Virus record (IMG/VR): IMGVR_UViG_3300032293_001439
Location: 1-64,000 of that record
Source: a virus
DNA length: 64,000 bases
Reading direction: 5' to 3' (one strand)
Shown here: in pieces, positions 1 through 64,000 of the stretch
Layout of the letters: each line of letters opens with the position of its first letter
Position numbering within the stretch: the stretch's first letter is position 1
Notes under the pieces: generated by a model
Told to the model about the DNA's origin: nothing
Seen by the model: the letters and a program-made list of their open reading frames with translations, nothing else
The model's database searches: none
Program-made: the position numbers and the translations under genes

Positions 1-849
1 GAAGACGATAAAGATATACAGATGGCATGTGCTATGGCTGTTCAAACGTTAGAAAGTGTGATAGATTATCAAGATTATCCAGTTCTTGCTGGAGAAAATT
101 TTACAAAAAATCGTAGATCGCTTGGTATAGGCATAACAAACTTTGCGGCTTATCTAGCAAAGAATAAATTAAAGTATGACGATGCAGACACGCTGAAGCT
201 AGTACATTCCACAATGGAAAAAGTTCAATGGAATTTACTAAATGAATCTTGCAAATTAGCAGAAAAACTTGGACCGTGCAATAAGTTCCAAGACACCAAG
301 TACGCACAAGGTTTGCTACCAATAGATTGGTACAAAAAAACAGTTGACGAACTGGTTAACCCAGAGTATACTATGGATTGGGAAGGTTTGAGAGAAAGAA
401 TAAAGACTCACGGGCTAAGACATTCTACCCTAACTGCTATTATGCCATGTGAGTCCTCTAGCGTCATCCAGAACAGCACAAACGGAATAGAACCTGTTAG
501 AAGCCTAGTTTCTTACAAGAAGGCTAAAAACGGCGTTCTCAAGCAGCTAGTACCAAATTACGGCTCTAGAAAAAACTACTATACCCTAGCTTGGGAAATG
601 AAGGATAATAAGGCCATACTGAATATTTGTGCGGTATTACAAAAATTCGTAGACATGAGCATTAGCGTAAATCTTTACTATAACTATGCTCATTATCCTG
701 ACGGCAATATACCCTTGAGCATCTTAATTAAAGATCAAATTTACGGGTATAAGTATGGTGTAAAGAACTTTTATTACTGCAATACTCCCGATGGTGACGG
801 TCAAACAGAAAAGTCTTCGGGTTGTGAATCTGGATCGTGTGCAATATGA
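1..849 (+). CDS. nrdA: Ribonucleoside-diphosphate reductase class Ia, alpha subunit (C-terminal part; 5' end off-window)
   Basis: This is the large subunit of aerobic ribonucleotide reductase, which makes dNDPs for phage DNA synthesis. The frame is open from base 1, so only about the last 280 residues are present. They match the C-terminal third of E. coli NrdA. Visible signatures are RRSLGIGITNFAAYLAK, KTHGLRHSTLTAIMP, the substrate-binding loop CESSSVIQNSTNGIEPVR, the radical-transfer tyrosine pair in VKNFYYCNT, and the C-terminal redox pair in GCESGSCAI that is reduced by thioredoxin or glutaredoxin. The catalytic cysteines homologous to E. coli C439/C462 would lie upstream of the window. 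The stop overlaps the nrdB start (ATGA), so the two subunits are probably translationally coupled. Confidence 0.96.
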   Translation, partial: EDDKDIQMACAMAVQTLESVIDYQDYPVLAGENFTKNRRSLGIGITNFAAYLAKNKLKYDDADTLKLVHSTMEKVQWNLLNESCKLAEKLGPCNKFQDTKYAQGLLPIDWYKKTVDELVNPEYTMDWEGLRERIKTHGLRHSTLTAIMPCESSSVIQNSTNGIEPVRSLVSYKKAKNGVLKQLVPNYGSRKNYYTLAWEMKDNKAILNICAVLQKFVDMSISVNLYYNYAHYPDGNIPLSILIKDQIYGYKYGVKNFYYCNTPDGDGQTEKSSGCESGSCAI

Positions 850-1925
850 AAACAATTTTGAATAAAAACAACGTTGATTATTTAGCCCAACCATTGTTCT
901 TGGGCGAAGATCTTTCTCTACAGAGATATGATAAATTCAAGTATCCTGTATTTTTTGATCTATATAAGAAGCAACTAGAATTCTTCTGGAGGCCGGAAGA
1001 AATAGAGCTTAAAAAAGATAGAAACGATTTCAAGAATGACGATATAATGTCAGCCAATGAGCGTTTCATCTTTACATCAAATCTAAAATACCAAACCATG
1101 ATGGATAGCGTCATTTGCCGTGGGGTTCCAACGCTTACTGAGTATGTTTCTAATCCAGAATTAGAAGCTTGCATGAATGTTTGGCAATTCTTTGAGCAAA
1201 TTCATAGCTATAGCTACACATACATCATTAAAAATGTATACAATAATCCTAGTGAAATTTTAGATAGCTGCTTAACAGACAAAGAAATTCTTAAAAGAGC
1301 TAATGTAGCTATCAAAGAATACAACGCTTTAAGAGAAATAGGAAATTCCGGCAAGCTAAAAGATATAAAAAAGCAGATATACCTAACTCTTGTAAGCGTC
1401 AATATTTTAGAGGCTGTTAGATTCTATGTATCATTTATATGTGCTTTTGCTTTTGCAGAAAACAAAAAAATGATAGGTAATGCTGACATTATTAAATTGA
1501 TTAAACGTGATGAGGCTTTACACCTTTATAACACTCAAGAAATTATTAAAATTCTTCGTAATAATCCAGACGAAGGCTTTACAAAAATAGCAGAAGAGTG
1601 TGAAGAAGAGGCTGTGTCTATGTTTGAGTCAGCGGCTAACGAAGAAAAGGCTTGGTCAGAATATTTATTCAAGGATGGATCTATTATAGGATTGAATGAA
1701 AAGGTTATGTCGCAATACATTGATTGGTTATGCATGAGCAGAAGAAAAACCATAGGTCTTCCATACGATAAAGGCTGCAAAAATCCAATATCGGGATGGA
1801 CCGATCCTTGGATGAATAGCGAGTCTGTGCAAGTTGCACCGCAAGAACATGAAATAACATCGTATAAAATTGGTGCTAGTAAAAATGATTTAGAAGAAAT
1901 AGACTTAGGGGGTTTAGATATATGA
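846..1925 (+). CDS. nrdB: Ribonucleoside-diphosphate reductase class Ia, beta (radical-generating) subunit
   Basis: This subunit holds the diiron-tyrosyl radical cofactor that starts catalysis in NrdA. All expected ligands are visible: D87 (MMDSV), E117 and H120 (FFEQIHS), E189 (VNILEAVRFY), and E223 and H226 (KRDEALHL). Y124 in HSYSYTYII aligns with the E. coli radical Tyr122. The C-terminal tail (VQVAPQEHEITSY, then an acidic end) matches the NrdA-docking tail. I chose the ATG at 846, which overlaps the nrdA stop as ATGA. A GTG at 837 would add only three residues. The 359-residue length is close to the usual size of about 375, and the enzyme should be functional. Confidence 0.96.
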   Translation: MKTILNKNNVDYLAQPLFLGEDLSLQRYDKFKYPVFFDLYKKQLEFFWRPEEIELKKDRNDFKNDDIMSANERFIFTSNLKYQTMMDSVICRGVPTLTEYVSNPELEACMNVWQFFEQIHSYSYTYIIKNVYNNPSEILDSCLTDKEILKRANVAIKEYNALREIGNSGKLKDIKKQIYLTLVSVNILEAVRFYVSFICAFAFAENKKMIGNADIIKLIKRDEALHLYNTQEIIKILRNNPDEGFTKIAEECEEEAVSMFESAANEEKAWSEYLFKDGSIIGLNEKVMSQYIDWLCMSRRKTIGLPYDKGCKNPISGWTDPWMNSESVQVAPQEHEITSYKIGASKNDLEEIDLGGLDI

Positions 1926-2371
1926 TTGTTGATGATTTTTTTGATTATGATATAATAAGGGTTCAACTTCTTGATTCTATGGCAAAAACTCCAACGAGAG
2001 CAAATACTAATGATGCTGGCTGGGATCTATATTCCGCCATCGACACCATAGTACCATCAAAACAACGCAAGACTGTCAGAACTGGGATAGCAATACAAAT
2101 GCCAGAACAATTTGCTGGTTTAATTTGGCCTAGATCGGGCCTATCTGTTAAACACGGCATAGATGTTTTAGCTGGAGTAGTGGATAGCGGTTATAGAGGA
2201 GAGATAATGGTGTGCTTATACAACACTTCGGAAGAAAATGTTAGTATATCTACCGGGGATAGAATCGCTCAGATTATATTCCAAGAGGTTCCTCGCGTAA
2301 CTATGGAGGTCCATGAAACGTTAGGTTCCTCGCAACGAGGAGATAAAGGCTTTGGTAGCTCTGGAATCTAA
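1922..2371 (+). CDS. dut: dUTP diphosphatase (trimeric dUTPase)
   Basis: This enzyme hydrolyses dUTP to dUMP and PPi. That keeps uracil out of phage DNA and feeds dTMP synthesis. All five motifs of the trimeric family are present: DAGWDL (31-36), PRSGLS (70-75), GVVDSGYRGEI (85-95), GDRIAQIIF (112-120) and RGDKGFGSSG (139-148). The last is the C-terminal arm that closes over the active site of a neighbouring subunit. At 149 residues it is full length. It starts within the nrdB stop (ATGA) and completes a three-gene dNTP-supply operon. No thymidylate synthase is visible nearby. Confidence 0.95.
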   Translation: MIVDDFFDYDIIRVQLLDSMAKTPTRANTNDAGWDLYSAIDTIVPSKQRKTVRTGIAIQMPEQFAGLIWPRSGLSVKHGIDVLAGVVDSGYRGEIMVCLYNTSEENVSISTGDRIAQIIFQEVPRVTMEVHETLGSSQRGDKGFGSSGI

Positions 2372-2391
2372 ATACCATTTTTCCAGTTAAT

Positions 2392-2415
2392 GTGTATAAT
2401 AGTATATAATATACT
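2392..2415. promoter_or_regulatory. AT-rich intergenic element with TATAAT and a perfect 7+1+7 inverted repeat (possible promoter/operator)
   Basis: The 52-nt gap between dut and the HNH gene contains GTGTATAAT (2392-2400), which includes a TATAAT -10-like hexamer. It is followed directly by AGTATAT-A-ATATACT (2401-2415), a perfect palindrome. No consensus -35 lies at the right distance. The palindrome has almost no GC and no T tract, so it is not a good terminator. It may be a promoter or operator for the downstream genes, or chance in AT-rich DNA. Confidence 0.3.
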
Positions 2416-2435
2416 AACACAGTATGGAGATGAAT

Positions 2436-3206
2436 ATGTTATCTAAAGTCACAATAAATGAAGAATTGACATTTGCAACATTTGGATATAATATTTCAGA
2501 TTTACCTAATGGATCTCACTCAAAGATTGTTGTAACATGCGATAACTGTCACACAAACGTTCATAGAGAACGAAGAAACGCAAATGCTAATCATAAATGT
2601 CCAATAATAGATGGAAATACAAAGAGATGTTATAAGTGTGAACAATGGAAAGACTTAAGTTTTTTCAATAAAAGTCGAAAAATGTCTGGAGGCGTTTCTA
2701 AGCTATGTAAAGAATGTTACAATAAAGAACAAGCTGTTATAAAATGTTCCAGATCCAGATCACTTAGATTTAAACATGCTATTGAAAATGGTGATATTGA
2801 GTTTTATATTAAAAGACGCATTGGCACAATTAAATCTAGAGCAGAAAAAAATGGTATAAATTTTGATCTAGATTCTGAATATCTAATCAATCTATGGAAT
2901 AGCCAAAGTGGGCGATGTTTTTATTCCAATATACCTATGAACAATTCTATGAAACAAGATGGATTTCAATCGTGGGATGGTCCGTCTTTGGACAGAATCG
3001 AACCGATAAATGGATATGTGAAGGGGAATGTTGTATGGTGTGCTTTCGGGATCAATTCCTTCAAACAGTCACTAAATTTACAGTCGTTTGAGGACGCAAT
3101 AAGATCTATAGACTGGTGGTATAAAAACAAAACCCCTCCGTATAATGGAGAACCATATGGCAATTCAACAGAGCGATTCGAACAACCCATATTCTCGCAA
3201 AAATAA
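2436..3206 (+). CDS. Free-standing HNH-type endonuclease with two zinc-finger modules
   Basis: This is probably a homing-type DNA endonuclease. The N-terminal part has CDNCHTNVHRERR (C35, C38) followed by C55. A second module has C65-x2-C68 and C91-x2-C94 (CYKCEQWKD, LCKECYN), as in many phage HNH proteins. The C-terminal third carries GRCFYSNIPM, then PSLDRIEPINGYVKGNVVW and INSFKQSL. This is a variant HNH fold with D-R in place of the usual second histidine cluster. I chose the ATG at 2436 because GGAG at 2426-2429 lies six bases upstream; ATGs at 2424 and 2430 lack such a site. The 3' end overlaps phoH by 50 bp, as expected for a mobile gene that settled against a neighbour. No intron boundary is visible. 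Confidence 0.78.
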   Translation: MLSKVTINEELTFATFGYNISDLPNGSHSKIVVTCDNCHTNVHRERRNANANHKCPIIDGNTKRCYKCEQWKDLSFFNKSRKMSGGVSKLCKECYNKEQAVIKCSRSRSLRFKHAIENGDIEFYIKRRIGTIKSRAEKNGINFDLDSEYLINLWNSQSGRCFYSNIPMNNSMKQDGFQSWDGPSLDRIEPINGYVKGNVVWCAFGINSFKQSLNLQSFEDAIRSIDWWYKNKTPPYNGEPYGNSTERFEQPIFSQK

Positions 3207-3846
3207 AAAGAAAAAAGTAAAAGAAAACAACGTATTAGTAGCCAAAACAGAAAATCAAAAAACCTATATTAGATCAATAATTGAGAATGATATTACGTTC
3301 TGTACAGGACCGTCTGGAACTGGCAAATCTTTTATAGTTGCTGGCATAGCTTCCGAACATTTGGAAAAAGATAAGATTGAGAGTATAATAGTAACGAGGC
3401 CACTTGTTTGCACCGGCAGAGACATCGGCTCTTTACCCGGAGAATTAAATGATAAGATAAAGCCATACCTCCAGCCAATGGAAGAAAATTTAAAGTATTT
3501 CCTTGGTAGAGATAAGTTTGGTTTATATTATAACACCAGAAGAATAAGATTTGAACCACTTGAAACAATGCGTGGGTCAACTTTTCATAATGCGTATATG
3601 ATATTGGATGAGGCTCAAAACTGTACATTTGAACAAATAAAAATGTTCTTAACAAGAATGGGCGAAAACTCCAAAGTAATTATCAATGGTGACACAAAGC
3701 AAACGGATCTCTATAGAGATAGCGGATTGTCTTATTGTCTTGAAAAATTAAATAATATCAATGGCGTTGGATTGTGCAAACTTGAATACAGTGATATTCA
3801 AAGAAATGGTATATTAGGAGCGATTTTACACGCGTTAGAGGAATAG
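3157..3846 (+). CDS. phoH: PhoH-like P-loop ATPase
   Basis: This cytoplasmic ATPase belongs to the PhoH family, which is common in phages of aquatic bacteria. Its role is unsettled; RNA-related and phosphate-stress roles have been proposed. It has Walker A GPSGTGKS (51-58), the family motif VTRPLVCTGRDIGSLPG (79-95), Walker B MILDEAQN (148-155), and VIINGDTKQTDL near the sensor region. The Lys/Arg-rich N-terminus (14-22) is typical of phage members. The start at 3157 is preceded by GGAGAA at good spacing. An ATG at 3145 would place that site inside the gene. At about 229 residues it is the short, single-domain form. Confidence 0.92.
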   Translation: MAIQQSDSNNPYSRKNKKKKVKENNVLVAKTENQKTYIRSIIENDITFCTGPSGTGKSFIVAGIASEHLEKDKIESIIVTRPLVCTGRDIGSLPGELNDKIKPYLQPMEENLKYFLGRDKFGLYYNTRRIRFEPLETMRGSTFHNAYMILDEAQNCTFEQIKMFLTRMGENSKVIINGDTKQTDLYRDSGLSYCLEKLNNINGVGLCKLEYSDIQRNGILGAILHALEE

Positions 3847-3847
3847 A

Positions 3848-4204
3848 ATGCCAACTTATGATTATAAGTGTGATAGTTGTGAAAATGAGCTAAACGATGT
3901 ATATCAGTCATTTAGCGAAGAAGCATTAACCAAATGCCCATCATGTAGTCAAGAGTCGCTCGTTAGAGTAATATATGGTGGGCTTGGAACATTTGTAAAA
4001 GAAGCCAAAACTATTGGACAATTGGCTGATAAAAACTGGAAGAATATGGGGCATTATAAAAGATCAGAAGTAGAAAGTGATATGAAACAAAAAGCACAAG
4101 ATTCAGAATCCCCATTATCATCTCTAGGTAAAGCATCACGCAAACAGATAAATAAAATGACCCCGGAACAAAAAAAGAAATACATCATTACTGGTGAAAC
4201 ATGA
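3848..4204 (+). CDS. FmdB-type zinc-ribbon protein
   Basis: The N-terminal 45 residues form a CxxC...CxxC zinc ribbon: MPTYDYKCDSCENE, then KCPSCSQESLVRVIYG. This is the FmdB/CxxC_CXXC_SSSS family pattern, and the MPTYDYKC start is diagnostic. The rest is charged and probably disordered, ending in a basic helix. Bacterial members are annotated as putative regulators, but the biochemical role is unknown. Its position in the early/middle operon suggests a regulatory or nucleic-acid-binding role, which is inference. Confidence 0.8.
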   Translation: MPTYDYKCDSCENELNDVYQSFSEEALTKCPSCSQESLVRVIYGGLGTFVKEAKTIGQLADKNWKNMGHYKRSEVESDMKQKAQDSESPLSSLGKASRKQINKMTPEQKKKYIITGET

Positions 4205-4539
4205 AATTTATAGACTCTCACGATCAAAAAATTACCAAAGAAACAACAGAAGCGTTTTTTAATATTCGCGGAGAAATGACAGATGGAAAACAAGAAAAAG
4301 TATATTCAAAGTCACTAAGTATAAACTTAGGTAATGGCAAAATTCAAAACAAGTACTTTGTTAGAATATTTAACAGTGTGCCACTAGATCCATTTGGCCC
4401 AGAAGCTGGTAGAGAAATTTGGAATAGAACAGAATTAAAACCAGTGTCAGGCACAACATTTGAGAACTATAACAATTATCTTTTAACCAGAAATAGAATA
4501 TTTTTGACTAAAACTAATAGGAGCTATATAGATGGCTAG
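4201..4539 (+). CDS. Conserved-looking small phage protein, function unknown
   Basis: This 112-residue soluble protein has no motif I recognise. It overlaps the previous stop by ATGA and the next start by 8 bp, so it sits inside a translationally coupled operon. The sequence has several short hydrophobic stretches suggestive of a beta-rich fold (KSLSINLGNG, KYFVRIFNSVPLDPFG). There is no signal peptide and no membrane segment. Confidence 0.72.
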   Translation: MKFIDSHDQKITKETTEAFFNIRGEMTDGKQEKVYSKSLSINLGNGKIQNKYFVRIFNSVPLDPFGPEAGREIWNRTELKPVSGTTFENYNNYLLTRNRIFLTKTNRSYIDG

Positions 4540-4840
4540 TAAAAGAGGACCGTTGAGTAAGGCTGAATTATTTTATGTTGCAGAACACGCAAAGACCGGA
4601 AAAGACATAGACGAAATCGCTTCCGATCTAGATAGACCAGTTAAGTCTATAGAAAAGTGTTACACAAAAGCACAAAAAGAAAATGCTCCAAAGCAATTAA
4701 CCGCTGGAGAACAATTTGCTAAACATAAAGGCTCTGTGGTTATGACAGAAAATGCATCAACACTAGGTGATGCCTCAAGAAAAGCAAGAGTTCCAGCAAG
4801 CAAACAAAATTGCGTAACAGTTGTAAGAAAAGAAGAATAA
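4532..4840 (+). CDS. Small basic protein with helix-turn-helix-like N-terminus (putative DNA-binding regulator)
   Basis: Residues 6-45 (GPLSKAELFYVAEHAKTGKD, then IDEIASDLDRPVKSIEKCY) look like a homeodomain/SANT-like or HTH module: helix, turn, then IAxxLxRPxxSIExxY as a recognition helix. The remaining part is basic and flexible. A strong AGGAG lies upstream of the ATG at 4532. A DNA-binding transcription or assembly role is inferred from the HTH-like pattern only. Confidence 0.68.
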   Translation: MASKRGPLSKAELFYVAEHAKTGKDIDEIASDLDRPVKSIEKCYTKAQKENAPKQLTAGEQFAKHKGSVVMTENASTLGDASRKARVPASKQNCVTVVRKEE

Positions 4841-5274
4841 TGTCGCTCATATCATCATACGAAGCATGGCTTCAAGAATATAGAAAAGACAAGTATAATA
4901 TTTGGATAAGAGCAATCTTATCTAATAACAACGAATACTATCTAACAACCTACAAGGATTGGTTCGAAATAAAAAATATTTGCGAATCTCAAAAATTGAA
5001 TGTTAACAAAATCGGTCTACAGTATAGGTCGCACTCTATAGAGGTTGACACGACCGATTGCGATGGTGTATACTTGGTTAAATCTCTTGTTGGGGTGATG
5101 GGAGAAAACACAAGACACAGCTTTACTATCGGTAAAATACATGGCGATAAGGTTAAGAAACAAATTTGGATTACTCCAGAATTAATTGAAGATTCTTCTA
5201 ATGAGGATGGTATAGAGGAATGTTTTGCTGAAGCGGTTATATATCACAATGACAAATCGACCAGAACTATTTAA
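4840..5274 (+). CDS. Small protein of unknown function
   Basis: This is a 144-residue protein. I start it at the ATG at 4840, which overlaps the previous stop as TAATG. The longer frame from 4810 lies within the upstream gene. It begins with an amphipathic helix (SSYEAWLQEYRKDKYNIW) and ends acidic. No motif identifies a function. The next gene overlaps it by 26 bp. Confidence 0.68.
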   Translation: MSLISSYEAWLQEYRKDKYNIWIRAILSNNNEYYLTTYKDWFEIKNICESQKLNVNKIGLQYRSHSIEVDTTDCDGVYLVKSLVGVMGENTRHSFTIGKIHGDKVKKQIWITPELIEDSSNEDGIEECFAEAVIYHNDKSTRTI

Positions 5275-5758
5275 TCAAAACTATCAAAAGCAATGGTCTG
5301 AAACACATAAGTATAAGCATATTCACACGGGTGAGTATTGTACATTTGAAGCTTATGTTGCAGAATTTATTGTGATAAGAAGATCAGAAAAGCTTAATCT
5401 AGGTAAGCCTTCGTACAAATTTTGGACAAAGGGCGATCCACTGCATTGGCTTTGGAAGAAACAATATGGTGCGGCTGTTCAATTAAAAAAGAAATACAGC
5501 GAAGAAGCTATTCTATCTGCCATCAAATCCAAAGATTTCGATAGTCTGCTAGTTATTGGAATCCAAAATGGTAGAGGCTATAAAGTTAATCCATTAGCAG
5601 AAAAAGTAATAGCAAAACACCAAAAGCTTATAGATGATAAGTCAAATAAAGTAGAGATAAATCTTGACGTTGAACAAGAAGTCAAGCATGTTGAAACAAG
5701 ATCGACTCAAGGGTATAATACAAAAAAGACATCGATGAACCAACTGAGGAAACTATGA
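5249..5758 (+). CDS. Basic protein of unknown function upstream of the recombinase
   Basis: This is a 169-residue Lys-rich protein. I start it at the ATG at 5249 (MTNRPELFNQNYQKQW). The N-terminal half is rich in aromatic residues (KFWTKGDPLHWLWKKQYG) and the C-terminal 40 residues look disordered. It overlaps recA/uvsX by ATGA, so it is probably co-translated with the recombinase. A replication or recombination accessory role is possible, but it rests on position alone. Confidence 0.68.
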   Translation: MTNRPELFNQNYQKQWSETHKYKHIHTGEYCTFEAYVAEFIVIRRSEKLNLGKPSYKFWTKGDPLHWLWKKQYGAAVQLKKKYSEEAILSAIKSKDFDSLLVIGIQNGRGYKVNPLAEKVIAKHQKLIDDKSNKVEINLDVEQEVKHVETRSTQGYNTKKTSMNQLRKL

Positions 5759-6858
5759 GTAAAGTAAAAAAGGTTGCAAAATTTTCGGAAGATAGCGTTA
5801 GTAGCTCTATTGTATCAAAATATGGCGATGTTGTGCGTAGCGGAACAGAAGTTTTAGCAAACATAAACAATCTAGAAGTGATTGGTATATCTCCAGCGTT
5901 GGATATAGCTCTTGGTGGCGGTCTTAGGGAGGGTTCTGTTGTTGTAATGACGGGCGACCCAAAGAGTGGAAAAACCACAACTGCCCTACACTTTGCTTCC
6001 AAGTGTCAACAAAAGAACAAGCGTGTTATTTATGTCAATACCGAAGGTAGACTATCTAAGCAAAACTTTGATGGCATTAAGGGTCTACAACCAGATAACA
6101 TATTGATTATTGAGTCTACCGATGAGCGTGTATTATCGGCAGAAGACTTTTTGAATATCATAGAATACTATATCAATAATGATCCCGGTTGTTTGATCAT
6201 AGCAGATTCTCTATCTAATATGGTTCCAGCATGTGAGTTAGAGGGCGAGGTTAGAACTGGTGTTCGTAATGCTCTACCAAGACTTCTCTCCATGTTTTTT
6301 AAGAGAATTAGTGGAACGTTGATGAAGAACAAGACTATTCTTATTTGTATTACGCACAATATTGCTAATACTGGCGGATCTCCATATGCTCCACAAAAAA
6401 TGGCCGATTGTGGAAACATGTTACAATATCAAGCTGGTACGAACATGATCATTACACACAGGGGAAAGTGGCAGATACCAAAAGATACGGGACAGCACGT
6501 TGGTCAAATAGCCAATTGGTCTATTAAAACATCTAACGCTGGCGGAAGACCAAACAGCACCGCAGAAGGATGGATAAGGTATGGAATTGGTGTTGATGAA
6601 GTTCAAGAGGTTATTCATATAGCTTGCGAATTTAGACTGATCAAATCCGCTGGAGCTTGGTATACTATACAATGTGCTGTAGATGAGCCTACTCATCCAG
6701 ATATTGCCAAGATGCTTGACGATAACAAGATAGGTAAGACTCCAGATGACATAGAAAGATTCTTTAAATTTCAAGGCGTAAACAACGTCGCTGACTTCTT
6801 AAATAGTAATCCAATTGTATCAGATTTTATCTACAAAAAGATAAGGGAGTTGCATTGA
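5755..6858 (+). CDS. uvsX: RecA/UvsX-type strand-exchange recombinase
   Basis: This ATP-dependent recombinase would form filaments on ssDNA for strand exchange and recombination-dependent replication. The core has LDIALGGGLREG (49-60), Walker A GDPKSGKT (67-74), YVNTEGRLS, and Walker B in LIIADSLSNMVP. It also has a glutamine-poor L1/L2 region and a C-terminal helical domain. At 367 residues it is close to T4 UvsX (391) and RecA (353). The NTEG motif and the overall pattern favour the phage RecA/UvsX group over bacterial RecA, so the symbol is given by function. The next gene starts inside its stop codon. Confidence 0.92.
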   Translation: MSKVKKVAKFSEDSVSSSIVSKYGDVVRSGTEVLANINNLEVIGISPALDIALGGGLREGSVVVMTGDPKSGKTTTALHFASKCQQKNKRVIYVNTEGRLSKQNFDGIKGLQPDNILIIESTDERVLSAEDFLNIIEYYINNDPGCLIIADSLSNMVPACELEGEVRTGVRNALPRLLSMFFKRISGTLMKNKTILICITHNIANTGGSPYAPQKMADCGNMLQYQAGTNMIITHRGKWQIPKDTGQHVGQIANWSIKTSNAGGRPNSTAEGWIRYGIGVDEVQEVIHIACEFRLIKSAGAWYTIQCAVDEPTHPDIAKMLDDNKIGKTPDDIERFFKFQGVNNVADFLNSNPIVSDFIYKKIRELH

Positions 6859-7277
6859 AAGTAACCGGAATCAATGGCAAAGAGTATGTATGGAATCTTT
6901 CTGGTTATGATGTATTCAATGACGATCAAAGAAAAAGATCAAAGTATCATATCAGAGCTAGAAATTTATTAAAGGAAATCTATAATAGTTATAGAATATT
7001 GGAAGAAGTTAAGCTTCCGGGAAGCACAGCATTAAACAGAAAATCCGTGTTGTATCTTGACTTTTACATCCCGTCCATTAGACTAGGAGTAGAAGTTCAT
7101 GGAGAACAGCACTATGAATATAATGCTTTTTTTCATAAGAGTAAAGCAGACTTCTTAAAGGGCAGAGCCAGAGATGACGATAAAATAGCTTGGTGTGAGT
7201 TGAATGAGATTGATCTTATAACCTTAAAATATTCAGAAAGTGATGATGAGTGGAGACAAAGAATTAAAAGCGTCTGA
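6855..7277 (+). CDS. Vsr/EDxHD-like PD-(D/E)XK nuclease
   Basis: This 140-residue putative DNA nuclease has the core strand pair YLDFYIPSIRLGVEVHGEQH, with candidate catalytic D69, E80, H82 and H86. A helix and an LITLKYSE strand follow. The pattern matches the Vsr/EDxHD branch of restriction-fold nucleases, although the exact substrate is unknown. The start is a TTG at 6855 that overlaps the uvsX stop and has GGGAG about seven bases upstream. Its place directly after uvsX suggests a role in DNA processing. A degenerate homing nuclease is the alternative. Confidence 0.72.
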   Translation: MKVTGINGKEYVWNLSGYDVFNDDQRKRSKYHIRARNLLKEIYNSYRILEEVKLPGSTALNRKSVLYLDFYIPSIRLGVEVHGEQHYEYNAFFHKSKADFLKGRARDDDKIAWCELNEIDLITLKYSESDDEWRQRIKSV

Positions 7278-7722
7278 GAAACTATCAGAACACCTAGAAG
7301 CAATCAATAACTACATAAATAGTAGCAATACCAAATTCTCATCATTTCGTGAGGAATATTTGCTGGTTTCCGATTTGTCATCCGATCAGCTTAAGAAATT
7401 AACCCAACAAGATTTGTTTGACGCTGCGTATCTAATGTATGGATATGCAACATATATTCAAGATGAAATCAATAAGAATAAGGTTGCTTTAAGCTGGTGT
7501 CATGACCAGATGGAAAAGCTTATTGTAAAACATACACAAGAATTTAATCAGTATACAAAACACGAATCTAAAAAACATATTTTGGCTCAATCTAATTCTT
7601 ACGCAGCATCTTTGGAAAATATGAGGGAAATAGCAGAAGCTAGGCTACAAGCACTAGATGGTAAAGTTTATGAACTAAAAAGAAAAGCTGACATTTTGCT
7701 AGAGAAAGGTAAGAGAACATGA
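7243..7722 (+). CDS. Coiled-coil protein between recombinase and helicase genes
   Basis: This protein of about 159 residues is almost entirely helical. Long charged heptad-like stretches run from residue 80 to the end (DEINKNKVALSWCHDQMEKL, EIAEARLQALDGKVYELKRK). ATGs at 7243 and 7246 are both possible starts; the site upstream is weak. A recombination mediator or helicase-loader role (T4 UvsY or gp59 position) would fit the location, but no specific motif supports it. Confidence 0.66.
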   Translation: MMSGDKELKASEKLSEHLEAINNYINSSNTKFSSFREEYLLVSDLSSDQLKKLTQQDLFDAAYLMYGYATYIQDEINKNKVALSWCHDQMEKLIVKHTQEFNQYTKHESKKHILAQSNSYAASLENMREIAEARLQALDGKVYELKRKADILLEKGKRT

Positions 7723-8114
7723 GTATGAAAGATTTTATCGACACCTTAAATGATAGCCAAAAAAAGGCTTTGTTAGAAGCACTTATGCAAAATGGCGAAA
7801 CAACATTAAAGGATATTCCAGAAGAAGTAAAACAAGAAACTAAAAATCAAATCACAGAAGATTTTAGGGTTAGTTCCATAAAAGGTAATAAAAACAATAA
7901 GAGGAGAGAACCGGTGAAGGCCAGAAAGAATGAGTGGGTTGACGAGGGCGAAGATAGACATATTGAAACAAAATATGGGGCTAGAACGCCACGAAGCAGA
8001 GAGCCAAACAAGAAGATGGATGTTGAATGTAGTGTGTGTGGAAGATCTTTTAAAACTGATCCCAAATATGTATATGGGGAATATCATCGTTGCAGTAGGT
8101 GCATAGGTCGATAA
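7719..8114 (+). CDS. Small protein with C-terminal zinc finger
   Basis: This is a 131-residue protein. A helical N-terminus (DFIDTLNDSQKKALLEAL) is followed by a basic disordered middle. It ends in a four-Cys zinc finger: CSVCGRSF, a hydrophobic/aromatic spacer, then HRCSRC. It starts inside the previous stop (ATGA) and ends two bases before the helicase. It may bind nucleic acid or a replisome partner. I do not recognise the family. Confidence 0.68.
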   Translation: MSMKDFIDTLNDSQKKALLEALMQNGETTLKDIPEEVKQETKNQITEDFRVSSIKGNKNNKRREPVKARKNEWVDEGEDRHIETKYGARTPRSREPNKKMDVECSVCGRSFKTDPKYVYGEYHRCSRCIGR

Positions 8115-8115
8115 T

Positions 8116-9588
8116 ATGGAAAAACTATCTGATATTGGATCCGAAAGAGCGGTACTTGCTGGATTGTTGCAGCACGGTATAGACGGTTACGTATCTATAT
8201 CGGATTTTATTACTATTGATAGCTTTGGTCATCATAATAACCAAGTTATATTTAGATGCATAGAAGAAATAGTAAAAAACGATCAAAAGGTTGATATACC
8301 ATCCATACTCTCTATTGCATCAAGGCTCAATCTTTCGGAAGCGATAAATACACCGCAAGAAATAAAATACATAAAATCTCTTTTTGATTTCCCAGTTGAG
8401 AAAGACAATGTTTTCAATTTTGGTTTGCAGATCAAGAAGTTTGAGTTTGCTCGCAAGATAAAAAAACTCACAGAGAAAATACATAAAGATATAGATGGCA
8501 TCTCTGGATCAGAGTCTATTAATGACATTATACAAATACTAGAAAATCCGGTAACAGACTTTCTAAGAGAAGACGATGGCGGCGATGTTCCAGAGAAAAT
8601 CGGTAAGGGCATAGAACAATATGTCGATTTTCTTAAGGATAATAAGTGCGACATCATAGGAATTCCCACTGGCTTCAATAAATATGACGAAGCAATTGGT
8701 GGTGGTTTGCGTCGTAAATGCGTGGATCTTGTGTCAGCAAGACCAAAGGTTGGTAAATCAGTATTTGCCGATAATGTAGCTCTCAATGTCGCTCTTAAAA
8801 ATATTCCAGTATTGATGCTGGATACGGAGATGAGTAAAGAAGACCATCTAAATCGTTTGCTATCAAACATAAGCGGTGTTCCCATTAACGAAATAGCAAC
8901 CGGTAAATTTGTTGACGATGAAGACAAATATCAAAAGATAATGGATGCTGTTAAACAATTAGAGTCTATACCATACAGTTATGTTAGCGTTGCCGGTCGC
9001 CCATTTGACCAAATACTTAATTTGATCAAACGATGGGTTGTACAAGAAGTTAGGATGGACGATCAAGGAAGAACAAATAACTGTGTGATTATTTATGACT
9101 ATCTCAAGCTAATGTCCTCAAGCTCTATAACAAATAATATACAGGAATATCAAGCGTTAGGTTTTCAAATCACATCATTACATAACTTGTGTGTTAAGCT
9201 AGATATTCCATGTTTGTCTTTCGTGCAGCTAAATCGTGATGGTATAACTAAGGAAAGTACGGATGCTGTTTCTGGCTCAGATAGATTAATTTGGCTATGT
9301 ACATCTTTCAGTATCTTTAAGATTAAATCCCCAGAAGAATTAGCAGAAGACGGTCCCAATGCTGGTAATAGAAAACTTGTGCCAATTGTTTCAAGGCATG
9401 GTGGCGGATTAGATGACGGCGACTACATAAATATGGTTATGCAGGGGTCACACGCAAAGCTAAAAGAGCTTAAGACCAGAAATGAATTTAAGAATCAACC
9501 AGTTGGTGATACTGGATTGGTTAATGACGAAGGAATTGTAAAGGTAAGAATACAAGACGCAATAAACAATGAACTTGTTACAGATTAA
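8116..9588 (+). CDS. dnaB: Replicative DNA helicase, DnaB family
   Basis: This hexameric 5'-3' helicase would unwind the replication fork. The N-terminal domain starts with SERAVLAGLLQHG, as in DnaB. The RecA-like motor has Walker A ARPKVGKS (208-215; usually ARPxMGKT), LMLDTEMSKE (H1a-like), Walker B VIIYDYLKLM, and the family motif FVQLNRDG. At 490 residues it is a full-length two-domain helicase. Its 3' end overlaps the primase gene by 20 bp, which couples the helicase and primase in expression. Confidence 0.93.
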   Translation: MEKLSDIGSERAVLAGLLQHGIDGYVSISDFITIDSFGHHNNQVIFRCIEEIVKNDQKVDIPSILSIASRLNLSEAINTPQEIKYIKSLFDFPVEKDNVFNFGLQIKKFEFARKIKKLTEKIHKDIDGISGSESINDIIQILENPVTDFLREDDGGDVPEKIGKGIEQYVDFLKDNKCDIIGIPTGFNKYDEAIGGGLRRKCVDLVSARPKVGKSVFADNVALNVALKNIPVLMLDTEMSKEDHLNRLLSNISGVPINEIATGKFVDDEDKYQKIMDAVKQLESIPYSYVSVAGRPFDQILNLIKRWVVQEVRMDDQGRTNNCVIIYDYLKLMSSSSITNNIQEYQALGFQITSLHNLCVKLDIPCLSFVQLNRDGITKESTDAVSGSDRLIWLCTSFSIFKIKSPEELAEDGPNAGNRKLVPIVSRHGGGLDDGDYINMVMQGSHAKLKELKTRNEFKNQPVGDTGLVNDEGIVKVRIQDAINNELVTD

Positions 9589-10588
9589 AAAAGTACTGAA
9601 CAATAGAATAGAAGATGTTCTTTCAAAGCTTGGTATCAAGTATGAAGTTTTTGGAGATAACATCTACTCCACTTGCCCAGTACATGAATCAAGTGATAAT
9701 CCAAGAGCGTTCTCATTTTCTAAGAATAGAGGCATATGGAAATGCTGGACCAGAGAATGTCAGAACAATCATAAGAATGATATATTTGGACTAATATCCG
9801 GCGCTTTATCAAACGAGAAAGGCGAAGACGTTGGTTTTGGCGATGTTTTGGGATGGATCAGAAAAGAGTTCAATCTTAATATTGATGAGCAAAATGCCGC
9901 AACGACAATAGAGCCTCAAGAAGAAAAAAGCGATTTTGAGGAGCTTATAGATCTTTTGAAAGAAACGGCAACGAAACCCACGATAAACAGCGTTGATGTA
10001 GAATTATCTCTTGATATACCATCAAAATACTTCTTAAATCGTGGATTCAAGAAAAAAACTCTAGAACATTTTGGCGTTGGCGATTGTTTAGACAAGACAT
10101 GTAAGCTATATGACAGGTCTGTTATCCCTATTCATAGTGAGTGTGGACAGATCATAGGATACATTGGTAGATCAATAAAAGAGTATAAGATACCCAAGTT
10201 TCTTATTTATCCCAAAGGATTTGACAAACGATTCCATTTTTACAACATACATAGAGCATTACCATACATACATCAGTCCAATTCTGTTTTTATAGTAGAA
10301 GGACAGGGAGATTTATGGAAATTGCATGAGGCTGGAATATATAACGCGGTTGGAATATTTGGTAAGACTTTAACCAAAGAGCAACAATCCAAGTTGCAAC
10401 AACTGCCTCTGACTCATATAATTATTTTAACGGACAACGATCAAGCTGGACGAGAATCCAAGATACAGCTACAAAGACAACTGGGAAGATTCTATAAGCT
10501 TAGTTTCCCAAAATTAAATCATAAAGACATTGGCGAAATGTCTATTGAGCAAATCAAGAAGAATGTATTATCACAAATAAGGGGTTAA
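9569..10588 (+). CDS. dnaG: DnaG-type primase (zinc-binding and Toprim domains)
   Basis: This enzyme would synthesise RNA primers for the lagging strand. The N-terminal zinc domain has C36-x2-H39 (CPVH), the FSFSKNRGIWKCW strand, and C59 and C64 (CWTREC), as in CHC2 primases. The Toprim domain has VEGQGD (Glu near 245), followed by the D-x-D-type motif in LTDNDQAGRES (near 289). At 339 residues it is shorter than bacterial DnaG (about 580) because it lacks the C-terminal helicase-interaction domain, as is usual in phages. The start is at 9569, inside the helicase gene. Confidence 0.9.
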   Translation: MNLLQIKKVLNNRIEDVLSKLGIKYEVFGDNIYSTCPVHESSDNPRAFSFSKNRGIWKCWTRECQNNHKNDIFGLISGALSNEKGEDVGFGDVLGWIRKEFNLNIDEQNAATTIEPQEEKSDFEELIDLLKETATKPTINSVDVELSLDIPSKYFLNRGFKKKTLEHFGVGDCLDKTCKLYDRSVIPIHSECGQIIGYIGRSIKEYKIPKFLIYPKGFDKRFHFYNIHRALPYIHQSNSVFIVEGQGDLWKLHEAGIYNAVGIFGKTLTKEQQSKLQQLPLTHIIILTDNDQAGRESKIQLQRQLGRFYKLSFPKLNHKDIGEMSIEQIKKNVLSQIRG

Positions 10589-10589
10589 T

Positions 10590-11327
10590 ATGAAGATCGT
10601 AGGCATATCTGGTAGAAAACAGGCTGGTAAAAATACTGTTGCTAACTACATAAACGGTGTGGTTCTTGCAAATAGGGGAATGATATCAGACTTTTTTATT
10701 GAGCAAGATGGATCTTTGGCTGTATCAACAAAAGATAATTCTGGCAAAGTTGGCTATGGTATATTTGACGTTACCAGAAAAGATCAAGTATTTGTAGAGT
10801 ATGCTGAAAAAGAACTATGGCCCTACATAAAAGTTTATCACTTTGCAGACCCACTAAAGGATTTGGCTATAAATCTATTTGGTCTAGATTCAAAGCTGGT
10901 ATATGGATCCAATGATGATAAGAATCAGAAGACACCTTTTATTTGGTCTGATCTTCCCGGTGGAAATGCCAGCGAAGAAAACCTAACTATACGAGAGTTT
11001 TTAGAGTATTTTGGAACATCGATTATTCGAAAAATAAAATCTGACGCTTGGGCAGAATACACACTTAAAAACATATTATCCGATAATTCTGAAATAGCGA
11101 TCATACCAGATGTTAGATTTCCCAATGAAGTAGACGCAATAAAGAAAGCCGGTGGAAAAGTCATAAGATTAACAAGAGATATATTCAATAGTGATTTTGA
11201 AGCAGAATCCGCTCTAGATAAAAAGAATTATGATTGGAACAACTTCGATCTCGTTATAGATAATTCTAATCTGGATCTCAATCAGTTGTTCGAAACATTA
11301 AAAATATATTCTCATCTTTGGAGCTAA
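10590..11327 (+). CDS. Deoxynucleoside monophosphate kinase (T4 gp1-like)
   Basis: This P-loop kinase phosphorylates dNMPs to dNDPs and completes the dNTP-supply set with NrdAB and dUTPase. It has P-loop GRKQAGKNT (8-16), YHFADPLKD, the substrate-side signature EYFGTSIIRKIKSDAWAEY, and IPDVRFPNEVDAI followed by GGKVIRLTR. This layout is the same as in T4 gp1. At 245 residues it is the expected length. It sits between the primase and a Cas4-like nuclease with 1-nt gaps. Confidence 0.86.
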   Translation: MKIVGISGRKQAGKNTVANYINGVVLANRGMISDFFIEQDGSLAVSTKDNSGKVGYGIFDVTRKDQVFVEYAEKELWPYIKVYHFADPLKDLAINLFGLDSKLVYGSNDDKNQKTPFIWSDLPGGNASEENLTIREFLEYFGTSIIRKIKSDAWAEYTLKNILSDNSEIAIIPDVRFPNEVDAIKKAGGKVIRLTRDIFNSDFEAESALDKKNYDWNNFDLVIDNSNLDLNQLFETLKIYSHLWS

Positions 11328-11328
11328 T

Positions 11329-12348
11329 ATGCTAGTAACATACATAAGATCATCTAGTTATAATAATTATGCATACTGCCAAATGCAGTACTTTATTACC
11401 TACGTACTTGGTCATCAATCAGATAGTGGTAAAAAGGCAGAGCTTGGAACCATAGTCCATAAAGTGATGGAAGTCTTAGCAAAACTAAAGAAGTTCGCAC
11501 AAGATAATCCTAAAAAACTAAAACTATGTATTCAAGACGAGGCTGTTGGTGAGATTAATATCAAAAAATCAGAACTGTATACAGCTAAGTTCATAGATGA
11601 GCTTTTGCAGAAAAGTTACAATTTTTATACATCCGAATCAAAAAACAGTTTCTCCAAAGCTGATCAAAATGATTGTTTAAAACTCGTTTGGGACACTCTA
11701 TCATATAATGATGGTCAGTTTGATCCAAGGTATAGAAAGATAGTTGCAGCAGAACCACATTTTGATATACCAATAGATGAAGATTGGGCGTTTTATGAAT
11801 ATGAAGTAAATGGTAAGATGATTAAAGGTCAGTTAGCAATCAAGGGTACTATAGACTTGGTTACAGAGTCTTCTGATGGTATTATAGAAGTAATCGATTG
11901 GAAAACTGGCAGAAGGCTTGATTGGGCTACGGGCGAGGAAAAAACATATGAAAAGCTATGTTCAGATCCACAGCTTTTGCTATACAACTATGCAATATCA
12001 AAATTATTTCCAGAATACAAACAGTCTATAATGAGCATTTTCTTCATTAAGGATGGTGGACCATTTTCTATGTGTTTTGACAAAGCAGATGAGTCTAGAT
12101 TCCTAAATATGCTAAAAGAGAGGTTCAAAGACATACAGAAAAATAATACTCCAAAACCAATATCAGAAGATAGACAGGGCTGGAAATGCACTAAATTGTG
12201 CCATTATTGCAAGAACAACTGGCCGGGAACAGACACCAATATGTGTATACATATAGAGAACGTACTTAAAACCAAGGGTATGGATGAAGCTATAAAACAA
12301 TGCACCAAACCCGGATTTGATATAGGCTTTTATTCTGCACCGGGTTAA
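11329..12348 (+). CDS. Cas4/RecB-type PD-(D/E)XK exonuclease with probable Fe-S cluster
   Basis: This is a putative ssDNA/dsDNA exonuclease for recombination or end processing. Nuclease motifs occur in order: GTIVHKVME (H44, E48), GTIDLVTE (D176), EVIDWKTGRR (D190, K192), and the QLLLYNYA motif. C17 (YAYCQMQY) plus a C-terminal cluster (WKCTKLCHYC, then MC) matches the one-plus-three cysteine pattern that holds a 4Fe-4S cluster in Cas4/AddB-like nucleases. No CRISPR array or cas1/cas2 is nearby, so this is the phage replication-associated form. Metal-cluster binding is inferred from the cysteines. Confidence 0.85.
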   Translation: MLVTYIRSSSYNNYAYCQMQYFITYVLGHQSDSGKKAELGTIVHKVMEVLAKLKKFAQDNPKKLKLCIQDEAVGEINIKKSELYTAKFIDELLQKSYNFYTSESKNSFSKADQNDCLKLVWDTLSYNDGQFDPRYRKIVAAEPHFDIPIDEDWAFYEYEVNGKMIKGQLAIKGTIDLVTESSDGIIEVIDWKTGRRLDWATGEEKTYEKLCSDPQLLLYNYAISKLFPEYKQSIMSIFFIKDGGPFSMCFDKADESRFLNMLKERFKDIQKNNTPKPISEDRQGWKCTKLCHYCKNNWPGTDTNMCIHIENVLKTKGMDEAIKQCTKPGFDIGFYSAPG

Positions 12349-12350
12349 AC

Positions 12351-13229
12351 ATGAAAAAATTGACAATAGGCATGGCGACTTACGATGATTACGATGGAGT
12401 GTTTTTCTCCATACAATCATTGAGAATGTATCACCCAATATGTGCGGATAAAGACGCTGTTGAGTTTATAGTATTAGATAGCAATCCAGATGGACAGCAT
12501 GGTAAAGAGTGCAAAAAGTTTGTAGAAAATGCTGTACGTGGAAAATACATACCATATAAAAAGAGACAGTCATCTTTCAATAAGTATGATATTGTGGAGT
12601 ATTCTGACGGGGAGTATGTACTTATAATAGATTGCCATGTTCTTATTCAAGATAATGGTATCAATAATCTCTTATCCTATTTTGAGCATCATTACCCGTG
12701 CAAAGACTTAGTTCAAGGTCCACTGTGGTATGATGATTTAAAGCATTATTCTACGCACTTTGATCCAGTGTGGCGTGGAGACATGTATGGTATTTGGGCC
12801 ACAAACGCCCAATCTTACAATGCCTGTAAGCCTTTTGAAATTCCAATGCAGGGTATGGGTCTGTTGTCTTTTAAAAAATCCGCTTGGAATGGCATAAATC
12901 CAAATTTTAGAGGATTTGGTGGAGAAGAAGGCTACATAGCAGAAAAATTTAGACAATGGGGTGGTAAAAATATATGCTTACCACAATTGAAATGGAATCA
13001 TAGATTTAGTCGCCCAAATGGCGTAAAGTATCGACTAGTATTAGAAGATAGAATCTGGAACTATTTTATTGGGTGGATGGAAATAACACAAGATCCAAAT
13101 CACCAAATGATACAAGATATAAAGAATCATTTTCAAAGTAGAATTCCAGAATGGAGTATGAACAATATATTCGAAGAAGCTAAGACATTAATCTTTAACA
13201 ATGGAGAAAATCATGCCAATTCCAAATAG
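12351..13229 (+). CDS. GT2-type glycosyltransferase (GT-A fold)
   Basis: This putative nucleotide-sugar-dependent transferase begins with the GT2 strand TIGMATYDDYDGVFFSIQSL. It carries a DxH metal-binding motif in YVLIIDCHVLI (D94, H96) and the acceptor/catalytic-type segment FRGFGGEEGYIAEKFRQWGG. The latter resembles polypeptide GalNAc-transferase-like enzymes. It lies outside the main glycan island, directly before a capsid-assembly-like gene, so its acceptor may be a virion protein. That is inference from position. The following gene overlaps its 3' end by 17 bp. Confidence 0.8.
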   Translation: MKKLTIGMATYDDYDGVFFSIQSLRMYHPICADKDAVEFIVLDSNPDGQHGKECKKFVENAVRGKYIPYKKRQSSFNKYDIVEYSDGEYVLIIDCHVLIQDNGINNLLSYFEHHYPCKDLVQGPLWYDDLKHYSTHFDPVWRGDMYGIWATNAQSYNACKPFEIPMQGMGLLSFKKSAWNGINPNFRGFGGEEGYIAEKFRQWGGKNICLPQLKWNHRFSRPNGVKYRLVLEDRIWNYFIGWMEITQDPNHQMIQDIKNHFQSRIPEWSMNNIFEEAKTLIFNNGENHANSK

Positions 13230-14226
13230 AAGAAAAGATGAACAAAAGGACTCTTTCGTATCTCGCTGCATGGGTAACGAGACAATGAAAACAGAGTACC
13301 CAGATCAACAACAAAGAGTTGCTATATGTATCAGTCAAGCAACAGCAGATTGTGATTGTGTAGAAGCTGCTGATTTTGAATTACAAATGGAAGCTGGCTA
13401 TGCAGAAGAAATCAATGAAGAAAATTTCTATGTTCCATTCGAAGATGAGTATGAGGATTTTGGCGAACAAACAGAAGAATGGGATTATGCAGCAGAACGT
13501 CCCGGTCTATGGGAAAATATTCGTAAGAAAAAAGAACGTGAAGGAAAGAATTATAAGCCAGCAAAACGCGGTGATCCAGATCGTCCAGATCCAGAATCTT
13601 GGAAAAAGGCCCAATCAGATAGTGGCGACGAAATGGCATTAGAACAAATCCAAAAAATGCATGATCAGTTGATGGAAATCGTAATGAGATTAAAGGGAAT
13701 GTCTTTGTCTGTAGAATTCCAAGATTGGACAAAGGACATGATTTCTAAAGCCGAAATATACATTCAGAATGTTTATGACTTTGTAAAGTACTACGAACCC
13801 GGTAAGTATGAAGACGAATATACTCCAGAAGAAGTTGAAGAGCCATCAGAATTAGAGACAGAAGAGCCTGAGTCTGATGCTGGCTTCAAATACGAAGATC
13901 CAAAAACTGGAGAAATATACAATTATCGTCGCCAAGGAATTTACGAAAAGGATGGTCGCAGATTAACATATGTTGGTCAAGCGGCTGAATATCAAGGTCG
14001 TAAAGTGACTCTTAATAAGCCATTTAGAACTTCCAATGGTCCAAAAAAGTTTGCTGTTTACACAAAAAATGAAAGTGGAAATATTGTTATTGTCAGATTC
14101 GGTGATCCAAATATGACAATTAAAAAGAATATTCCAGAACGAAGAAAGAGCTTTAGAGCTAGACATAATTGTGACAATCCCGGCCCCAAGTGGAAGGCTA
14201 GATACTGGTCATGCAAAGCTTGGTAA
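13213..14226 (+). CDS. Acidic multi-domain phage protein with prohead-associated-type terminal motifs
   Basis: This is a 337-residue protein. The N-terminus (FVSRCMGNETMKTEYPDQQQ, then RVAICISQA) is a short module I have seen attached to phage head-maturation and portal-region proteins. A long acidic, low-complexity middle follows (about 50-230). The end is a compact domain with KFAVYTKNESGNIVIVRFGD and FRARHNCDNPGPKWKARYWS, also found at the ends of phage proteins. Both terminal modules contain conserved Cys/His. Function is not established; scaffold or head-assembly roles are possible. I start at the ATG at 13213, which has GGAGAAAATC before it, rather than at 13201. Confidence 0.65.
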   Translation: MPIPNRRKDEQKDSFVSRCMGNETMKTEYPDQQQRVAICISQATADCDCVEAADFELQMEAGYAEEINEENFYVPFEDEYEDFGEQTEEWDYAAERPGLWENIRKKKEREGKNYKPAKRGDPDRPDPESWKKAQSDSGDEMALEQIQKMHDQLMEIVMRLKGMSLSVEFQDWTKDMISKAEIYIQNVYDFVKYYEPGKYEDEYTPEEVEEPSELETEEPESDAGFKYEDPKTGEIYNYRRQGIYEKDGRRLTYVGQAAEYQGRKVTLNKPFRTSNGPKKFAVYTKNESGNIVIVRFGDPNMTIKKNIPERRKSFRARHNCDNPGPKWKARYWSCKAW

Positions 14227-14453
14227 AAAAGTGGCGTAGTCATTTACACGGTAATAACATGACCTATCTCGGTCACTTTAGATTCGCGGTAGGTCATGGA
14301 ATTACTTGTCTTAAGGCTGGATTATATTTGATTGTTCACGGTTTGTTTCCTTGTTTTTATCAACATGCTGGCAGCGAACTAGTACATGAGCTAGAGAAGG
14401 ATTTCACAAGAAGAGAGCAAACAATAGAGGATTGTAAAAAAGCTCAACCGTAG
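14211..14453 (+). CDS. DUF6356-family small membrane-associated protein
   Basis: This 80-residue protein has the family pattern YLGHFRFAVGHGITCLKAGL, then YLIVHGLFPCFYQHAGS, then a charged C-terminal helix. I recognise this as DUF6356, in which a GH/HF motif precedes one or two hydrophobic segments and an HGLFPxxF motif. The hydrophobic stretch (about 26-52) suggests membrane association. No biochemical role is known. It overlaps the preceding gene by 16 bp and is followed by a 41-nt gap before the polymerase gene. Confidence 0.72.
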   Translation: MQSLVKKWRSHLHGNNMTYLGHFRFAVGHGITCLKAGLYLIVHGLFPCFYQHAGSELVHELEKDFTRREQTIEDCKKAQP

Positions 14454-14494
14454 ATAGAATATTGTGACCGCATCATTTGAATTAGGAGAAAAAG

Positions 14495-16114
14495 TTGAAT
14501 TGGTTTCCATTGAAGAATTTTACACATTATAGTTTGCTACGTGGTTTTTCTAAACCAGAAGAGCTTGCTGCTAAGTGTAAGGACAACGGATATGTAGCTT
14601 GCGGCATTTGCGATTACAAGACAATATCTGGCGCTGTATCATTTTATCAAGCGTGTAAAAAGGTTGGCATCAAGCCAATAATAGGATGCTCATTTGATAA
14701 CTTTACTTTGTTTGCAAAGAATAAGAGCGGTTGGAATGATCTAATCTCTTTAGTTTCGTCTTTGGATGAAAATGGAGAACTTGCAAAAGATTTTTTGGAT
14801 AAAACCTTGTCTAGAAATAATTTGATCAAACTTAGTTCTTCATCATCAAAAGATATTCCACACAGTTATTATGCAGAAAGGAAGGATGCTAAACTGCATA
14901 GAATTTTATTGTGTTCGGACATGAAGACAACGCTAACTAAGATTCAAAAAACAATAAAGCCAGATCGACTTGGTGGCATTAATGTAGATTCAAAATATCC
15001 TCAAGAACACATGGATAAGCTTGTATATTTTATGCAAGACAACTTCTACGTGTTAGATAAAGAAGAAACTAAGAACCTAGACACAACAGAGCTAGAATTA
15101 ATTTATAGCCAATGCGAAGACTATAATATCTTAAGTAAACCGATTCTTCCAAAGTTTCAATGTCCTAACAATCAGTCAGAAGAAGAATATCTAAAAGAAC
15201 TATGCAGAGAAGGATGGAGAACACTCTTAATATCGCAGGATAAAGTATCGACAGAAGAAGATAAGCAAAAATACCTAGATAGATTCAAGGAAGAGTTTGA
15301 TATTATTAAGGGTGCTAATCTATTCGGATATTTCTTAATAGTACAGGATATTATCAAATATGTAAATGATATGGGTTGGTTGTCTGGACCGGGAAGAGGA
15401 AGTGCTGCTGGATGCTTAATATCATATCTTATTGGTATCACTAAGATAGATCCTCTAGAGTACGATCTACTATTTGCGAGATTTTATAATGCTGGAAGAA
15501 ACTCCGAAGACCATATATCACTACCCGATATCGATATGGACGTTCCCGGCAACAAGAGAGATGAAGTTATAGCATACTTAAAAAACAAGTATGGAAAAGA
15601 CCACGTTAGCCAAATGATCACATTCGGCAGATTGCAAGGTAGAAGTGCAATCAAAGAAGTATTGAGAATACACGAAGCTTGTTCTTTTGCAGAGATGAAC
15701 GCGATCACTAAAGCTATACCAAACGAAGCAGAGATTTCTGATCAATTAGCAGACATGGAAGATGACGAAAGATCTATCATACGCTGGGCGTTAATCAACA
15801 ATGCTGATGAGTTAAGAGATTTTTGTTATATTAATGACGATGGAAGACTAGATGGTGAGTATGCTGAATACTTTCAACAAGCAATAGATATAGAGGGTAC
15901 TTTTAAAACCCAAGGAAAACACGCTGCTGGTATTGTTATTTCAGCAAATAAACTAAGTAATGTATGTCCAATGGTGAATCAAAGGGGATCGGGCGAAAAG
16001 ATAGCCGGATTAGAAATGTCAGATTTAGAGGCTCTTGGTCACGTAAAATTTGATATTCTAGGAATCAATTTGCTTGATAAAATTATGTATATCAAAGAAC
16101 TTGAGAGGAAATAA
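14495..16114 (+). CDS. dnaE (N-terminal fragment): DNA polymerase III alpha, N-terminal half (PHP, palm; split gene)
   Basis: This is the N-terminal half of a C-family replicative polymerase. It has a PHP domain (1-about 200) in which the metal-binding pattern is eroded: NFTHYSLLRG keeps one of three histidines, and ICDYK replaces xTDHx. The palm has GPGRGSAAG (about 297-305) and all three catalytic aspartates, D345 and D347 (LPDIDMD) and D520 (VKFDILGI). The ORF stops 19 codons after D520, where intact DnaE continues into the fingers. The rest is encoded at 17148-18707. The start is a TTG at 14495 with AGGAGAA five bases upstream. The stop overlaps the exonuclease start (TAATG). Confidence 0.92.
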   Translation: MNWFPLKNFTHYSLLRGFSKPEELAAKCKDNGYVACGICDYKTISGAVSFYQACKKVGIKPIIGCSFDNFTLFAKNKSGWNDLISLVSSLDENGELAKDFLDKTLSRNNLIKLSSSSSKDIPHSYYAERKDAKLHRILLCSDMKTTLTKIQKTIKPDRLGGINVDSKYPQEHMDKLVYFMQDNFYVLDKEETKNLDTTELELIYSQCEDYNILSKPILPKFQCPNNQSEEEYLKELCREGWRTLLISQDKVSTEEDKQKYLDRFKEEFDIIKGANLFGYFLIVQDIIKYVNDMGWLSGPGRGSAAGCLISYLIGITKIDPLEYDLLFARFYNAGRNSEDHISLPDIDMDVPGNKRDEVIAYLKNKYGKDHVSQMITFGRLQGRSAIKEVLRIHEACSFAEMNAITKAIPNEAEISDQLADMEDDERSIIRWALINNADELRDFCYINDDGRLDGEYAEYFQQAIDIEGTFKTQGKHAAGIVISANKLSNVCPMVNQRGSGEKIAGLEMSDLEALGHVKFDILGINLLDKIMYIKELERK

Positions 16115-16794
16115 TGGCAAATCGTGACTTTATAATATTTGACTTTGAAACAGGATCAAGAAATCCTCATAAGACTCAACCAACGCAGATCGCAGCATTG
16201 GCATTAGATGGAAGAAACTTTTCTGTCAAGGGTCAATTTAACAGTGAGATACAGCCAATCTTTGATGAAGAAAAGGCTATAGCCGCTGGTTTAGATCCAG
16301 TAGAGGACGAAGCATTAAAGATCACCAACAAAACTAGAGAATCTCTTGAAAAAGCACCGGCACTAAAGTCTGTGTGGGATAAATTTTCTAAATTTGTTTT
16401 ACAGTACAATTGGAAGGGCGATGCATTTTTTAATCCGATCCCAGTTGGTTTTAATATTATATCATTCGATATGATAATTATAAACAGACTATGTGAACAA
16501 TTTGGTCCTTGGGATAAGGATCGTCGGCAGCAAAAGTTATTCAGTAAAGTTTATAAGTTCGATATAATGGATAATATTTTTGCTTGGACAGAAAGCGATC
16601 CATCTGTAAAATCTATAAGCATGGATGCATTAAGGGAAAGAATGGGACTTAGTAAAGAAAATGCTCACGACGCATTGCAAGACGTAAAAGACGAAGCTAA
16701 CATATTCATTAAGCTCATGAAAACTCATAGAGCTATCTACCAAAACATGAATTTTGATAAAGCTTTTGCTAACGGCGGCTTGTATGTCAAATAA
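16114..16794 (+). CDS. dnaQ: DnaQ-like DEDDh 3'-5' proofreading exonuclease
   Basis: This 226-residue exonuclease is expected to proofread for the split polymerase. Exo I is FDFETG (D10, E12), Exo II is GFNIISFD (D119) and Exo III is HDALQD (H185, D190), giving a complete DEDDh active site. The gene lies between the two polymerase halves and is coupled to the first by TAATG. In bacteria, DnaQ binds DnaE through the PHP region; here that contact is not testable by eye. The last 11 bp overlap the HNH gene. Confidence 0.92.
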   Translation: MANRDFIIFDFETGSRNPHKTQPTQIAALALDGRNFSVKGQFNSEIQPIFDEEKAIAAGLDPVEDEALKITNKTRESLEKAPALKSVWDKFSKFVLQYNWKGDAFFNPIPVGFNIISFDMIIINRLCEQFGPWDKDRRQQKLFSKVYKFDIMDNIFAWTESDPSVKSISMDALRERMGLSKENAHDALQDVKDEANIFIKLMKTHRAIYQNMNFDKAFANGGLYVK

Positions 16795-17158
16795 AAAGTG
16801 CAATAAGTGTAAACAAGATTTGCCAATTTCTGAGTTTAGTAAACATAGTGCTAGTAACTATCTCAGACCAGAGTGTAAAAGATGCAACAATTTATTGAGC
16901 AAACAAAGAAAAGAACTACGAAAAGAACATGGCAACCCACCAGAAAATTATAAGTGTCCCATATGTAATAGGAATGAAGAACAAATATCATCTGGTGGAG
17001 GTAATAAAAGCACAAGATGGGTATTAGATCATAATCATGATACTAATAAATTCAGAGGATGGTTGTGCCACAATTGCAACATGGGAATAGGTGCGTTCAA
17101 GGACAATAGAGTAATATTGCAGAAGGCTATTGAGTATTTACAAAATGATGAACTATAA
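16784..17158 (+). CDS. Endonuclease VII-type HNH endonuclease at the polymerase split
   Basis: This 124-residue protein has two zinc-binding modules. One is C6/C9/C31/C34 (CNKCKQDL, ECKRCN). The other is a T4 endonuclease VII-type core with C58/C61 (CPICN), catalytic VLDHNHDTNKFRGWLCHNCN (D82, H83, H85, C95, C98) and GIGAFKD. Phage members of this family include free-standing homing-type nucleases, while T4 endonuclease VII itself is a Holliday-junction resolvase. Here the gene overlaps both neighbours (11 bp and 11-14 bp) and sits exactly at the break in the polymerase gene. That favours the homing interpretation. Confidence 0.85.
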   Translation: MSNKKCNKCKQDLPISEFSKHSASNYLRPECKRCNNLLSKQRKELRKEHGNPPENYKCPICNRNEEQISSGGGNKSTRWVLDHNHDTNKFRGWLCHNCNMGIGAFKDNRVILQKAIEYLQNDEL

Positions 17159-18707
17159 TGATAAGTTAACTTGGCAATTATTTGCAGAAGGAAAAACCAA
17201 GGGTATCTTTCAGCTTGAAAGTAATCTAGGAAAATCTTGGGCTAAGAAATTAGCACCAACAAACATAGAAGAATTGTCTGCTCTTATTGCTATCATTAGG
17301 CCGGGAACATTGAAGGCGTATGTTGACGGCAAAAGCATGACACAGCACTATGTTGATAGAAAACATGGTCGAGAAGAAGTTACTTATTTACATCCAGCAT
17401 TAGAAGAAATATTGAAGTCAACCTATGGCGTTCTTGTGTATCAAGAACAGTCCATGCGTATTGCCCAAAAGATTGCTGGCTTCAATCTACAAGAGGCCGA
17501 CGTTCTTCGTAAGGCCATTGGAAAGAAAAAGGCTGATCTCATGAACGAGGTCAAGAAATCATTTATAGCGGGTGCTGAACGCATTGGAATGGTATCAAAA
17601 GAAGACGCAGAGCAGATATTCGGATGGATAGAAAAATCATCTAGATATGCATTTAATAAGTCTCATAGTGTGTCGTATGCTGTGTGTTCATATTGGAGTG
17701 CATATCACAAAGCCCATAACACAAAAGAATTCTTCTTATCTTATTTGTATTATGCAAACGAGAAGCAAGATCCACACCAAGAAATTTATGAACTAATATC
17801 AGAAGCAAAGCTATTTGATATTAAGGTCAAAACCCCAAGCATAGTAAATTATCACGATAAATTCAATATCAAAAATGATACAATTTACTTTGGTATAAAA
17901 GATATCAAATCATTAACTGGTAAAACCGGTGATAGCGTTGTGGAGAGCCTTGAAATAGTCAAGAAGGATTTGAATAAAAAAACAAAAGAGTTGACTTGGG
18001 TAGAAATACTATTATTCCTAAGTCCAAGCGTAAATTCTGCATCATTTAAAGCTTTAGCATCTATAGGGTTTTTCCGTGGATTCAAAGATAGCATTTCAAG
18101 AAATAAAGCCTTGTATGATTATGAGATCTTTAAATCTTTAACAAAATCAGAACATACTTGGTTAGTAACTAATTACAAGCAAAAACAGTGGAATAGTCTC
18201 GTAGAGGCTCTAACCGACTTAGCACCAACAAAAAAAGAGGGTGGAGGCACAAGCAAAGCTGACAGAAAACAAGTTATTCTTAATGAAATTCAGCTGCTTA
18301 ATAGTCCACCATATGACTTGAAAGATGATCCATCTTGGTTAATAGATCAAGAAGTAAAGTTTTTGGGTTGTCCAGTTAGTATGACAAAAGTTGAAACATC
18401 TGACACATCTGCCGCTAATACAACATGCAAAGACGTTGTAAATGGCAAGAAGGGCAAGAATTTGTGCATAGTAGCAAACGTGCAGCGTGTTGCGGATTAC
18501 AAAATAAAGAAGGGTGAATCTAAGGGACAAATGATGTCCTTTTTAACAATAGAGGACGAAACAGCAACCTTAGATAGTGTTATAATTTTCCCCAAAATTA
18601 AAGAGAAATACAAGTACATTCTTTATGAAGGGAATAATCTAATTTTTTGTGGATACGTCAATAATAATGACTCGTCTTTTATCATTGAACAAATTCATGA
18701 AACTTGA
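17148..18707 (+). CDS. dnaE (C-terminal fragment): DNA polymerase III alpha, C-terminal half (fingers, HhH, OB; split gene)
   Basis: This is the C-terminal half of the C-family polymerase. It opens with NYNDKLTWQLFAEGKTKGIF, then QLES, aligning just after the point where the first half ends. Roughly ten linker residues appear to be absent. The fingers contain AIIRPGTLKAYV, YVDRKHG, YGVLVYQEQSMRIAQKIAGF, LRKAIGKKK and FNKSHSVSYA. A C-terminal OB domain (CIVANVQRVADYKIKKGESK...MMSFLTIEDETATLDSVIIF) should bind ssDNA. ATGs at 17145 and 17148 are both possible starts. No intein or intron boundary is visible, so the halves must assemble as separate chains. Confidence 0.9.
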   Translation: MNYNDKLTWQLFAEGKTKGIFQLESNLGKSWAKKLAPTNIEELSALIAIIRPGTLKAYVDGKSMTQHYVDRKHGREEVTYLHPALEEILKSTYGVLVYQEQSMRIAQKIAGFNLQEADVLRKAIGKKKADLMNEVKKSFIAGAERIGMVSKEDAEQIFGWIEKSSRYAFNKSHSVSYAVCSYWSAYHKAHNTKEFFLSYLYYANEKQDPHQEIYELISEAKLFDIKVKTPSIVNYHDKFNIKNDTIYFGIKDIKSLTGKTGDSVVESLEIVKKDLNKKTKELTWVEILLFLSPSVNSASFKALASIGFFRGFKDSISRNKALYDYEIFKSLTKSEHTWLVTNYKQKQWNSLVEALTDLAPTKKEGGGTSKADRKQVILNEIQLLNSPPYDLKDDPSWLIDQEVKFLGCPVSMTKVETSDTSAANTTCKDVVNGKKGKNLCIVANVQRVADYKIKKGESKGQMMSFLTIEDETATLDSVIIFPKIKEKYKYILYEGNNLIFCGYVNNNDSSFIIEQIHET

Positions 18708-18732
18708 CAGTGTTTTTTTAGCTTGTTACATC
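18704..18732 (+). promoter_or_regulatory. Candidate sigma70-like promoter upstream of ssb
   Basis: A perfect TTGACA (18704-18709) overlaps the polymerase stop codon. Seventeen bases later comes TACATC, preceded by TG one base upstream (extended -10 form, TGtTACATC). The -10 itself matches consensus at only three positions. The 54-nt gap here is one of the largest in the left arm and precedes ssb and the glycan island, so a promoter is plausible. Confidence 0.35.
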
Positions 18733-18761
18733 TAAAATACTAAGATAGGAGAACTTTTGAG

Positions 18762-19073
18762 ATGAATATTTGTTCGTTTACTGGGTATCTTGTAGAAAAC
18801 CCAAGAATATCTATGTCTGGTGACATAGTAAGAGCTGATTTCGTAATGGTTGTCTATACATATAGAAAAACCAAAACTGGCGAAAAGAATAGAATTCCCA
18901 CATACATACATTGCGAGGCTTGGCACACTGGGGCGGAAACCCTTGAAAAATATGCCACCAAAGGAACGAAATTAGTAGTTCACGCCTCTGCAAAAAATAT
19001 CTCAAAAGAAGATGATCAAATAGTTTTTAGAATTAATGAGTTCGATTTCTGTAACCAAGACTTTGAAGATTAA
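18762..19073 (+). CDS. ssb: Single-stranded DNA-binding protein
   Basis: This 103-residue OB-fold SSB would coat ssDNA at the fork. Family features are NICSFTGYLVENPRI, then RADFVMVVYTYRK, the YIHCEAWHTGAETLEKYATK core, and TKLVVHASAKN. It is much shorter than bacterial SSB (about 170) and lacks the long Gly/Pro-rich linker. It ends in a short acidic stretch (CNQDFED) that may act as a minimal protein-interaction tip. AGGAG lies ten bases before the ATG. It follows the polymerase and precedes the glycan island. Confidence 0.9.
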   Translation: MNICSFTGYLVENPRISMSGDIVRADFVMVVYTYRKTKTGEKNRIPTYIHCEAWHTGAETLEKYATKGTKLVVHASAKNISKEDDQIVFRINEFDFCNQDFED

Positions 19074-19076
19074 AAA

Positions 19077-20735
19077 ATGAGAAAAAAAAGAATACTGTTC
19101 TGTAGCGAAGCCACGTTTTTAAATACTGGCTACGCAACCTATACTAGAGAAATACTCAATTATTTATACAGTACTGGTAAATATGAGTTGGCCGAATTGG
19201 CTTGCTATGGCGAAAAAAACGATCCAAGAGCAGCAAATATTCCTTGGAAGTTTTACGGAGTTATTCCTAATCAGCAATCTTCGGAAGAAGAAAAGAAGCA
19301 GTATCAATCTCATCCCATTGCTGCATTCGGTGAACTAATGTTTGAGCCTGTGTGCTTAGATTTTAAACCAGATGTTGTTTGCGACATCAGAGACTTTTGG
19401 ATGTTAGACTTTGAAGAACGTTCTCCATTTAGACCATTCTATAAGTGGTGCATTATGCCAACGGTGGATGCTAGACCACAGGCCAGACAGTGGGTAGCAA
19501 CTTATCAATCAGCGGATGCTTGCCTAACATACTCTGAATGGGCTGGCGATGTTCTTCAGTCTCAGTCTGGCGGCAAAATAAATTATTTGGGGATATCTCC
19601 ACCGTCAGCACATGCGGCGTATAAGCCACAAAACAAAAAAGAACTAAGAGCATCTATGGGTTTAGATGAAGATTGTTTCATAGTAGGAACAGTCATGAGA
19701 AATCAAAGAAGAAAATTATATCCAGATTTATTTGAAGCATTCAAGTTACTTCTATCCAAAGTAGACAATCCACACAAGTATTTCTTATATTGTCATACAA
19801 GTTATCCCGATTTGGGTTGGGATATACCAGAATTATTACAACAACACGGGTTGTCATCTAAGGTGTATTTCACATATATTTGTGGACAAACTGGCAAACC
19901 GTTCGTATCGCTATTTAGAGGAGCGGTCACACAATCTCCATATACAGGCAAATATGGCTCTACATTGTCGAATGTCAAGAACGGTGCAGAATATGAAGAT
20001 CTGTCTAAGATCATGAACATGTTCGATCTTTATGTTCAATATGCAAACTGTGAAGGGTTTGGATTACCACAAGTCGAAGCAGCAGCGTGTGGTGTGCCTG
20101 TAATGGCAACCGATTATTCCGCAATGGAAAGCGTTGTTAGAAACCTTGGAGGTATTCCGGTCAAGCCAAAAGCTTTATACAAAGAATTAGAAACGGGTTG
20201 CTTTAGAGCGGTTCCAGACAATGACCTTGCTTCTGATTTGATGGTAAATTTCTTTAAGTTATCTGAAGAAGAAAGACAAGCTTATGGTAGAACCACAAGA
20301 GAAGCTTTTGAAAAGCACTACCAGTGGAATAAAAGCGGTAAGGCTTGGGAAGATTATTTTGATAGCGTAGAGATTGTGCCAGAAGAATTTACTTGGAAAT
20401 CTCCACCAAGAATACGAAGACCAGAACAAAAACCAGATAATTTACCGCCAAATATAGAACACGATAAGTTAGCCAAGTGGTTAATCACTAATGTATTGTG
20501 CGAACCAGAAAGATTAAATTCTCATCTTGAAGCAAGGCTAATAAGAGACTTGATGTATAAAACTACTACATCGGTTACTGGTGGCATGTATTTTAATGAA
20601 AGTTCAGCAGCGTTTGATGGACAAATGGCACGAAACCCATTCGATTTTAACGCGGCATACAATTCTATGTTGGCTCTATGTAATAGAAGAAACTTTTGGG
20701 AACAAAAAAGAGCGGAGGCTTTCGATATAAAATGA
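19077..20735 (+). CDS. GT-B glycosyltransferase (GT4-like), long form
   Basis: This is a 552-residue putative glycosyltransferase. The N-terminal Rossmann domain begins ILFCSEATFLNTGYATYTRE. The C-terminal donor-binding domain has CEGFGLPQVEAAACGVPVMA (E-x7-E motif) followed by TDYSAMESVV. An extra C-terminal region (about 440-552) has no match I recognise and may bind the acceptor. It is the first gene of the island and ends in an ATGA overlap with another GT-B gene. Donor and acceptor are unknown. Confidence 0.85.
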   Translation: MRKKRILFCSEATFLNTGYATYTREILNYLYSTGKYELAELACYGEKNDPRAANIPWKFYGVIPNQQSSEEEKKQYQSHPIAAFGELMFEPVCLDFKPDVVCDIRDFWMLDFEERSPFRPFYKWCIMPTVDARPQARQWVATYQSADACLTYSEWAGDVLQSQSGGKINYLGISPPSAHAAYKPQNKKELRASMGLDEDCFIVGTVMRNQRRKLYPDLFEAFKLLLSKVDNPHKYFLYCHTSYPDLGWDIPELLQQHGLSSKVYFTYICGQTGKPFVSLFRGAVTQSPYTGKYGSTLSNVKNGAEYEDLSKIMNMFDLYVQYANCEGFGLPQVEAAACGVPVMATDYSAMESVVRNLGGIPVKPKALYKELETGCFRAVPDNDLASDLMVNFFKLSEEERQAYGRTTREAFEKHYQWNKSGKAWEDYFDSVEIVPEEFTWKSPPRIRRPEQKPDNLPPNIEHDKLAKWLITNVLCEPERLNSHLEARLIRDLMYKTTTSVTGGMYFNESSAAFDGQMARNPFDFNAAYNSMLALCNRRNFWEQKRAEAFDIK

Positions 20736-21850
20736 AACTTTTGTACATAGGACACTACAAAGAAAATAGCGGCTGGTCAAGAGCGGCTGTCGGATTAATC
20801 AAGGCTATACAAACTACAGATATAGACGTTGTTTGTAGAGACATAAAGCTAACAGAGGTACAGCCAGAACTAACAAAAGATATCTTAGAATTAGAGAAGA
20901 AAAATTTACAAGATATCGATTATTGTATCCAACACATCTTGCCTCATCACATAGTAGGGACTCAAAAATTTAAGAAAAATATTGGATATTTTGTATCGGA
21001 AACAGATTCTATAGGACTCCATAATTGGAGCAATAGTCTATCTTTACTAGATGAGATATGGGTTCCAAATCAAGATTCAAAAAATAATCTCATTAATGAT
21101 GGATTTGATGAGAAGTCTATAAGAGTAATACCACACGCTTTTGATTTAACCAAGTATATAGATACTAAAAATAGGCTTAGTTTTCATGGGAAAAATCACA
21201 CATTCAAATTTTATTTTGTTTGTGAAATCGATGACAGAAAGAATATTGAATCGATCATTAGATGTTTTCATTCAGAATTTAATTCTAATGAGCCTGTTCT
21301 TTTAGTTTTGAAGATAAAAAAGAATGGCGTTGATCAAGACCTTTTAAGGTCTGAAATGGGGAAAATTTGTGACAGAGTAAAGAATGAATTGAGATTACAC
21401 AAAAATTTAGACGGTTACAAAACAGAGATACTCATCACAGAGGACTTTACTGATGAACAAATGAACATACTGCATTTGTCTTGTGATTGTTACGTTGGTC
21501 CTACGCACGGAGAAGGATGGTCTATTCCAGCTTTTGACGCTATGTGCTTTGGCAATACCCCGATTTGTAGCAATGAAGGTGGTCCAAAAGAGTTTATAGA
21601 TCCAAATAACAAAAATACTGGATGGTTGATCGATGGAATAAAGGGCATTTGTAACCACAGAAATCCAGCTTTCCAAGATCTATTTACTGGACATGATAAT
21701 TGGTTTATTCCGAATGAGCTTGAAATTAAAAAAGCGATGAGATTTTATTACGAAAACAGGAAATCAAAAAATAAAGATGGCTTAAAGAGGGGCGAACAAT
21801 TCTCTTATCAAAAGGTCGGACAACTTATAAAGGAAGAATTAAATGGTTAA
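20732..21850 (+). CDS. GT-B glycosyltransferase
   Basis: This is a 372-residue GT-B protein. It begins MKLLYIGHYKENSGWSRAAV, with an acceptor-domain pattern. LDEIWVPNQDSKNNLINDGF and VIPHAFDLTKY precede a donor-domain segment, GPTHGEGWSIPAFDAMCFGN, then PICSNEGGPKEFI. The E-x7-type motif is present in a looser form (EGWSIPAFD). I start at the ATG at 20732, inside the previous stop, rather than at 20696. It is cotranslated with its neighbours. Confidence 0.83.
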   Translation: MKLLYIGHYKENSGWSRAAVGLIKAIQTTDIDVVCRDIKLTEVQPELTKDILELEKKNLQDIDYCIQHILPHHIVGTQKFKKNIGYFVSETDSIGLHNWSNSLSLLDEIWVPNQDSKNNLINDGFDEKSIRVIPHAFDLTKYIDTKNRLSFHGKNHTFKFYFVCEIDDRKNIESIIRCFHSEFNSNEPVLLVLKIKKNGVDQDLLRSEMGKICDRVKNELRLHKNLDGYKTEILITEDFTDEQMNILHLSCDCYVGPTHGEGWSIPAFDAMCFGNTPICSNEGGPKEFIDPNNKNTGWLIDGIKGICNHRNPAFQDLFTGHDNWFIPNELEIKKAMRFYYENRKSKNKDGLKRGEQFSYQKVGQLIKEELNG

Positions 21851-22841
21851 GTTCTCATCAAAAAGTATAATCGACGCTTGCAACAAAGAAGCTCCAGAAA
21901 AATACAATATTTTAACCTTTCCTACACATGAAAGATATGAGACACAGCTTTGCAAGACCGGCCACAACTTCTATTCATTTCATTTACCAGACTCAAAGAA
22001 GTGGAATACTTCTCAAGTAGGCATTCCAGAAAACTATCATATATTGCCAGAAAGCGACATTTGTCCATATATTGGTTATGATTTTATATTATCACAGAGT
22101 AAGTTTTGGCAATTCCAAGTAGCCAAACAAATACAGCAAATTATAAATGTTCCCATAATATCACTAGAGCATACTATTCCAACGCCTCAGACTATTTCTA
22201 GACAGCAATTATCACAAATGCAGTCAATGGTTGGCGATGTGAATGTGTTTATATCTGAGTATTCTGCTTTATCTTGGGGAATTGATAACAATACCGCTAT
22301 CATTCATCACGGTATAGACACCAATCAATTCACAAACTTAAACCTTACAAAAGAAGATCATATACTCACGGTCGCTAATGATTTTGTTAATAGAGATTAT
22401 TGCTTAAATTATAATGGCTGGAAGCGTGTAACAGACGGATTAAAGACAAAACTGGTAGGAGATACAAAGGGTTTATCTAAGCCAGCATCTTCTACAGAAG
22501 AACTAGTATTAGAATATAATACCTGCGCTGTATACTTTAATAGTTCCACACTAAGCCCCATTCCAACTTCTTTGTTAGAAGCCATGAGTTGTGGGTGTGC
22601 TGTAGTGTCTACGGCAACATGTATGATACCAGAAATTATACAAAACGGGGTCAATGGTTTTATATCCAATGATGAAAATAAACTCAAGGAATACTTGACT
22701 ACTTTATTATCAAACTCTGAATTAAGGGAACAAATTGGAAATAACGCTAGAAAAACAATAGAAACAAAATTTCCAGAACAGGCTTTTACTAACAAGTGGA
22801 ATAATATATTCCACAAAACATATGGGATATCAAAATTATGA
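21843..22841 (+). CDS. GT-B glycosyltransferase (GT4-like)
   Basis: This is a 332-residue GT-B protein. The first half has SLEHTIPTPQTISRQQLSQM, a motif seen in capsule-type transferases, and the hinge IIHHGIDTNQF. The second half has SPIPTSLLEAMSCGCAVVST, then MIPEIIQNGVNGFISND, the standard nucleotide-sugar-binding region. It overlaps the preceding gene by 8 bp and the following gene by ATGA. Specificity cannot be read from the sequence. Confidence 0.85.
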   Translation: MVKFSSKSIIDACNKEAPEKYNILTFPTHERYETQLCKTGHNFYSFHLPDSKKWNTSQVGIPENYHILPESDICPYIGYDFILSQSKFWQFQVAKQIQQIINVPIISLEHTIPTPQTISRQQLSQMQSMVGDVNVFISEYSALSWGIDNNTAIIHHGIDTNQFTNLNLTKEDHILTVANDFVNRDYCLNYNGWKRVTDGLKTKLVGDTKGLSKPASSTEELVLEYNTCAVYFNSSTLSPIPTSLLEAMSCGCAVVSTATCMIPEIIQNGVNGFISNDENKLKEYLTTLLSNSELREQIGNNARKTIETKFPEQAFTNKWNNIFHKTYGISKL

Positions 22842-23266
22842 AAGTTTACATATCAGAACATTTAGATAAGATTATAGAGGGCTTTAATACTATTCCGATA
22901 GTTTATGGTTCTGTAGACTTGGGCAGCATTCCAAACAATGGAGCGTCAGTTATAGTAGCAATAGATGCTTTGGATAGCATAAAGCAAGAAAATATAGCAG
23001 ATTTTATTCGTGGTATGGCAAGTAAAATGAGGATCAATGCAGTAATTCATCTTGGCGGATTGGATGCATACGCCTTAAGTAAAGACCTTATTAGCGGTAA
23101 AATAGACATAGAAGACTATAATAAGAGTGTTACAGGAAAGCTGGGAGTATATTCTTCACGGTACATTTGTGATTTAATACAGTCACAAAATCTAACAATA
23201 AATTCCGTTACTTTTAGAGGAAATAACTATGAAATCTCAGCAACAAGAATTATCAATCAAAACTAA
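22838..23266 (+). CDS. Methyltransferase-like small protein lacking a clear SAM site
   Basis: This 142-residue protein looks like the C-terminal half of a class I methyltransferase: VIVAIDALDSI resembles motif IV, NAVIHLGGLDAYALSKDLIS resembles motif VI, and a terminal beta-hairpin follows. There is no glycine-rich SAM-binding motif I. It may be a shortened, possibly non-catalytic partner, or a wholly different fold. It sits between a glycosyltransferase and a Cys-cluster protein, and the next gene overlaps it by 38 bp. Confidence 0.6.
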   Translation: MKVYISEHLDKIIEGFNTIPIVYGSVDLGSIPNNGASVIVAIDALDSIKQENIADFIRGMASKMRINAVIHLGGLDAYALSKDLISGKIDIEDYNKSVTGKLGVYSSRYICDLIQSQNLTINSVTFRGNNYEISATRIINQN

Positions 23267-23966
23267 CTGTAAGGATTGTGCTTTTGCAATCTATGATAAC
23301 AATACTCAGGTATCGTGCGAGTTTGATAGAGTAGCAAAATTTGGAGAAAAGGCTATACCAGCTTATGATGAGAATAAAGAATTTTATGTCATCGATACCC
23401 TGTGTTGCTACTATAGAGATAAGGAAAAGGGATATACGCCAGATGACAAGAACAAGGTAGTAGCCCAATCCTCAATATCATTTGATTTGATAGTTGATTG
23501 TAATGATTTATCTGAACAGAATAGAGATAGCGTCTTAGACTTTTTAGCTACCTATTTGTACTTTAAAAACAAGGTTAACATAGTATTAGCACATCAGTAT
23601 GATAAAAAAGAAGCCGTTAAGAGCCACGTTGAGTATATAGCTAGATCTTGTAAAGCACAGATCGGTATATCTATTTATCAAGATATGGATGAATTTTTGA
23701 ATGACTATGTTCTAAAAACAAAGAATCTATGTCACATAATTGTTAAGGATGCGAGTAAGATATCTAAAGATGTTCTGTTAAAAATCAATAGCTTTGTTAA
23801 TGATGATTTGGGTAAGTTCTTAGTAATCTCTCATGGCGACCATTTGTGCATAAGTAGTGTTGCTTATAAGCTTCAAAACATGAAAGTGACCACAAATGAT
23901 TATAATGCTAATGTTAACACAATTATCAAAGAATCCAAGGAACACAGGTTATATATAGAAATTTGA
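23229..23966 (+). CDS. Cys-cluster protein of unknown function in the glycan island
   Basis: This 245-residue protein opens with a probable metal-binding module: NCKDCAFAIYDNNTQVSCEF, an R-V-A-K-F segment, then TLCCYYRDKEKG (C-x2-C...C...C). The rest looks alpha/beta, with SFDLIVDCNDLSEQNRDSVL and NKVNIVLAHQYDKKEAV, resembling the first strands of a GT-A or Rossmann domain but without a DxD motif. AGAGGAAA precedes the ATG at 23229. Function is unknown. The Cys pattern suggests zinc or an Fe-S cluster. Confidence 0.65.
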   Translation: MKSQQQELSIKTNCKDCAFAIYDNNTQVSCEFDRVAKFGEKAIPAYDENKEFYVIDTLCCYYRDKEKGYTPDDKNKVVAQSSISFDLIVDCNDLSEQNRDSVLDFLATYLYFKNKVNIVLAHQYDKKEAVKSHVEYIARSCKAQIGISIYQDMDEFLNDYVLKTKNLCHIIVKDASKISKDVLLKINSFVNDDLGKFLVISHGDHLCISSVAYKLQNMKVTTNDYNANVNTIIKESKEHRLYIEI

Positions 23967-23967
23967 T

Positions 23968-24720
23968 ATGAAAACAAAATGCATAGTATCAGCTAAAAAG
24001 AAGGTAAAAGATAAAAAAGAAAAGACCACCCCAGATCTTATTACTGTAATTTTGCTATGCGATAGCTCTGGGTATAGAATGAAGTCCTACGGTCCAGTTT
24101 CTTTGATCGCAATAAATGATGTAAAATTAATAGATCTACAGATTCAATGTATTAGAAATGTATTTGAAAACTTTGAGATAATATTGTGTGTGGGATTTGA
24201 TGCTGAGAAAATATGTAAATATATTAGATCAGAACACGGCGACAAAAGAATAAGAATAGTGGAGAATCAATTACATAATGTATCTAACTCTTGTGAGAGT
24301 TTAAGATTGTCATTAAATAACACCACTAATAACAAAGTAGTTGTATGTGATGGGAATTTAATTCTAAACGAAGAATGCCTGAGAAACATAGACACAGATT
24401 GCTCATGCGTTCTAATAGAAGAAGATCCATGTGAAAACTTAGAAATTGGACTAAATATAGATGACAAAAAAATTGTACAGCATTTGTCGTATGGGGCGAA
24501 CAATACTTGGTCAGAAATATTCTTTCTCAATGGTTTAGAAATCATAGAATCATTGAGAAAAATAGTTACAAAATATGATAGTAAAACACGGTTCGTATTT
24601 GAGTCAATCAACGAGTTAATAAAAATGAAATACGAAGTCAAATCAATGTCGAATAAGAACAAAGTGATAAAAATAAACAACATAAAAATGTATCATTCTA
24701 TTAAGGGGAACAATGTATGA
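23968..24720 (+). CDS. Nucleotidyltransferase-like protein with degenerate active site
   Basis: This 250-residue protein has the layout of sugar-1-phosphate nucleotidyltransferases: VILLCDSSGYRMKSYGPVSL, DLQIQCIRNVFENFEIILCV, RIRIVENQLHNVSNSCESLR and NNKVVVCDGNLILNEECL. The first loop should be GxGxR followed by a conserved P-K. Here it reads SSGYRM and P-V, so the catalytic lysine is missing. The sequence shows fold similarity only. It may have a changed reaction, or be a regulatory or inactive relative. It is linked to the next gene by ATGA. Confidence 0.62.
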   Translation: MKTKCIVSAKKKVKDKKEKTTPDLITVILLCDSSGYRMKSYGPVSLIAINDVKLIDLQIQCIRNVFENFEIILCVGFDAEKICKYIRSEHGDKRIRIVENQLHNVSNSCESLRLSLNNTTNNKVVVCDGNLILNEECLRNIDTDCSCVLIEEDPCENLEIGLNIDDKKIVQHLSYGANNTWSEIFFLNGLEIIESLRKIVTKYDSKTRFVFESINELIKMKYEVKSMSNKNKVIKINNIKMYHSIKGNNV

Positions 24721-25571
24721 AAATTTTGATATCTGATTATTCATCTGAACATACAACAGAGCCTCTGTATCTAAATACCATATTCAATTCTATCGGATGT
24801 ACATCTATTTTGTGTCCACCAAATATGAGTATGTTTGACACCTTTGATATTACACAACCAAATTTATTTATCACGCATTTCTCAAAAATATCAAAAGACG
24901 TTGTAGCTTATCTAAAGGAGCGCAAAGATATTGATATTATTGTAAATGTAACTAATCTTAAACAAGATAGCCTAAATCAACTAGAGTCCACCCTATATGA
25001 GAATGGGATAAAGCCATTATTTTTCTTTGTAAACAACTACGATCATCAGCTAAAAGCTTCTAAAACAAATATCAATGTTGTATTGCACGGTGCTGATGTG
25101 CTGTTTGGCAATATCAACAAGATGTTTGATATAGACTGTGGAATCTTTGTAGACAAGTCAGAAAATCTTAAATCGATTGGAGAAACATATCACTATTTAT
25201 CCAATTCTCAGAAGATGGAAGATATTGCCGATATTGTTATGCCAAACCACAAGTTGACTCAGTTTTACCCAAGCTACAATAGAATCATTTTTAAGTACTT
25301 TAATAACATATTACCACAGGCGTTTTTTGATGCAGCGTACTATGGCAGGACTGTCTATTATGATATAGAGGATAGGTCTATCCTAGACATTCATCTACAG
25401 AAATTGTTCGGTGAATCTGGTCTATGTGTAGATCAAGATACTGGATGTGTTTCTCAAAGAATAAAGCAAAAACATACCTGTCTACACAGAGCAAAATCTT
25501 TATTATCTCAACTACCATGCAAAGTTTATACGGATAAACTACAAGCAATTATAGAGGAACAACTAAAATGA
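24717..25571 (+). CDS. Unknown alpha/beta protein, possibly GT-B-like
   Basis: This 284-residue protein begins ILISDYSSEHTTEPLYLNTI and has repeated strand-helix units (NLFITHFSKISKDVVAYLKE, NINVVLHGADVLFG). A late segment, LPQAFFDAAYYGRTVYYDIE, resembles the donor-site region of GT-B enzymes that recognise a position-specific gene-copy array (xxExxxxGxPV). No catalytic motif is certain. Position in the island supports a glycan-related role. Confidence 0.58.
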   Translation: MKILISDYSSEHTTEPLYLNTIFNSIGCTSILCPPNMSMFDTFDITQPNLFITHFSKISKDVVAYLKERKDIDIIVNVTNLKQDSLNQLESTLYENGIKPLFFFVNNYDHQLKASKTNINVVLHGADVLFGNINKMFDIDCGIFVDKSENLKSIGETYHYLSNSQKMEDIADIVMPNHKLTQFYPSYNRIIFKYFNNILPQAFFDAAYYGRTVYYDIEDRSILDIHLQKLFGESGLCVDQDTGCVSQRIKQKHTCLHRAKSLLSQLPCKVYTDKLQAIIEEQLK

Positions 25572-26308
25572 GCCTAGTCACAGTAATAATGAATTCTTAT
25601 AAGCGGCCTCATACAATTAGTGAGCAATATGAAGCTATTAAAAACCAAACGATAAAAGATATTTCCATTATGTGCTGGTTTAATTTTGATGAGGATTCAA
25701 GACGAGAAAATTACCCAACCGATTTTGTTCATAATGTTCCGTGTGCATTTTCTAATATAAATCTAGGAGTTTGGGCTAGATTTGCTTATGCTTTAAATGC
25801 TAATAGCAAATATATATGCGTAGTTGATGATGATACTATTTTTGGTAGCAAGTGGATAGAAAATTGTTTAAATACAATGACAACACACAGAGGTTTACTT
25901 GGTTGTCGTGGCGTAAGAATGGTGGGTGATGACTACAATCAATATCCAGCTTGCAAATACGAAAGCATTTGTGGAAATGAAAACATCGAACAGGTTGACA
26001 TAATGGGACACTGTTGGTTTTTTGAAAAAGAGTGGCTTAGAGCTTATTGGGCAGAAATGCCATATCAGTTGCCACCGTTTGGTGGAGAAGATATGCATTT
26101 TTCATTTGCTATACAAAAACACTTTGGCCTTAAAACATATGTTCCGCCACAACCAAAAGACGATAAAGAAATGTGGGGATCGATAAATCCTTCTAAGTAT
26201 GGTGAAGATATGGTGGCGACATCAAGAACCAAGGACGGATTCATTCAAGCAAACGCTTATTGGAATCATCTTTTGTCACAAGGCTATAAATTAGTGAAAG
26301 ATCAATAA
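25568..26308 (+). CDS. GT2-like glycosyltransferase (GT-A fold)
   Basis: This 246-residue GT-A protein has N-terminal LVTVIMNSYKRPHTISEQYE, a classic GT2 start with a KRP motif. The metal-binding acidic cluster is YICVVDDDTIFG (D87-D89), and an FGGEDMHFSFAIQKHFG segment lies near the catalytic side. It is small and lacks transmembrane segments, so it is probably a soluble transferase. It overlaps the upstream gene by ATGA and the epimerase gene by TAATG. Confidence 0.8.
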   Translation: MSLVTVIMNSYKRPHTISEQYEAIKNQTIKDISIMCWFNFDEDSRRENYPTDFVHNVPCAFSNINLGVWARFAYALNANSKYICVVDDDTIFGSKWIENCLNTMTTHRGLLGCRGVRMVGDDYNQYPACKYESICGNENIEQVDIMGHCWFFEKEWLRAYWAEMPYQLPPFGGEDMHFSFAIQKHFGLKTYVPPQPKDDKEMWGSINPSKYGEDMVATSRTKDGFIQANAYWNHLLSQGYKLVKDQ

Positions 26309-27303
26309 TGTTACTGATTACATTTGGAACTCGACCAGAATGGATCAAGATTAAGCCAATTCTTGACAAGATACAAGGAAGAATCCCATATAGATTGGTA
26401 TGTACCGGTCAGCACAGTAACTTGCTAGACAAGTCCATAAATGATTATCAAGTACAGTTTATGTCTATCGAAAATGGTAAGAATAGATTAGATTCTATTG
26501 TAGTTTCTATACTAGAACATTGTGACGATATCTTCAAAGATATTAAATATACAATGGTGCAGGGAGATACAACGTCTGCGTTTGCTATAGCTTTAGCATC
26601 ATTTCATAGAAAAATACCAGTAATACATTTAGAGGCTGGCTTAAGATCGTGGGATATAAACAATCCATATCCAGAAGAATTCAACAGGTGTGCTATAAGC
26701 AATCTAACATCTATTCATCTATGTCCAACAGAAGAAAATAAGTACAATATAAGAATGAATGACGGTGAGAAGTATGTTGTTGGGAACACAGTTTTGGACT
26801 CTTTGGTAGACAAAATTCCAACATTAGAAAATTTTATTCTTGTTACTTTGCATAGAAGAGAAAATATAGAAGATATCTTTTCATGGTTCCATGCTATAGA
26901 ACAATTAGCACAAGAAAATCCACACCTTGAGTTTATTTTTCCTATGCATCCAAATCCAGAAATACAAAAATACAGAGATATCTTTAGAACCGTTAAGGTA
27001 ATAGAACCGCTATCTCATGAAGAATGTATCGATTATTTGGCTAGATGTTCTATGGTGATAACGGATAGTGGTGGCATACAAGAAGAATCTGCGTTCTTAA
27101 AAAAGCACTGCATAGTCTGTAGACAAACGACAGAAAGAACAGAGGGCGAACTTATTTTCTCGCAATTATGCCCATCTCCAGATCGCTTGAAAGAACTATT
27201 TAATAAGACAAAAATTGAACTTGTTGATTACGCTTGTCCGTATGGCGATGGAACAGCAAGCGATAAAATATTAACAATTTTGGAGCAATTATGCTATCAA
27301 TAA
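26308..27303 (+). CDS. wecB: UDP-N-acetylglucosamine 2-epimerase (non-hydrolysing)
   Basis: This enzyme interconverts UDP-GlcNAc and UDP-ManNAc, a precursor for ManNAc- or ManNAcA-containing glycans. Hallmarks are TFGTRPEWIKIKP, TGQHSNLL, MVQGDTTSAFA, VIHLEAGLRSWDINNPYPEE, VGNTVLDSL, VTLHRRENI, FPMHPNP, ITDSGGIQEE and RQTTERTEG, plus the C-terminal YGDGTASDKI. All are intact, so activity is likely. At 331 residues it is slightly shorter than the usual 370. It is the island's clearest indication of the sugar involved. Confidence 0.93.
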   Translation: MLLITFGTRPEWIKIKPILDKIQGRIPYRLVCTGQHSNLLDKSINDYQVQFMSIENGKNRLDSIVVSILEHCDDIFKDIKYTMVQGDTTSAFAIALASFHRKIPVIHLEAGLRSWDINNPYPEEFNRCAISNLTSIHLCPTEENKYNIRMNDGEKYVVGNTVLDSLVDKIPTLENFILVTLHRRENIEDIFSWFHAIEQLAQENPHLEFIFPMHPNPEIQKYRDIFRTVKVIEPLSHEECIDYLARCSMVITDSGGIQEESAFLKKHCIVCRQTTERTEGELIFSQLCPSPDRLKELFNKTKIELVDYACPYGDGTASDKILTILEQLCYQ

Positions 27304-27899
27304 ATAAATACAATCTTGGAAACTATGTTGTTCCAGAGGATTCTTATGGTGGAATATGCGTTGATATAGGGTGCAATGTTGGTAGCTTTGTATCAAAGTA
27401 TGTGCATAGTTTTTCAAAAATATTGTATTACGAACCTATAAAAGCCTGTTTTGATATATGTAATGAGCTTTTTAGCGAATACTCCCACGTAAAAGGATTT
27501 AATAATGCGGTATGGTCAAAATCAAATGAAGTGGTTAATATATTGACACATGTAAATAATGATAGCGGCTCGTCGGCTATAGAGTCTGATATATTAAATA
27601 ATGAGTGGGCAAAAAGAGAGATAATACACGAAGTACAAACAGTTTGCTTGGAAGATATTTTAAGTATAGCTGGGGGAGAAATAGCTTATTGTAAAAGCGA
27701 TTGCGAAACTAGTGAATATCATATCTTTTTGAATAAAAATATAAGAGATATAAAGTACATAGGAATGGAAATTCACTGGCAAATGGGTGAAGACAAACAA
27801 AGAGAATTAATGTTACATATATTAAAAACACATGATATTATATATGGTGATGTAGGATATACAAACTATAATAGAGAAATATTGTTTAAAAGGAGATGA
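27291..27899 (+). CDS. FkbM-type SAM-dependent methyltransferase
   Basis: This 202-residue class I methyltransferase has motif I CVDIGCNVGSF (23-33), motif II LYYEPI, the FkbM-type segment NNAVWSKSNEVVNI, and CLEDILSIAGGEIAYCKSDC, where the usual DVEG is replaced by DCET. FkbM relatives O-methylate sugars and other small molecules. In this context a sugar hydroxyl is the likely target, by inference. It overlaps the epimerase gene by 13 bp. Confidence 0.83.
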   Translation: MLSINKYNLGNYVVPEDSYGGICVDIGCNVGSFVSKYVHSFSKILYYEPIKACFDICNELFSEYSHVKGFNNAVWSKSNEVVNILTHVNNDSGSSAIESDILNNEWAKREIIHEVQTVCLEDILSIAGGEIAYCKSDCETSEYHIFLNKNIRDIKYIGMEIHWQMGEDKQRELMLHILKTHDIIYGDVGYTNYNREILFKRR

Positions 27900-27901
27900 T
27901 C

Positions 27902-28624
27902 GTGGCTAAGTCTTTCAAAAAAGATATCAAGATCTTCAAAGATAAAATAGAAAAAAACGAACACTTTAGTTTTTCTAAGTACGCTGATGGCGAGTGGGCC
28001 GTTATGCAAAATCACAAAATAGACAACAAAGAGTTCTGGTTTGATCCAGAAAATGAGTTGGACGCTATCAAAAGAAACAAGCTGATAGAGTCTTTCAAGT
28101 ATAAAAATGACAGGTACTATGTTGGCATATCTTGTCCATGTTGTCAAGGAATGGAAACTTTTAAAGCAATGAAAGAATTCAGTGAGCAAGATGATAATAA
28201 ATTAACATGGGCAAATTTGTGGGTAAATGGTAACTACAAATACTATGTTAAAAACATACTACCACTATTTTCGGATCGCAAGATTGTACTATTTTGTAAT
28301 AAAAATGGAGAAGTAGAAAACTTACCATTTAAACCATTTGCAACAATAAGAGTTTCTAATAATGCTTGGCAATATGATTGGTCAACAATAGAAGAAGCCA
28401 AGTGGCTTATACGAACTTGTGACTTGAGAAATATGGTTTTCTTGTTTTGTTGTGGGCCTTTTGGCAACATTCTATGCCATGAGCTAACTGAATATGAACC
28501 AAATAACACATATCTAGACATTGGATCGACTTTGAATCCATATCTTAAGTCAGCCGGATTTGAAAGATTTTACTACATGGGAGATAATGTGTTTTCTAAA
28601 ATGGAGTGTGTATGGGGAGACTAA
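27902..28624 (+). CDS. GT-D-type glycosyltransferase (DUF1792-like)
   Basis: This 240-residue protein resembles the GT-D glycosyltransferase fold. The metal-site motif is FSFSKYADGEWAVM (D29-G-E31, the DxE pattern). The C-terminal strand region VFLFCCGPFGNILCHELTEY, then YLDIGS, matches the family's GPxxxxLxxxL...D.G pattern. The start is a GTG at 27902, with AGGAG at 27891-27895 six bases upstream. The in-frame ATG at 27896 lies too close to that site. The donor sugar is unknown. Confidence 0.75.
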   Translation: MAKSFKKDIKIFKDKIEKNEHFSFSKYADGEWAVMQNHKIDNKEFWFDPENELDAIKRNKLIESFKYKNDRYYVGISCPCCQGMETFKAMKEFSEQDDNKLTWANLWVNGNYKYYVKNILPLFSDRKIVLFCNKNGEVENLPFKPFATIRVSNNAWQYDWSTIEEAKWLIRTCDLRNMVFLFCCGPFGNILCHELTEYEPNNTYLDIGSTLNPYLKSAGFERFYYMGDNVFSKMECVWGD

Positions 28625-29295
28625 GCCTACCAGACGTAACTCTGGTTTCTGTTTGTGGAAACGCAAAATTTCTTGTTGGCATCATAAGAGCAGCAAGATA
28701 TTGTATGAAAAATATTGACTTTGGTAAGGTAAAAATCCTATCAAATGTTGATGTCAAGCTTGATGATATAGAAGTAATAAAAATTCCATCATTAAATCAA
28801 GAACAGTACTGTACATTTTGCTTGTACGAACTTCCAAGGTATGTGGACACCGAATATTGTTTGACATTCCAAGGTGATGGATTTGTAATTAATCACGATT
28901 TATGGAATAATGAATTTTTAAAGTATGACTATATTGGTGCGCCTTGGATATTTGAAGTAGTTAATAATGTGGGCAATGGAGGATTTTCACTAAGAAGTAA
29001 AAAATTTTTGTGTTCGGCTAAGACACTTGAGTATAATAGTAGGATACAATTTCAGCCACACATACCAGCTGGTGATCTTGTAACACCAGAGGATTGGTTT
29101 ACTTGTTGTTATTCATATAAAGAAATGATCGGAATGGGTGTAAAGTTTCCAGAACTATCTTTAGCATATCAATTTGCAGTAGAGCATCCATCACCAATAA
29201 AAAATTATGATAGATTTGATATAAACACATATGGATCTTTTGGGTTTCATGGAAATTTTAATAAGGCAGCGATGAATTTATTGGAGAAACAATGA
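28612..29295 (+). CDS. DUF5672-family glycan-associated protein
   Basis: This protein of about 227 residues has clear DUF5672 hallmarks: EYCLTFQGDGFVINHDLWNN, then FLKYDYIGAPWIF, then NNVGNGGFSLRSKKFL. The QGDGF motif resembles a GT-A DxD site, and members usually lie in polysaccharide loci, so a glycosyltransferase role is likely. I start at the ATG at 28612, with GGAG at 28603-28606. The GTG at 28606 overlaps that ribosome site. Confidence 0.85.
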   Translation: MGRLSLPDVTLVSVCGNAKFLVGIIRAARYCMKNIDFGKVKILSNVDVKLDDIEVIKIPSLNQEQYCTFCLYELPRYVDTEYCLTFQGDGFVINHDLWNNEFLKYDYIGAPWIFEVVNNVGNGGFSLRSKKFLCSAKTLEYNSRIQFQPHIPAGDLVTPEDWFTCCYSYKEMIGMGVKFPELSLAYQFAVEHPSPIKNYDRFDINTYGSFGFHGNFNKAAMNLLEKQ

Positions 29296-29933
29296 ATAAG
29301 TACTCATATGATACAGAAGAGTTTGACTTTGTTAGCATAGTTAAAAGCGCGTTTAATATAGAAGATTTATCGTTAGTTCATACTATATTAGATAAGCAGC
29401 TAGAAATGCCAACAGATCCAAGTCAAGATCAGCAAACAACTTTTCATAAAATTTTCTATAAAGTATACGAGGAAGAACCCTCAGAATTTTTAGAATTATA
29501 CAAACAATTTGTTGCTCATATAGCAAATAATTATTTTTCGGGACTTAAAATTATATATCAAACTAAGCCCACATTTAGGGTTCAAGCACCAAATAATATA
29601 GCGGTCGCTAAATGGCACAAAGACAAAGCATATAACCACTCTTCTAACGAAATAAATATATTCTTGCCTTTAACACGGGCTTTTGATACAAATACAATAT
29701 GGGCCGAAAGCGAAGAAGACAAGGGTGATTACTCACCTATGAACGCAGAGATTGGTGAGTTTTACATATGGAATGGTGCTAATCTTTATCATGGTAATAA
29801 GCAAAATGAAACAGGATTAAGCAGGGTTAGCGTTGACTTTAGAGTAATATTTGAAGATAAGTTTGATTACGAGGGAACAAGCGTAACAACAAAAGTTCCA
29901 ATGAAACTTGGTCATTATTGGTCGAAACTATGA
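29292..29933 (+). CDS. 2-oxoglutarate/Fe(II)-dependent oxygenase-like protein (StrG-like)
   Basis: This 213-residue protein has a double-stranded beta-helix oxygenase pattern. The iron site is H109-x-D111 (AVAKWHKDKAY) with distal H167 (GANLYHGNKQNE), and R178 (SRVSVDFRV) would bind 2-oxoglutarate. The segment NEINIFLPLTRAFDTNTIWA matches streptomycin-pathway StrG-type enzymes. The facial triad is complete, so it may hydroxylate or otherwise oxidise a sugar or virion residue. Its substrate is unknown. It lies between glycosyltransferase-like genes with ATGA overlaps. Confidence 0.75.
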   Translation: MNKYSYDTEEFDFVSIVKSAFNIEDLSLVHTILDKQLEMPTDPSQDQQTTFHKIFYKVYEEEPSEFLELYKQFVAHIANNYFSGLKIIYQTKPTFRVQAPNNIAVAKWHKDKAYNHSSNEINIFLPLTRAFDTNTIWAESEEDKGDYSPMNAEIGEFYIWNGANLYHGNKQNETGLSRVSVDFRVIFEDKFDYEGTSVTTKVPMKLGHYWSKL

Positions 29934-30670
29934 TGAACTCCAATCTTGTATCCGCCCATATGTTCCTATATTATGGAGAAACGGGCGAGTATGTTTTAGA
30001 TACAGTGTCTAAGTTTTACAATGGTTCATTATATCTATCTCTAGTAGAGAATAATTCAAATAATGACTTTTTTCTAAATATTGCAAAAGAAAAATTTGAA
30101 GATATCCGCGTCGTATATGTAAGCAATTGTGGTACTGATCAGTACGGTTTTTACAATAGCTTTAAACATGATTTTGAGAAAACCCCGTGGATTTTTTATT
30201 GTCATGACAAACACCCCAACAAGCGTGGATGGTTACAGCAAATGCTTTCAGTCTATAAGGATGTGAGCGAGGATATACTTACCCAACATAATAATGGCAT
30301 CATTAGTTCTGAAAAATATAAAAGACAACAGCCCTCATTTGAAGAGTTGCTATCCACTTATGCATCCTATTCATATGAATATAGAAAAGAAATTGTTCAA
30401 AGTATGCACACGTTGATATGGTTGCACGAATTAGAGAAAATATTGTTATCAAAATACGACATTGGAAACAAAGATTTTAAATGTCCTACATTTTCTGCTG
30501 GCAACACATTTTTAATTAGAAGAGATGTAGTAGAAAAGTCTCATGGATGTGTATATGAGAAATTTTTTAATCATGGCATATATAGAACAGATGGGGAAGT
30601 AGAACACGGATTAGAAAGATTTTACTTTTATGTTTCCCAATGTTTAGGTTACGAAAACATTTATATATAA
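29930..30670 (+). CDS. Glycosyltransferase-like protein (rhamnan-synthesis-type features)
   Basis: This protein of about 246 residues has features of capsular or rhamnan-type transferase families: AHMFLYYGETGEYVLDTVSK, IFYCHDKHPNKRGWLQQML, and FSAGNTFLIRRDVVEKSHG, similar to the AGTMFW-type motif near the active site. It is shorter than classical RgpF-like proteins. ATGs at 29930 and 29933 are possible starts; the first overlaps the previous stop as ATGA. The assignment is by motif and context and is moderate. Confidence 0.65.
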   Translation: MMNSNLVSAHMFLYYGETGEYVLDTVSKFYNGSLYLSLVENNSNNDFFLNIAKEKFEDIRVVYVSNCGTDQYGFYNSFKHDFEKTPWIFYCHDKHPNKRGWLQQMLSVYKDVSEDILTQHNNGIISSEKYKRQQPSFEELLSTYASYSYEYRKEIVQSMHTLIWLHELEKILLSKYDIGNKDFKCPTFSAGNTFLIRRDVVEKSHGCVYEKFFNHGIYRTDGEVEHGLERFYFYVSQCLGYENIYI

Positions 30671-30675
30671 GGATT

Positions 30676-31116
30676 ATGAATATGAATCTGGGTATCTATA
30701 TCAATAATTTAGCTGACACTCAACAGCTAAAAGCTATTAGCGATACGGTCAATGAGTGTGTGAATAAAAAATTAATCGATGATTGTAGCATATTTTTTGA
30801 CAACATCGCTTTCAATCCATTCAAAATACAGTGTGGTATTTTTAATTCTACTGATATATGGAATTTCAGTGGTAAACTAATTACAACATCTTTTCAGTCA
30901 ACAATAAGCGCACTGAAAATAGTAAATAATATAGAAATCTACTATTACTATGGCTGGGAAAATAAAGTAAATACTTTGTCGCTTATGAGTCTTTTATCCC
31001 AAGGCGTAATCCCAGTAGCCAAAACAGAAACTAACCAATTAGACATGCACAGAAAAACTGGCGTTAAACCAGAACTATGTGTTGATTTTATGTCGATAGT
31101 AAACAAAATAAGGTGA
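30676..31116 (+). CDS. Unknown small protein at the end of the glycan island
   Basis: This 146-residue protein begins MNMNLGIYINNLADTQQLKA, which resembles the first strand-helix of a GT-B N-terminal domain. It has LSLMSLLSQGVIPVAKTETN late, reminiscent of the donor-side xEAMxxGxPV region. It is far too short for a full GT-B enzyme and may be a small stand-alone domain. AAGGA lies just upstream of the ATG at 30676; a second ATG is at 30682. Confidence 0.6.
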   Translation: MNMNLGIYINNLADTQQLKAISDTVNECVNKKLIDDCSIFFDNIAFNPFKIQCGIFNSTDIWNFSGKLITTSFQSTISALKIVNNIEIYYYYGWENKVNTLSLMSLLSQGVIPVAKTETNQLDMHRKTGVKPELCVDFMSIVNKIR

Positions 31117-31119
31117 TAC

Positions 31120-31887
31120 ATGGATACTAAAAAGATTGTTGATATGTACACTAATCAAAATAAAAGTACATACGAGATAGCTGAACACTTTGAGACATAT
31201 CCGAACAAAATTAGACGCGTTTTAATTAAAAATGGAGTCGAGCTAAAAGACAAAAGCGAAGCACAGAAAAATGCTATAGAGCATGGAAAGGCTATTCATC
31301 CAACTAAGGGCAAGGTTAGGTCACAAGAAGAAAAAATAAAGATTAGTTCTGGTATAAAGAAATACTGGTCAGATATGGATGATAAAACATATAAAGAGAA
31401 AGTAGAGAAGTCAAAGAAGCGGTGGCAATTGATGAGCGAACAAGAAAAAACACTTATGCTAGAATCTGCCATAAAAGCAATACAGGTGGCTGGTAAAGAA
31501 GGGTCAAAACTAGAAAGATTTCTTTATGAAGAGATTGTGAATGGCGGTTATCCCGTAGAATTTCATAAAAAATATCTTATTCAAAATGAGTACTTGGAAA
31601 TCGACATGTACATACCCAGCCTCAAGACTATAATAGAGGTAGACGGTCCATCGCACTTCTTACCGATATGGGGAGAAGAAAAGCTAAGAAAACAAATCAA
31701 GGCCGATGTAAATAAAACTGGATTAATTCTTAGTAAAGGCTACATAATTATTAGGATCAAAAATTTGGCTGATTCTGTTTGTTTAGCAGACAGAGAAAAA
31801 TTGAGGCTTGACATCCTAGATCGTTTGAGTATAATCGAAAAATCGTTTCCACCAAAGTCAGAAAGGTACATTGAGATAGAGATATGA
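31120..31887 (+). CDS. Homing-type endonuclease: HTH, NUMOD-like and Vsr/EDxHD-like nuclease
   Basis: This 255-residue free-standing endonuclease has an N-terminal HTH (IVDMYTNQNKSTYEIAEHFE, residues 6-40). A NUMOD3-like DNA-binding stretch follows (HPTKGKVRSQEEKIKISSGI, about 60-100). The C-terminal restriction-fold nuclease has YLEIDMYIPSLKTIIEVDGP, then SHF (D162, E173, D175, H179). This order resembles I-Bth0305I-type homing endonucleases. No intron is visible around it. It probably targets a neighbouring or allelic phage locus. Confidence 0.8.
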   Translation: MDTKKIVDMYTNQNKSTYEIAEHFETYPNKIRRVLIKNGVELKDKSEAQKNAIEHGKAIHPTKGKVRSQEEKIKISSGIKKYWSDMDDKTYKEKVEKSKKRWQLMSEQEKTLMLESAIKAIQVAGKEGSKLERFLYEEIVNGGYPVEFHKKYLIQNEYLEIDMYIPSLKTIIEVDGPSHFLPIWGEEKLRKQIKADVNKTGLILSKGYIIIRIKNLADSVCLADREKLRLDILDRLSIIEKSFPPKSERYIEIEI

Positions 31888-32654
31888 AAACCTATGTAGA
31901 AGAAGTTAATGGCTTGTTTGATGAAGTTGAATTAGCTACTCCAAGCAATACAAACACAAAGACCAAGGACGTTATTCAATCAGATATTCCATCTATGCTA
32001 TCAGCAGAATGGCATGATTATGCTATGGGGCTGTTTCATGAGTCGGAGATGATTGATGGTCATCCTCTGGTTGCTGGTTTGAGGCGTGTAGCAGAGGTTG
32101 TGCTGGGTCCAATTGTTTTTAGTGGACCAACACAGGTCTTTCCGGTACAGCGAGAAGATCATCATGGTCGTGCAACCGTAGTATTTACAGTAGAGTTTGC
32201 TAATGGTATGAGATACGCAGAGGTTGCAGATTCTTGGGAGGGCAATACCGATGATATGTTTTGTGCGTTTGCTGTTGCGATAGCAAGCACAAGAGCAGAG
32301 GCCAGAGCGTTACGCAAGGCACTTAAGATTAAGGGTGTTGCAGCAGAAGAGTTGACCAAGAAGGATACTGCTAAGATTGTTCGTGATATTTCTACTACTA
32401 AGTCAGCTAGCGAAGGTGAGTATGACGATCAAAGTAGAATGAGTGACGCTCAGTACAATTTTATTGATGTTAAGTGCAAGCAACTTAATGTCAATGGAAA
32501 GAAGCTATTTGCAGAGTTTAAGGTAGATAGTGGACGTAAGGTATCAAAGAAAGTTGCTAGTGATATTATTGATAGGCTCAATGATTATCAACGCGACAAG
32601 AGTTCTATTCCAGAAGATTTATTAGGCTATCAACAGGAGTGGCGTGACCAATGA
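31884..32654 (+). CDS. Possible Rad52/Erf-type single-strand annealing protein
   Basis: This is a 256-residue soluble protein. The conserved-looking core (about 38-160) contains SAEWHDYAMGLFHESEMIDG, then VAGLRRVAEVVLG, MRYAEVADSWEGNTDDMFCA, and AIASTRAEARALRKALKIKG. That last helix resembles the (A/E)xSxAxGRALxxxG helix of Erf/Rad52-like annealing proteins. The C-terminal part (192-250) is a separate small helical domain. Codon use is somewhat richer in G than in neighbours. The annealing role is a motif- and context-based inference. Confidence 0.55.
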   Translation: MKTYVEEVNGLFDEVELATPSNTNTKTKDVIQSDIPSMLSAEWHDYAMGLFHESEMIDGHPLVAGLRRVAEVVLGPIVFSGPTQVFPVQREDHHGRATVVFTVEFANGMRYAEVADSWEGNTDDMFCAFAVAIASTRAEARALRKALKIKGVAAEELTKKDTAKIVRDISTTKSASEGEYDDQSRMSDAQYNFIDVKCKQLNVNGKKLFAEFKVDSGRKVSKKVASDIIDRLNDYQRDKSSIPEDLLGYQQEWRDQ

Positions 32655-32986
32655 AGATTACATATACTACAAAGAACGGCAGAATTAAGGTAGAAATTGA
32701 TGGAGAATCACAAAAGGATCTTTTTGAATCACTAAGCAAGTTTCAAGAAGTATTTGACGAGTCTGTATGCGGAAAGTGCGGCTCTGAAAATCTAAGATTC
32801 GTAGTAAGAAATGTTGATGATAATCAATATTATGAACTACGCTGTTTAGATTGTGGTGCTAGACTAGCGTTTGGCGTTAACAAAAAGGGCGGCGGTTTAT
32901 TTCCAAAGCGAAAGGACAACGATGGAAAGTGGCTTCCAGATAACGGCTGGGTAAAGTGGAATCCCAAGAGCGAGCAAGCGGAATGA
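32651..32986 (+). CDS. Zinc-ribbon protein paired with the putative annealing protein
   Basis: This 111-residue protein has a C-x2-C...C-x2-C zinc ribbon in ESVCGKCGSENLRFVVRN and ELRCLDCGARLAFGVNKKGG. A tail rich in Gly, Lys and Trp follows (GKWLPDNGWVKWNP). It starts in the stop of the previous gene (ATGA), which suggests stoichiometric co-expression. It may bind DNA or the annealing protein. The family is not named here. Confidence 0.72.
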   Translation: MKITYTTKNGRIKVEIDGESQKDLFESLSKFQEVFDESVCGKCGSENLRFVVRNVDDNQYYELRCLDCGARLAFGVNKKGGGLFPKRKDNDGKWLPDNGWVKWNPKSEQAE

Positions 32987-33039
32987 AGTATCTGTTGTTA
33001 TTTGCAATAATCTATATTCAAAATAGATTTATCGCTTAG
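32983..33039 (+). CDS. Possible 18-residue hydrophobic micropeptide
   Basis: An ATG overlaps the stop of the zinc-ribbon gene (ATGA, 32983-32986) and opens a frame for MKYLLLFAIIYIQNRFIA, ending at TAG. It could form a single membrane-inserting segment. ATGA coupling is the rule in this arm, which makes translation plausible, but so short an ORF could be chance. It is the last open frame before the terminator. Confidence 0.3.
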   Translation: MKYLLLFAIIYIQNRFIA

Positions 33040-33052
33040 AAGTAAAGAAAAA

Positions 33053-33075
33053 GGGGGTAGCCAAAAACTACCCCC
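33053..33075. terminator. Bidirectional intrinsic terminator between convergent arms
   Basis: A perfect 8-bp stem, GGGGGTAG/CTACCCCC, encloses a 7-nt loop. It has a T-rich run downstream on the + strand (33081-33085) and an A-rich run upstream (33044-33052), which gives a U-tract for transcripts on the - strand. It lies in the only gap where the two transcription directions meet. Confidence 0.88.
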
Positions 33076-33086
33076 GAATCTTTTTA

Positions 33087-33806
33087 TTATAGATACTCTA
33101 CGCTAAAATATAAGCCGTATTGAGTTTTACTACCAACGGTGACAGGCTCTGAGCTAAGAGCCACGTACCAATCATGTCTGGTAGCTTCATGCAAACTACC
33201 ATTCTGAGAAGAATATCCAAGAGCGGGATTTGTATCTTGAACATTGGTATTTAGACCACTCATGCCGGGAGAGGCTGTAAAAGTCATATCGGTCATTGCG
33301 TCTAGTGAATCAAATTCATACCAGCTATTTGCTTCTCTGCCTCTATGGCTTAAATTGGAGACTGATTGAAGACTTGATGGATGTCTGCCCTCATAAACAT
33401 AAGTAACAACACCGCTAGCATGGTTGATTATGTTATTTCTGTCAAATATACGTAATTTGCAGTTCTGAACTCTTACGGCTTCGCTATGTGTAAATCTTAT
33501 ATTAAGTGGGCATAGGTAGTTTGGTAATCTGTCTAAATTGACCGAACTAGCCCCGTTTATGCTAACTGTTCCAGCGGTCACAGAATTTCCACTGGTCATC
33601 ATTGTGGTATTATTTAGTTGAGATCCTTGATTAACACCCAATGAGTCTGTAACGAACGTTGTGGACTGTCTAGTGCCGATTGGTACAGAAACACCAAAAT
33701 TACTGCCATAAAAACCAACGCCAGAGCCAGCAGCATGGTTTATTAACTGGCCGTTTGAGCCAGCGCCCTGACCATTAATATTAGCAAAAAACGTAATTTC
33801 AGCCAT
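33087..33806 (-). CDS. Virion structural protein (239 aa)
   Basis: This Gly/Ser/Asn-rich protein has repeated short beta-strand-like stretches (GVGFYGSNFGVSVPIGTRQS, LPNYLCPLNIRFTHS, VQNCKLRIFDRNNI) and ends DWYVALSSEPVTVGSKTQYG. This composition and ending are typical of phage tail or fibre-associated proteins, and I recognise similar sequences from environmental phages. It has no signal peptide. AAAAGGAG lies six bases upstream of its ATG. It is the last gene of the right-arm operon, with a 45-nt gap upstream. Confidence 0.72.
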   Translation of the reverse strand: MAEITFFANINGQGAGSNGQLINHAAGSGVGFYGSNFGVSVPIGTRQSTTFVTDSLGVNQGSQLNNTTMMTSGNSVTAGTVSINGASSVNLDRLPNYLCPLNIRFTHSEAVRVQNCKLRIFDRNNIINHASGVVTYVYEGRHPSSLQSVSNLSHRGREANSWYEFDSLDAMTDMTFTASPGMSGLNTNVQDTNPALGYSSQNGSLHEATRHDWYVALSSEPVTVGSKTQYGLYFSVEYL

Positions 33807-33832
33807 AAAAATCTCCTTTTAAAACACTGTTA

Positions 33833-33847
33833 CATAGTAATATACAC
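33833..33847 (-). promoter_or_regulatory. Short AT-rich element resembling the one upstream of the 2436 gene
   Basis: Read on the - strand, the gap before the 239-aa virion gene contains GTGTATATTACTATG. Twelve of its 15 positions match GTGTATAATAGTATA at 2392-2406. Both lie in rare intergenic gaps upstream of a gene. This could be a phage-specific promoter motif, but two AT-rich copies are weak evidence. Confidence 0.22.
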
Positions 33848-33851
33848 GAAA

Positions 33852-36800
33852 TTATGCGCCGGGATTTACTTCTACTATAGCATATTGCGCCCAACCGCCG
33901 TTAAATGCCAAGGTTCTGTCTATACTATAGTGACTAGGATCGTTGTGGTAAAAATAGAAGATATCATACTCTTTTGATTGTCCTGAGTCATTATTGAGTG
34001 ATACAGAAGTGGATAAATTTCCTTCTATTAATTCTTCACCATTATTACTAGGCTTGGTTAGCCTTGTGGTCGGAACCACTTCTTTTGGTGCTGGATCATA
34101 TCCATACTTTTCTTTTACAATAAACTTGACATTATTCCAAACAGCGCCAGTTCCGGTGGATCCTAGATATTGTGGTTGTAGGTTGGCACGAACAGATGTC
34201 ATTCCTTCTTCGCCTTCTGTAATTTCTATTGGTGATGTATTGCCCCCATCATCTCCTTCTGCTCCAGATATTGGCTCCTCTCCACCGCCGCCCTCTCCAC
34301 CGCCGCCCTCTCCACCGCCGCCCTCTCCACCGCCCTCGTCCTCCTCACCACCGCCAATTGACCCATTAGCTCCAACAGACATTATTTCTATTGTTGTGCC
34401 ATCTGGATATACAAATGTATCACCAATAGCGTACCCCGTTCCACCAGTTTTAATAGAAATACTATCTTTTACAATACCAACATAATTTATCATATAAACA
34501 AAACCACCATTTGTTAATAATTTTGCTCTTCTAATTGTGTTATACTCCCACAAGCTATATGGAGCTAAATTACCCGGATTAGTATCTGTTGGTGGTGTTA
34601 TGGACGTTCCAACCCCAAGGTGAGATCCGCCAGCATTTTCGTTAGCGTAAGCTGTTGGAATTTTAAAATCAACTTCAGACCGACCCGAAATTTCATCTCC
34701 AGAATCATTTAGACGATTTATCAATACCGGTAAACCGCTAGGGGCGGGGTAATCGATTATTTGTTCAATATCTGGAGTAGAAGGATTAAAGTGTAGAGGA
34801 GTAAACATATGCCCAAAGTAAAAAGTTTGGTGTATGGGCCAACCTTCGAATACTCTAACGTGTAGGGATGTTGTACCCATACTATCTATATCATCAGTTC
34901 GCACTCTATCTCCCCACTGTGGAAAAGAATTCACAGAAATAGGAGCGTCTGGCTGATTCCATCCTATTCCTCCACCAATTGGCAAAATGATTGGCTCATT
35001 AATATCGGCTGGACTAACTACTGTCTGTTTTTGCATACCAAAAAGTTGCGATGTTTCAAAAACCAGAGAATCTGCCGAAGTCTTCATTTTGCTCTTACAA
35101 GTAAGAACAGGTATCATCATAGATCTTCTATTGCCACGAACAATTGGTAATATAAGATAAGCGACACCTAATGGTGAGGGATGTCGATTGGCTACCGGTT
35201 GTGTAAAATTAGATGTCAACAAGCCTTCAAGATTGTATGCATTTCCATAATCTATATCCACAAACCGCTCTGAGGTTGCGGCTACATAAATTTCGTCCCT
35301 GCTATCACTTCTCCACCAATCGTGAATAACTTCTCCAAATAATGGACTTGCCCAAAAGTCACTCATTGGCGCAACACCATTTCTGAAATATAAATCGTAG
35401 TAATAATCTACACTAGACCTTAAACTAGCATATTGATCATTATCCAATAGCGATCTACTATATAACTGTTCTATAGACATAGACGAAAACTGAATTCGAT
35501 TTGGTTTTGCTGGTTCTAGTCCATACACATGGTTTGATTCTGGTTCTAATCTATCATGCGTACTGTATGGTCGAAAAGGGTATGCACTTCTAGGCAGTCG
35601 AACATCATTATTTAAAGAAACAGCATCATAAAAATATTTGATGTAATCAGTAGAATTAAAGTTCAGCCCATACTCACTAGTGTATACCTGCCCATCTATG
35701 AATATGCCGGTTGTTTTTTTTACATATTTAAAAGGATCTTCCTGCTTGGGATAATCACCAAACAAACTTATTAAACCGAGATTTGTTACTTGATCCTTTG
35801 TATATGGATAAGAAAGGCTAGACAATACTGATAGTTCTTTAAGATTTCTATCGTTAGCAAACAATGGATTATTTTTAAAGATCTCTCTTTTTTCTGCTAT
35901 TACTGGTGCTGTGCTATTAGTTTTATAGCCATCTGGAAATAGCATACCCCAAAAGAATGGAACTTCATCTCCATACAAAGGATCATCTAAAGCTGAAGTA
36001 AATACGTCGGTTGGAGATAAGTTGTCTCCAGCCAACGATAGTTTTCTTGCTGTTTTTAAAAGTACATTCTTTGGTAAAGCGTTTGTTATTTCGTCAAAAC
36101 TTATATCTGGATAAAATAAATGTGATCCACCATTTTTAACAATATCCCTCAAGAGAAAATTATCTGTGTCACGTTTTTTTTCTGCATCTGCTTCTTTCAA
36201 TAATTCAACCGCTTCTTCTGGGGTATAGTTATCTTTGATGTATTGTATTGGATCATCGATGTCGGTTGGTATTGTGGAAGCAAAAATATTCAATAATACA
36301 ATTTTATTTGTATCGTTCCTTGTAGTATCAATACCATGTATGGTTGTTATAGATGCTAGGTCTATGTAATAGGAATTCCTCATTTTTCTGGCAAAATCAT
36401 CGGGCATTACTTTTTCTAAACTGATGCCATTGAATGCAACATGAGCAAAGTAAGAGTTTGCTGGTATGATATATTGTTGATATTCAAAATTACCGAATGT
36501 AATCTTTTTGGTTAATGATTGTTCACCTGTTGGTAAAATTACCCATTCGCCATTGATCCTACTACACATTACCAATTGACCGCTTTTGAAACCTTGGGCG
36601 GCTCTATTTACTACCGTTATTACAGATTTAGCAGAAGAACTAGCACATCCACCTTTAAAATTGGGTCCATACATATGTGGATTTCCATTCTCCATACTTA
36701 ATGGAATACCGCGCCCTTTCTTAAAGTTGCCCATAAATAAATCAGATTCGGGAGAGTCATAACAATCTTCTGCTGTTGCGCTTAAAAGAGCCTCTCCGCT

Positions 36801-37619
36801 AATGTCAGACATTTCTGCTGGTTCAATATCATCAATTAATCTTACCAATATTTGCTGTGTGCCAGATTCAAATTCTCCGGTTGTTGGATCATATGCTAAT
36901 CGTAAATTTCCAGCAGCAGTATTTTTTGGATTATTATCGCCACCTTCAAGTGGACCAGAGTACTGACCGATTCCAAGTTGGTTTGTTTGATTTAAACTAT
37001 ATCGCAAACCTTCGGCGGTTTGTGGAATAGCGGAAATCAATGGAGAACCTCTAAAAGCTATTGTTCTAGATGATTGATTATCTCTAGAGTATGTTGGCAC
37101 AAGCACGATGTTCGCGGTACGCTGTCCTCCAAGAACAGTAAATGTAGCTTTAAATGATAAACATCCAGATACGCTGTTATGAATTTTATCAACAATAGCT
37201 CTATATGTATTTGCTTGTAGTTGTGGTATACTTGGATCACCGATCTGAACTTTATTCCAATTATCTAAGAATATGTCGATAGAAGCGGCTGCAACTGGTT
37301 GATATTTTGTAACTGGATATTTTTGTGGATTTAATTTAACAATCTCTGTTAATCCCGTTTTTATCTTATATGTCTTGTCTACTATATCAAAATCTAATAT
37401 TTGCATAGTTCCTTCTAATCCAAGTCCGCGTATCTTATCTCTTACCGAAGCGTCTCCAGAAAAGAATTCTGCCGAATCTGGATTTGGTCTGGCCGGATTA
37501 AAAAATTCAAAAACGCTAGATTTTGTATAATTTCCAAGTCCTATAGATAGCAAAGCTAGATCTTCTGTAGAATATCTATGAAAGTCCGTTGTTTTAGAGT
37601 AAAAATTGATATCAAACAT
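33852..37619 (-). CDS. Large virion protein (1255 aa) with Gly-Glu linker
   Basis: This putative tail, baseplate or fibre protein has no signal peptide or membrane segment. Most of it (1-1050) is a long beta-rich region with no motif I can name. Around 1058-1071 is GGTGYAIGDTF, a small beta module common in phage structural proteins. It is interrupted at about 1095-1120 by a low-complexity Gly/Glu linker encoded by a 15-bp tandem repeat. The C-terminal domain ends FNGGWAQYAIVEVNPGA, a pattern seen at ends of virion proteins. It begins in the stop of the 1714-aa gene (TAATG). Confidence 0.75.
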   Translation of the reverse strand: MFDINFYSKTTDFHRYSTEDLALLSIGLGNYTKSSVFEFFNPARPNPDSAEFFSGDASVRDKIRGLGLEGTMQILDFDIVDKTYKIKTGLTEIVKLNPQKYPVTKYQPVAAASIDIFLDNWNKVQIGDPSIPQLQANTYRAIVDKIHNSVSGCLSFKATFTVLGGQRTANIVLVPTYSRDNQSSRTIAFRGSPLISAIPQTAEGLRYSLNQTNQLGIGQYSGPLEGGDNNPKNTAAGNLRLAYDPTTGEFESGTQQILVRLIDDIEPAEMSDISGEALLSATAEDCYDSPESDLFMGNFKKGRGIPLSMENGNPHMYGPNFKGGCASSSAKSVITVVNRAAQGFKSGQLVMCSRINGEWVILPTGEQSLTKKITFGNFEYQQYIIPANSYFAHVAFNGISLEKVMPDDFARKMRNSYYIDLASITTIHGIDTTRNDTNKIVLLNIFASTIPTDIDDPIQYIKDNYTPEEAVELLKEADAEKKRDTDNFLLRDIVKNGGSHLFYPDISFDEITNALPKNVLLKTARKLSLAGDNLSPTDVFTSALDDPLYGDEVPFFWGMLFPDGYKTNSTAPVIAEKREIFKNNPLFANDRNLKELSVLSSLSYPYTKDQVTNLGLISLFGDYPKQEDPFKYVKKTTGIFIDGQVYTSEYGLNFNSTDYIKYFYDAVSLNNDVRLPRSAYPFRPYSTHDRLEPESNHVYGLEPAKPNRIQFSSMSIEQLYSRSLLDNDQYASLRSSVDYYYDLYFRNGVAPMSDFWASPLFGEVIHDWWRSDSRDEIYVAATSERFVDIDYGNAYNLEGLLTSNFTQPVANRHPSPLGVAYLILPIVRGNRRSMMIPVLTCKSKMKTSADSLVFETSQLFGMQKQTVVSPADINEPIILPIGGGIGWNQPDAPISVNSFPQWGDRVRTDDIDSMGTTSLHVRVFEGWPIHQTFYFGHMFTPLHFNPSTPDIEQIIDYPAPSGLPVLINRLNDSGDEISGRSEVDFKIPTAYANENAGGSHLGVGTSITPPTDTNPGNLAPYSLWEYNTIRRAKLLTNGGFVYMINYVGIVKDSISIKTGGTGYAIGDTFVYPDGTTIEIMSVGANGSIGGGEEDEGGGEGGGGEGGGGEGGGGEEPISGAEGDDGGNTSPIEITEGEEGMTSVRANLQPQYLGSTGTGAVWNNVKFIVKEKYGYDPAPKEVVPTTRLTKPSNNGEELIEGNLSTSVSLNNDSGQSKEYDIFYFYHNDPSHYSIDRTLAFNGGWAQYAIVEVNPGA
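34278..34335. repeat. 15-bp tandem repeat (about 3.8 copies) encoding Gly-Gly-Gly-Glu linker
   Basis: The + strand unit is CTCTCCACCGCCGCC, with perfect copies at 34278, 34293 and 34308 and a partial copy from 34323. On the coding (-) strand it gives repeated GGGEG. It is strikingly GC-rich against the AT-rich surroundings and probably varies in copy number. Confidence 0.92.
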
Positions 37620-40600
37620 TATGCTCTATCTCCATATATCATTACGTTTCTTTGAGAGTCATCCTCATCGTCAATAAAATAAAGTTCATTATAAGCATCT
37701 AGCGAAGAATTTGGTCTACTAGACATATTTGCATGGTATCCATGAGAAGCCGGGGTAAATAATCCATCGTCACCAACTAGTTCCGATGATGCAGAATTTT
37801 GATAATTTTCTGCCAGTTGAAATTGATCGATAAAATTTTGTGCGGTCTGACCAATTAGTGAGCTATTTTGCATCGATCCATATGTATCATATTGAGTATT
37901 TAATATTGGAGTAGTATTACTTGAAGCTACTGAACTTGACCAATTTTTATTAGTAGATGGACTTACGGATGCTACTATTCTAGTACTGGCGTTTGCTAAA
38001 CCTAATCCTAATTGATCTAATCCCGGAACGTCGCCCCTCATAAATGAATTATATTCACTAAGGAAGTTTCTATTATTTTGATTTTTCCCAAGACCTTTTC
38101 TAATAAGAGCATTACGCTCACTATTAAGCTTCTTTCTTTCTCTGCTAATTTTTGATATTTCATCAGATTTTTGTTTTTGTAGTTTACCAAAACTAGCAGT
38201 ATAGAGATCCATTTGATATGTTGTTCTAGCTCCACCAGTAGAAACATCCATATTTATACTAGTAACTAGTGGACCGCCATCTATTAAAGCTTTACATAGT
38301 GAATTACCCAGTGGTATTGTGGGAATAGTAAATGAACCCCTCTCACTAAATAACATAAGACTATTAGAGAATTCTGCTTGTAGCCTTCCTGCTTGATTTA
38401 ATAAATCATATCCACCATAATTCCAAGGAGATAGATTCTCATCTTTTATAAAATCTACTCTTCCGCCTATGTTTTGTAATAAATATCCCTGACCATCTAA
38501 ATTGGACGAAACCCAAGGTCCATAACATCTATCGGTTGACATTAAAGGCAAAGCAACAAGATCTGGATAAACGGGCGATGGCATGGTCCAATTAAGTGCT
38601 TGTGGAAAACCAAACGACATAGCGCTATGAATTTTTTTCATCGCTAACCAAGCATGAACTCTAGCATCGCTTGGTGTATTTTGTCCAAGTTGTCTTACCG
38701 AGTTCCACGGTGGTGTTTGTGGTGGGTTTGTTGGTAATTCAAATCCCGGTAATCCTCTAACAACATCCATAGTCATAAGATGTTTGAATCTTTCCGCTGA
38801 CATTGTTTGGAAATGACCGTCACGATGTCTTGAGTCTTTGTTTGGAAGTACTCTGTTTGGTAAAGTTATTAAAGCATAAACATGATCTCTATTTAGATTA
38901 GCCAATTCGGTATCGATATAAACAGAATCAAACGCTGTAGCTCCTCCGGGATAAGTAAAGTTAAAATTATAAGTTTGAAAATCAAGTACTTGAGCGTTTG
39001 AACCCGGTATTGGAAGTGGAACAAAGTTCGCCTTATAAAACGATAAGCTGTCTATATAAACCCCACTACCGGGAACAAATGCTCCATTCTCTATGCCAGA
39101 ACATGGAATGTATATTTTCTTAGGTGATGACTTAATACCAATATCTTTTACTTGTTGACCGTGTACGGCTAGGTCTACAACTAAAGTTTTTGGTGGCATA
39201 TAAAGGTTTTCATCAACAGAACACTTTAGGAAAACCACCTGTCCCGGAGCCGGTTGACCACCATTATTTTGATTAGATGCCGTATTTGGAAAACTATGGA
39301 ATTCATCTGGGCCAGTATTGTCGAGAGCATCAGAAATGTCTGTGATAAATCCATTTGCTGTTATAAACTGTTGAGTATAATCGGAACTATTCAAGCCTTC
39401 AAGAGTCAAAAATTGACTGTGATCAAATCTAACATAAGCACTTATTCTTCCGTCTTCGTTTAAGAAATTTGTTAAGTCTTGTGGTATTAGCATTTGTTTA
39501 ACACCACTAGGAAGATTATTCCAATTTGCTTGACTTATAGCATTTATATTACTAACGCCAAGAGTGTTAGCATAAAGATCAAAATTAAAATATCCGCCAA
39601 TACTCATCGGTTTATAATTTGATTCATATTTTTCAGTAAGTGGATTAAAGTTTATGGACAAAGCTCCACCAAATTTTGTTGGATTAGGACTTGTTGCGCT
39701 ACTTAGAAAACTTTGTATCATATTTATAGCTGGTGGTACTGGTTGGGCGGCAGCGGCTACTTCTGATTTAAATCCCTGACTAAATTCATACGCAGGAAAT
39801 ATATTAGTCCCGACCATCGTTTTGGTGGTTCTTGGTTTGAATCCAAATGGGCCTCGCGTATATTCTCCAGTTTGTATATTTGGACAAAATATTTGGTTGT
39901 CGTAAAATAGATTAACTTCTTTTGGAATCTTAACAAGAAATTTTTTACCCAAACACTCTTCTGCTACAGATTTAACAAATTCATATACCTTCATAGCATT
40001 TTTATTATTTTTCTTTGCAATGCTTGGAAGTATAGCAAAAACATTGTTTCTATTTCTAGAGTTTGCTTCTAAAAGACCAACAGAAGTTTGTATGGTTGAT
40101 ACAATGTTCTGCGATGGTGTCTTTAATAGTGTTTCTAATTCATTCAAATACTGTTGTTCAAATTCTGAAAGTGGCTGTTGTTCGCTTAACTGTCGTAATC
40201 TATTATATTGAGAGTTAATAATTCCTTGAGCGTTTAGTCTATCTGCTGATCTTAATTCTGCAAAATTTGTTTGCAGTGTTACCCATCTACTATACAAATC
40301 TGTTAGTCCAGCTTCTGGTATCCCTATTTTGGTCATTCGTTTATAGTATAATGGATAACCATATGGAGGATTACACGGACTAAAAGGTAAACCGTCATCT
40401 CCATAGTCTGTTGTAGCGTATGTTTTAAATACGGACCTTGGAACGCTAACAGCGTAAGTATTAGACACCGCAAGAACTGGCGGGTTTACTCCTTGTGGCG
40501 CTCCGGTCAATCCGGTTATAGCAGCATCATAACCATCATCTTTTTCTATAGAATCCATGTAAGTGTCATTGTATAGCTTCAAAAATTCTTTCCATCTATC

Positions 40601-42763
40601 AAAAGATATTAGCGCACACCTTAATTCCATTTCTGTGGCTACATAATAACTACCAACACCAGCAGCGTTTAAAGTGCTGGCATCCAATAGTATTTGTTGA
40701 TAAGCTCCGAATCCTTTTGGGATAGTGATAGCGTGATTGCCCAACTTTCCATAGTATGGAAGAACTTGTTGTTCCAATGACGCTTCCAGAGTCCACTCAT
40801 AGCCAAGTGGTTTATTTGGAAATACTCCATTTGTATTGGTTTTTTTAAATGCTAGTGTGTCTCTGTCCGCATTAGTAGAAAAATAATACATCTCTACTTC
40901 TTGAGCGCCGACTACGAATTTATCTGTAACTATATTACTTAATTCGTATCCAAGATCTTGATTTTCAACATAAATTTTATTAACAGCCAAAGCGTCGATA
41001 TATTCTTTAACAGCACCATACTGTGGCTGAGAAGATCTATCAATAGCGTCTAGTCTGATTATTCCAGCTACTATGTCTTGTGATGAAGCAGATGAATTCC
41101 TATTATACAATGAGGAACATGCTGGATGATTAATAATAGGAAGTAAGCTAACAAATAAATCTCTATTTGTTATATCGCATATTTCTAGTGCTAGTTCTAA
41201 CAGATTGATTTGATCAAAATCTAAAAAGTATGTTTTGGGTAAATCTGGTAATGATCCAAAATCAATTACATAATTGTATCCTCTAAAGTTTATTTTCCCC
41301 GCGAATCCTTGTTCTTTATATTCTAATGGAAGTCCGGTATAGTACTCTAAAACGCCATTAATAGCATCCTTTACTCTATAATAAGGAATTCCCTGAGAAC
41401 TCCTTCTTGAAAAACCCGTTCCTGTCATTGGAAACGTTGGTAAAGAACCGGCTATTAATTGACGCAGTGCGTTACGTTGAGTATTTAGTTGACCTTGTAA
41501 ATTAGTAATTTGTGTAAGCTGGTATTGAACAGATGCAAACTGTCCACTTCTTTTAAAGTTCGATATTTGTATTCTAGCTAATTCAATATCATTCTCAATT
41601 TGTTTTATAGCATACTTTACGTTGTCTATAGCCACCTCTGGTGGAAGCGATAGATAATACTTATCATCTCCAAGCAATGTAAAATTTCCAGTTATAGGAT
41701 CAACAATTTTTTGTAATGGATATTCTATTGGACAAGTACCCTTTATTTCACTTATTGTGGCTGGTGTAGGATTATACTCTAAAAATCCATATAGATTAAG
41801 CACATTTTTTTGAGCGTATGTTGACCCAGCATAATTATTTAGTATCAAAGTTACATTAGATAATATTTCTCTAGGATCAACAACGTTCACAGTATATAAT
41901 GGGTTTCCGTTTGGAGTTCTATTTTGAGTATATGATTGCAATATTCCACCAAAAACTATATGATCTCTACCTTTAGATGGGCCGGTTCTGTGACTATAGG
42001 ATAGTACCGACCTAGCTGCTGTTGCTAATTTTATTTGTCCACCGTCAACAAAATCGATCAAATCAAGATCAACATAAGACACCGGTGGAACAGAATTAAC
42101 AGTACCTCTATCAATAATATTATTCATCGTCGCTCCAGCCCCAGTAAGTTGTGGTGGAGTCATATCTACAGTTTGATATTGGTATAAATCATCAAATGTT
42201 TTTTTAAATGCTTCTTCTACTGTAGCAAAATTTGGACCAAACTTAAAGAATACTGGTGATCCCGGTATTGGTGGAACAAAGTTGTCTCCGATTGTTTTAG
42301 ATATGCCACCCACAGTAACTCGTTGAGCGCCGCTGTGATAAACATCATCACCAAAACCAGCAAGGGTATTATCGGAACTATTATATTCGTCTACTACCAA
42401 GTCTACTGTTAATGATGAGCTATTATCACCAAATCCTCCGGTCATATTGAAACTTCGGATACTCGCCCCCAAGAATGTTTGCTGTGGAAATCCTTGGGCG
42501 TTAGCAGACCACTTAGCAGATGATAATGATTCTGGTATAGCTCCGCTCTGCAATGCTGTTGTTAAATTAGGCCAGTATCCACTTGCTGGAATAATAGAGT
42601 GTTGGTTTGGATTTAATGTCGTTGTTGTCGGTGGAGTAGTCTCTTGATCTATTAACTGGCTTGGAGTATTTGGGCCATCTGAAACATTTTCTTTGTTTAA
42701 AAAAATGCCATTCTTAGAAAGTATCTCTTTTGATGGATTGTTATTTTGAGATGCGTTGCTCAT
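37619..42763 (-). CDS. Very large virion protein (1714 aa), possible baseplate/tail-hub component
   Basis: This is a 1714-residue protein. The N-terminal tag NNNPSKEILSKNGIF is followed by a Pro/Thr linker. Then comes FLGASIRSFNMTGGFGDNSS, SLTVDLVVDE and, near 270-320, FGGILQSYTQNR and PLYTVNVVDPREILSNVTL. This layout resembles tail-hub (gpD/gp27-like) beta domains. Residues about 390-450 are helical and coiled-coil-like. The C-terminus has a Lys-rich coiled coil (KLQKQKSDEISKISRERKKL, about 1530-1560) and a disordered Ser/Asn tail. The hub role is low to moderate confidence. It is linked to the next upstream gene by ATGA. Confidence 0.7.
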   Translation of the reverse strand: MSNASQNNNPSKEILSKNGIFLNKENVSDGPNTPSQLIDQETTPPTTTTLNPNQHSIIPASGYWPNLTTALQSGAIPESLSSAKWSANAQGFPQQTFLGASIRSFNMTGGFGDNSSSLTVDLVVDEYNSSDNTLAGFGDDVYHSGAQRVTVGGISKTIGDNFVPPIPGSPVFFKFGPNFATVEEAFKKTFDDLYQYQTVDMTPPQLTGAGATMNNIIDRGTVNSVPPVSYVDLDLIDFVDGGQIKLATAARSVLSYSHRTGPSKGRDHIVFGGILQSYTQNRTPNGNPLYTVNVVDPREILSNVTLILNNYAGSTYAQKNVLNLYGFLEYNPTPATISEIKGTCPIEYPLQKIVDPITGNFTLLGDDKYYLSLPPEVAIDNVKYAIKQIENDIELARIQISNFKRSGQFASVQYQLTQITNLQGQLNTQRNALRQLIAGSLPTFPMTGTGFSRRSSQGIPYYRVKDAINGVLEYYTGLPLEYKEQGFAGKINFRGYNYVIDFGSLPDLPKTYFLDFDQINLLELALEICDITNRDLFVSLLPIINHPACSSLYNRNSSASSQDIVAGIIRLDAIDRSSQPQYGAVKEYIDALAVNKIYVENQDLGYELSNIVTDKFVVGAQEVEMYYFSTNADRDTLAFKKTNTNGVFPNKPLGYEWTLEASLEQQVLPYYGKLGNHAITIPKGFGAYQQILLDASTLNAAGVGSYYVATEMELRCALISFDRWKEFLKLYNDTYMDSIEKDDGYDAAITGLTGAPQGVNPPVLAVSNTYAVSVPRSVFKTYATTDYGDDGLPFSPCNPPYGYPLYYKRMTKIGIPEAGLTDLYSRWVTLQTNFAELRSADRLNAQGIINSQYNRLRQLSEQQPLSEFEQQYLNELETLLKTPSQNIVSTIQTSVGLLEANSRNRNNVFAILPSIAKKNNKNAMKVYEFVKSVAEECLGKKFLVKIPKEVNLFYDNQIFCPNIQTGEYTRGPFGFKPRTTKTMVGTNIFPAYEFSQGFKSEVAAAAQPVPPAINMIQSFLSSATSPNPTKFGGALSINFNPLTEKYESNYKPMSIGGYFNFDLYANTLGVSNINAISQANWNNLPSGVKQMLIPQDLTNFLNEDGRISAYVRFDHSQFLTLEGLNSSDYTQQFITANGFITDISDALDNTGPDEFHSFPNTASNQNNGGQPAPGQVVFLKCSVDENLYMPPKTLVVDLAVHGQQVKDIGIKSSPKKIYIPCSGIENGAFVPGSGVYIDSLSFYKANFVPLPIPGSNAQVLDFQTYNFNFTYPGGATAFDSVYIDTELANLNRDHVYALITLPNRVLPNKDSRHRDGHFQTMSAERFKHLMTMDVVRGLPGFELPTNPPQTPPWNSVRQLGQNTPSDARVHAWLAMKKIHSAMSFGFPQALNWTMPSPVYPDLVALPLMSTDRCYGPWVSSNLDGQGYLLQNIGGRVDFIKDENLSPWNYGGYDLLNQAGRLQAEFSNSLMLFSERGSFTIPTIPLGNSLCKALIDGGPLVTSINMDVSTGGARTTYQMDLYTASFGKLQKQKSDEISKISRERKKLNSERNALIRKGLGKNQNNRNFLSEYNSFMRGDVPGLDQLGLGLANASTRIVASVSPSTNKNWSSSVASSNTTPILNTQYDTYGSMQNSSLIGQTAQNFIDQFQLAENYQNSASSELVGDDGLFTPASHGYHANMSSRPNSSLDAYNELYFIDDEDDSQRNVMIYGDRA

Positions 42764-43140
42764 ACTCTATACTTTCTACTATATACATTGAATACATTGA
42801 CTGTTTGTATCAAAAAATCTTGTGGGTCAAAAATCATTGTTGATATACTATGATGCCTAAATGGATTAAATAAATCCATATTATCAACAAAGTAATTTCC
42901 ACTAGAAAATGTATTAGCTGGTGCTGATAGTAAAGAGCTATCTGTTTGTAATAATGGTGGTGTTAATGGTAAAATAGGCCGAGACAATATTGCAGTATTA
43001 GGAGTTATTGCACCTGTAATATCTTGAGCGTATTGCGATGGTCCATAACTTTTTTGATCATATATACCACTATTTGCCCAAATTTCTTTGGATGGATTAT
43101 TGTCATCGTTGTTAAGGTAATAACTTGGCTGTTCTGGCAT
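42760..43140 (-). CDS. Small virion-module protein sharing an N-terminal tag with its neighbour
   Basis: This 126-residue protein has a mostly disordered N-terminal half, starting with DDNNPSKEIWANSGIYDQ. That closely matches NNNPSKEILSKNGIF at the start of the adjacent 1714-aa protein. The C-terminal part (NPFRHHSISTMIFDPQDFLI, then QTVNVFNVYSRKYRV) is likely folded. No function is known. Sharing a tag with the neighbour suggests a common binding partner in assembly. Confidence 0.68.
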   Translation of the reverse strand: MPEQPSYYLNNDDNNPSKEIWANSGIYDQKSYGPSQYAQDITGAITPNTAILSRPILPLTPPLLQTDSSLLSAPANTFSSGNYFVDNMDLFNPFRHHSISTMIFDPQDFLIQTVNVFNVYSRKYRV

Positions 43141-43145
43141 GATGT

Positions 43146-44897
43146 TTAATAATTAAGTTCATATGTCCAAGTAACATTGAAAGAGTATCTACCTTCTTTT
43201 GGATCCCAAGTTTCTTGGGGCGGTGAACAAAAGTATTTTCTTATTCCCGGCTCTTTCCCCGGATTACAATCTCTAATAACTTGTATAATAGCATCTCTTG
43301 TTGGGTTTCTTAGTGATGGTTTTTGTAATAAAACGTCTCTTGCGTTTCCGCTTGGCGATGGAATCACTATCTCTATAGACAAAGCTCTTTGATATTCGGT
43401 TCTTCCTCCGATATATTGTAGTACTGGTCCAGTTGATCTTCCTATAACTGGAATAACAGCAAAAACGTCACCGGGATATGTATCTGTTATATTTATGTTT
43501 TCTGATATAACGCCACTAATAATATTTAAAGGTCGGTCATCGTATTCTATGGAGTATGTAATTTCTCCAGTAAACTCGTTCGTCCCAACAGCAACAGACA
43601 ATGGAACATGGTTTAATCTAAAAGCTCCAGCAGCATTCTGCGCCCTTTTAAAAACCCAAGCACTAATTCCAAAAGCCCCATCGTTTGTTATTTGTCTATA
43701 TTTGTTTATGGCATTTTCATATGGAGTATTTAATGGGACATTTGCGTTTCCACCAAAAATAACTCCACTGGCTGGTATGCTTGTTAAGCCTTTTACAGTG
43801 CCTTCTATTGAAACTTTATTCCGTGAGTCTGTTATATTGTTAGATAAAGATAGTGAATAGTTTTCATAAGCATTTCCACTTGAAAGTATCCAAGTATCTT
43901 GAAGAGAATATGTGCCAGCTGTTACGTCTATATTTTCTACTCTAGAGTGATTAAAACCACTATACATCAAAGAGCTAAGATTAAATGCGCCACTACCAAA
44001 TACATTAGATGGTGGCAAAGATCTTAGCGATGGATAATCGTCGCAGTGATTCGCCGTGGATCCACTCGCACTAATATACTTTATCACATATCTTCTGGCT
44101 TGTTCATATGCTCTATTATTTCTATTTGTATTATTATCTACTGATGGATCAAAAGAACTATATTGAGTTATATCTTTACCTTTGGCGCTAATATTTCTTG
44201 TTAACCTATATATTCTAGTTATACTTTCGGTGGTATATGGATCAAATGTGTTACCGTTTCCATCTTCAGATTCTAAAGACCAACTTTCTTGAAAATCTTG
44301 AATAAATCCACCAACTTTATCCATGAGATCTGGCACAGTTAGTCTAGTATTAGGTATTGCGTCGGACCAGCCAGCACTTCCGGGACCATAGCCCTCATTA
44401 CCATAACTATCTGAACCAATAATTTTATCTGCTTTATCTAGTAGAAAAGGCGCTGTCATACTAATTGTATAGTCGCACTTATTGACCCAAATACCTTCTG
44501 AAAAGTTTATAGATGTTATCTGCGGGAAAAAGGTGATTACTGGCTCATCGTTTTCAATAGAACAAACCTCAATCTTCAAGCCTTTATTATCAAATAATTC
44601 TCTAATAGCAACTTGTTTAGATAACAAAGCACCAAGTTCACCGCTATCTGCAACGAATTGTTGTCCCGGTCTGGGATCGTAAACAGCGGCCCAAGTTACG
44701 CCATAATCTGCGTTAGTTCTATTATCATAAGAAAATATTGGGCTTCCAACATTGTCTAATAACGAACCGGTTAAAGTAATTTCATAACTTCCGCCAGCTG
44801 GACCAGTTTCATTAAAATTACCATTCCAAGTAATATTAATAAGTGGGCAAGGTCTAATATATCTTGCAACTTGATTCTTATCATAAATAGTAATCAT
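43146..44897 (-). CDS. Virion structural protein (583 aa), tail-associated
   Basis: This is a 583-residue soluble protein with alternating beta-strands throughout (LINITWNGNFNETGPAGGSY, EITLTGSLLD, KCDYTISMTAPFLLDKADKI), a profile expected for tail or baseplate beta-sandwich domains. The end (EGRYSFNVTWTYELNY) is also strand-like. GAGGAAAA is upstream of the ATG, inside the 3' end of the giant gene. It lies between the 3757-aa and 126-aa genes, so it is probably part of the baseplate or distal tail. Confidence 0.72.
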   Translation of the reverse strand: MITIYDKNQVARYIRPCPLINITWNGNFNETGPAGGSYEITLTGSLLDNVGSPIFSYDNRTNADYGVTWAAVYDPRPGQQFVADSGELGALLSKQVAIRELFDNKGLKIEVCSIENDEPVITFFPQITSINFSEGIWVNKCDYTISMTAPFLLDKADKIIGSDSYGNEGYGPGSAGWSDAIPNTRLTVPDLMDKVGGFIQDFQESWSLESEDGNGNTFDPYTTESITRIYRLTRNISAKGKDITQYSSFDPSVDNNTNRNNRAYEQARRYVIKYISASGSTANHCDDYPSLRSLPPSNVFGSGAFNLSSLMYSGFNHSRVENIDVTAGTYSLQDTWILSSGNAYENYSLSLSNNITDSRNKVSIEGTVKGLTSIPASGVIFGGNANVPLNTPYENAINKYRQITNDGAFGISAWVFKRAQNAAGAFRLNHVPLSVAVGTNEFTGEITYSIEYDDRPLNIISGVISENINITDTYPGDVFAVIPVIGRSTGPVLQYIGGRTEYQRALSIEIVIPSPSGNARDVLLQKPSLRNPTRDAIIQVIRDCNPGKEPGIRKYFCSPPQETWDPKEGRYSFNVTWTYELNY

Positions 44898-44898
44898 A

Positions 44899-47800
44899 TT
44901 ATTTTCCTCTGACGCGCATATTTAATGTATCAGTGCTAAGTCCTATCCCACTAGCGGTAAACAATGGTAAACCAGATTCAATTATTTGCGTAGGATCTGG
45001 ACAATCAGTATAGAAATTGATGATGCCAGACCCAAAGTTCGCAATCGCGCTATTGTACAATCCTATGTTATTATACACGTTTCCAGTTGTAGAACCAATG
45101 AAAAGATTCATATTTTCGTTATTTATAGCAGTAGAATCTATAAATAATGGCATATTTCCACTGCTTGATGTGCCGTATCTATAAAGACCGTCCACGGAAA
45201 CTACGAATGGCCTATGCTGTATAAAACCACGCGATGCTGGATCTTGACCAGAAGCCTCTAAGAATATTGCACCATTATTATCAGAATATACTATTCCAGA
45301 AGCATAAGACAGTTGATTGCTAATAGCGTTAGTGGTAATTATGCGTACAGTCGGATTCTTGCTGCCATCACGTTCTCCAAAGACTTTAGCATCTATATAT
45401 GTATTTACATTTGCTATGGCTGGATAAGAATCTCTTAACATAATATCGTTTGAATAGACAGCGCCAGCATTTGTTAACGGAGCATTGCCACTAGACGAAT
45501 AAATATGTTTCTCAGCCCCGCCAACAACTACATAATCAGAGTCTGAACGGTTTGATCTATGAACATAAACTGATCGACCAAAATTTTCATTCTCTGTTCC
45601 AGAAGCAGATATCGAATATCGTTCTCTTGCTTTTGGTCCTTGCTGAAGAATTTTCTCAACAAAAACCCACTTTGTTGTTCTAGAGGGCCAATCAATAACC
45701 TTATTTTCAAAAGTAAATATAGCTCCATTATTGAGTACAGAATTACCACTACCAATAGTGTTTCTAACTCCAGAGTTACCAAGCTCTAATACCGTCCTTA
45801 AAGGAATATTAAATTCCGAATTGAAGGCTTTACGTATATAAGATCCAGAATCATAAGTATCATATGAATGCTTATCAAAATCATGACCGGGAGCGCCAAC
45901 AACTATAATATCAGAATCTATACTAACGTCGTACCCGAACTGGTCGGTTACAGTGCTAAATTGATTTAAATAGTTAGATGTGTAACTGTTTGGGCCAAGC
46001 GATAAGTAGGATTGAGAATTTCCACTATTAGAAAGATCTTGACCAATATTGATAGAGGAAGGTCTAATCTTCTGTATCAACTCCCAAGGAGTTTTTGTAT
46101 TTCTAATGCCACTACCATTGAATGTTTTCTCATAAACGTATACCGCTCCAGCGCCACCATTGTAAGACAATCCTATTCCAGATTGACCATTGGTATCTAG
46201 ATAGTATTGCCAGTTATGAATTTCTTCGTCTGAAAATGCTGTAAATGGAGCGCCAATAACCAACTTATTCTTATGAAGCGAAATCGCAAAACCAAACAAG
46301 TCTCCGGGGAAGCCGGATGTAAATACATCAAAATCAAGATAATCGCTACCAGTATCTTTCATTATATCTGGAGTTCCGCCATCAATTCCAGCGTCTATAT
46401 ATGTTTGAGAGTTGATGATGCCACTAAATTTTGTGGTCGCTCCATAATTAAGCAGATCGGATGCGAACTCTTGTATTTCAAAATTTCGGAGTTGTTCTTT
46501 TAGTATTTCTGGTGTGTCTTCTGTCCAAGGAAGTTCTGATCTTAGAACGTATCTTGGATCGTACATTGATTCTTTGCTATCGAAAGAAGATAGACTAGCA
46601 GTAGCTCCACTATTATTAAATCTATATCTGGATCCATTATTAGAGCGTAATGATAGATATTTTTGTGGGCTTCCTCTTTCTGGTCCTACTATCTTTGTAA
46701 GATTAATGTACTGTTTACCACTAATGTCAGATGGGAACTGCGTTTCTGGATATAGGCTAGACAGAAATGCTACGGTGCTGGCTGACATTCTGCCAAATTC
46801 ATCAGACATAAATCTGCCTTGAACTAAACTAGAGTCACTGATAACGGTTACTCTTGATCTAGCAACGCCAGCATTAAAGGATGATATTGATTCTACTTCT
46901 TGGGCTACAACAACTGGCCCATCAGCTATATACTTGTTGCCAAAGCCCAAGTCTAAACAATCTTCATCGGCACAATATCTATCATTTAAAGAAGATATCT
47001 GTGATATTATTGGTTCAACAATTGTAATTTCTGGTTGAGCATCGGCGGTTTTTTGTCTAGTGTATCCAATTAATTCTCTATACGGTCTATTGTTTTGTAT
47101 GGTTACTTGTTTAACCGGCATAGCCACGCCAGAAACAGATAATAATCTAATAGTTTTTGGAATGTAATCAGTTTGATTTATTCTAGATACTATACTATTA
47201 ACATATAGCTCTAATGTACTCGCGCCTTCTTTAACTTGAACATCAAAAGAAAGTGTTCGCACAGTATTTTGAATATTGTTTTGTAGATCCTTTATTGGAC
47301 CTATTTCTAGTAGTGATGTTTGCTTAATGGATACCGTTCTTAATAGTGATAGGTCGGGGAATGGTGTTTTTGGTTGCTCAACGCCATTCTTAACATATAG
47401 AGTAAGTGGATGTGTTTCGTATTGGTTTTCTGAAACAACATTTACAAATATTCTGTAACCAGAGCCAGCAACGGCTGGGAAAACTATATGGTCTATCCCA
47501 GAATCTATCTTCCAGTACCCGTCCGAAATTATCTTTGTGTCATATATTGGTAAAGCAGTTGAACATATATCGACAACGTTTACACCTGTATCAAACGGCA
47601 CAAAATTATCTCTTATAAAGAATTCTGATATTGGATATAGGCCAAACCCTTGACCAACTGGGTGGCTTTGATTTACAAAACCCACTCCTATTGCAGAAGC
47701 GTATTCTTCTTTTACTGGTAAGTATAGTGATTGTATATTTGAGTCAAGAAGACTTAGTATATTGTTTACCTTGATAATTTGTTGAATGGTGCTATCATGA

Positions 47801-50800
47801 GTTATAACTAGTTTCTTGTTGCCAGTATTAAGCCAAGCTTTTATATCCAAAACTTGTTGTTCCGATGGAATTCCAACTGGATTAGCGATCCAGCAGACAT
47901 CATCTGATGCTGACAGATTAAGTACATTGAGCCTGACATCATTTCCACAATTCCTAAATACATCGTTTAGTATAGATTCTGAATATGCATCGGTAAAGTT
48001 TGTTCTGCCTGTCCATCCACCAAGCTGTGCTATAATAGCTGAACCGCTAGAATTTTTAGCAACCAGATTAGAATAAAGGTTTATAGCATTATCGCCAAGT
48101 CCAGATAATAACGAATCTTTTGACTCTGATGTAATATTTGCTATAGCAATAATCTTTGAAGATCCAAAAGTTTGCTCAACACAAAATCTACCTACAGATG
48201 AAACTAATTGTCTACCAAATAATGTGTCTGTTATTGGGAATGCTTTTGCTTGCAATAGTGATTGTCTTTCTTCAACGGCTGATGGTCTATAAAATGGATC
48301 GGATACACCTTCTATATTTTGCGTGTAAGAAGAATAACCGCTTATAGATGCAGAGTATACAAATGAAGCACTGGGTTGAATATTATCTTCATCGAATATA
48401 TATGAAGTAACAGCGGTAGATGCTATTCTATCTTCAAAAATTGGGACATCTATATAACTTTCTGGAACAGCTGGAATAATTCTAGATCTAGTTCCTATTT
48501 CACCAGCAGCTAATAATGGTACTGGTTCTAAGTTTGATAGATCAAATCTATCAGCATTTATAGTTTCTAACTCTACTTCGCAGCATTGTGGCGTAAATGT
48601 TTTGAATACAAAAGGCCAATTTACAGCATATTCTAATGTGCGAGAGCCACAAGATTCTGTTACGCAAGAAGCTTTCCATTCTGCTCTTAAATCTCCCTTA
48701 TCTATTAATGGAAGTGCGCACTCTGTATTTATTCCATTTTCAGTGCATGGCATAAGCTTTTGATATCCGGGTAGATGTATTCTGATATCTGCAACACCAT
48801 ATCCTGTATCTAATTCCAGTGGATTAATATATGATCCAGTTGAATTTTTAGGAATATATGATGGAACGATCAAAGAATTTCCAGAAGGTAAAGATTGATA
48901 TTCATTCTTGGCTGGGTACAATCTCATTCTAGAATTTAATCTTTGTAGAATTTTGTTAATAATGGTATTGGATGTTTGATATATGCCACTACTTTCCCAA
49001 ACAGGATCATTACCTACTAGAACCAGATTCCTATCTCCAAGTGCCAACCAAGAAATAATGTTGTTCATTACTTCATCGCTTACAGCATCTATTTGTGGTG
49101 TGATAACAAAAGCTAATCCAGCATCCGATGGAATTGATACTTGATCGAATGGCGTTTTAACAAAGTCTTTGTCTTGAAATATGGTCGATAAATAATTGAA
49201 ATGACCAGAATCTAGTGGATCATTTAGGTTTTCTTGCAAGTTACCAAACTTGCCAAACTCTACCGCTTTGGTATGCGGATAATAATCTCTTGATTCAAGC
49301 AGTCTAACAGCGCCAGCATTTACATTTGATTTCCAGCTTGGTCTAATAAAGCCATTTATATTGTCTATATTTAGTGGATCAAGATATCCATCATTTTTGT
49401 AATATACATTAAAGTCATCAAAAGAGTTAAAGCTATCTGTTGGAGCGCCTATTGCAATAGTACTACCATCATCATTCACCGCAACACTATAGCCAAGTCT
49501 TGATGTTGGAGCAAATGTTTGTGGAATAAATTCCCAAGTACCAACATATGGAATATCTTTATAGTGATATGTGAAAATATTCTCGTATTCTTCGATTTCT
49601 AGATAGTCTCTTGCTTCGAACTTTTCGGTTGCGGTAAGTTTTGAGTATAGGATTTGATTGCTATAACTAAATCCGTATGTTTCTAGCCACGATGCATAGT
49701 CATCAACAAGGTCTGAGTATCTTTGATCTAATCCACCAGCAAGCGAATTCTTGTGCGTTATCCAAGAATATAGTGAGTTAAATAGTCTTTCTTTTTCTGA
49801 TTCACGATACTGGTATACTTTACAAGCGTCGTTGATATACGGAGAGCCTATAGCTACTATGTTTGTGTCTTCGCTAATTGCTACAGCGTGTCCGAATCTG
49901 TCATAGCTGGCATAAGAAACTTCTGGAGATTTAATCTCTTGAATAAGATTCCACGCGCCGCTTTCTTTTTCAAAGATGTAAACGCTTCCGCCGCTAGATG
50001 GAGGATGGTTGAACTGCGTTAGGTTGGTATTGAAAGACTCTGGACCAACTCCAGATGTAATAAATCTTACTTGATTATCAGTAACCAAACGTCCAGTATC
50101 CAATAATTGATTTAGTATTAGATTAGACATTGAAATCCAATCTTCTGATCCAACAGACTCTGGAACATATTCATAAACAGAGCCAGAAGATGCGATGCCA
50201 TAGAAATCTTGTAGACCGCTGGCGAAACTATAATTTTGATAATATTGAAGGAATCTATCTAATGCTGGATTTACAGCGGATCTTCCTAGTGATCTTGAAT
50301 TATCAACGTAAACTCCCAGCATAACAGGAATGTTGTTATGAATCTTGGTATTATCATATGGGAAAGCTTCCTCAAAAGCTACCTTTATACCGCTAAAGAC
50401 AGCTAATGTATCCTGTTCTGTAACAATACCTTCGTTTCGTGGAATTCTCTTCTTTGTAATAAATGCTGGTTTTGGCTCTGGAAAATCTAATGTTGTTATT
50501 GTAGAGTCACTAGCGATGGGTTCACAAATTAATAATTTTACATCAAATCTAACGGGCGGATCGGAGAAATATTGGAATATTAAATCTTTGTTTTGAATAG
50601 TTTCTAATATCTTGGTGTATGTAATATTTTTTCTTGGGTTTGATGGATCTGGTAGGCTTGGAGTAAATTCGTCAGTAAATATAATTAGACCTATTGAAAC
50701 TCCAGATGTGGCTAAATCTTCAAAGTCTCTATTCCATTTTGCTGATGGGCCACCAACAACAATAACCTCTTTCTTAGATTCTTGGAAAGAAGTTAGACTG

Positions 50801-53800
50801 TTATTAACAGCGATATCCAATGAATGTCCGAACTGTCTTCCTTCTTGACCAACATTCCAAAATCTTTCTGTTATTGGATATGGTATGGTAATACCATTTA
50901 TAGTATTTCTGTATATATTTGTTGGATAGTCTTTTAGAAGGCCGGATGGTAGCGTCAACTTTGTTTCTAGTGACCAAGGTGACTTATGCTTGTCGCTTGC
51001 CCAAGTACTACCAGAAGGTCTTGCTTCTCTTCTATAAATAAATACCGAACCAGCTTCATCTAGATCTATAGTTGAAAGATTGCCAAAAGCATCGTATTCT
51101 GAATAGGATACTGTTTGAAATGGCGCCCCAATAGCCATTAGATCATATTTAGCTGCTACTGATTTGCCATATTTATTTCCAGATTGTCGTGCGTCATCAG
51201 CAGTTAGCTTGACACCAGAATAATTTACATATTCATTAGAGCCATAATCAAGTTCTACAAATTCTCTTGGTAATGGTATAGATTGATTGTTGCCAGTTTT
51301 TGTTGTAACTGTGACATTGTATGGAGCGTTTGGTATCAAACCATCATACTTTCTTATACCATAGAAATGACCACTATATCCTATAGGACTATTAAATCCA
51401 CTAACATTTAGATTTGTATATGTGTCTTTAACTCTAAGTATGCCGCCCTGTATGCAGCTATTTTCGTTATACCAGTATTCATCGTGTAGATAAATTGGTT
51501 TTTCTTCGCAAGCGTTTTCTGTATCACACACTCCATAGCAGAGTAGATCCACACCTCTAATCTCATCATCTGCACTTAGAAATGCCTTATCATTGTCGGA
51601 CGCAGAAATACTTTTGCCAATATTATTTTCATTCCAAGTAATAGAGGCTTGCTGATTAAATTGTTGATTGAAAGCTGGATAATTGATTGTAAATAAACCT
51701 AGCGAGCCAGATAATGCCGAATACAATGGATCAGTGTTAATATATAGGCTAAAGTTTTCACTTGTACTATATGTAATTACTTGTTCATTAAATGTAACTA
51801 AACTCATTAATCCAGAGTTAAATGGACTAAATGTTGAGAAAGTTTCTGGCTGTACTAAGAACAGAGAGTTCTTTGATTCTTCAATTCCTCTATTCTTTAC
51901 GTAAAGTTGAACTGAAGAATATCTGGTTTGATCAAGAGTATTATCGGACATTACAAGACTAATACTAGTTTCTTGTCTTGGGTTGCCACCAGACACATAA
52001 ATTGGAATAGAGTCTATAACAATACCACTATTTTTTGTGAATAGGTGTAGATCGTTGTATTCGATACCTTTAACTCCAAATAAAGCAAGATTGATATTTG
52101 AAGAAGCTGTGGGCCAAGCTTGACCGCTTACATATAGGTTTAATCCATTAAACTCATAATCTAAACCATATGTATAAAGATTAACGTCTGATCTAGAAAC
52201 TTTTTCTCCGCTAGCAAATAGATTTACTGAATTGTTTGAGTCGGCAAAGTATGTTAATGCGTCTTCTAGCTTAACTGTGACGCTATGCATCTTAATGGAT
52301 GAGTCAAATGGTGATCCAGATGGATACGCCAAATCATATTGCAAGAACATATCATTTATATCTGTAGAATAATACTTATGATCAAACTCTGATCTAATAT
52401 TATCTAGATCAAAATTTGCCCAAGGTTCTGATGTATCTACTAGATCATCGTAATTAAATGTGCTTCTAAGTTTCTGCCAACACCCAGAAGGCTTAAGATA
52501 ATGAATCGATCTATTAACAAGACCCCAGTTGACTTTACTTGGTCTATTAACTGGATCTTGATTTTTGCTATACAAGCTAACTATGAGCTTTGGACCAATT
52601 TTGCTGTCGGACCAAATCAAGTCATTAAAGGTTTCATGCTCTATTATGCTTTCTACAACCAATGATCCTTCTTTAAAGTCATATCCCCTTGGTAGTGTTT
52701 TGCATATTCTTGGCTGGGTTGTATAGAATTCTGGATTAACATCTGGAATATCTTGAAGGTTAAATCTTAAGAAATCGTTTTCGATTTGTGTGTGATAAGA
52801 TAAACCAGATGCGTATAGACTTGATGGTAGTGGAAAATTAGTGGTATTTCCATAACCAAGACCATCGTGCTTTAGTCTGTGAATAATATAATCTTGACCA
52901 ACTCTCTTGGTAAAACTGTCAAAATCTGGCGAGAATGAGCAAATCTTAAAATCGCCAAGCTTCCAAGCAGATGTATCCTTGTTTATGAATTCTGACAGAT
53001 TGAATTTTGTATTTACAGCTGTATTATGTAAGAATGTGTGACCATGACTATCAAAGAAAGATTTGAAGGTCGTGCGCTTTAGTGATCTATTTGCTTCACC
53101 ATTTATGCTTGGTGGTATAGATAATCCAATCTCATGTACAAATATATTTGTTCCAATACCACTTGCGTCACAATGACCAATTACCAAATTGCTATTGCCA
53201 CTATCGATAATAATATTGGTCGAGATAGCTCCATATGATGGGGATGCATTATCCTCAATTTCATTATAGGCCAATATTGCCATTGCTCCGGGGGTATAGT
53301 ATATTAATGTTGATAATGGATATTGATATTGGTCATAAGTCTTAGAATCGGAAATAGATACCAATGGAGAGCCAACAGTATTTATGTCTTTTGCCTTGAG
53401 AGTCAATCTTTCATTCTCAAATCCAAACCAAAATTCCAATTCTTGACCGCTATCATATTTGGATGCTATAACACCAGAGTTGAAAAGGTTATAGTTAACA
53501 CCGCTCATATTATAATCTGGAGTAAATCTAATATATAGTGAGAATCCACTATTAGTTGGTACATTTCCAAAATTAATATTTCCAAATTCGCCAGATACTC
53601 TTAATGCTGAATCAAAAGCGTCACAAATTTTACCATAAAGAGGATCTCCAGATTGAGTCCAATCTATTGTTGTATAATCTGTATTGTGTGGGAAGAGTTG
53701 AGTATTTTTAAATCTCCACCCTATATTTTTTAGAACGGTTGCTGACCCATTGTAATAACCGCTGTAAGCGTAATCGTCTGATACTATAAAGTTACCACTG

Positions 53801-56172
53801 ATATTTGTCAGGTCATAATAACCATCTAAGAACGGGTTATTTGCTTCCGGGTTATAGAATGAGAAATCAAATGCGGCTGGATAATATGGGCCATTAACAA
53901 CGTTTCCATCAACGCCTCTCCATCTTCTGGAGTAATTTGTTTTTAGTGTTGTTTGTTCGCCATAGCCGTGTGGAATTCCACTAATATACGATAGTCTTTC
54001 ATTACCAACATCGCTGTTAATCAAAATATCATCTGACGATTCTCTACCTAGTGGTAATAGTTTGATATCTTTTAGGCCGAGTTCTTTTGAGCTTGGTGTA
54101 CCAAAGGTATGCAGCATCAAACCGTTGGATGGCTTGTAGTAGATTATTAATTGAACTGTTGATATGCTCGCCCCAGTTGGTATTGGATATAAATCTAGAT
54201 ATAGATTTTCAAAATACGAACTAAGAGAATAATCTGTGGCATTTCCTAGTTGGTTACTATCTAAATAAATATTAAGTGGGATGGTATACTCTTGGAATGT
54301 TGTGCCGCTAATTACAGGTAGAGATGATAATAGATAATGGTCACCAGCACTAACACTCGTAATTGGATTTTCGTAGTAAGAAGCCTTGTCTGATATGCTT
54401 TCTGCGGATAGAGCGAGATCATCTACGCCCCTAAAGCCAGACACCGATGGTATTAAACCAACACCACTTTCTGCATTTTGTAAAAATGCGCCAACTTTTG
54501 GTGTTATATTTAACAACCTATCATCACTATACCCAACAATATCAAGAACATAATTATCTGATCCCACAGCTTTTTTAGCAACAACTTTTAGTTCTATGCT
54601 ATCAATCTTAAAGAAACTGTCGGTTTCTGCTACGCTTTGTAACTCTGCTGAATCAAAATTATTATTACCAAAACCAAAAGCACCCTCCGTTAACGTTGAT
54701 GCATATCTTGGTGGTGTATGGCTAAATTTTAATGTAAGTCTTCCGCTGTCAGGAACTGGATTATTATTTATTAGCGTTATGTAATCCGAAACTGATGTAT
54801 TTTGCAATTTATTTAATAGAACAATAGATCCGCTTGTGCTAGTGTTATACGCTATATTAGAAAATGCATCTGGAGATGACTGCCACAAACTATAACCTTC
54901 TGGATATATACCAGCATCATATGTATTAATTAATACTTGGCTTGGCAATATATTTCTAGATAATCTTTGTCCAACAGAATTTACCTCTACATAAAAACCG
55001 AGTTTAGATTCATATTTGGTTCCGCTTGGACTGCAAGATGAACATAGTTCGCCACTATTTCCAATTTCGATTGCAGATATTCTTAAAGAATTTGTTGGAT
55101 TAAGTATGTAGCCCTGAGATTGGGCTGACATTGGTGATCCATCTACAGATAGATAATCGTTGTTAGATGTATTAAGAAAGTCTACTGAACAAACTAACTC
55201 TTCGTAACCTTTATCGAAACCTTCAGCGAATGGATCGTCTAAGCAAATAACATCAAAATCCATACTAAGAGTATAACCACTAGCAGCACCCAGTATTGGA
55301 TAATTTTCATCCCAAGAGTGTAGATTAGCATTATTAATTAGTGGTTCTGAAATATATGTGGAATAATTTACATAGTTATTAGCATAATTAGCATCACCAC
55401 GTAAAAATACTTCTTTATATTTGATTATAAGATTACCAGATGGATCTTCTAATTTAATGTTGTGTATGCGATACTCTGGGGCAATGTCCGATCCATAATT
55501 TGATAATGGGGCAGAGGCACGTATAAATAGGAAGCTATTTTTTGGATGATGATATGGTTTATTAACTTCGCATTTGTATCTAAATGTGCCACTGGTAAAA
55601 ACAGATGATGGCTGTATAAAAGATAGATTATCGTCTGATATTCTATTGCTCTGTTTTAGATTTTGATTATAGTTTCCAGTAAATACCCCTTCGTCAATGC
55701 TTTGATACAAATTACCAGATGATAAATTCTTATTAACAAAGTAGCTGTTATTTAGGCTGGTTGTTATGTCTCTTATTGGATATAATTTTTGTACTGAGGC
55801 AAAGTTATCTATATCATTTAGCCCATCAATATTGCCACCAAACTTATCAGCATATAGGTCATTGATATTAATAGAGGAAGATAGTCTTGATCTTGCTACT
55901 CCATTAACAACTAGGTGGGCTTTTATATCAACTATTTCTACAGCACCCAAAGCCCTTACATTATGAGATAGCTTGGGCTTGCCTAATATTTTACCAGAGC
56001 CAGAAAGTTTACCTTTTAACAGTGCTGGTTGTTGAACCTTGTTTGGATTGATCCTTGCAACGCCGCCAAGTTTACCAGATAGAACATTGCTAAGAGTAGC
56101 GTTTGCTCTTATTTTAGAACTTCCATCTACTTTTAGCGAATGATTATTTACACAAATAAAACAATCTGACAT
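44899..56172 (-). CDS. Giant virion protein (3757 aa) with FG-GAP propeller blades, putative adhesin
   Basis: This is a roughly 410-kDa protein with no signal peptide, probably tail-attached and involved in adsorption. FG-GAP-type blades recur: KYGKSVAAKYDLMAIGAP (about 1670), FGHSLDIAVNN (about 1780), FGHAVAISEDTNIVAIGSP (about 2095), LGYSVAVNDDGSTIAIGAP (about 2225), FGFAISLHKNKLVIGAP (about 3290), FGYDVSIDSDIIVVGAP (about 3412) and FGRSVYVHRSN (about 3528). A LamG-like stretch lies near 830-1000. An NLxL-type repeat region lies near 1310-1560 and again at the C-terminus. Two similar alpha/beta segments occur near 2340-2425 and 2765-2845. The adhesin role is inferred from domain types and tail-module context. 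Confidence 0.82.
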   Translation of the reverse strand: MSDCFICVNNHSLKVDGSSKIRANATLSNVLSGKLGGVARINPNKVQQPALLKGKLSGSGKILGKPKLSHNVRALGAVEIVDIKAHLVVNGVARSRLSSSININDLYADKFGGNIDGLNDIDNFASVQKLYPIRDITTSLNNSYFVNKNLSSGNLYQSIDEGVFTGNYNQNLKQSNRISDDNLSFIQPSSVFTSGTFRYKCEVNKPYHHPKNSFLFIRASAPLSNYGSDIAPEYRIHNIKLEDPSGNLIIKYKEVFLRGDANYANNYVNYSTYISEPLINNANLHSWDENYPILGAASGYTLSMDFDVICLDDPFAEGFDKGYEELVCSVDFLNTSNNDYLSVDGSPMSAQSQGYILNPTNSLRISAIEIGNSGELCSSCSPSGTKYESKLGFYVEVNSVGQRLSRNILPSQVLINTYDAGIYPEGYSLWQSSPDAFSNIAYNTSTSGSIVLLNKLQNTSVSDYITLINNNPVPDSGRLTLKFSHTPPRYASTLTEGAFGFGNNNFDSAELQSVAETDSFFKIDSIELKVVAKKAVGSDNYVLDIVGYSDDRLLNITPKVGAFLQNAESGVGLIPSVSGFRGVDDLALSAESISDKASYYENPITSVSAGDHYLLSSLPVISGTTFQEYTIPLNIYLDSNQLGNATDYSLSSYFENLYLDLYPIPTGASISTVQLIIYYKPSNGLMLHTFGTPSSKELGLKDIKLLPLGRESSDDILINSDVGNERLSYISGIPHGYGEQTTLKTNYSRRWRGVDGNVVNGPYYPAAFDFSFYNPEANNPFLDGYYDLTNISGNFIVSDDYAYSGYYNGSATVLKNIGWRFKNTQLFPHNTDYTTIDWTQSGDPLYGKICDAFDSALRVSGEFGNINFGNVPTNSGFSLYIRFTPDYNMSGVNYNLFNSGVIASKYDSGQELEFWFGFENERLTLKAKDINTVGSPLVSISDSKTYDQYQYPLSTLIYYTPGAMAILAYNEIEDNASPSYGAISTNIIIDSGNSNLVIGHCDASGIGTNIFVHEIGLSIPPSINGEANRSLKRTTFKSFFDSHGHTFLHNTAVNTKFNLSEFINKDTSAWKLGDFKICSFSPDFDSFTKRVGQDYIIHRLKHDGLGYGNTTNFPLPSSLYASGLSYHTQIENDFLRFNLQDIPDVNPEFYTTQPRICKTLPRGYDFKEGSLVVESIIEHETFNDLIWSDSKIGPKLIVSLYSKNQDPVNRPSKVNWGLVNRSIHYLKPSGCWQKLRSTFNYDDLVDTSEPWANFDLDNIRSEFDHKYYSTDINDMFLQYDLAYPSGSPFDSSIKMHSVTVKLEDALTYFADSNNSVNLFASGEKVSRSDVNLYTYGLDYEFNGLNLYVSGQAWPTASSNINLALFGVKGIEYNDLHLFTKNSGIVIDSIPIYVSGGNPRQETSISLVMSDNTLDQTRYSSVQLYVKNRGIEESKNSLFLVQPETFSTFSPFNSGLMSLVTFNEQVITYSTSENFSLYINTDPLYSALSGSLGLFTINYPAFNQQFNQQASITWNENNIGKSISASDNDKAFLSADDEIRGVDLLCYGVCDTENACEEKPIYLHDEYWYNENSCIQGGILRVKDTYTNLNVSGFNSPIGYSGHFYGIRKYDGLIPNAPYNVTVTTKTGNNQSIPLPREFVELDYGSNEYVNYSGVKLTADDARQSGNKYGKSVAAKYDLMAIGAPFQTVSYSEYDAFGNLSTIDLDEAGSVFIYRREARPSGSTWASDKHKSPWSLETKLTLPSGLLKDYPTNIYRNTINGITIPYPITERFWNVGQEGRQFGHSLDIAVNNSLTSFQESKKEVIVVGGPSAKWNRDFEDLATSGVSIGLIIFTDEFTPSLPDPSNPRKNITYTKILETIQNKDLIFQYFSDPPVRFDVKLLICEPIASDSTITTLDFPEPKPAFITKKRIPRNEGIVTEQDTLAVFSGIKVAFEEAFPYDNTKIHNNIPVMLGVYVDNSRSLGRSAVNPALDRFLQYYQNYSFASGLQDFYGIASSGSVYEYVPESVGSEDWISMSNLILNQLLDTGRLVTDNQVRFITSGVGPESFNTNLTQFNHPPSSGGSVYIFEKESGAWNLIQEIKSPEVSYASYDRFGHAVAISEDTNIVAIGSPYINDACKVYQYRESEKERLFNSLYSWITHKNSLAGGLDQRYSDLVDDYASWLETYGFSYSNQILYSKLTATEKFEARDYLEIEEYENIFTYHYKDIPYVGTWEFIPQTFAPTSRLGYSVAVNDDGSTIAIGAPTDSFNSFDDFNVYYKNDGYLDPLNIDNINGFIRPSWKSNVNAGAVRLLESRDYYPHTKAVEFGKFGNLQENLNDPLDSGHFNYLSTIFQDKDFVKTPFDQVSIPSDAGLAFVITPQIDAVSDEVMNNIISWLALGDRNLVLVGNDPVWESSGIYQTSNTIINKILQRLNSRMRLYPAKNEYQSLPSGNSLIVPSYIPKNSTGSYINPLELDTGYGVADIRIHLPGYQKLMPCTENGINTECALPLIDKGDLRAEWKASCVTESCGSRTLEYAVNWPFVFKTFTPQCCEVELETINADRFDLSNLEPVPLLAAGEIGTRSRIIPAVPESYIDVPIFEDRIASTAVTSYIFDEDNIQPSASFVYSASISGYSSYTQNIEGVSDPFYRPSAVEERQSLLQAKAFPITDTLFGRQLVSSVGRFCVEQTFGSSKIIAIANITSESKDSLLSGLGDNAINLYSNLVAKNSSGSAIIAQLGGWTGRTNFTDAYSESILNDVFRNCGNDVRLNVLNLSASDDVCWIANPVGIPSEQQVLDIKAWLNTGNKKLVITHDSTIQQIIKVNNILSLLDSNIQSLYLPVKEEYASAIGVGFVNQSHPVGQGFGLYPISEFFIRDNFVPFDTGVNVVDICSTALPIYDTKIISDGYWKIDSGIDHIVFPAVAGSGYRIFVNVVSENQYETHPLTLYVKNGVEQPKTPFPDLSLLRTVSIKQTSLLEIGPIKDLQNNIQNTVRTLSFDVQVKEGASTLELYVNSIVSRINQTDYIPKTIRLLSVSGVAMPVKQVTIQNNRPYRELIGYTRQKTADAQPEITIVEPIISQISSLNDRYCADEDCLDLGFGNKYIADGPVVVAQEVESISSFNAGVARSRVTVISDSSLVQGRFMSDEFGRMSASTVAFLSSLYPETQFPSDISGKQYINLTKIVGPERGSPQKYLSLRSNNGSRYRFNNSGATASLSSFDSKESMYDPRYVLRSELPWTEDTPEILKEQLRNFEIQEFASDLLNYGATTKFSGIINSQTYIDAGIDGGTPDIMKDTGSDYLDFDVFTSGFPGDLFGFAISLHKNKLVIGAPFTAFSDEEIHNWQYYLDTNGQSGIGLSYNGGAGAVYVYEKTFNGSGIRNTKTPWELIQKIRPSSINIGQDLSNSGNSQSYLSLGPNSYTSNYLNQFSTVTDQFGYDVSIDSDIIVVGAPGHDFDKHSYDTYDSGSYIRKAFNSEFNIPLRTVLELGNSGVRNTIGSGNSVLNNGAIFTFENKVIDWPSRTTKWVFVEKILQQGPKARERYSISASGTENENFGRSVYVHRSNRSDSDYVVVGGAEKHIYSSSGNAPLTNAGAVYSNDIMLRDSYPAIANVNTYIDAKVFGERDGSKNPTVRIITTNAISNQLSYASGIVYSDNNGAIFLEASGQDPASRGFIQHRPFVVSVDGLYRYGTSSSGNMPLFIDSTAINNENMNLFIGSTTGNVYNNIGLYNSAIANFGSGIINFYTDCPDPTQIIESGLPLFTASGIGLSTDTLNMRVRGK

Positions 56173-56176
56173 ATTT

Positions 56177-59100
56177 TTACCTTGGTAAATTACTTCTATT
56201 TTCTGTCAATTTTCCACCGGGACCAACACTATATTCGTTCTGAATCTTTTGAACAACTTGTTTCATTATTTCTTGTCTTGTCTGATCAGATATTTGAGTT
56301 AACATGCTTGTGCCATTCAAGTTCACATTAACATTTACACTATCTAGTTTAACTTGTAACTTTGTATTTTGAAGATTTTTTATGCTCTCATTAAATCCAC
56401 TAACGAACGTATTGAATATATTTCCTAGATTGGTGACTAATTGTGGATCTATACCAAGAGCGCCGCCTATGCTACCAAGTAATCCGCCACCAGCTTTATA
56501 CTGAACTCTTCCACCATTATTATAATAGCCAACTTTTCCTCCTCTTGCAAAACCTTGAGATCCGGTATTGTTGTTAATTGCTTCTAATAGTTGTAGATTA
56601 TTACCTCTATTCACAGACTCTCTTCTAACAACGAATTCTCCGGGAGTTAACATTGCGGGAACAGTATCAGTACCTCTTGGAACAAACATTCCACGGTTTG
56701 CATATACAGGACCGCCTCTTGCGAATCCAGCTACAGGATCGAAACTTGGATCTGCGGCTTGTCTACCGCGTTCTTCTATTTGTGCTAATTTAACTTCAGC
56801 ATTGCTTACATTAATGCTAGCTGTTTGTACTTGCATTTCTGCTGTTGCTTGTTGGAATGCGCCAGTTTCACCAAGAACACCACCAAGCTCTTGTAATCTT
56901 CTTTGAGCCGCCGCTTCTTCTGGAGTTGTACCAGCTAGAGTTTGAGCCATTCTTGGATCCATAACTCCTCTAGATGCTAATGCTGCACCAGCCGCTTGTT
57001 CTGTTAATCCTCCGGGACCAGAAAGCTGTCTACCATATAAACTTTGAACACCAGCTTCTTGCTGCCTTTGAATATCTTTAAATGCATCTCCAACAGCTTT
57101 ACTACCAAATTGGTTTGCTAAAGTCATATCGCCAGTTGCGATTGCTGCTTGAGCGCCAACTGCGGCTTGTTGTTCAAAAAACTGATCGATATTACCACTA
57201 ATCAAAGATTCTAATGAATCTTTTTCCATCTTATTCTTTTCTTGAATAATCTTTAGTTCTTCTTCTTCTAGCTTGATTAGTGAACGAATAGTATCTATTT
57301 GATCTTTTTGTGCTTGTTGTAAATTTTGTTGAGTTATATCGGCTTCTGCTCCTGCTCTTCCCTGCATACCGCCGTCCGTTCTTCTTCTAGTTTCTGTTCC
57401 AAATATTCCTCCAGCAATTTGTGCATTTCTTGCTCTAATTTCAGCAACGCTTCCTGTTCTCATTGTTTGCAATCCAGCATTACCAGCACCAGCATTTGCC
57501 TTTGCTACTATGGCGGCTCGTTTTTCTCCAGATGTAACAGCAACGCCACCATATTTAGCTTGAATATCTCGACCTTCCATATAAAGATCGACCGCTTCTT
57601 TTTGTGCGCTTGCAAGATTTCTTTCAGCGTCTGCTCTCTTATGAATTAAACTAATAACTACCTGTTCAGCTTTTTGTCGCTCTTGAGCGATCTTCATTAT
57701 TTCTTCGAACTGTTTCTTGCCAGCTTCGCTAAGTTTGTCACCAAATACTGATAAGTCACCGGCAAGTAGTTTATCTACTTCTTCTGGACTTAGTGGTATA
57801 TTTTCTATGATAGCTGTTAAATTTTTCTTAGCTTCAGCACCAAGTCCAGCTGTCAATTCAGAAGCAAATGCTTTCTTAATTTCATCTGGTGTATCACCGG
57901 GAGATTGCCCTCTTTCTCTTCTAGCTTGAATATTTGATCTAATCTTTTCAAAGGCTTTATTATAGTTTTGTTGAGCTTGTATGAATGCTTCTGTATTTGC
58001 TCTAAATTTTGCAGGATTAGCACCCATATCACTTAAGTTTTTAGCAACATCATCAACAGCCTGTTTGATTTCAGCAGGATCCATAGCTTGAGCAGCACTG
58101 CTCATAGCTGCGGATAAAAATTCTGTATTAGCAACAAATGTACTGCCACCAACCTCAAGGCCAGCAACAAATCTATCCATACTGGCGCTCATCGCTGTGG
58201 CGGTTGCTGTTGGTCCGCGTAATCCAAGATTCATAGCATCAAAAGCGGCTTTAGCTCTAGCAACCTCTTTTTCAAGGTTTGCCATTTCTCTATTAACTTG
58301 ATTAATTTGATCTGTCAATTGATTTACAGATTCTCTTGCGGCGGCAGCTCCTTGTTCATCACCTTTGTCTTGTAAAGTGCTAACTAATTCAACTTGTTTT
58401 GCTAATCTTTGTTGTAGATCATTACCTGTACCTACACCCAAAGCTTGATTTCTAATTTCTTGTGTGCTTTGACCTCTAGCAAATCCAGACCTAATCATTG
58501 CAGATCTTGCGCCCGATTCTGTTTGAAAAGCTTCATTCTGGAATCTAGAGGCTTGACGAATTTGTTCGGCACTAGAAGCACCAAGTCTTTGATTTCTAGT
58601 ATTGGCAGTTTCCATGCCAAATAAACCACCACCAAGATATGCTCCAGCATTTCTAAAAAATGCTCCAGCACCAGTTGATCTACCTTCTGCGTTGGCAACG
58701 CTCAGATCAGAAGCACGACCCTCTTGCTTAACTACTTCTGATGTTGCGGCTCTAATTTTAGTAAGAGCTTCAGAAGCAGAAATACTACCTCTCTCAAAAT
58801 CTTCCATAGCATTTGTTGCTGTTTTTTGCGCTTTTTCCAGTTCTTTTTGTGTTTTAACAGCACCAGCTTGAGCAACAGCTAAAGCAATTTGTTGTTTAGC
58901 TGAGTCTCCAACCGCATCATACAACACAAATAAACCGCCAACAACTGCACCAACGGCTCCCCCGATAGCTGTCCCTATTCCGGGAAGAAAAGATCCTACT
59001 AATGCTCCAGCGGCAGCTGCTGATCCAACTGTACCGATGCTTTTAGATCCAATAACACTATTTGAACCAGCTTTTTCTGTAGCAATTGATCTAGCTTTTT

Positions 59101-62100
59101 CAACATTCCCTTCATTTACAGCATTCTTAAGTCTATTATCAAAATTATATATCTCATCATATAACGATCTAAATATTTTGGCCCCAGCCGCCGCTGCCGC
59201 CGCTACAGCTAATACCGGACCAACAAGTTTTGCAACAGCCTGTGTCGCTCCAACCATTTTAGTTGAAAATTGTTTACTAAATCCCATATCCATTAGTCCG
59301 CTACGCGCGGTGGATAAAGACCTCATACTAAAACCTTTTCCTGTAGCAAAATCCATTACGCCCTTTTTCGTAAGTTTAAGGCCAAATGCCTCAAGAGCAA
59401 ATCCAACACTAGTGATAGTTGTTACTAAGCCTAATAATGAGTGTGTCATTCTTAATAGAGCGCCACTATTTTCATCTACAGCTGGTAAGAAACCAGCAAT
59501 TAAACTAGTAGCCATACTAGCAGCAAACATTTTATTATTATTAACAACATCTATGGCGCTCTTAGCAGCACTTTGTTGAGCTTTAGTATTAGCGCCCACA
59601 GCATTCGTATTTTGTGATATTCCACCAGATTTACTACCCATAGTTCCCGTCATTGTTGCAAACGGATTATTTGCTTGCGTGGTAGCAGTTCGTGGAGATG
59701 ATGCTACAGAACTTGTGGCTGCGGCTGTATTAGCTTTCAAAGAACTATTTGCAAGATTTTGTAATGTAGTACCTTGCTGCAAAGCAGCTGTATTTTGATT
59801 AATTCCATTTATATACCTATTGGCTTCTGATAAAACTTTTTGCTGAGAAGCTCCACTAGCTATTAAATCTTTAAAATAAGAGTGCAGTCCAGAAATAACT
59901 AACTCTTGTCCACCTAAAGTGCGTTTATTTGCTTTGCTATTAGCCGCAATAGTGCTACCAAAATTTGGTAGAATGCTATTCAAAAATGTAGTTTCTCTTT
60001 GTACGCGTTGGTATGTTGTTTCTGTGCGTCGAATTATAGAGAAAAGTGACTCAAGAGACATACCTAATCTAGACAAAGAACCAGATGTTAATTTATCTAA
60101 CTGAAGAGCAAACTTATCAATACCCTTCACATTAACTAATGCTTGTTCAAGAAGTATGTCGCCTTTTGGTTTAACTCCTGTTCCGGTTGTGCCAGCAGCA
60201 AAACGCTGAACAATTCCACCCTTGGCATACTTGCCAACTTTATTCATACGGTTTAGATTACCGTATCCAATACTTTGGGCAGAAGATCTATTAACAACAA
60301 ATTCACCGGGAGTTAGTAGGGCGGGAACAGTATCTGTACCAACTGAGCCTCCGAGGGCCATTTTTCTTTGTCTGCTCTTGCCTACTTTATTAGTTGATAT
60401 TGCGCCTAACTGTTTGACACCTCTCATGTCTCCAGTAACAATATCTCCAACTATTTTTGAAAATATGGAGTCTGTCATCTTACTATTGAATGATCTTTTA
60501 GCGTCTGCTTTAATCAAACCAGCTATGTCAGATTCATTAGATCCAAAAAATGCCGCCAGAGCTTTTTTATTTTGTGGCCCAAGGGAAGGAAAATCAAAAG
60601 CCGCCTGACCCCCAGCTAAACCGGCGCCAGTGATTCCTTGTATAATTCCTTCATACATATAGCCGCCGATTGTACTAAAAACTTGTTTATCAGATGCCAC
60701 TCTATTAGCAGCTGTTTTTATAGATCTTTTATTCAAATTGATTGGACCAGAAAGCATTCCGCCTATAGCGTTGGAAGCAGAGATCACAGCATTTTTAACA
60801 CCAACCTTGGCATTCTGATCAACTATATTATTAATTGAACTATTTTTTTCTATATCACCTCTAAATGGGAGATAATTTCTTATAGTCGATCCTTTTAGCA
60901 AAGCGGCTTGATTTCCATTCAGTGTAAATGGCATATCTTGAGCTAAAGAAGTAGTGCCATCTGACCCTTTTTCTGGAGTTAAGAAAAATCCACCTACCGC
61001 ATTTGGTCTAGTTGTAAATGCTCCTCCTGGGTATTTATCAAGTAATTTTTGTCTTTCTTTGGACAGTTTTTCCGCTTGCTTTTGTGTTGTCTTTGGTTTT
61101 TGTGATAATTGATTAGCTAGTCTAGCAGCGGCAGCGTCTCTTTCTTCTTGAGACATTTTGCTCCATCTTGAAGCGGATATAGAAGCTTTAGCTTTTTTGT
61201 AAATACTTGCGGGAGTCATACTTCCATACATAGATCTATTACCAGTTACTATGCCACCAGCCGCGTATTTATTCATAGCAGCAAGATTATCAGCACCCAA
61301 TCTGTTAACGCTACTCTTTTTGATAACAAACTCACCGGGCTGTAACATTGCTGGAACAGTATCACGATTACCAGTACCGGGAACCATGCCACCTCTTGCA
61401 AAATGGTGAACCTTGCCACCGGTACTGTAAGTTCTTCCCGATTGCATACCTCTCATCATTCCACCAGCAAAAGTGCTAATACCTCTAGCAAAGTTTACAG
61501 CAGCAACAGCAGCAAGCATTGGTAACAGTGGCTTTATGGCTTCACCAATTTTAATTAATGCAGAAGCTAATGATAAAGCAGTATTTGCCATTATTTGGAA
61601 TGTACTAGTTTCTGTCATGCTTCGCACTAAAGCTAAGAACTCTTCTTTTACTTTAAGAATTCTAATAGCGAGTGCTTGCTGTGCTGTAGCAGCATCTTGA
61701 GTTAAACTATTTCCAGCCTTGTTGGCAACATTAAGTGCGGCTTGTGCTGTGCTAAACTGTTGTAGCAATGGTAACACTTTACCAATCTGACGGAATCCAC
61801 CAAGCTCTTCAGCAATTCTAATGAACGTAATGTCACCTTCGCCTAATCCAGATAGAGCGGTACTCAATCTTTTAACAGCTTCAAACGGACCAACGAATTT
61901 ACCCTCTAAGTCAACAAGTTCCACACCAAACTGTTTTAAGAATTCAATAGTTTTGGGACGCTGAATACGTGTGAAAATAGTACGTAAACCAGTACCAATA
62001 CTTTCAGCACTTTCACGGGTTGTGGCTCTTACGCTAGTAAATAATGCAATAAGTTCGTTAAGATCGCCACCCGATGATTTAAACACACCACCAGCGCGAC

Positions 62101-62773
62101 GAATAACGTCAATTAAGTCACCAGCTTCTACCGCAAACGCACCAGCAACAGCATTAATAGCACCAAGTTGCTTTTCTAAAGCTCCAACGCCTTCTTGGAA
62201 CTGAGCAAGAATAGCAATAGCACCTTCTGTTGTTTCGCTTAAACTATCAAAGTTAGGAGCAAGTGCTGCTTTGGCTAGTGTTTTTAGCGCAACTTCAGTA
62301 TCTTTTGCACTAATACCAGCTTGTAATAATAACTGTCCAGTATTTAGTAAATCTTTAGAAGAAACACCAAGACCTGTTGATAAGTCAGTAATGGCCTTGG
62401 TAAGAAATTTTAAATTTCCTATACTTTGACCAGTAACCTGACTAACACGTACCATCTCTCTTTCAAAATCAATAGCTGACTTTATAGCGTCAGACAATGT
62501 TGATGTAAAAAGACCGACTGCTCTTGTGGCAATAGAAAAAGCAGCAAATCTGCGAATAGAAACAGCAAAAGCACGACCCATACGATCAGCAGCGGTTGTT
62601 GCTGCTTGCGTTTGGGCCGTGACTTGTTGCAGTTGACGTTGAGCTTGGGCCGCGCCTTGAACCTGCACATTAACATTTACGTTATTTAGCTGGCTCTGTA
62701 TTTGGCGAACGACTTGGGCTACATTGTTTGGTGCTTGAAGTTGTAGTTGTGCGGTTAGTACAAATCTTGACAT
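56177..62773 (-). CDS. Tail tape measure protein (2198 aa)
   Basis: This protein sets tail length and lines the tail tube lumen. It starts with a coiled-coil region rich in Gln/Ala/Val, then a TP901-type tape measure core (SAIDFEREMVRVSQVTGQSI, SETTEGAIAILAQFQEGV). Several strongly hydrophobic segments follow (such as LALEAFGL-type helices and AAAAGALVGSFLPGIGTAIG), along with long charged helices. Three modules with DTVPAxLxPGEFV occur near residues 470, 820 and 2035. The length implies a long tail (very roughly 300 nm at 1.5 Å per residue, if fully helical). It is the longest tail-core gene in the window. Confidence 0.93.
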   Translation of the reverse strand: MSRFVLTAQLQLQAPNNVAQVVRQIQSQLNNVNVNVQVQGAAQAQRQLQQVTAQTQAATTAADRMGRAFAVSIRRFAAFSIATRAVGLFTSTLSDAIKSAIDFEREMVRVSQVTGQSIGNLKFLTKAITDLSTGLGVSSKDLLNTGQLLLQAGISAKDTEVALKTLAKAALAPNFDSLSETTEGAIAILAQFQEGVGALEKQLGAINAVAGAFAVEAGDLIDVIRRAGGVFKSSGGDLNELIALFTSVRATTRESAESIGTGLRTIFTRIQRPKTIEFLKQFGVELVDLEGKFVGPFEAVKRLSTALSGLGEGDITFIRIAEELGGFRQIGKVLPLLQQFSTAQAALNVANKAGNSLTQDAATAQQALAIRILKVKEEFLALVRSMTETSTFQIMANTALSLASALIKIGEAIKPLLPMLAAVAAVNFARGISTFAGGMMRGMQSGRTYSTGGKVHHFARGGMVPGTGNRDTVPAMLQPGEFVIKKSSVNRLGADNLAAMNKYAAGGIVTGNRSMYGSMTPASIYKKAKASISASRWSKMSQEERDAAAARLANQLSQKPKTTQKQAEKLSKERQKLLDKYPGGAFTTRPNAVGGFFLTPEKGSDGTTSLAQDMPFTLNGNQAALLKGSTIRNYLPFRGDIEKNSSINNIVDQNAKVGVKNAVISASNAIGGMLSGPINLNKRSIKTAANRVASDKQVFSTIGGYMYEGIIQGITGAGLAGGQAAFDFPSLGPQNKKALAAFFGSNESDIAGLIKADAKRSFNSKMTDSIFSKIVGDIVTGDMRGVKQLGAISTNKVGKSRQRKMALGGSVGTDTVPALLTPGEFVVNRSSAQSIGYGNLNRMNKVGKYAKGGIVQRFAAGTTGTGVKPKGDILLEQALVNVKGIDKFALQLDKLTSGSLSRLGMSLESLFSIIRRTETTYQRVQRETTFLNSILPNFGSTIAANSKANKRTLGGQELVISGLHSYFKDLIASGASQQKVLSEANRYINGINQNTAALQQGTTLQNLANSSLKANTAAATSSVASSPRTATTQANNPFATMTGTMGSKSGGISQNTNAVGANTKAQQSAAKSAIDVVNNNKMFAASMATSLIAGFLPAVDENSGALLRMTHSLLGLVTTITSVGFALEAFGLKLTKKGVMDFATGKGFSMRSLSTARSGLMDMGFSKQFSTKMVGATQAVAKLVGPVLAVAAAAAAGAKIFRSLYDEIYNFDNRLKNAVNEGNVEKARSIATEKAGSNSVIGSKSIGTVGSAAAAGALVGSFLPGIGTAIGGAVGAVVGGLFVLYDAVGDSAKQQIALAVAQAGAVKTQKELEKAQKTATNAMEDFERGSISASEALTKIRAATSEVVKQEGRASDLSVANAEGRSTGAGAFFRNAGAYLGGGLFGMETANTRNQRLGASSAEQIRQASRFQNEAFQTESGARSAMIRSGFARGQSTQEIRNQALGVGTGNDLQQRLAKQVELVSTLQDKGDEQGAAAARESVNQLTDQINQVNREMANLEKEVARAKAAFDAMNLGLRGPTATATAMSASMDRFVAGLEVGGSTFVANTEFLSAAMSSAAQAMDPAEIKQAVDDVAKNLSDMGANPAKFRANTEAFIQAQQNYNKAFEKIRSNIQARRERGQSPGDTPDEIKKAFASELTAGLGAEAKKNLTAIIENIPLSPEEVDKLLAGDLSVFGDKLSEAGKKQFEEIMKIAQERQKAEQVVISLIHKRADAERNLASAQKEAVDLYMEGRDIQAKYGGVAVTSGEKRAAIVAKANAGAGNAGLQTMRTGSVAEIRARNAQIAGGIFGTETRRRTDGGMQGRAGAEADITQQNLQQAQKDQIDTIRSLIKLEEEELKIIQEKNKMEKDSLESLISGNIDQFFEQQAAVGAQAAIATGDMTLANQFGSKAVGDAFKDIQRQQEAGVQSLYGRQLSGPGGLTEQAAGAALASRGVMDPRMAQTLAGTTPEEAAAQRRLQELGGVLGETGAFQQATAEMQVQTASINVSNAEVKLAQIEERGRQAADPSFDPVAGFARGGPVYANRGMFVPRGTDTVPAMLTPGEFVVRRESVNRGNNLQLLEAINNNTGSQGFARGGKVGYYNNGGRVQYKAGGGLLGSIGGALGIDPQLVTNLGNIFNTFVSGFNESIKNLQNTKLQVKLDSVNVNVNLNGTSMLTQISDQTRQEIMKQVVQKIQNEYSVGPGGKLTENRSNLPR

Positions 62774-62808
62774 AATGTACCCTTGTTAAAGCCACACAAC
62801 ACTATCTA

Positions 62809-63654
62809 TCAGCTATCCGTTGTTTTCTTCTTACGTTTATCTTTCTTCTCTTCGTCAGAATCATCTTCTGTAATATATTCCACCGTGGGAACATAATTAC
62901 CGAATTCATCTAGGAGGTTGCCATCTTTATCTACACGCTTACCTTCGCTGTTTAGATAGTAACCATTTTTGTCTATTCTGCGACCTTCTAAATCTACCGT
63001 TTCGCCAGACTGATTTACTAGACTAAGATCCTCATTGACGTAATTAAACATCTTAAGGAACTTATTTTCTGGCAATTTGGCTTCGAAATCTCTGTCCACA
63101 GAATATAGCATTCCCGCGAGCGTAGAGGCCACGGTAAATGCTGGTTCAGCGTCTGCCCTAGACTGATATTCCTCTAAGGAGTTATACACTTTCTGTCCAT
63201 TTTCATAAAATGCACAATTTGCTACAAGGTAGTCAAAACGAGCATTATCTGAAATAGATTCGGCAGTATTTTGCTCTAGAGAAATACGATCCGCGATCAA
63301 GTCTCGTAATTCTGCTCTTTTCATTCTCATTTTAATGGCAATATCTTTGCCTTCTGAAGCTTTTAGCTTTGTGTGACCTTGCGAGCCTACATATAGCTGT
63401 TTTTCTAGCGAGGCGATTTCTTCAACAAGGGTCTTCTGCTCCTTGTCTTTGCCATCGTCCCAAATACCTTGCTCTTTCATAAACTTTTCTAATTCTTTTT
63501 TGGTCATAATTCCATCTCTAACACAGTCTGTCCAAGCCTTGGCTCCGACTCTTTGTGCCTGTGAAATAGTGACATTATTTGGCTTTTTAACAACAACTTT
63601 TGTCTTATTGCCATTAACGTCTGCTTCTACGACTTTTTCTTTATCCTTGCTCAT
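62809..63654 (-). CDS. Tail-module protein (281 aa) with Gly-centred heptad repeats
   Basis: This protein sits directly upstream of the tape measure gene, where tail-assembly chaperones are often found. The middle is helical and coiled-coil-like (EIASLEKQLYVGSQGHTKLK, MRMKRAELRDLIADRISLEQ). Near residues 219-253 are five heptads with Gly in the fourth position (DLEGRRI, DKNGYYL, NSEGKRV, DKDGNLL, DEFGNYV). The C-terminus is Lys/Asp-rich. AAAGGAGG lies before the ATG. No frameshift joins it to the upstream gene, so the chaperone role is inference from position. Confidence 0.7.
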   Translation of the reverse strand: MSKDKEKVVEADVNGNKTKVVVKKPNNVTISQAQRVGAKAWTDCVRDGIMTKKELEKFMKEQGIWDDGKDKEQKTLVEEIASLEKQLYVGSQGHTKLKASEGKDIAIKMRMKRAELRDLIADRISLEQNTAESISDNARFDYLVANCAFYENGQKVYNSLEEYQSRADAEPAFTVASTLAGMLYSVDRDFEAKLPENKFLKMFNYVNEDLSLVNQSGETVDLEGRRIDKNGYYLNSEGKRVDKDGNLLDEFGNYVPTVEYITEDDSDEEKKDKRKKKTTDS

Positions 63655-63665
63655 TTTTTCCTCCT

Positions 63666-63995
63666 TTAATTTTGTGGTTTTTGAACAACAGGAATTTTAA
63701 TTGAATATCTTAGCCACTCAACTTCGTACTGTGACAATTCAGCATCAATGTTGCGAGCTTGATTATTTCCTCTATCTAGTATCTCTGATCTTACTTTATT
63801 GTATAGATCTTTCATGGCTTCTTTAGTCAGTGCGGGTTTTGAGTCATCCCATAGAAAACCAAAATTTTCTTCTATGCTACTTAAAGCACCGATCATTGTG
63901 GTTTGAATTTTCTTCTTGAGAATTTTTGACAACCTTTCTTTAGATTCAACTTTGTACTTTTGTTGTCTTATTTTTTTATATTCTGGTTGATCCAT
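63666..63995 (-). CDS. Small tail-module protein of unknown function
   Basis: This 109-residue protein has a basic N-terminus (KKIRQQKYKVESKERLSKIL) followed by helices (ALSSIEENFGFLWDDSKPAL). It begins at 63995 in a TAATG context, so an upstream gene on the - strand probably ends just beyond the window. It lies 11 bp from the 281-aa gene. A tail-assembly role is suggested only by position. Confidence 0.62.
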   Translation of the reverse strand: MDQPEYKKIRQQKYKVESKERLSKILKKKIQTTMIGALSSIEENFGFLWDDSKPALTKEAMKDLYNKVRSEILDRGNNQARNIDAELSQYEVEWLRYSIKIPVVQKPQN

Positions 63996-64000
63996 TATCG

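Follow-up and report, generated by a model that had tools for sequence, protein, structure and literature searches.

C-family DNA polymerases copy nearly all bacterial chromosomes and have been studied as a single catalytic chain. In a stretch of viral DNA 64,000 bases long, here called the window (bases 1-64000 of the 69,289-base IMG/VR virus record IMGVR_UViG_3300032293_001439), the DNA polymerase III alpha subunit is encoded in two pieces, with an exonuclease gene and an HNH endonuclease gene between them. The locus raises the question of what keeps the polymerase in two parts, and whether those parts and the enclosed exonuclease make up a working replicase.

Organization of the locus

The four genes at 14495-18707 all lie on the plus strand, in the order N half, exonuclease, HNH gene, C half (Table 1). 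The N half begins with TTG, preceded just upstream by AGGAGA, and its stop overlaps the exonuclease start (TAATG). N half, exonuclease and C half occupy three different reading frames. The true start of the C half is probably the ATG at 17145 or 17148 rather than the TTG at 17130 that opens the listed ORF, and is favoured because relatives align from there. A gene for single-strand binding protein (SSB) is the next one downstream, in the window as in most relatives, and completes a replication module around the split polymerase that includes RNR, dUTPase, PhoH, a UvsX-like recombinase, DnaB, primase, dNMP kinase and a PD-(D/E)xK nuclease.

Table 1. Features of the split polymerase locus in the window; starts of the HNH gene and the C half are the probable ones.
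Feature	Coordinates	Strand	Matches
N half, DnaE-type Pol III alpha: PHP (metal site lost), palm D345/D347/D520, thumb	14495..16114	+	PHP PF02811 (E=4e-19); DNA_pol3_alpha PF07733 (E=5e-70); phrog_405
DEDDh 3'-5' exonuclease, D10 E12 D119 H185 D190	16114..16794	+	RNase_T (E=4e-12); phrog_192
Endonuclease VII-like HNH gene, optional and putatively mobile passenger at the exonuclease/C-half seam	16784..17158	+	Endonuclease_7 PF02945 (E=1.5e-15); phrog_2633
C half, Pol III alpha: fingers, HhH-like region, C-terminal OB fold	17145..18707	+	fingers PF17657 (E=5e-49); phrog_405
Single-strand binding protein (SSB)	18762..19073	+	PF00436 (E=2e-8)

The two polymerase halves

The N half corresponds to positions 246-611 of phrog_405 and the C half to positions 625-1071; aligned with E. 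coli alpha, the two cover residues 266-570 and 591-849. Within the C half the match to HHH_6 is weak, at 21.6 bits against a cut-off of 25.6, and the OB fold is visible in the predicted structure. The break falls after the third catalytic aspartate, at the boundary of palm and fingers. All three catalytic aspartates had been assigned to the first ORF in an earlier reading of this DNA from its sequence only. They are unchanged in all 104 N halves compared, as are G298 and S303 of the GPGRGS motif, and the fingers motifs QLES and FNKSH are kept. The same reading had estimated that only about ten residues are missing at the break, and the spacing between the KxDxLG and QLES motifs bears this out: the median is 47 residues in 77 intact cellular DnaE proteins, whereas the window has 16 + 21 = 37, and about ten residues are therefore missing. 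Each half is predicted to fold alone. AlphaFold models made of each half by itself (pLDDT 91.2) both match DnaE structures, with a TMq of 0.74 between the N half and E. coli alpha (2hnh).

A family of split polymerases

Viral contigs were scanned with each half, with an N-half profile and with a divergent C half, and genome contigs were scanned once. Counting only loci in which both halves were found, this gave 242 loci, or 152 distinct relatives when grouped at 95% nucleotide identity of the exonuclease gene, on records reaching about 166 kb. At every one of the 242 loci the polymerase is split at the palm/fingers seam, with the exonuclease between the halves, so that the single polypeptide expected of a DnaE-type enzyme occurs at none; neither an intact polymerase nor a polymerase fused to the exonuclease was found among them. 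Because the same search returned single-ORF DnaE in 77 of 78 cellular controls, against 242 of 242 split relatives, we regard the split as old and stable. Recurrence on this scale, together with the domain matches, confirms the sequence-only description of a Pol III alpha divided around an exonuclease and an HNH gene, and excludes the assembly error against which that description had asked for a check. The arrangement, already called unusual there, is real and conserved as well as unusual, and the continuous polymerase ORF that would have spoken against it was sought within the family and not found.

All three genes are under strong purifying selection, with median dN/dS values of 0.063 for the N half, 0.061 for the exonuclease and 0.045 for the C half. 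Relatives free of inserts show start/stop overlaps at both seams, which suggests that N half, exonuclease and C half are translated in a coupled fashion.

One polymerase ORF was seen in 13 annotated isolate phages examined, the exception being Rossellomorea phage phiT1 (PV767480), the sole cultured phage found with a split at the same seam. The remaining cellular control, from a MAG (L186), is interrupted by one in-frame stop and was left out of the count of split genes. Also set aside was Pseudomonas phage WP1 (L278), which looks like a poor assembly in which neighbouring genes are broken up too. No cultured relative emerged from phage collections, where the best matches are about 30-37% identical. 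Chryseobacterium phage MA9V-3 was considered as a possible intact sister and rejected; its branch is long, and as a query it retrieved no relatives. When the divergent member L077 served as the query, L077 alone came back.

The family, a large one of uncultured phages, forms one clade with support of 100/100, apart from the sampled cellular and isolate-phage DnaE sequences, and the split appears to have been present already in its common ancestor. Phage phiT1 lies outside this clade in the trees. Joining it to the family was not rejected by the AU test (p=0.365, with 23 rows), a result that would fit either one origin of the split or two.

The exonuclease and the PHP site

The exonuclease had been read as a complete DEDDh enzyme coupled to the N half through TAATG. 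It proves so by its RNase_T match, its start/stop overlap with the N half and the conservation of DEDDh residues in 109-110 of 110 exonucleases. Its nearest PDB profile matches are the PolC exonuclease and Exo I.

The PHP domain of the window's clade keeps its fold but not an intact metal site: none of its 36 tree rows has the metal-site Glu, and every listed variant carries other residues in place of the His/Asp motifs. A distant clade keeps the PHP metal-site residues; both clades preserve the palm and fingers motifs. Loss of the site is not decisive for membership in the DnaE group because E. coli alpha has also lost several PHP metal residues (PMC3666897). With the site lost in the window's clade, the exonuclease is probably the sole editing activity there.

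A proposed two-chain replicase core and its editor

We consider it probable that the locus encodes a permanent two-chain C-family replicase core with a dedicated exonuclease, expressed from one overlapping operon; a three-part replicase, already raised in the sequence-only reading, would be the most economical reading of the gene arrangement. The operon order would be N half, exonuclease, C half, with overlapping genes. The catalytic subunit would exist permanently as two polypeptides, one carrying PHP, palm and thumb and the other fingers, HhH and OB regions. Most probably the two would come together without a covalent bond at the palm/fingers boundary, so that the palm aspartates and the dNTP-binding residues of the fingers make up one active site again. 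The exonuclease, which its place in the operon suggests binds the polymerase and edits its errors, would serve the two chains as dedicated editor, and the HNH gene would have arrived later at one of two seams that accept inserts.

A bolder form of this proposal, which we hold only tentatively, is that of an ancient and permanent three-chain replicase with the exonuclease as a structural partner: it would bridge the palm and fingers chains over their shortened linker, or stabilise them there, so that proofreading and assembly are obligately linked. Rather doubtful is the opposite position, by which the N and C halves form the polymerase and the exonuclease is a mere genomic neighbour acting in repair or elsewhere. 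It would account for an exonuclease in which neither an alpha-binding tail nor a clamp motif of a known kind was recognised, and for phiT1, which is split at the same seam without an exonuclease between; moreover, gene neighbourhood is indirect evidence, and conserved order alone proves no complex. Against it stand the constant location of the exonuclease between the halves in 242 loci, the label of its PHROG family, "DNA polymerase exonuclease subunit", and the lost PHP site in the window's clade.

We think it unlikely that a host polymerase or another phage polymerase replicates the genome and that the split enzyme is degraded or plays an accessory part. The lost PHP metal site would agree with such a role, as would the precedent of jumbo phages that pair a split minimal Pol III alpha with a family B polymerase (PMC7824862), and the 69-kb record, part of a probably larger genome, yielded no clamp or clamp loader. 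Opposed to this are the strong purifying selection on the three genes and the invariant catalytic residues, the setting within a replication module, and the absence of any family A or B polymerase among the approximately 36 window proteins scanned.

The HNH gene and seam inserts

The proposed two-chain core with its editor leaves the HNH gene to be accounted for. The open frame of this gene extends over 16754-17158 from a TTG at 16754; translation probably begins at the ATG at 16784, which lies within the last part of the exonuclease gene. The sequence-only reading of an endonuclease VII-type HNH gene overlapping both neighbours is upheld, with a clear Endonuclease_7 match. The gene is present in 23 of the 152 distinct relatives, always with an insert at the exonuclease/C-half seam. 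In the other 129, which lack it, the polymerase is nevertheless divided at the palm/fingers seam, around the exonuclease. In these HNH-free relatives the end of the exonuclease gene contains TATGTTAAATGATTTAAACTATAACGA, and the C half begins at the ATG within it. In the window the corresponding ATG (TATGTCAAATAA) opens the HNH gene instead, and the C half is given a new start ATG that overlaps the HNH gene's end. A reused ATG with a new start for the C half is what one expects of a late insertion at a pre-existing gene boundary. Having an HNH domain and being present or absent at a fixed site, the exonuclease/C-half seam, the gene has features of a free-standing HNH homing endonuclease, and we take it to be a later free-standing insertion, presumably of the homing type.

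Other inserts vary among relatives. By the look of their sequences they resemble other HNH genes, methyltransferases, glycosyltransferases and nucleases, and a Pfam search of four short insert stretches gave no match. L002/L083, whose N half is 97% identical to that of the window, carries a 657-bp insert at the N-half/exonuclease seam, where the window has none; another relative (L103) carries inserts of 655 and 639 bp at its seams; and 26 of the first 109 relatives have no insert at either seam. Both seams are hot spots of insertion, and the split is older than the inserts.

These observations bear on the cause of the split. Aeromonas phage Aeh1 reportedly has an nrdA gene split by a homing endonuclease, and the sequence-only reading had implied a similar cause here. 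The position of the HNH gene between the halves, overlapping both neighbours, would fit such an event, as would the varied inserts, some of them nuclease-like, at both seams. We nevertheless judge it very unlikely that the window's HNH gene split the polymerase. An nrdA-type case has an intact gene where the endonuclease is absent, whereas here the HNH-free relatives are equally split, including those with no insert at either seam; an HNH gene at the exonuclease/C-half seam leaves the N-half/exonuclease seam unexplained; and the searches turned up no intact relative. It is conceivable that the split was first caused by a mobile element now extinct.

Inteins, introns and frameshifting

The proposed two-chain core would require that the halves stay apart after translation. 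At the main, palm/fingers seam, intein extensions are absent on both chains, so that the pair of IntN and IntC segments that flanks the break in a fractured gene is not seen. Over the window region and five further loci, no known intron was matched in Rfam, where one chance match lay far below the cut-off. Inteins do occur elsewhere in the polymerase. At seven loci (L023, L026, L028, L040, L057, L063 and L065) the N half is broken again at GPGRG/S, the slash marking the break, by a canonical split intein with a C1 start, TKDHKFLT and VHN/S. In three of these (L026, L040 and L057) an endonuclease-like gene lies between the pieces, and one (L040) has a Pfam Intein_splicing match. The C half of L259 has intein-like ends at RPG/C and just before SHS, in the fingers. 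Breaks within active-site motifs are thus accompanied by inteins, and the palm/fingers break lacks one.

Least probable of all, to our mind, is that a single chain is restored at the main seam by programmed frameshifting, RNA splicing or intein trans-splicing, a scheme to which the canonical split inteins of relatives (C1, TxxH and HN/S ends at GPGRG/S, and those in the L259 fingers) lend some colour, but which has to contend with three genes in three different frames in the window, with a main seam that has neither intein extension nor Rfam intron match, and with whole genes and their stops at one or both seams of relatives such as L103. Frameshift fusion is excluded as a general mechanism by those seam genes with stops. 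Since there is no intein, no known intron and no room for frameshift fusion across whole inserted genes, non-covalent assembly of the two chains would be the simplest explanation.

Significance and comparison with known systems

A stable palm/fingers break in a phage lineage marks a point at which the enzyme naturally divides, from which one would predict that palm and fingers can assemble without a covalent link. Breaks in active-site motifs carry split inteins in relatives, whereas the palm/fingers break carries none, which suggests a rule: the palm/fingers seam tolerates a break and the active-site loops do not. With an exonuclease gene set between the halves, the locus is also a simple setting in which to study how a polymerase and its proofreader work as a single machine.

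Several systems resemble the locus in part. One is phiT1, in which the nearby genes gp20 and gp18 are both annotated as Pol III alpha and are broken at the same palm/fingers seam; it differs in having a 49-residue ORF rather than an exonuclease between the halves, and in keeping the linker residues. Jumbo phages of group 2.2 also have a C-family catalytic subunit made as two proteins that are thought to reconstitute the enzyme. Theirs is described as a split minimal Pol III alpha without the other Pol III domains, encoded by distant genes alongside a family B polymerase (PMC7824862), a description that sets it apart from the window, where PHP and OB regions are present and the genes adjacent. 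In cyanobacteria, too, DnaE is encoded by two genes, split by an intein and rejoined by protein trans-splicing (cited in PMC3919608); the window has no intein at its main seam, and some of its relatives carry split inteins at sites other than this seam. The E. coli Pol III core (alpha plus epsilon) and PolC likewise combine a C-family polymerase with a DEDDh exonuclease. In the first, alpha is one chain and the exonuclease a subunit of its own; in PolC the exonuclease is embedded within the chain. Phage replicases in two ORFs are also known from OM43 phages MEP401 and MEP402, with split family A polymerases and a small ORF between (PMC10580990), and from MIJ3, with a family B polymerase split with an intein (PMC6892783). 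These belong to other polymerase families and have no exonuclease gene nested between the parts. A family-wide split DnaE enclosing an exonuclease gene was not found described in the open-access literature searched. Split Pol III alpha, the DnaE intein and splits of family A and B polymerases are thus already on record, and a conserved split DnaE around its exonuclease is a new variant among them.

Further breaks in the polymerase genes of relatives

In seven relatives of the window that carry the split polymerase (L023, L026, L028, L040, L057, L063 and L065), the N half, which encodes the PHP, palm and thumb regions, is itself broken by split inteins within the palm motif GPGRG|S. The polymerase of these relatives is encoded in three coding pieces, to which the exonuclease is added, and in L026, L040 and L057 an endonuclease-like gene sits between the pieces separated at this motif. 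Intein-like sequences also interrupt the C half of a further relative, L259 (see table).

Most members of the distant clade (L036-L080), which stands apart from the window's own and retains the PHP metal site, have a small conserved gene of about 55-65 residues with an SCC motif between the N half and the exonuclease. The C half of most members begins with a Cys-containing, CGCCF-like extension of about 30-45 residues.

Features of the window and of relatives
Feature	Location	Strand	Description
RNR large subunit gene	window, 1-849		incomplete, cut by contig start
Second endonuclease VII-like HNH gene	window, 2424-3206		overlaps PhoH gene
Giant ORFs	window, 33852-62773	-	3757, 2198, 1714, 1255 aa
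Interrupted C half	L259, 8473-12112		intein-like sequences at two sites
Intein-like site 1	L259, C half		RPG|C
Intein-like site 2	L259, C half, fingers		directly ahead of SHS in FNKSH motif
Exonuclease-to-C-half insert	L044		3.6 kb
Exonuclease-to-C-half insert	L058		2.6 kb

Other genes of the window

Because the contig start truncates it, the RNR large subunit gene gives no evidence of a split gene. The 1255-aa product, the one scanned among the four giant ORFs, had no PHROG match.

Genomic context of family members

Two family members, L115 and L116, lie on contigs binned to Flavobacteriales and Lokiarchaeota MAGs; these are probably phage contigs inside MAG bins. The gene inserted between the exonuclease and the C half in L044 and L058 encodes DUF1559 and an N-terminal methylation motif (Pfam matches for the L044 copy). 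Genes of this type are typical of Planctomycetes, and the insert may hint at a host from that group.
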